20,088 bases of DNA from a virus: positions 1 to 20,088 of IMG/VR virus record IMGVR_UViG_3300012017_000124; one strand, 5' to 3'. Both the position numbers and the translations under genes were made by a program. Under the pieces are notes generated by a model. That model saw nothing but the letters and a program-made list of their open reading frames with translations, ran no database searches and was not told the origin of the DNA. This document shows, piece by piece, positions 1-20,088 of this stretch. Numbering within the stretch: the stretch's first letter is position 1; the number at the start of each line of letters is the position of its first letter.

Positions 1-1
1 T

Positions 2-898
2 GGTAAGGCAGTATTCTTTAGAAACTTCGGAGACACAGAAACCGTAAACCCAATTGCTGGCCAAGAGGATAGACCTAATGAAATTATTCATTTAAAGAAG
101 TACACTCCAAAAAATAATTATTATGGAATCCCAGATATTATTGCTGCACAAAATGCTATGGCAGGCAATGAATTTGCTGGTAAGTATAATCTGGACTACT
201 TTGAAAATAAAGCGGTACCAAGGTATATTATTACAGTAAAGGGGGCAAAGCTTTCCCCAGAGTCAGAGCGTAAATTGCTTGAATTTTTTCAGGTTGGGCT
301 TAAAGGAAAAAATCATAGATCCCTGTATATTCCACTCCCACCAGACTCATCAGATTCAAAAACTGAATTTAAAATGGAGCCAATTGAAGCAGGGGCACAA
401 GAAGGTTCTTTTGAAAAGTACAGAAATTCAAATCGAGATGAAATATTGATGGCTCATAGAGTCCCAATTAATAAAATTGGGACCCCAGCAGGTATTAATT
501 TAGCTGCCGCAAGAGATGCAGATAAAACATTTAAAGAGCAAGTTTGCAGGCCAGCGCAAGAAAACCTTGAGAAAAAGATTAATAAAATAATCCAGGAAAT
601 GACTGATGCCTTAGAGCTTAAATTTAATGAATTAAGTTTAACGGATGCTGATACCCAGTCAAAGATTGATGAAAGATATCTTAGATTCCAGGTAATAACT
701 CCAAATGAAATTAGAGTTAGAATGGGTATGGTTCCAAGAGAAGGCGGGGACGTTCCAGTAGATCTTGCAGCCCAAGCCGCAGAAATTAAAGCCCAAGCAA
801 CCCAAAGCAGAGCCCGTGATCAAGAAAGATCTGCCAATTCACCAGATAAATCTGGGGAGGGCAGAAATGCAAAGGGAGATGGAAGACAAGTCAACTAG
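2..898 (+). CDS. Phage portal protein, C-terminal part (5' truncated by window edge)
   Basis: The frame is open from base 2 to the TAG at 896-898, giving 298 residues of a gene whose start lies upstream. Motifs such as HLKKYTPKNNYYGIPDI near the left edge and RVPINKIGTPAGINLAAARD further on fit the PBSX/HK97-type portal family, which forms the dodecameric ring at the capsid vertex through which DNA enters and leaves. The central part would be the stem and crown helices. The last 50 residues, from about AQAAEIKAQATQSRARD, are polar, low-complexity and charged, as is common at portal C-termini. A Met codon at 158 is internal and is not the start. Most arginine codons are AGA. The next gene is the protease/scaffold, the expected order. 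Confidence 0.9.
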   Translation, partial: GKAVFFRNFGDTETVNPIAGQEDRPNEIIHLKKYTPKNNYYGIPDIIAAQNAMAGNEFAGKYNLDYFENKAVPRYIITVKGAKLSPESERKLLEFFQVGLKGKNHRSLYIPLPPDSSDSKTEFKMEPIEAGAQEGSFEKYRNSNRDEILMAHRVPINKIGTPAGINLAAARDADKTFKEQVCRPAQENLEKKINKIIQEMTDALELKFNELSLTDADTQSKIDERYLRFQVITPNEIRVRMGMVPREGGDVPVDLAAQAAEIKAQATQSRARDQERSANSPDKSGEGRNAKGDGRQVN

Positions 899-914
899 TC
901 TTACTCAACTAGTT
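893..914 (+). terminator. Weak AT-rich hairpin overlapping the portal stop codon
   Basis: The arms aactagt (893-899) and actagtt (908-914) form a perfect 7-bp stem with an 8-nt loop that overlaps the portal stop. A short T-run (922-926) follows 7 nt downstream. The stem is AT-rich, so this is at best a weak terminator or an mRNA 3'-end stabiliser. The T-run partly belongs to the promoter that follows. Confidence 0.3.
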
Positions 915-916
915 AT

Positions 917-945
917 TTGCCTTTTTATGTAACAATCTCTATAAT
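917..945 (+). promoter_or_regulatory. Promoter for protease/scaffold-capsid genes, predicted leaderless
   Basis: The -35 element TTGCCT (917-922), a 17-nt spacer and a perfect TATAAT (940-945) form a primary-sigma type promoter. The ATG of the next gene is at 955, so a start site about 7 nt after the -10 falls at or within 2-3 nt of the start codon. No SD sequence lies between the -10 and the ATG. This matches the leaderless arrangement common in Actinobacteria. Confidence 0.65.
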
Positions 946-954
946 ATATAACAT

Positions 955-2268
955 ATGATCATAGAAAAGTCACATTGGTCTTCTAATGGAAATGCTATTA
1001 ATTTATCAGTTCCATTTACGAAGGTCAATAGAGAAAAAAGAACAGTCTCAGGATTCGCAACACTAGATAACCTGGATCAGACTGGTGATGTAGTTACTCA
1101 AGAAGCTAGCATGAAAGCGTTTGAAAGCTTTAGAGGTAATCTAAGAGAAATGCATCAGCCACTTGCAGTAGGCAAGGTGGCATCATTTAGACCAGAAACT
1201 TTTTATGACCCTGCAACAAAAGAATTTTACAATGGTGTTTACGTTGATGCATACATTTCTAAGGGCGCTCAAGATACTTGGGAAAAGGTTCTAGACGGAA
1301 CACTAACAGGATTTTCTATTGGCGGAAAGATTATTGAATCAGATAACGAAGTAAACAAATCAACAGGAGCATCAGTAAGGTTTATTAAAGACTATGCACT
1401 AGTTGAACTATCAATCGTTGATTCACCAGCAAATGAACTATGTAACATTTTATCTATTGAAAAAGTAAATGGACAAATGATTTTTAAAGGAATCGCAGCA
1501 GATGTTAAAATGGAAAATATTTTTTATTGTGCAGAAAGTGATTCTGTATTTATGTCAACAGAATCAGAATACATATCTCCAGTTACTGGTAAAAAAACAG
1601 AACTCATTGGATGGGTAGAATCAAACGACGTAAACAAAGGAAAAGAAATAGAAAAGATTCTTGATTCACGTAGATCAAGATTGCAAACATTGCCTGAAAC
1701 ACAAAATATAAATACGGCAATTGCAGAAGGAGGAAATGAAGTGGAAAAGCTTAATGTAACAGAAGCAACTCCAGTAGTAGAAGAAGCAGTAGTAGAAACA
1801 CCTGCAGAAATTATTGAAGAAGTTGCCCCAGTAGAACAAGATTCTGCTGAAGTTGTAGCTGAAGTAACTTCTGCCGAAGTTCTGGAAAAATCAGCAGAAC
1901 TAACAGTTCAGGAATCACCTGACTTTGTTAAAATGCTAGGCGACCTTAAGGGTTTCTTCTCAGAGACTTTGGAAAAGGCCTCTGAGGCAAACGCTGCTCA
2001 GGTTTCAACAATCAAGGAGACAGTCGAAGCTTTTAGCAAGAATGTCGATTTGAGAATTTCAGAATTAGCAGAAAAGCACACAGAACTCTCAACAGCAGTT
2101 GATTCAATTAAGTCTATAATGGACACAGTTGAAAAAAGAGTAGACGCAGTAGAATCAGACACTGCAATCAAGAAGTCCTCTGACCTTGGCGGGTCAACAG
2201 GAGTAACAATCAAAAAATCAAAATGGAACGGCACTTTCCTCGGTTCCGTTAGCGAATTAACAAAATAA
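955..2268 (+). CDS. Prohead maturation protease fused to a C-terminal scaffold domain
   Basis: This 437-residue protein has an N-terminal prohead protease domain (about 1-175) of the XkdF/HK97 S78 type. The likely catalytic His67 lies in REMHQPLAVGKV and the likely catalytic Ser121 in LTGFSIGGKI. A conserved ELSIVDSPAN motif closes the domain. Residues 190-222 form a small extra domain (FYCAES...ELIGWVE). After that come a Glu/Val/Ala-rich low-complexity stretch (about 263-320) and a predicted coiled coil (about 325-400) typical of scaffolds. The protease cleaves scaffold and other head proteins during capsid maturation; the coiled-coil part should guide assembly of the capsid gene product encoded next. 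The start has no SD and sits 9 nt after a TATAAT, so it is probably translated from a leaderless mRNA. An internal start at 1741 probably yields the scaffold alone. Confidence 0.85.
   Translation: MIIEKSHWSSNGNAINLSVPFTKVNREKRTVSGFATLDNLDQTGDVVTQEASMKAFESFRGNLREMHQPLAVGKVASFRPETFYDPATKEFYNGVYVDAYISKGAQDTWEKVLDGTLTGFSIGGKIIESDNEVNKSTGASVRFIKDYALVELSIVDSPANELCNILSIEKVNGQMIFKGIAADVKMENIFYCAESDSVFMSTESEYISPVTGKKTELIGWVESNDVNKGKEIEKILDSRRSRLQTLPETQNINTAIAEGGNEVEKLNVTEATPVVEEAVVETPAEIIEEVAPVEQDSAEVVAEVTSAEVLEKSAELTVQESPDFVKMLGDLKGFFSETLEKASEANAAQVSTIKETVEAFSKNVDLRISELAEKHTELSTAVDSIKSIMDTVEKRVDAVESDTAIKKSSDLGGSTGVTIKKSKWNGTFLGSVSELTK
1727..1733 (+). promoter_or_regulatory. Internal Shine-Dalgarno AAGGAGG for a nested scaffold start
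   Basis: A full AAGGAGG lies inside the protease/scaffold gene, 7 nt before an in-frame GTG at 1741. It is as strong as any ribosome binding site in the window, while the gene's own start at 955 has none. An ATG at 1736 lies only 2 nt after the SD, in another frame, and opens a 7-codon ORF, so the GTG is the sensible target. Confidence 0.6.
1741..2268 (+). CDS. Predicted nested scaffolding protein (in-frame internal start)
   Basis: Initiation at GTG 1741 would give a 175-residue protein identical to the C-terminus of the protease fusion. It begins MEKLNVTEATPVVEE, followed by an acidic low-complexity stretch, then a heptad-like helical region (from PDFVKMLGDLKGFF to MDTVEKRVDAVES) and a basic tail ending KSKWNGTFLGSVSELTK. 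Acidic, helical proteins with a basic C-terminal tail are typical scaffolds, the tail being the usual capsid-binding element. Nested protease/scaffold pairs with shared C-termini are known from lambda (C and Nu3). The start is supported by a textbook SD with a 7-nt spacer. Separate expression is inferred and would let scaffold far outnumber protease. Confidence 0.6.
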   Translation: MEKLNVTEATPVVEEAVVETPAEIIEEVAPVEQDSAEVVAEVTSAEVLEKSAELTVQESPDFVKMLGDLKGFFSETLEKASEANAAQVSTIKETVEAFSKNVDLRISELAEKHTELSTAVDSIKSIMDTVEKRVDAVESDTAIKKSSDLGGSTGVTIKKSKWNGTFLGSVSELTK

Positions 2269-2287
2269 AGGGTAAGGTGAAAAACTA

Positions 2288-3337
2288 ATGAGTAATGAAC
2301 TATTAGCAAAAGCAGCTGAAGCAGGCACAACACTAACAGGTGGAATGACTGGCGCAGCAAACCCTACCGACGGAATTCACGTAGGTTCCGAGGGTAAGGG
2401 AGGCTTGCTCAATCCTGAGCAATCCGCAAGATTCCTTGATTACATGTTCGATGCAACAGTAATCGGTAAAGTAGCACGTACAGTTCGAATGAGAGCTGAC
2501 ACTACAGAGATTGATCGTATCGGCGTCGGAGAAAAGCTTATGAAGCTTGCATCTGAAGCAGAGAACACTGGCTCAAATGCAGCCGTACAGTTCTCAAAGA
2601 TTTCTCTCACAACAAAGAAACTTCGCCTAGATTGGGAGCTTTCAACTGAGTCTCTAGAAGACAACATTGAAGGTGCAGATCTAGAAGATCACATTGCAAG
2701 ACTCATGGCAACACAGGCTGGTAACGACCTAGAGGACGTAGTCCTTAACGGTAACACAGCACTATCTGGAGATAACCTTTATAAGGCATTCGACGGTATT
2801 GTCAAGATTGCAAAGACAAATGGTCGTGTAGTAGCTGGAGCGGGTGCAGGAGTATCTCGTGACATCTTCAACAAGGCTCTAAAGGCAATGCCACGTAAGT
2901 ACAAGCAGCGTCGTCCAGACCTACGCTTCCTTGCAGGCTCAAACCTTATACAAGATTACTTGTATTCAACTTCACAGAACATCCAGAACGTTAACCCACA
3001 AGATATTGCTTCAAGCATTATCCGTGGAAACGAAGGTGCTCTAGGTGGTCCAGCAGGATATGTTGCACCATTCGCATTTGGTATTCCAATTGTTGAAGTT
3101 CCACTACTTAAGGAAACTCAGGTAGGATCATATGCAACACCAACAGGAGAGCACGGAGACGTCCACTTGACATTCCCAAATAACGTTGTTATTGGTATCA
3201 AGCGCGATGTAACTGTTTACCGCTTCTTCTGGCCAAAGAAGGACTCAATCGAATATACAATGTATACTCGCGTTGGTACCCAAATTGAGCAGGCAGACGC
3301 ATGGGTAGTCGTTAAAGACGTTAAGGTTGCTTCTTAA
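2288..3337 (+). CDS. Major capsid protein, HK97 fold
   Basis: This 349-residue protein has features of HK97-fold capsid proteins: LLNPEQSARFLDYMFD near the N-terminus, the E-loop/spine-helix region with LEDHIARLMATQAGNDLED (about residues 130-150), and an A-domain segment GGPAGYVAPFAFGIPIVEVP (about 255-275). It builds the icosahedral shell. The start ATG has the moderate SD AAGGTGA (2274-2280) and lies 20 nt after the protease/scaffold stop, so the two genes share a transcript. Of 17 arginines, 14 use CGN codons, unlike the AGA-rich neighbours, which fits very high expression. A strong terminator follows. Residues 1-35 are flexible and glycine-rich and could be an N-terminal arm or a cleaved segment; no cleavage site can be assigned. 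Confidence 0.93.
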   Translation: MSNELLAKAAEAGTTLTGGMTGAANPTDGIHVGSEGKGGLLNPEQSARFLDYMFDATVIGKVARTVRMRADTTEIDRIGVGEKLMKLASEAENTGSNAAVQFSKISLTTKKLRLDWELSTESLEDNIEGADLEDHIARLMATQAGNDLEDVVLNGNTALSGDNLYKAFDGIVKIAKTNGRVVAGAGAGVSRDIFNKALKAMPRKYKQRRPDLRFLAGSNLIQDYLYSTSQNIQNVNPQDIASSIIRGNEGALGGPAGYVAPFAFGIPIVEVPLLKETQVGSYATPTGEHGDVHLTFPNNVVIGIKRDVTVYRFFWPKKDSIEYTMYTRVGTQIEQADAWVVVKDVKVAS

Positions 3338-3357
3338 TTTAAGAAATAACTTGCTGG

Positions 3358-3387
3358 AAAGGCCCCTAATTAATTTTAGGGGCTTTT
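3358..3387 (+). terminator. Intrinsic terminator after the major capsid gene
   Basis: The arms gcccctaa (3362-3369) and ttaggggc (3376-3383) form an 8-bp stem with a 6-nt loop. It is extended outward by a G-U pair and three A-U pairs (AAA 3358-3360 with TTT 3385-3387). The T-run gives the release tract. It lies 20 nt after the capsid stop codon. Confidence 0.85.
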
Positions 3388-3412
3388 CATTTTAATTTTA
3401 TAGTGCTATAAT
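3384..3412 (+). promoter_or_regulatory. Promoter for the connector/neck genes (extended -10)
   Basis: TGCTATAAT (3404-3412) is an extended -10 element. A weak -35 TTTTCA (3384-3389) lies 17 nt upstream inside the T-run of the terminator. The same nonamer TGCTATAAT occurs before the tail chaperone gene at 7475-7483. The SD AAAGGAG (3426-3432) and the ATG at 3440 follow. Confidence 0.65.
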
Positions 3413-3439
3413 TTATATACATACCAAAGGAGTATATAT

Positions 3440-3838
3440 ATGTCATTTGACACACTTAAGGTCAAAGAACTAAAGACATTAGCAGCGGACTTCGCAGTTG
3501 ATGTTGATGGCCTAAAAAATAAAGCAGATGTTATTGCAGCCCTAGCAGAAGAAGGAGTAACTTGGTCAGTTTACCAAGGTACACTTAAAAACATAGAGAA
3601 CGCAAAAGAAGACGCAGATGAAATTCTTCCTAGACTAGATCCAAATCAGAAGCTAGATGAAGATATGGTTCTAGTAAAAATGGATCGACCAAACTACAGA
3701 TACGATGCACTAGGTTTTACATTCACACTAGAGCACCCATTTGTAGCAATGAAGCCAGATGTGGCTCAAGAAATTTTTGATAAGGAGGAAGGGTTTAGAT
3801 TGGCTACACCTAGAGAAGTACAGGAGTACTACAACTAA
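3440..3838 (+). CDS. Small head protein with SAP/Rho-N-like N-terminal motif
   Basis: This is a 132-residue protein with a good SD (AAAGGAG, 7 nt before the ATG). Residues 5-40 (LKVKELKTLAADFAVDVDG...NKADVIAALAEEGV) have the two-helix pattern of the SAP/HeH/Rho N-terminal family, which often binds nucleic acid. The C-terminal half (about 70-132, including MVLVKMDRPNYRYDALGFTF and RLATPREVQEYYN) looks like a compact beta-rich domain without a recognised name. Genes of this size between capsid and connector commonly encode head decoration, head completion or connector-associated proteins. Its place as first gene after a fresh promoter groups it with the neck genes. The function is inferred from position; the SAP-like reading is moderate. 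Confidence 0.7.
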   Translation: MSFDTLKVKELKTLAADFAVDVDGLKNKADVIAALAEEGVTWSVYQGTLKNIENAKEDADEILPRLDPNQKLDEDMVLVKMDRPNYRYDALGFTFTLEHPFVAMKPDVAQEIFDKEEGFRLATPREVQEYYN

Positions 3839-3847
3839 GCCTAATAC

Positions 3848-4831
3848 ATGGCAGAGATATACCAGAATACAAGTACTGCAGCAACAACAAAGCTTTACGT
3901 AAAAGGTGAAGCAGTAACGCCTACCTCATCGGTAATCGTAAAATTTTATGATATAACTGGTGATCCCGTTGTCTCTCCACAAATTAGCCCTTCAGCAATT
4001 GTTACCACTATTACAGCAGAAGCAAGCGAGGTTGATCAAGGCTCCTTTAGTGTATACCTTCCAACACAGTATACAGCAAGAAACAGAAAGTTTAAGTTAG
4101 TCTGGGATTGGCAATACGACTCAGTATCCTATTCAAATACAACTTACCTTGATGTTGTTACTCCGTATGTCGATATACAAGAAGCAGCACAAGAAATGGG
4201 GCTTGGCTCAGATGCAAATGATCCAAATCATAAAACACATCAGGAATTAAGGTTGGCGGAAAGATACGCTAGAAACATAATTGAAGGACATACAGGACAA
4301 AAGTTTTATTTGCATGATGATAGATTCTTTACAATAGGAAGTGATTCAGATACACTTTCAATGCCTAAAAAAATAAATCGGCTACATACCTTATATGCTA
4401 ATGATGAATTGCTTATAGATAATATCAATAGTGTTAATAACTTAGGCATAGTTGTTGAAAATACAGTAAGTGGATTTGGCATAAGAGCCAATCATTTTTC
4501 TGGCATTAATGACGATGTGTATATTGCAAATGGAATGGTACCGCCTTCAATAAATGACTCCTCCCCAAATATTTTTAGAAGATCAAAGTCGTATAAAGTT
4601 TATGCAAGATTTGGCTGGGATTATATTCCAAATGAAGTTAGAGACGCAGCAGTTGAGCTAATGAAGATGTACTTTGCAAAAGATCGTGTGTGGAGAGATA
4701 GATATGTTAAAAAAATATCTACAACAGACTGGGACTTTGAATATTCTTCAGAAGCATTTAACGGAACTGGATCTTCTTACGCAGACAAGCTTCTAGCAGA
4801 TTATGTTATAACACAAATGGTACTGGTGTAA
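3848..4831 (+). CDS. Head-tail connector (adaptor) with N-terminal Ig-like domain
   Basis: This 327-residue protein has two parts. Residues 1-105 look like an immunoglobulin-like beta sandwich, with strands such as SVIVKFYDITGD and FKLVWDWQYD, ending VVTPYVDI. From about residue 107 the sequence IQEAAQEMGLGS, then HQELRLAERYARNIIEGHTG matches the helical start of the HK97 gp6/SPP1 gp15-type connector family, which docks onto the portal ring. The C-terminal helix NEVRDAAVELMKMYFAKD is also typical. There is no SD just before the ATG, which lies 9 nt after the previous stop, so translational coupling is likely. Its stop overlaps the next start (TAATG). It is longer than a bare connector because of the N-terminal domain. 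Confidence 0.8.
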   Translation: MAEIYQNTSTAATTKLYVKGEAVTPTSSVIVKFYDITGDPVVSPQISPSAIVTTITAEASEVDQGSFSVYLPTQYTARNRKFKLVWDWQYDSVSYSNTTYLDVVTPYVDIQEAAQEMGLGSDANDPNHKTHQELRLAERYARNIIEGHTGQKFYLHDDRFFTIGSDSDTLSMPKKINRLHTLYANDELLIDNINSVNNLGIVVENTVSGFGIRANHFSGINDDVYIANGMVPPSINDSSPNIFRRSKSYKVYARFGWDYIPNEVRDAAVELMKMYFAKDRVWRDRYVKKISTTDWDFEYSSEAFNGTGSSYADKLLADYVITQMVLV

Positions 4832-5256
4832 TGTTTGACGTGGTTGATGGTTTAATGACTATGAAAATTGATGTCTACCGTCAATCTGAACGACAAGACG
4901 CAAATACAGGTGCAATGGTTAGAGAGTTTTCTTATATAAAAACAATAGACTGCTATGCTCGTGGAATTATTACACAAAGCGGAACTAAAGGAAATGATAA
5001 ACAGAAGTTTTCTAATAAATATTCTAATGATCAATATATAGAAGTTAGAACATCTGAAAGATTAACTGCTAGAGATAAGGTTAAAAATATTAGAGATGTA
5101 AATGGAAAACCAATTTGGTACGAGCTAAATTATCCAAATGATACAGACACAGTATTTGATGTATTAGGAACCACTCCAATAGCAGACCCGTTTGGAAATG
5201 TTGTTGGATATAACTCTTCATTACAAAGAGCGGAGAATCAGCAAATTGGCATCTGA
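4831..5256 (+). CDS. Head-closure (stopper) protein candidate
   Basis: This 141-residue protein starts at the ATG that overlaps the connector stop codon by one base, a sign of coupled translation. The pattern MKIDVYRQSERQDANTGAMV, a central beta-rich part with RTSERLTARDKVKNIRD, and a late GKPIWYELN strand fit the small beta-barrel head-closure or stopper proteins (SPP1 gp16 / phage head-tail joining type) that sit below the connector ring and plug the DNA channel. Position directly after the connector supports this. The assignment rests mostly on position, size and overall pattern. Confidence 0.65.
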   Translation: MFDVVDGLMTMKIDVYRQSERQDANTGAMVREFSYIKTIDCYARGIITQSGTKGNDKQKFSNKYSNDQYIEVRTSERLTARDKVKNIRDVNGKPIWYELNYPNDTDTVFDVLGTTPIADPFGNVVGYNSSLQRAENQQIGI

Positions 5257-6037
5257 AATTTTAGCAATTAAAGCGGCAAGCGGGCTAGTCAGTTTAATGT
5301 CTAGTAGGCCAGCTAGCGGTGCAATAAAAGATAGCACTGTTGCACAAATATCCGCAGCTCTATTTTATAAAACAAATGTGATGGCAAAACTAGCATCAAA
5401 TCCACAATTTCAATCTGCATTTAGAAATGTAATTTTTGACCAGCTGCAAGTTGATTTTGGCGACTATATAGATGCAAAATCAAGAACATCTCCAAAGTCT
5501 TTTCACCATGTTTATGAATGGGGAAGAATTGGCGACAATGAGGCAAGACTGTTTAAGCTAAAAAAACTTCCAGCAGACGGACTATCTTTAAAAGTTAACT
5601 ATGAGCTGATAGACTCCAAATCTTTTGTTCCATCTGAAAATTCTAATAATAGGCATGTCTTTGTAAAAAAGGCTGAAATAATGGAGCAAGGAAAAACTGT
5701 AGTTATATCTCCAAGATTTTCAGAAAGATTAGTATTTGAAGTAGATGGATATACTGTATTTATGCCAAAGGGGGAATCTGTTACTGTCAGAAAGCCAGGC
5801 GGAGCGGCAACTAAAAACTCTTTCTTTTCTGCATATAAATATTTCTTTACTGGCAATCTAGTTAATATGTCAATAAAAAAATCTGGATTCCAAAGACTAT
5901 TTAATTCATCATTGTCTAGAGCATTAGGTGTTCCAGCACAAGTTAAAACAGTTAAATATAGCTTCTCTCCAAATCAGTTGGCAAATGAAGCAGAGGCTGC
6001 TACATCATCAGCATTTGCGAGGTTAGCAAATGGCTAA
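5246..6037 (+). CDS. Neck / tail-completion protein (HK97 gp10-like position)
   Basis: TTG at 5246 is preferred as start because GGAG (5232-5235) lies 10 nt upstream; the overlap with the stopper gene is then only 11 nt and the product 263 residues. An upstream ATG at 5192 would overlap by 65 nt and has no SD. The protein begins LASEILAIKAASGLVSLMSS, has a helical region and then SPKSFHHVYEWGRIGDNEAR (about residues 75-95), followed by beta-rich segments. Its position between stopper and tail terminator is that of the HK97 gp10-like/tail-completion family. The product is longer than usual for that family, and the C-terminal 60 residues are low-complexity and basic, then Ala-rich. Exact family membership is uncertain. 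Confidence 0.6.
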   Translation: MASEILAIKAASGLVSLMSSRPASGAIKDSTVAQISAALFYKTNVMAKLASNPQFQSAFRNVIFDQLQVDFGDYIDAKSRTSPKSFHHVYEWGRIGDNEARLFKLKKLPADGLSLKVNYELIDSKSFVPSENSNNRHVFVKKAEIMEQGKTVVISPRFSERLVFEVDGYTVFMPKGESVTVRKPGGAATKNSFFSAYKYFFTGNLVNMSIKKSGFQRLFNSSLSRALGVPAQVKTVKYSFSPNQLANEAEAATSSAFARLANG

Positions 6038-6539
6038 TTATAAACTAGATGCAATGTTTGAAATAAGAAAATTCCTGTGGGGTAGACTTACAGCCCTTAA
6101 TATATTTGACGAAGAAGACTATTATTCAGACAACCTGGGGGAGTCTTTGATCCCGATAGTGCCAGTACAGCAGCAGCCAGAAATGAATCAATTCTTAAGC
6201 GGAAAAAAGCATATAGTCTACGATAAGGTAGGAATGTCTTATGAGAACAACTGGATGATATGCTGCGAACAAATCCTATTAACCCTATATTCACCAGATC
6301 TGCTTGATATTGTTGAGATCAGAAACTTTCTAACTGATGAGTTTAGAAGAATGGATGAGTCTGCAAGGGATGTCAATAAATGGTCGGGGCTATCAGATAA
6401 ATTCAAGTTCCATAGCATACAAATAGCAGACATATCATCTACAGCCCCATCAGAAGAGATTCAAGGCTTCTATGCAGCAGATGTAATATTGGAAGCAAAG
6501 TATTCAAGAATAACCAATGGCCAAGGCAGATTTGCTTAA
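6030..6539 (+). CDS. Tail terminator protein candidate
   Basis: This 169-residue protein starts 8 nt before the previous stop codon, with GAGG (6019-6022) as SD. The N-terminal helix FEIRKFLWGRLTALNIF, a middle strand pair around ENNWMICCEQILLTLYSP, a helix DLLDIVEIRNFLTDEF and a late AADVILEAKYSR strand fit the alpha/beta fold of tail terminators (SPP1 gp17, lambda gpU type), which cap the finished tail tube and join it to the head. It is the last gene before the tail tube, the canonical position. Two adjacent cysteines (CC in MICCEQ) are unusual among these mostly Cys-free proteins. Confidence 0.7.
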   Translation: MANYKLDAMFEIRKFLWGRLTALNIFDEEDYYSDNLGESLIPIVPVQQQPEMNQFLSGKKHIVYDKVGMSYENNWMICCEQILLTLYSPDLLDIVEIRNFLTDEFRRMDESARDVNKWSGLSDKFKFHSIQIADISSTAPSEEIQGFYAADVILEAKYSRITNGQGRFA

Positions 6540-6540
6540 T

Positions 6541-6569
6541 TTGCCTTTTATAGCTTAGTAGAGTAAAAT
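6541..6569 (+). promoter_or_regulatory. Promoter for the tail tube gene
   Basis: TTGCCT (6541-6546), a 17-nt spacer and TAAAAT (6564-6569) match the layout and the exact -35 hexamer of the promoter at 917-945. It begins immediately after the terminator-protein stop. The predicted leader is about 65 nt long and contains a TA-repeat run (6600-6610), a 12-bp palindrome ATTTCATGAAAT (6614-6625) and the SD AGGAGG (6627-6632). Confidence 0.55.
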
Positions 6570-6642
6570 TAGAACAGAGGAAAGGGCCTAGCCAGCCAAA
6601 TATATATATATCAATTTCATGAAATCAGGAGGCAATACAATT

Positions 6643-7404
6643 ATGGCATATCAAAATACAGGTGACGCAAGAAACATTCTTGTTGGTGCATCACCGCTAT
6701 TCTTGTCAGTAGAAGACTCAACAGTATCTGGTTACGATTCAAGCATGGATGCAGGCGACGCAAACGCTTTCGTTGCATCAAAGAATCGTTTCGTACCAGC
6801 ATTCTCATCAGGAGAGTCTTATACTACAACACTAAATAAAGTTTTAACAACAACAGGTGCTACTCAGACAGCAACGCCTACAGAGGCATCACCAGCAATT
6901 GGTGGAGCTTACCGTAACGTTGGTTACACAAATAACGGTCTACAGATCAGCTACCAGCCAACATTCGACTCAGTAACTGTTGATCAGTTGCTAGATACAG
7001 CTAAGCTGTTTAAGTCTGCAATGATGGTTCAGATCTCAACAGAAATGGCAGAAGGTACTCTAGAGAACGTTCTTGCAGTATTTGGTCAAAAGGGATCAAC
7101 ACTTACATCAGCAGGAACAGGTGCAACAGCAGTTGACACACTAGGTTTGGAAGCAGGTGCACTAGGTGCAGCTCCAACAGAGCGTCAGCTAATTGCAGTT
7201 GGACAGGCTCCAACTTCAGAGGCATCAGCAACTGAGCGTGTATATTATGCACGTCGTGTTTTGTCTGTAGAACAGTCACAGTTCTCTTTGGCTCGTACAG
7301 CAGCAACAACATTCCCAGTAACATTCCGTCTTCTACCATCAGGTGACGCAGCTCACGCTGGTTCAGAATACGGTAAGATTATTGACCGCGTTCTAACAGT
7401 TTAA
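6643..7404 (+). CDS. Major tail protein (tail tube subunit)
   Basis: The start is set at ATG 6643, with AGGAGG 10 nt upstream (6627-6632). A longer reading from ATG 6619 would put this SD inside the coding sequence and has no SD of its own. The 253-residue product begins MAYQNTGDARNILVG and has regularly spaced beta-strand segments, such as GGAYRNVGYTNNGLQISY and FPVTFRLLPSGD near the end, as in phage tail tube proteins that stack as hexamer rings. Of its 10 arginines, 9 use CGN codons, the same high-expression bias as the capsid gene. It has its own promoter and terminator, in keeping with a need for many copies per virion. Confidence 0.85.
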   Translation: MAYQNTGDARNILVGASPLFLSVEDSTVSGYDSSMDAGDANAFVASKNRFVPAFSSGESYTTTLNKVLTTTGATQTATPTEASPAIGGAYRNVGYTNNGLQISYQPTFDSVTVDQLLDTAKLFKSAMMVQISTEMAEGTLENVLAVFGQKGSTLTSAGTGATAVDTLGLEAGALGAAPTERQLIAVGQAPTSEASATERVYYARRVLSVEQSQFSLARTAATTFPVTFRLLPSGDAAHAGSEYGKIIDRVLTV

Positions 7405-7424
7405 TTATATTAATAATTAATATC

Positions 7425-7450
7425 AAAGCCCCCAAGAAATTGGGGGCTTT
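7425..7450 (+). terminator. Hairpin terminator after tail tube gene, GAAA tetraloop
   Basis: The arms aaagcccccaa (7425-7435) and ttgggggcttt (7440-7450) form a perfect 11-bp stem closed by a GAAA (GNRA) tetraloop. The outer A-U pairs supply a short TTT release tract. The following bases (GCTGTTGTA) are only partly T-rich, so some read-through into the chaperone and tape measure genes is likely. Confidence 0.8.
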
Positions 7451-7454
7451 GCTG

Positions 7455-7483
7455 TTGTACCCTTATAATGGTTATGCTATAAT
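7455..7483 (+). promoter_or_regulatory. Promoter for tail chaperone and tape measure genes
   Basis: TTGTAC (7455-7460), a 17-nt spacer and the extended -10 TGCTATAAT (7475-7483) precede the chaperone gene. The extended -10 nonamer is identical to the one at 3404-3412. A second TATAAT (7464-7469) lies inside the spacer but has no matching -35. The strong SD TAAGGAGG (7499-7506) follows. Confidence 0.65.
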
Positions 7484-7511
7484 AATTTAGACGATCCTTA
7501 AGGAGGATAAA

Positions 7512-7844
7512 TTGGCAAGTACAGTATATGATGTAGAAGAGATTGAACTACAAAGCGGAGCTAAAGTAAAGCTCAAGCCATTATCAATCAAGCAACTACG
7601 AAAGTTTATGGAAGTAATTAAGAAAGTACAAGATGCAGAAGACGAGACAGCAACACTAGGCATTCTTGTTGAGGCATGTGGAGTAGCACTAGAAACTCAG
7701 CTGCCAGATCTTGTTGCAGATCTAGACAAACTTGAAGATGCACTAGATGTTCCAACCATTAACAGAATCCTTGAAGTTTGCGGAGGAATTAAGATGGACG
7801 ACCCAAACCTAATAGCGGCAGCGGTACTGGCTGGTCAGAACTAG
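7512..7844 (+). CDS. Tail assembly chaperone, short form (G-like)
   Basis: This 110-residue protein starts at TTG 7512, 5 nt after TAAGGAGG (7499-7506). It is acidic and helical (IELQSGAKVKLKPLSIKQLR, then repeated Leu/Asp-rich helices), like the G protein of lambda-type tail chaperone pairs that bind the tape measure and recruit tail tube subunits. Its C-terminal codons carry the slippery heptamer CCCAAAC (7802-7808). Ribosomes that do not slip stop at TAG 7842-7844 and make this product. Confidence 0.85.
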   Translation: MASTVYDVEEIELQSGAKVKLKPLSIKQLRKFMEVIKKVQDAEDETATLGILVEACGVALETQLPDLVADLDKLEDALDVPTINRILEVCGGIKMDDPNLIAAAVLAGQN

Positions 7845-8179
7845 ATTTAGCCGCTTTAGAGGGACAAGTTTTTCTTTTAGGACATTGGAAGAATTACGAG
7901 GAGTTAGAAGAGAATTTATCAATGCCAGAATTGATTCAGACCTTAACGGCAATGAATCAAAAAGAACATAACCAGAGAAAGTTTGCAGCATCACTAAAAG
8001 GAATCCAATTAGATGATGAAGCAGAAGAAAAAGAAAAAGGTTCTACCTTTGAAGATATCCAAAGAAGAGCTCTTGGAATTAAAACATCAGCAGATGATGT
8101 TGTTAGTTTGCAAGGACCCTTCGCAGCACAAGCTGGATTTGGAATAGGCGCAGGGTTAGGATACTCTAGGAGTAATTAG
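7512..8179 (+). CDS. Tail assembly chaperone, -1 frameshifted long form (GT-like)
   Basis: The gene reads 7512-7808 in the first frame, then slips -1 at CCCAAAC and continues from codon 7808 to TAG 8177-8179, giving 99 + 123 = 222 residues. The -1 frame is open only from 7793 because TAA at 7790-7792 closes it upstream, so the shift must fall between 7793 and 7842. The T part begins PNSGSGTGWSELDLAALEGQ and continues LLGHWKNYEELEENLSMPEL, with an acidic and basic helix around 7950-8060. This has no credible start of its own: the first ATG (7922) would cut off the conserved part. The stop overlaps the tape measure GTG start (TAGTG). This G/GT arrangement directly before the tape measure is universal in lambda-like siphophages. 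Confidence 0.88.
7802..7855 (+). promoter_or_regulatory. Programmed -1 ribosomal frameshift site: CCCAAAC plus stem
   Basis: The heptamer CCCAAAC (7802-7808) is in the right phase (C CCA AAC) for simultaneous slippage to CCC AAA. Five nt downstream, agcggc (7814-7819) can pair with gccgct (7850-7855) as a GC-rich 6-bp stem enclosing the zero-frame stop, at the spacing expected of a stimulatory structure. Pseudoknot potential of the 30-nt loop was not computed. Confidence 0.85.
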
Positions 8180-11100
8180 TGGCTGACGAACAAATTGTAA
8201 CCAGTATAGTCGCCAAAGCCGACTTATCTAGCCTTGTGTCCGAAGTACACAGGGCTAGTTCTAGTCTCCAACAATTACAAAGAGAGCTGCTTGCATCCAA
8301 CAAAGCAATCTCTGCTTCAACCAAATTAGCAAATAATTTATTTAGAGACACATTAACTAGTAGTGGACAGTTCTCTAGTCACTTCGTAAACCTTAATTCA
8401 GATGTAGATAAGTTTGGTAAAAACCTAGACGCTGGTAGATTAAAGCTTAAGAACTATTTCTCAACCTTTAGAGAGCATGCAACCACTCAAAAGGGAATGA
8501 TCAGAGAGCTTGCTAAAGAGCAAGTCATGCTTCAAAACTCAGTACTACAACCTTTAGGCAGAAATGCTCAAGGTTTAATGCAGTACAATGTTATGATTCC
8601 AAGAGGGCTAGATGCTGTAAAAAATAGTGCACAGCTAGCTCGTATGGAGCTACAGATAATGAATCGTGCACTATCTGAAGGAGCGGGATCTTTAATTAAC
8701 TGGGGTAAGAATACTCAGTGGGCAGGTCGTCAGCTTACAGTTGGCCTAACAGTGCCATTAACAATGTTTGGTGCTGCAGCAGGAAAAGCATTTAGAGAAG
8801 CAGACCAGGAGCTTGTAAGACTTACAAAGGTTTACGGTGGTCTAGCTGCAACATCTGCAGCAGACTTAAAAGCAATTAGAGAAGAAGTTGTACAGACAGC
8901 AAAGTCTTTATCTCAAACAATGGGAGCTTCTTTTAAAGATACAATTGCTTTAGGTGCAGATATTGCGGCAACTGGAAAGATGGGTAATGATCTTTTAGGT
9001 TCTATTGAAGAAACAACCAGATTGTCTATCCTTGGAGAAGTTGATAGACAAGATGCTATGAAGGCTACACTTTCAATTCAAACCGCATTTAAGCAGAATA
9101 CAGAACAACTTACAGAATCAATTAACTTTCTTAACGCAGTTGAAAACCAGACGTCTACAACTCTTAACGATTTAGTGGAAGCTATTCCAAAGGCTGGTCC
9201 CGTTATACAGCAACTAGGCGGAAGCATTGAGGATTTAGCTCTCTACATGACAGCAATGAGAGAGGGTGGTATCAATGCATCTGAAGGTGCAAACGCATTA
9301 AAGTCTGGACTTGCTTCTTTAATTAACCCTACAAAACAAACAGTAGGATTAATGTCAGATTTTGGAATAGATGTAATGGGAATGGTTGCAAAAAATACTG
9401 GAAACACAACTGGTCTCTTAATGGATTTGCAAGATGCGCTAGATAAACTAGATCCATTAAGCAAAGCAAGAGCATTAGAGCAGATGTTTGGTAAGTTCCA
9501 ATTTGCAAGAATGAGTGCGTTGCTTAATAACTTAGGAAAAGAAGGAAGCCAAACTCTTCAAGTTATGGATTTAATGAAAGCAAGTACTTCAGATTTGGCG
9601 GGAATAGCAGAGCGAGAATTAGGAATGATTACAGAGTCTGCATCTGGTAAATACAGAAAAGCAATGGAAACACTTAAAGCCACTCTGGCAGAAGTCGGTG
9701 AAGAGTTTTTAGGCGTTGCTACTAAGATTATCTCCGCTGCATCAAAGATTTTAAATTTCTTTACTGATTTGCCATCACCAATTAAAAAAGCTCTAACATT
9801 TATGGCAGGATTTACAGCATTAGTTGGACCACTAATTATGTTAACTGGTGTACTTGCGAACTTCTTTGGATACATAACAAAAGGAATAGTACAGCTTAGA
9901 TCTTTCTTTATGAGAGCAAGCGGATGGAAAATGCTTACGCCAGAAATTATTGCTGCTCAAAAAGCAGCAGAGATGGTTGAAAATGCATTCTATTCAGATG
10001 CAGCAGCCGCACAAGTCCTACACAATGCTTTACAAAAGCTTGTTTTAGATTATCAAAATTTGCAAGCAGCTTCAATGAAAAATGCAGTTCCAGTAAACCC
10101 AGGAGTTAGTACAGTTGCTGGAAATACAGTCATGGCAGCTGGTAGAAGAATTGTAGATCCTAATGATCCATATGTTGGAGATCCTAACACTAGAGCAATG
10201 TCTCATATTAGACCAAGAGATCCCAATAATCCAGCCACTTTGTTTGGCGGGGTCCCAGGAGCTATTCCAGTTAATAGAGGAATATCAAGAACTCCTCAAA
10301 TCTATATGCATGATAGACTTCCAAATGTTGAAGGACTAACAAGTGTTAAGGGAATATCTACAGGAATTGTTTCAGGAGAAGCCGCCAAATTCCATGCACT
10401 TATGGCAACACTTGGTATGCAAACAGAGCAAGAAGTTGCAGCACTAAAGAAAACTATTGCTATGGGCGGAACAGTAAGTAGAGAGCTGCTAGACACGTTT
10501 GACGATATTTTACCAATAACTCAAAAGTTTGCAAATAGTGCTGCTACGCAATCAGCATTAATTGTTCAGCAAATGAGAAATGCAGAAATAACTGTTGAGC
10601 AAGCAAAAGCAAGAATACTTGCTTTAAATGCACAAATAGAAGCAGACATGGGCGCTGCAGTAAGCATGTATGCTGCAGGACGAGGAAGAACAATTGATTT
10701 AACAAGAGCCCCAATGATGGATCAACCAGTTGTTGATGCTAATGGACAATTTACACTTAGAGATTTATACAAGAAAAAAGCAAACGCTTCTGTTATGGAA
10801 GAGTTTGGAAGACTTCGTGGCGTAAGAACATTTGGAGCACCATATAGTATTCAAACAACAAGGCTGCCTAAGTTTAATATCGGTGGAGTAGTTGAAGAAT
10901 TCGGACCAGGTAAAACAACAGTATCTGGCCCATCTTCAATTAACTATGATGACCGACTTGGAAGCGTACCAGTTGGTGGATATGTATTAAATCAATCTGC
11001 TTCAATGGATCCAGCAAACGCACCGCTTGTTGAAATGGCTGCAAATACATATGAAGGCGGCGGAAAAATCACAGCAGCTTTGACTCCATTGGAAACAGTT

Positions 11101-14100
11101 TTTGGTCCTAAGATTCAAAGAATGCCTGAGCTGTACGCAGCAGTAGATGCAGCAAATAACGGATATAATTTTGGCGGGCAGATTATGAATGGCATTACTG
11201 GATATGGAAGACAAACAGATAAGACTCCATCTTCTGGCATGGATGAAAAACTATTTAAAAAACAGTACAAAGAGTACTTAAGGTTTATTAATAATCCAAG
11301 ATATGAAGACGACATGAGAATAAGAATGATCATGTTGGATGCTGCAGAGCTATCTTATACTGCAAAAATGCCTATGGATAAAGCAATACAGAAAGCAACA
11401 TCTAATTTTGATGCTGCTAAATTATCATCAGGCGGATCTGATGAAAAGTTTATAGCAGAAAGAATAAAGCAAGTAAAGGCTTTAGAGAGAAAGTATCCAG
11501 CATTAAGAGTTAAAAATGCTAAATCTGCTCAGACAAGTTCTAGCAAAGCTCTCAATTGGAATTTAAATAAAGTTAGAGAAGCAATGATTCTTGATCCACA
11601 ATTTGCTTTAGTAAAAGATTTAATAGAAGGTGTTAAGCCAACAACATTTTTAAATGCAGATGGTTCTCCAAGTATTAAGGACTTGCATGACAGGGGGCAC
11701 ATAAGACGTCGAGGTACACTTGGCTATATGACCAGCGGTTACATGGGAACAGCTGCTATATTGCCTTCCGCAGTAAACAGTATCATGAGCAGGCTGGAAG
11801 GAATTGGATTATCAAGAGATGTTCTAAATTTAAACGGTGCTAACGCAAGAGCAAACTTTGAACTAGCATTAAAGCGTACAGGAATGGATAAGTTCACAAC
11901 AGTGGATGATCTCTATGCGGCAGTACAAGACGATGGAAAGTTTAAGAGCAAAGATCAAATATCTTCTGGCAATGTTGTAAGAGCAACCAAAGAGCAAAGA
12001 AATTCTTTAAAAATGTTTTTAGAGGCTGCGGCAAAAAGACAAAGATGGGCATTTTTAGGAAGACCTCCAAGACCCATGCTTGTAGCAGGAGCATACAATA
12101 AGGGCGGAATGATTCCAGGTGGCTCTATCTCTTCAAATAGATTTTCATATGGAGTTCCACCTCTATCCCCAAGACTAGAGGCTATTAGATTAGCTCAACA
12201 GGCTGCAAATGCTAAAAAGCGTGAGTCCGATATGATTAAGTACCCATGGATTAAAGAAGCCGTAGCGGGAAGGAACAGGGGATCTAGTGTATCCCCATTA
12301 TTAAAATTACTACCGCCAGAAAAGATGCTTGATGTTTTAACAACAGCAAAAACATTAAGCTCGAGAAGTTCACTAGGTTCGTTTGCTGATACACCAGTAA
12401 CTCAATACGGACATCAAATTTCTGCTAGTTCTGGTATGAGTTACCCCATACCTGGCGTATCTGGAATATATAAAATTGGGGGCAGACGAGTTTTTGTTAA
12501 AGGCGTTCCTAATGAATTAACTGCAATCCATGAGCCAATTGGAACCGATATTACAAGAAGGCTTTTTGGAATAGAGTCTCCAGTCCAAAGAGCGAGAACA
12601 GTGGTCAATCCGTTAGATCCAAGTAGGAAAAGTAAGCTCCTTGCTTTAGAATCAGACTTTGACCCGCGTTTTGGCAAAACTAATGTAGAGATGAATGAAG
12701 ATCAAGTAATTAGACAGCTTGCTAATTCTCTTCTCATGAACAATAAAGATTTATCTAGGTCAAACGTATTTGGTAATTTTAATCCAGATGTTGGAAATGC
12801 TGGAGTGTTTAAAGCAGCATCTGGTAATACACGTCTGGCAACAGCTGATGAAATGAACTCTATGGAAAAGCAAGCAATGATTAATCTACTTGCTGTTAGA
12901 GGCGGAGCAAGAAAAGATTTTGCCCGTGATACTGCTTCAATAGTCAGTAAGATGAGCCCAAAAAAATATGGTCGATTGATGAAGACCACACTAGAAAAAG
13001 CTCGTCCAGAATTAGTAAAAATAATAAATGAATTGCCTGTAGGTCTTAGAAAACCGTATGAAGCAATGCTCAAGAGATTGGATGACGGAATAGGTGTTGA
13101 TTGGAGTAAATATCATTCTATACACTCTAATCCAAAATATCTTAATGCTGGAGGGCCAGTTGGAGGCCCAGTTCGAAAAGGACGTAATGCTTACGGAAGG
13201 CCAGGAAACCCAGCTGCTAGAGCAGCATGGGAGGCTGAGAAACGTGCACAAAGAGAAAGAGATTCGAGGGCCGCAGCCTCTAGAGCTGCATCTCATCAAG
13301 TTTACGGTCAGCAAGCATTAACAAGTGGAACAGGAAGAGAAGCTGTAAGAACAGGAACAACATCATTTTATAATCCAGGCTCAGCAATTCAACAGTCTAT
13401 GATGCAACCATTAAGAAATGCATCATTTATGTACACTGGACATCTCAATGCTCTTTCAAAATCAATTGCATCTTCATTAATAAATGGAAGTGCAATTCTA
13501 CAGGCTTCCGCTAAAACATCTGGATCTTATATTGTTGGAGCCTATAAAGATTCTGCACGTAGAATAATTAATTCTGCAAGGGTGCAACATGCTACGGTTA
13601 AACAATATATGGCTACGCTTCAAGCAGCTGGAGGAATTTTTGCAAATGGGGTTAGGGCTGAAAATGCTGGAAGATTGGGACAGGCTTACCCAGGAATGTA
13701 TGGAACAGATCCTAGAACTGGAATGCCTATAAATCTTGCTACTGGAAAACCAGTAGGAATGATGACTGGCCCAGCACTTATTGGTGGATACAAACCAGTA
13801 GCGGGTCAAGAAGGTATGCTCCAGCGCAAAGTTGGAACCCTTGGTATGAGAAAGACGGAGTATTTAAATACGTCAACTGGTGAGTCTACAAAAATGTCTG
13901 CTTCACAAGCAAGAGCTGCAGGTATTGCCCAACCTCGCATAATGGGAATGGGTGCTCAAATGGGAGTGGGCATGGCTGGATCAATGGCTGGTATGGCTTT
14001 GATGAGCAAAGAAAAAGTTAAGATTGCAGGCACAGAAATGTCAGGAATGACTGCTGGAACGGCAGTATCGTTTGGAAGCATTTTACTTACCATGCTGCCA

Positions 14101-17100
14101 ATTGTTAAGATGCTAGATAAAATTAAAGCAGGAGCTGCTTCAGCTAACAAAGGTTTTACAGCATTAAGAACAGGTGTTCTAAGCTTTACTCAGATTGCAC
14201 AAAAGGCTTTAATGGTATTAAAGGGTTTTGGACTAGTTGGAGCAGCTATAGCAGCTGCAAGTATAGGATTTAAACTTTATAAAGATTATAAAGATGCTCA
14301 GCAAGATGCAACAATGGGTCTTTCTATGACAGCAAAGGCCGCAGAGCAAGCTGGAGTAAAGTATTTCAATCTTAAAGAAACAATGCAAGATTATATAGAC
14401 AAGTCAAAGCTTGCTGCCGCAGCTGCTAAAGGCTCGGTAGGAAACACAATTGGAATGCCTGGTTTACCTAGATCTATAGAAGAGCTAAAAAAGGCTAAAG
14501 AAGAAGGTAAAGCCCTAAAAGATTTAATTGAATCTCTTAACAGATCTGAAAGCACTGAAGAAACACAAAGATTAATTAATAACCAAAAGGCACAAATGGT
14601 TGCTGCTGGAATGAGTATTGAAGAAGCAAATAAAAAGATTTATGGCGCATTAGCAAATAGCAATAAATCTAAACAGGCATATCAATTGTTAGCAGATCAA
14701 GGTTTTGGAGCAATTGTAGATAAATCATCTGCAGCAGAATTTGCAGTTGGAAATTTAGTAAACACTTTATCCAGGGGTGCTGGCACAGCTGACTGGCATA
14801 AAGAAGTTGGAAACGGATTTGAAGGTCTTATAAATGTATTCCAGAATGCTACCTCATCTTTAATTGGAACAAAGGATGCTCTAGGAAATGTTATTGATGA
14901 ATATAAAGCTTATGAAATAGTGATGTCTAAAGCAGAGACAAGTAACCCAGGAATTAATAAAGAAATTGGACAAGAAGCGTACGACAACTTAGCAAAAACA
15001 CAGCCCCTCTTAGCTACAATTGCAAATAAATCAGATAGCATTAAGGGAATTCTTGCAAAATGGAAGTTGTTTACTTCTGGAATAAATATTGATTTAAGCA
15101 AGATTGATTCCACTTTAGCAATAAAATTAGCTGGGTTTACATCAGCAATTGGAACAGGAATTTCTGAGTTAACTAAAGCTGCTGACAACGCTACAACATA
15201 TGGCAGAGTGGGCAAAGCTCTAACTGCACTTCAGAAAACAATTGCAGCAACTTCAGCAGCTGCACAAAGAGCAAACGCTGCCTCACAAAGAAGTGCACAA
15301 GAAGAGCTAAAGACAATTGCTAAAAAGATTAAGCTTATTGAAGATGAAAAAAACAAAAAGTTAGAATCTTTAAGAGCAACTCAAGATGCATCAAACTATG
15401 CATTGGAGCTACAAAAGCTTCAGATTGAATATGCTGATGCAGTATCTCGTGGAGATATGGCAACAGCCGCAAGAGCAAGAATAGATATAGATCAGCTAAC
15501 CTTAAACAGACAGAGTGAGTTGGCCGTAAAGGCAATTGAAGATGCAGCAAACAAAGCAAAAAAGCCTTTAGAGAAGGATGCAGAAGGAATATCAGATAGA
15601 CAAGACAAAAAGAATGTTGTTTTCCAAAACAATCAGGATAATTCCGCAGTAGCTGGCGAAACAATGACAGTCATTACTGACTTTCAAACAAAATATAATG
15701 ATTTAAGTACAAGAGCAATTAATGCAAAGTTGCTTCCTGATAAAGAAAGAGCAGCGGAAGAAGCAAAACTTACTTTAGAGCTTGTAGCTCTTGTTAAAGA
15801 AATTCAAAAAGCTGGTTCTGGAAACACAACATCTGCAAAAACAGTAAGAGAGGCATTTGCTCCCTACTTTGATAAAAATGGAAAGCCAATATCTCCTGAA
15901 ACCAAAACTTCTGGATCTCCAGTCGGATTTGATAAAAATGGTAAGCCTATATTTTCAAGCACTATAACAGCTAATAAAGGTATTACAGATGTATTCAAGG
16001 CCGATATTGAAGCGGTAACGGCACTGGCAACTGCAATTACTGGAAAAGTAACAATTAAACAACTTCGTGATGACATTGTGGCTGCGTTAGGTAACTACAA
16101 AGAAGGAAAGACACCAAAGGGAACAGTTGAATTTGGACCAGATAAAGTTCAGCAGGGTGCAGGAAAAAATGCAATAGAAGCCGCTCAAAAAGCAAGAGCT
16201 TCTGGCTCTTCAAAGATGGTAAGCATTAATGATGTTGTTTGGTATAGATTTAGATGGAACGGCAATGATTATATAAGTAATGATTCTGGAACAGAAGTTT
16301 ATTCATGGGATGACGAGAAAAAAACTAAGGGTGCTAGAGTTAAGAAGGCCAACGGAGGATTAGTTAAAAGATTTGCTCCAGGCGGAAAGGTTAGTGGTCC
16401 AGGAACTCCTACATCTGATTCAATTCCTGCAATGCTTTCAGATGGAGAATATGTACTTAGTGCAAAGGCCGTAGATGCCGCTGGTGGACCAGATGTTGTT
16501 GACGCTTGGCACAAAGCACTTAGAAAGAAAGATGGCGGACCAATCGCTTCATGGATGAAGCCAAGGTCTCCTTATGACTCCAAGAATAATCCTACTGGAA
16601 GCCCATACGGAAGATATTGGGGAGAGCTGGAGAGACTTTATCAGCAATCACCAATGGGCTTTGGTAAAAATGGAAGGCCAGTATTTAACAACGCTGGAAA
16701 AGACCCATGGGGAGGAACAGAAATACCAGGCCTCGCATTCAATGGTAAGGTGGCAGACTTCTCAGACTACTTCCACCAATTAGCAGAGCAGCCAAGGAAA
16801 TATAGAGGTTGGGGAATGGGCATAGACAAGAGCCCAGATCGTTACGCAGGCTCAGGTGCCTCTATGGGTGGCATTGGCAGCGGTGCTTACGGAGCAATTA
16901 ACTCTATGTTTATGGCGGACGGCGGAATCGTAAAGCCTACATTAGGAAAGCCTGATGCAAATCAATCATTTATAAATAAATTAATTTTTGGAAATAAATA
17001 TATTGGCGGCAATATGGAACGTGTTCAAGCAGAAGTGCCATTTGGCCCAGGAAATTTTGCTAAAATGGCAAAGCTTGGATATGAATTAAAGTATTCTAGC

Positions 17101-17673
17101 GAAGGATCTCTTCATGTACTAAGAGCTATTAAAGAAGGTAAAGAGGTTGCTTATTTAACGTGGGACAAGATTACTAATGTTGTAGAGTCACTTGAAGTAA
17201 ATTCACTGCATAGATTAAAAGGACTTGCCACTGCAATGTATAAATCTGCAAGAGAAATTTCTCCAATTACACATAGCCCATATAGAACTCCAGCAGGAGA
17301 TGCTTTTGCCCATAAAGTTGGAGATAAGGTAACTGCGTTAAACGATAGTTGGTTACCAGGAGATTGGTCTATTGATTTATTGAAAAAAGCAGCGGAAAGA
17401 GCAGCAGAGCACATTCCTAAATTTGAAAATGGAATTAACATGGTTCCTGCAGATATGCTGGCATTGCTTCATAAGAATGAAGCTGTTCTCCCAGCTAATA
17501 TGAACCCATTTAATCCAAATGCATCGGCGGCAGCAACAGGATCAGTATATAATATTAGTGTAGAATTAAATGGAACTAATGTAACAGCACAAGATGTTGC
17601 AACTCAAATACATAGAGAGATGAGGCTTAAAGAAATGGCCGCTGGAGTAAATAGAAGGGTTGGTCAGCCATGA
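8179..17673 (+). CDS. Giant tape measure protein with embedded enzyme-like modules
   Basis: GTG 8179 follows AGGAG (8168-8172) at 6 nt and overlaps the chaperone stop. The product has 3164 residues. Residues 1-600 form the tape-measure core of TP901/PhageMin_Tail type (NWGKNTQWAGRQLTVGLTVP near 175-195), with a hydrophobic segment at about 535-566. More hydrophobic segments lie near 1955-1975 and 2015-2035, and a charged coiled coil at about 2370-2480. The SDSIPAMLSDGEYVL motif at 2746-2760 and the ALLHKNEAVLPANM motif near the C-terminus are recurrent tape-measure features. Inserted are an unrecognised module (about 1003-1305), a kinase-like domain (about 1421-1642) and a GNAT-like domain (about 2946-3051). 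The protein sets tail length, fills the tail tube and is ejected with the DNA. Arginine codons are mostly AGA. The stop overlaps the next start as ATGA. Confidence 0.93.
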   Translation: MADEQIVTSIVAKADLSSLVSEVHRASSSLQQLQRELLASNKAISASTKLANNLFRDTLTSSGQFSSHFVNLNSDVDKFGKNLDAGRLKLKNYFSTFREHATTQKGMIRELAKEQVMLQNSVLQPLGRNAQGLMQYNVMIPRGLDAVKNSAQLARMELQIMNRALSEGAGSLINWGKNTQWAGRQLTVGLTVPLTMFGAAAGKAFREADQELVRLTKVYGGLAATSAADLKAIREEVVQTAKSLSQTMGASFKDTIALGADIAATGKMGNDLLGSIEETTRLSILGEVDRQDAMKATLSIQTAFKQNTEQLTESINFLNAVENQTSTTLNDLVEAIPKAGPVIQQLGGSIEDLALYMTAMREGGINASEGANALKSGLASLINPTKQTVGLMSDFGIDVMGMVAKNTGNTTGLLMDLQDALDKLDPLSKARALEQMFGKFQFARMSALLNNLGKEGSQTLQVMDLMKASTSDLAGIAERELGMITESASGKYRKAMETLKATLAEVGEEFLGVATKIISAASKILNFFTDLPSPIKKALTFMAGFTALVGPLIMLTGVLANFFGYITKGIVQLRSFFMRASGWKMLTPEIIAAQKAAEMVENAFYSDAAAAQVLHNALQKLVLDYQNLQAASMKNAVPVNPGVSTVAGNTVMAAGRRIVDPNDPYVGDPNTRAMSHIRPRDPNNPATLFGGVPGAIPVNRGISRTPQIYMHDRLPNVEGLTSVKGISTGIVSGEAAKFHALMATLGMQTEQEVAALKKTIAMGGTVSRELLDTFDDILPITQKFANSAATQSALIVQQMRNAEITVEQAKARILALNAQIEADMGAAVSMYAAGRGRTIDLTRAPMMDQPVVDANGQFTLRDLYKKKANASVMEEFGRLRGVRTFGAPYSIQTTRLPKFNIGGVVEEFGPGKTTVSGPSSINYDDRLGSVPVGGYVLNQSASMDPANAPLVEMAANTYEGGGKITAALTPLETVFGPKIQRMPELYAAVDAANNGYNFGGQIMNGITGYGRQTDKTPSSGMDEKLFKKQYKEYLRFINNPRYEDDMRIRMIMLDAAELSYTAKMPMDKAIQKATSNFDAAKLSSGGSDEKFIAERIKQVKALERKYPALRVKNAKSAQTSSSKALNWNLNKVREAMILDPQFALVKDLIEGVKPTTFLNADGSPSIKDLHDRGHIRRRGTLGYMTSGYMGTAAILPSAVNSIMSRLEGIGLSRDVLNLNGANARANFELALKRTGMDKFTTVDDLYAAVQDDGKFKSKDQISSGNVVRATKEQRNSLKMFLEAAAKRQRWAFLGRPPRPMLVAGAYNKGGMIPGGSISSNRFSYGVPPLSPRLEAIRLAQQAANAKKRESDMIKYPWIKEAVAGRNRGSSVSPLLKLLPPEKMLDVLTTAKTLSSRSSLGSFADTPVTQYGHQISASSGMSYPIPGVSGIYKIGGRRVFVKGVPNELTAIHEPIGTDITRRLFGIESPVQRARTVVNPLDPSRKSKLLALESDFDPRFGKTNVEMNEDQVIRQLANSLLMNNKDLSRSNVFGNFNPDVGNAGVFKAASGNTRLATADEMNSMEKQAMINLLAVRGGARKDFARDTASIVSKMSPKKYGRLMKTTLEKARPELVKIINELPVGLRKPYEAMLKRLDDGIGVDWSKYHSIHSNPKYLNAGGPVGGPVRKGRNAYGRPGNPAARAAWEAEKRAQRERDSRAAASRAASHQVYGQQALTSGTGREAVRTGTTSFYNPGSAIQQSMMQPLRNASFMYTGHLNALSKSIASSLINGSAILQASAKTSGSYIVGAYKDSARRIINSARVQHATVKQYMATLQAAGGIFANGVRAENAGRLGQAYPGMYGTDPRTGMPINLATGKPVGMMTGPALIGGYKPVAGQEGMLQRKVGTLGMRKTEYLNTSTGESTKMSASQARAAGIAQPRIMGMGAQMGVGMAGSMAGMALMSKEKVKIAGTEMSGMTAGTAVSFGSILLTMLPIVKMLDKIKAGAASANKGFTALRTGVLSFTQIAQKALMVLKGFGLVGAAIAAASIGFKLYKDYKDAQQDATMGLSMTAKAAEQAGVKYFNLKETMQDYIDKSKLAAAAAKGSVGNTIGMPGLPRSIEELKKAKEEGKALKDLIESLNRSESTEETQRLINNQKAQMVAAGMSIEEANKKIYGALANSNKSKQAYQLLADQGFGAIVDKSSAAEFAVGNLVNTLSRGAGTADWHKEVGNGFEGLINVFQNATSSLIGTKDALGNVIDEYKAYEIVMSKAETSNPGINKEIGQEAYDNLAKTQPLLATIANKSDSIKGILAKWKLFTSGINIDLSKIDSTLAIKLAGFTSAIGTGISELTKAADNATTYGRVGKALTALQKTIAATSAAAQRANAASQRSAQEELKTIAKKIKLIEDEKNKKLESLRATQDASNYALELQKLQIEYADAVSRGDMATAARARIDIDQLTLNRQSELAVKAIEDAANKAKKPLEKDAEGISDRQDKKNVVFQNNQDNSAVAGETMTVITDFQTKYNDLSTRAINAKLLPDKERAAEEAKLTLELVALVKEIQKAGSGNTTSAKTVREAFAPYFDKNGKPISPETKTSGSPVGFDKNGKPIFSSTITANKGITDVFKADIEAVTALATAITGKVTIKQLRDDIVAALGNYKEGKTPKGTVEFGPDKVQQGAGKNAIEAAQKARASGSSKMVSINDVVWYRFRWNGNDYISNDSGTEVYSWDDEKKTKGARVKKANGGLVKRFAPGGKVSGPGTPTSDSIPAMLSDGEYVLSAKAVDAAGGPDVVDAWHKALRKKDGGPIASWMKPRSPYDSKNNPTGSPYGRYWGELERLYQQSPMGFGKNGRPVFNNAGKDPWGGTEIPGLAFNGKVADFSDYFHQLAEQPRKYRGWGMGIDKSPDRYAGSGASMGGIGSGAYGAINSMFMADGGIVKPTLGKPDANQSFINKLIFGNKYIGGNMERVQAEVPFGPGNFAKMAKLGYELKYSSEGSLHVLRAIKEGKEVAYLTWDKITNVVESLEVNSLHRLKGLATAMYKSAREISPITHSPYRTPAGDAFAHKVGDKVTALNDSWLPGDWSIDLLKKAAERAAEHIPKFENGINMVPADMLALLHKNEAVLPANMNPFNPNASAAATGSVYNISVELNGTNVTAQDVATQIHREMRLKEMAAGVNRRVGQP
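11185..12093 (+). other. Tape measure module of unknown function (residues about 1003-1305)
   Basis: This mostly helical, highly charged segment lies between the glycine-pair motifs YNFGGQI (residue 996) and YNKGGMI (residue 1306). It contains DLHDRGHIRRRGTLGYM, which could be a metal or active-site loop, and helices such as QVKALERKYPALRVKN and RGVVRATKEQ-like regions rich in Lys/Arg. It does not look like a tape-measure coil. No family is recognised. Confidence 0.45.
12439..13104 (+). other. HipA/PI4-kinase-like domain inside the tape measure (residues about 1421-1642)
   Basis: Key kinase-fold landmarks occur in order with sensible spacing: a glycine-containing strand pair GVSGIYKIGGRR followed by VFVKG with Lys1441 (ATP lysine position); helix AIHEPIGTDITRRLFGI with Glu1452; the loop NNKDLSRSNVFG with Asp1524 and Asn1529 (D-x4-N, the spacing of HipA and PI3/4-kinase catalytic loops); and NPDVGNAGVFKAASG with Asp1537 in the place of the metal-binding Asp. 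The conserved pattern D-x-G-x-A-x-x-F-[KR]-A resembles phage-associated kinase-like proteins of this superfamily. A helical tail follows. The fold assignment is inference from motif order; activity is unknown. Confidence 0.5.
15868..15954 (+). repeat. Tandem FDKNGKPI repeat in the tape measure
   Basis: The octapeptide FDKNGKPI is encoded at 15868-15891 and again at 15928-15951, exactly 60 nt (20 codons) apart. A diverged copy, FGKNGRPVF, is encoded at 16660-16686. Codons differ slightly between copies (GGA/GGT, CCA/CCT), so this is an old duplication or a structural motif rather than a recent DNA repeat. Confidence 0.6.
17014..17331 (+). other. GNAT acetyltransferase-like domain inside the tape measure (residues about 2946-3051)
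   Basis: The segment has GNAT order: strands SLHVLRAIKEG and KEVAYLTW, strand SLEVNSLHR leading into the acetyl-CoA pyrophosphate loop R3012-L-K-G3015-L-A3017 (R/Q-x-x-G-x-G/A), then helix ATAMYKSAREIS and a C-terminal THSPYRTPAGDAFAHKVG. The last motif is very like the HS..RT..G..wa..vg end seen in many actinobacterial GNAT proteins. It lies between MADGGIV (residue 2912) and FENGINM (residue 3082). Fold assignment is fairly good; substrate is unknown. Confidence 0.65.
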
Positions 17674-18263
17674 GTTTTCAAAATTTAACTAAGAGTTCAA
17701 TTCTATATATAGAAGCACTAGACCCATTTGCAATTGATCCTGCTACTAATTCATTTGATTATAAAGGTGCAACTGTAGTTGCACCAGGAAATACATACGA
17801 TGCTACAACTGCAAATAGAAATGGTCTGGCGTGGAATAATAAAACAACTGCAACAAAATTTAGAAGAGTAACTGAGCACAACAGATCCCCTCTGTCTCTT
17901 AGTGTTAATAGAATTGAAACTGGTCAAAGAATGGCAAATGGAACCATGAGGAAGTACTTTGTTGCAGATAAACTAAATATAAATGTATCTTGGGAAATGA
18001 TTCCATCTTTTAGAAATGAAACAGTAGATGGTGGATGGGGCGCAGAAGATTTAAAAAACTTTTATGAAAGTGCTGCAGGCCGTGGAGCATTTCGTATTAA
18101 GCTAAACCCAACAGTATTTGATAAGGATCTTGTAGAACAGGCTGACGGGGCTTTAGCAGACGATTACACATACACTGTAATGTTTGCATCATGCGATTTT
18201 ACTGTTCTTAAAAGAGGATTACAGCCTTTCTGGAGTGTTAATATATCACTGGAGCAAGTATGA
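17670..18263 (+). CDS. Minor tail protein, distal-tail candidate
   Basis: This 197-residue protein starts at an ATG overlapping the tape measure stop by four bases (ATGA), with GAAGGG (17654-17659) as SD 10 nt upstream. It has beta-rich segments, such as KLNINVSWEMIPS in the middle and DYTYTVMFASCDFTVLKRG then PFWSVNISLEQV at the end. In siphophages the gene after the tape measure is usually the distal tail protein, the hexameric ring joining the tube to the tip, and the size and beta content fit. No family-specific motif is certain, so the call rests mainly on position. Confidence 0.6.
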   Translation: MSFQNLTKSSILYIEALDPFAIDPATNSFDYKGATVVAPGNTYDATTANRNGLAWNNKTTATKFRRVTEHNRSPLSLSVNRIETGQRMANGTMRKYFVADKLNINVSWEMIPSFRNETVDGGWGAEDLKNFYESAAGRGAFRIKLNPTVFDKDLVEQADGALADDYTYTVMFASCDFTVLKRGLQPFWSVNISLEQV

Positions 18264-20088
18264 TATCTGTTTCAAATACAACAAAAGATCTTCTTAAAAA
18301 AAGCTCTGCTATTTCAACTTCAGCAGGAGCAACATTTGAATATAACTTAAACTCAATGGTTGAGTATATAAAGGCAACATCTTCCGCATTAACAAATACA
18401 TACACAAATGCCTTTAAAAAACTTTTTCCAATAGACACTATCTATAAACCATTTAGACCATTATCTCCAGGAATTAAATATCTGGTACATACAGATAATA
18501 ATACCGATACCCCTTTAAACTCATTTGAAAGACCAAGAGATGTTAATATGGGAACAAAGCCTAGACTATATTATCCTGGCCCAGACATGGTGTATAAATA
18601 TTGGCTTGCACCTAAAAATACAAATATCGATATTTCTTTAGAATACTTTTCAGATGAAGCAAAGACTGTAGCAAAGTTAGTTCCTGCCAACAAGATCATT
18701 GCTAGATTTGAAACTAGTCACGACACGCCAGTATCTTGGGTAATATCTGTAGTTAAGCAAGACAACTCAGTTCTAAACGTACCTGGCACTTTTATTAATC
18801 CAAATAACGGTGAGGCAACAATATATTACAATGGAACTACATGGTTAGCAATGACTTCAACTACACCGCCTCCTACATATACAACAACTGAATATCTAAA
18901 GAAGATATCCTTAACTGCAGTTAATTCAAATACTGGCAAGTTAATTGGTGTTATTGAGTTTAGTCCAAGATGGGTTATTTCTGTAGACTCAGACATAATA
19001 AGCTTTCTTATAAACAAGGAAACAACTTCAGACAATTCTTCAATTGTCCCAGTTGGATTAATAACAGCAAACTATTTAAATATTTCTTTAATGAAGCCCC
19101 GTACAACATCTACTGCTATTGTTGAATATAATAGAAAATCGGATATTGATAACACAAAGATATACCTGTTTAAGAATGTCATGGTTAATCCTTATTTAAA
19201 TATTGGTAACGGAATAACTTCAGAAAAGGTAATCCAGGGAACATTTTATATTAACGAATGGACACTATCTGAATTTGGAGAAGCAACTATAGATGCTACA
19301 GATGCAGCAAAAATTCTTCAAGATACATTATGCCCTCAGTTATTAATACAAGGCTCTCCAATAACTGCAATTATAAAAAGAATACTGGACTCAGTTGGAT
19401 TTTCTAATTATAAGATTAATGTTAAAAAGAGCGCAGGAATAGTTAGTGATGATTCAATACCATCAATTGCATATTGGTGGTCAGATGGAGATAAAACAGT
19501 TTGGGATGTTCTTCAGGAGCTTTGTAGAGATATTCAGATGAACGCATTCGTAGATGAATATAATGTTTTAAACTTTTACAGCAGAAACTTTATATATGAT
19601 GACACTATTGAGCCACAGTGGACATTTACTAGCGAAGAAATAAAGACAGGGTCTACAGTAAATTATTATCCAAATATTATTAGCCTAAATTCAAAAGAAA
19701 TATCTTCAGCAAACCAGGTAAGAGTTAGATATTCAACCGCTTTTGTTTCAACTAACCAGCAGTCATCATCGCCATTATGGAAATCAAGCGAGTCGTTTCT
19801 TGGAGCTGGATCCCTTGCAACTGATATTACAGACTCAAGCACAATGTTTCAGCTTAATCCTAACACTATAAACACTGCAAGACCTGATAAAGTCTTAGAT
19901 GCATTTAGCGGATACGTTTTAATTAATGATGAAATTATTGAGTATGAAGGCTTATGGTATCAGTATGTTCCAGCATCTGGAGGACCTGCACTTCCAGTTC
20001 TAATTAAAAATCAATCAGATATTTATAAATATTCAGCCATATCAAAATCAGGATATAAAAACTTCTACCCAACAGGACAATATAATAT
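18260..20088 (+). CDS. Tail hub / tail-associated protein, N-terminal part (3' truncated by window edge)
   Basis: The ATG at 18260 overlaps the previous stop (ATGA) and has GGAG (18251-18254) 5 nt upstream. The frame is open to the right edge, giving at least 609 residues. It begins MISVSNTTKDLLKKSSAIST. Around residues 407-435 lies WWSDGDKTVWDVLQELCRDI followed by NAFVDEYNVLNFYSRNF, a pattern typical of the hub (gp27/Tal-like) domain of phage tail tips, where a short helix precedes a beta hairpin. Beta-rich segments follow (VRVRYSTAF, VLINDEIIEYEG). Such proteins close the tail tip and carry receptor-binding or peptidoglycan-degrading parts in their C-termini, which are outside this window. 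Confidence 0.7.
   Translation, partial: MISVSNTTKDLLKKSSAISTSAGATFEYNLNSMVEYIKATSSALTNTYTNAFKKLFPIDTIYKPFRPLSPGIKYLVHTDNNTDTPLNSFERPRDVNMGTKPRLYYPGPDMVYKYWLAPKNTNIDISLEYFSDEAKTVAKLVPANKIIARFETSHDTPVSWVISVVKQDNSVLNVPGTFINPNNGEATIYYNGTTWLAMTSTTPPPTYTTTEYLKKISLTAVNSNTGKLIGVIEFSPRWVISVDSDIISFLINKETTSDNSSIVPVGLITANYLNISLMKPRTTSTAIVEYNRKSDIDNTKIYLFKNVMVNPYLNIGNGITSEKVIQGTFYINEWTLSEFGEATIDATDAAKILQDTLCPQLLIQGSPITAIIKRILDSVGFSNYKINVKKSAGIVSDDSIPSIAYWWSDGDKTVWDVLQELCRDIQMNAFVDEYNVLNFYSRNFIYDDTIEPQWTFTSEEIKTGSTVNYYPNIISLNSKEISSANQVRVRYSTAFVSTNQQSSSPLWKSSESFLGAGSLATDITDSSTMFQLNPNTINTARPDKVLDAFSGYVLINDEIIEYEGLWYQYVPASGGPALPVLIKNQSDIYKYSAISKSGYKNFYPTGQYN

Follow-up and report, generated by a model that had tools for sequence, protein, structure and literature searches.

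In a Stanwilliamsviridae-like phage that probably infects Actinobacteria, the tape measure protein (TMP) contains, in an exchangeable position, a domain with a predicted kinase fold, and the reading towards which the analysis leans is that this domain is an active effector, carried as TMP cargo and delivered at infection. The computation yielded a predicted fold, an invariant catalytic set, purifying selection, occurrence within TMPs, presence and absence among related proteins, and an ADP-ribosyltransferase (ART)-like module in the same slot. Judged from conservation and modularity, it is plausible that the domain is active, and its modularity together with published TMP ejection makes it plausible that it is delivered with the TMP at infection, as the initial annotation had proposed. 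The functional part of that proposal gained support from the modularity, from the second host-modifying domain type in the slot, and from actinobacterial precedents of TMP-related effectors, and it is regarded as plausible.

The window, i.e., the whole stretch of DNA analysed, comprises positions 1 to 20,088 of the 20,088-base IMG/VR virus record IMGVR_UViG_3300012017_000124. By profile matches, 2-898 encodes the portal, 2288-3337 the major capsid protein, 6619-7404 a tail-tube-like protein bearing an Ig domain, and 18260-20086 a minor tail protein; the remaining genes of the window were named from gene order alone. The same gene order is found in four Stanwilliamsviridae phages of Streptomyces (Wakanda, Gilson, Yaboi, and Blueeyedbeauty), and by this order the neighbours of the kinase domain are tail genes. 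The major capsid protein matches 212 records, 127 of them Streptomyces phages, with 62-63% identity to Streptomyces phages among the matches listed (15 of the 212). A gene for WhiB, which is a mark of Actinobacteria and their phages, was present in all 11 of the large kinase-bearing contigs chosen for the test. Because of this, and because of the likeness of the genes to those of Streptomyces phages, the hosts of the kinase-bearing phages are probably Actinobacteria. That these hosts live in freshwater is a guess based on the origin of the data sets.

The TMP gene (8179-17673, with a GTG start and, like all its features given below, on the plus strand) is the largest in the window and encodes 3164 amino acids. 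The protein is identified by the N-terminal PF10145 (PhageMin_Tail) profile (E 5.5e-28), by PHROG 10030 (E 4.1e-117), and by the place of the gene in the tail gene order. Its conserved N-terminal core (residues 155-702; 8641-10284) matches TMPs of Streptomyces phages, the identity being 33-38% among the matches listed (30 of 545), and the 545 matching records include phages of Staphylococcus, Gordonia, and Enterococcus. Downstream of the kinase domain, two hydrophobic segments (residues 1958-1979 and 2011-2029; 14050-14265), with Kyte-Doolittle means of 1.63-1.93 over 19 residues, may on this hydropathy be a membrane-inserting part. A C-terminal module (residues 2895-3064; 16861-17370) tentatively resembles a GNAT acetyltransferase through a lone Pfam match (PF00583, E 0.17), which lies under the cut-off, and a PDB sequence search with the same residues gave no match. 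The module that precedes the kinase domain has the motif DRGH at residue 1171 and was considered as an EndA-like nuclease, but this was rejected, since DRGH occurs in 3 of 159 kinase-bearing TMP ORFs and in 0 of 110 others.

The kinase-fold domain covers residues of about 1396-1652 (12364-13134). The extent given by the initial annotation (residues 1421-1642) proved too short, as strand 1 and the final part of the last helix fall outside it, but the domain itself is real and the motifs then described lie at the residue numbers given for them in the frame 8179-17673. A conserved loop of the pattern S-x-G-x-S-x-P-x-P-G (residues 1416-1427; 12424-12459), which in the AlphaFold2 model joins the strands 1412-1416 and 1429-1433, is a candidate nucleotide loop. 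The candidate ATP-binding lysine, Lys1441 (12499-12501), falls in the third strand (1436-1443), and the candidate helix-C glutamate, Glu1452 (12532-12534), in the helix 1446-1463. D1524-x4-N1529 (12748-12765; codons 12748-12750 and 12763-12765), the catalytic-loop candidate, follows the helix 1507-1519, and D1537-V-G (12787-12795; Asp codon 12787-12789) may correspond to a DFG-like metal site. The predicted secondary structure thereby places the D-x4-N motif and the second Asp in a loop after the next long helix, in a kinase-like manner. In HipA, too, D-x4-N comes first and a further Asp after it. However, the distance from D1524 to D1537 is 13, and that between the two Asp residues of HipA or PI3K is longer, about 18-23, which counts against the kinase reading.

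Relatives of the domain were gathered from IMG/VR by one single-sequence scan and four profile scans. The last two profile scans found 349 and 403 pattern stretches, of which 306 and 348, respectively, counted as relatives; at most 80 were kept per scan. The resulting 307 locus records, among which contigs recur between scans and the window is one, contain 105 distinct domain sequences, and 69 representatives at less than 92% identity were taken from these, reaching down to 35% identity to the window. The initial annotation had asserted that all the main polar positions are kept, and this holds across the family: none of the 69 relatives departs from K1441, E1452, D1524, N1529, or D1537, and the same is true of G1419, S1421, P1423, and G1426 of the loop. 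Within a 274-residue segment there are 63 K/E/D/N positions, of which six are invariant over the 69 relatives; five of the six are the residues named beforehand from one sequence (P 8.5e-7, or 5.4e-6 by residue type), and the sixth is N1569. In five TMP pairs the dN/dS ratio of the domain is 0.19-0.30, compared in the same pairs with 0.04-0.08 for the TMP N-terminal core, 0.17-0.27 for residues 1951-2400, and 0.35-0.47 for the stretch directly behind the domain, all of these being rough figures because some dS values exceed 1. The values of 0.19-0.30 indicate that the domain is under purifying selection, weaker than that on the TMP core.

The kinase fold of the HipA/PI3-4-kinase kind, which had been suggested from motifs, is supported by structure prediction and a fold search. 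AlphaFold2, with the 69-row alignment of domain relatives as input, gave a model with pLDDT 93.5 and pTM 0.91, all five models reaching at least 90. The model begins with two short helices and a strand; the glycine/proline-rich loop leads to a pair of strands, a long helix, and a second pair of strands, and these are followed by a helix, the catalytic loop, and C-terminal helices (residues 1562-1650). The predicted two-lobed fold spans the whole domain. VIA-align, which re-scores the matches of Foldseek itself and in which a best Z of 7-8 is common without a clear match and Z below 8 may mean little, returned CotH (Z 11.6), CtkA (11.0), PI4K-II beta (9.9), HipT (8.7), HipA (8.5), and actin-fragmin kinase (8.3), with Z 7.9 for the fiftieth entry. 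Going partly by their titles, we take the 50 entries listed to be of the PI3/4K, HipA, CotH, Fam20C, and actin-fragmin kinase sort; they include an unnamed “kinase with AMP-PNP” and LepB, the latter with its N-terminal part. The list is uniform, and its top rows exceed the range of caution. Foldseek by itself was weak: CtkA was the best match (E 1.8e-3, probability 0.98, TM 0.34-0.40), followed mostly by ordinary protein kinases at low probability and by one designed protein, and this counts against the kinase reading. An earlier model, built from 14 sequences (pLDDT 75), had also given CtkA as the top match, with E 2.2e-4; the better model thus has a poorer Foldseek E value and yet clear VIA-align matches. 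Residues of about 1396-1652 are therefore predicted to form a complete two-lobed, atypical kinase fold of the PI3/4-kinase-HipA-CotH group. The nearest predicted virus structures are a 1201-residue protein labelled as portal (E 5.6e-5), an unnamed protein (5.8e-4), and a protein labelled as ADP-ribosyltransferase (1.7e-3), belonging to tailed phages where a name is given; virion proteins other than the TMP may thus carry related folds, too.

The closest structural likeness, to CotH of Bacillus cereus (PDB 5jd9), extends over 213 residues of a two-lobed fold (rmsd 4.0), but the identity to the domain is 12%, no CotH profile match was obtained, and the phage domain is embedded in a TMP, whereas CotH is a stand-alone spore protein. 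Similarly, the fold is shared with CtkA, HipA, and HipT (PDB 3akk, 2wiu, and 7ab5; Z 11.0, 8.5, and 8.7), although the phage domain lacks a HipA_C match and lies inside a TMP, and with the lipid kinases PI4K type II and PI3K/VPS34 (Z 9.9 and 8.7), although no match to PF00454 was seen, for which the control was weak. The profile searches behind these statements name the domain in none of the 69 relatives (Pfam, PHROG, and NCBIfam), giving scattered weak matches at most. For the window segment, CSTF2_hinge (E 0.078) was the lone Pfam match. Commonest among the weak matches of the relatives were DUF4473 (7 of 69; best E 0.014) and AOC_like (also 7 of 69; best E 0.018); an NCBIfam N-acetylmannosamine-6-phosphate epimerase appeared in 11 of 69 (best E 0.0016) and an adenylate kinase in one of 69 (E 0.053). 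None of these four matches the window, and no kinase family among the weak matches was credited. HipA_C (PF07804) was absent from the window at E 10, the control detecting it in 5 of 14 genomes, 4 of them over the cut-off, and a listing of Pfam matches of the 69 relatives, made at E 5, does not contain it either. The alignment of the domain compared by hhalign with one single HipA sequence, from E. coli, gave a probability of 0.2%. PF00454 (PI3_PI4_kinase) likewise gave nothing in the window at E 10, with a weak control (one of 14 genomes, under the cut-off), and does not appear in that listing. The CotH profile of Pfam-A, searched without a positive control, is likewise absent from this listing, which comprises 24 families, and from that of 12 families obtained with 39 relatives. 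This lack of a profile link to any kinase family was counted against the kinase reading.

Searches of other collections were made as well. Among solved structures, PDB sequence searches returned no kinase and no relative; matches to ribosomal uL14/L23, catalase, uteroglobin (E 0.009), eL8, and others were taken for noise. Two scans of genome contigs for a cellular origin, by which near relatives only are detectable, gave 53 and 61 pattern stretches with 0 relatives. Four domain queries (the window, L062, L149, and L277) found no match at E 1 among isolated phages by tblastn, and one domain query found none among plasmids. PADLOC defence profiles matched neither three kinase segments nor the C-terminal stretch of the window.

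The comparison with homologous TMPs that lack the domain, which the initial annotation had called for, was made, and such proteins exist. TMPs were sampled by their N-terminal core with window and Streptomyces queries (at least 600 matches, the best 80 of each being kept in overlapping lists), yielding 115 distinct TMP ORFs, 71 of them complete. In this sample of the best 80 per search, the kinase is present in 9 of the 71 complete TMPs (2649-3938 residues) and absent from 62. Most of the latter are near 2,100 residues and four measure 3,220-3,834; two (1022 and 1179 residues) may be split or broken ORFs. In one locus, L347, the TMP is spread over two ORFs. The TMPs of the four Streptomyces phages (2075-2100 residues) are also without the kinase, the best profile score being 1.5 bits (E 0.031). 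The most direct comparison is that of L415, which has the kinase, with L384, which has none: residues 3-1291, 1671-1809, and 1986-2762 are 59, 47, and 49% identical, and residues 1292-1670 of L415 (about 380) face about 31 in L384, a presence/absence difference of ~350 residues. The window domain is likewise flanked by glycine-rich linkers, upstream at residues 1309-1320 (12103-12138) and downstream at 1656-1668 (13144-13182). A linker resembling the upstream one sits at the border of the L415 insertion, and one resembling the downstream one (LNAGG-VGG-VRKG) is present in the ART-bearing TMP L435, whose ART-like module lies at 13592-14347. The kinase domain starts at residues 650-1430 of the TMPs, and near 1,400 in the clade of the window. 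On a quick tree of 124 TMP cores, in which some long branches make placements unsure, the kinase requires at least 5 gains or losses, against a mean of 41 when shuffled, and is thus clustered yet mobile. The kinase domain is shown by these data to be an optional, mobile module of the TMP.

In 12 TMP ORFs, the slot (residues 1236-1656 in whole ORFs) holds a domain which we call ART-like from its motifs, whose order is that of R-S-E ADP-ribosyltransferases. When 10 of the 12 domains were aligned, R-G, one S, and E-x-E showed no variation; as simple patterns among the 12, R-G-I/V occurs in 9, RRSSWS in 10, and E-x-E in all. Pfam was run on five of the segments and matched ADPrib_exo_Tox in one (E 0.076, under the cut-off) and nothing in four, so the ART assignment is a putative one, drawn from the motifs and one sub-threshold match in five segments. 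None of the 12 is among the 159 kinase-bearing ORFs. At first sight, 32 ORFs seemed to have both ART and kinase, but the match there spanned only about 32 residues and reflected a generic TMP motif; a filter of 120 residues left the 12, with no overlap. In a set of 162 complete TMP ORFs, biased towards kinase carriers, 100 have the kinase, 9 the ART-like domain, and 53 neither, with median TMP lengths of 3128, 2501, and 2139 residues, respectively. On the TMP-core tree the ART-like module shows 8 changes for 8 rows, no better than shuffled. Further domains found in TMPs of the group are CHAP (3 of 14) and OmpA, an acid phosphatase (HAD), RuvA_C, and UBA_6 (one of 14 each), and one of 14 matches a PHROG polynucleotide kinase; a second set of 16 TMPs gave LysM in two and NlpC/P60, OmpA, and CHAP in one each.

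An active kinase could also work in the producing cell, on itself or on tail components during tail assembly, and be merely carried in the virion. CotH, the top VIA-align match, phosphorylates spore-coat proteins, and the domain lies in a late structural protein in all 294 locus records with an intact 5' end of the ORF (repeats counted), each beginning with a TMP N-terminus, which is found also in 9 of the 13 records with a cut 5' end. We nevertheless think this explanation improbable, since most of the sampled relatives (62 of 71, and the four Streptomyces phages) do without the domain, and the slot may hold an ART-like domain, which would hardly make sense as an assembly factor. It is similarly unlikely, in our estimate, that the kinase fold serves another chemistry or substrate, either the transfer of AMP, as in SelO, or a lipid kinase activity, for instance on phosphatidylinositol, a lipid that actinobacteria produce. 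PI4K-II is among the best VIA-align matches and the two hydrophobic segments follow about 300 residues downstream; nothing specific speaks against such chemistry, and a substrate cannot be read from fold matches. A pseudokinase, i.e., a dead structural or binding domain that plugs the tail or forms a folded stop there, or that binds a host factor, would fit the very short hairpin between N1529 and D1537, which has one bridge in the model; this is quite improbable, since K, E, D, N, and D never vary among the 69 relatives, even at 35% identity to the window, and a dead domain would hardly need such constancy. The idea of chance motifs in a TMP, or of an artefact, to which the failure of every profile library to name the domain might lend itself, can be dismissed in view of the confident two-lobed AlphaFold2 model, the kinase-type entries throughout the VIA-align list, and the invariance test.

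How an active kinase-fold effector delivered with the TMP could act is suggested by several published systems. One report describes TMPs as ejected and inserted into the host membrane, proposes refolding after passage for Sle1, and assigns diverse, exchangeable domains to Sle1 relatives (PMC13277306); in another, the C-terminus of the JBD30 TMP is proposed to come out first, and T5 is stated to expel the C-terminal domain (PMC11445458). Tme, a TMP-related effector of a Streptomyces contractile system, carries an endonuclease (PMC11126660), and polyvalent proteins are presented as multidomain phage proteins that are injected and may comprise kinases, ARTs, and GNATs (PMC5512222). By these three lines, i.e., published TMP ejection, TMP effectors, and polyvalent proteins, the domain is read as a TMP-delivered enzyme that would modify a host target immediately. 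It counts against this reading that the tail tube should be too narrow for a folded domain of ~30 kDa, which must therefore travel unfolded or near an end. In the proposed sequence, the domain would travel in the tail within the TMP, be pushed out with it at infection, and refold in the host cytoplasm or on the cytoplasmic side of the membrane. There it would bind ATP and metal and transfer a phosphoryl, or possibly an adenylyl, group, so that a host target is modified as infection begins and ahead of any phage gene expression. By analogy, its role may be likened to that of T4 Alt (ADP-ribosylation) or the T7 kinase (phosphorylation).

None of the known systems compared here coincides with this arrangement. 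The kinases of polyvalent proteins (Iyer et al., 2017; PMC5512222) are similar in residing in large multidomain phage proteins thought to be co-injected with DNA, but they are of the Ser/Thr/Tyr-kinase type without the C-terminal subdomain; the term “tape measure” occurs nowhere in that text. The effectors Tme and Sle1 of contractile injection systems (CIS) of Streptomyces (PMC11126660, PMC13277306) are TMP-like, actinobacterial, and bear an exchangeable functional domain, but they belong to bacterial contractile systems and not to virions, and their domains are C-terminal endonucleases or others; the word “kinase” is absent from PMC13277306. In Gratiaviridae (PMC8008677), a HipA-like kinase is encoded among structural genes of tailed phages, although by a separate gene between those for portal and capsid, outside the TMP. 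The MuF-VIP2 ADP-ribosyltransferase fusions of Microbacterium phages (PMC7302621) place an enzyme of host-modifying type on an actinophage virion protein, but the combination is a head protein with an ART and not a TMP with a kinase. PMC8876498 names both a tape measure and a kinase-type term, for separate genes. Virion-borne, probably injected effectors are thus known, and in the literature searched, as far as its texts were accessible and with subscription journals and bioRxiv excluded, no report of a kinase domain within a TMP, i.e., of this carrier with this enzyme class, was found.

The kinase module addresses the question of what TMPs do after ejection beyond opening the envelope and guiding the DNA. 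As it has been gained, lost, and replaced by an ART-like domain in one slot, a direct test is offered by the enzyme alone and by relatives with and without it, and since no isolated phage with the kinase was found, such early effectors would otherwise be out of reach. A swappable kinase suggests that tail rulers can act as carriers of injected tools. It is a real, if tentative, possibility that the TMPs of these actinophages are a general chassis for effector delivery, with a ruler core and a cargo slot exchanging kinase, ART, and other domains, that each virion injects several enzyme copies before phage genes are read, and that the kinase is a new family reprogramming host proteins or even phosphatidylinositol. 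If the favoured reading is true, a phosphorylating tool would join the virion-carried factors of host takeover, and the TMPs of phages would be linked to the TMP-related effectors of actinobacterial contractile systems.

The slot of the tape measure protein (TMP), which holds the predicted kinase-fold domain in some relatives, is occupied in 12 other TMP ORFs by an ADP-ribosyltransferase-like module instead, and the two were never found together in one TMP. The module is recognized by the motifs R-G, S, and E-x-E and lies at 13592-14347 of the related IMG/VR contig L435 and in 11 more ORFs. In contig L347 the TMP is divided between two ORFs (1022 and 1918 aa), perhaps through a frameshift, an intron, or an assembly error, and the module is located in the second.

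In the window, a further TMP module lies a short way upstream of the kinase domain (11179-12048, residues 1001-1290). It evolves rapidly, with identities of 25-76% in five pairs, and the majority consensus of 14 TMPs contains HxxR and P-x-x-x-N patterns; DRGH, present at residue 1171 of the window's TMP, is shared by only 3 of 159 relatives. The C-terminal part of the protein (16861-17370) may be a GNAT acetyltransferase-like module, a tentative assignment as its sole Pfam match, PF00583, is sub-threshold (E 0.17), and when five relatives were compared, three of them scarcely aligned over this region. Among 14 kinase-bearing and 16 kinase-less TMPs, taken together, the cargo also comprises CHAP, NlpC/P60, LysM, OmpA, and RuvA_C domains, HAD acid phosphatase, and a PHROG polynucleotide-kinase match. 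Two minus-strand open frames opposite the kinase domain (12702-13073 and 13012-13314) are probably shadow frames, and nothing was found pointing to real genes there.

The best matches of the AlphaFold2 kinase model in viral structures include BFVD entries A0A6J5S481 and A0A6J5PWC9, very large proteins of uncultured tailed phages. Because these are labelled portal and ADP-ribosyltransferase, it may be that head proteins are also carriers of the kinase fold.
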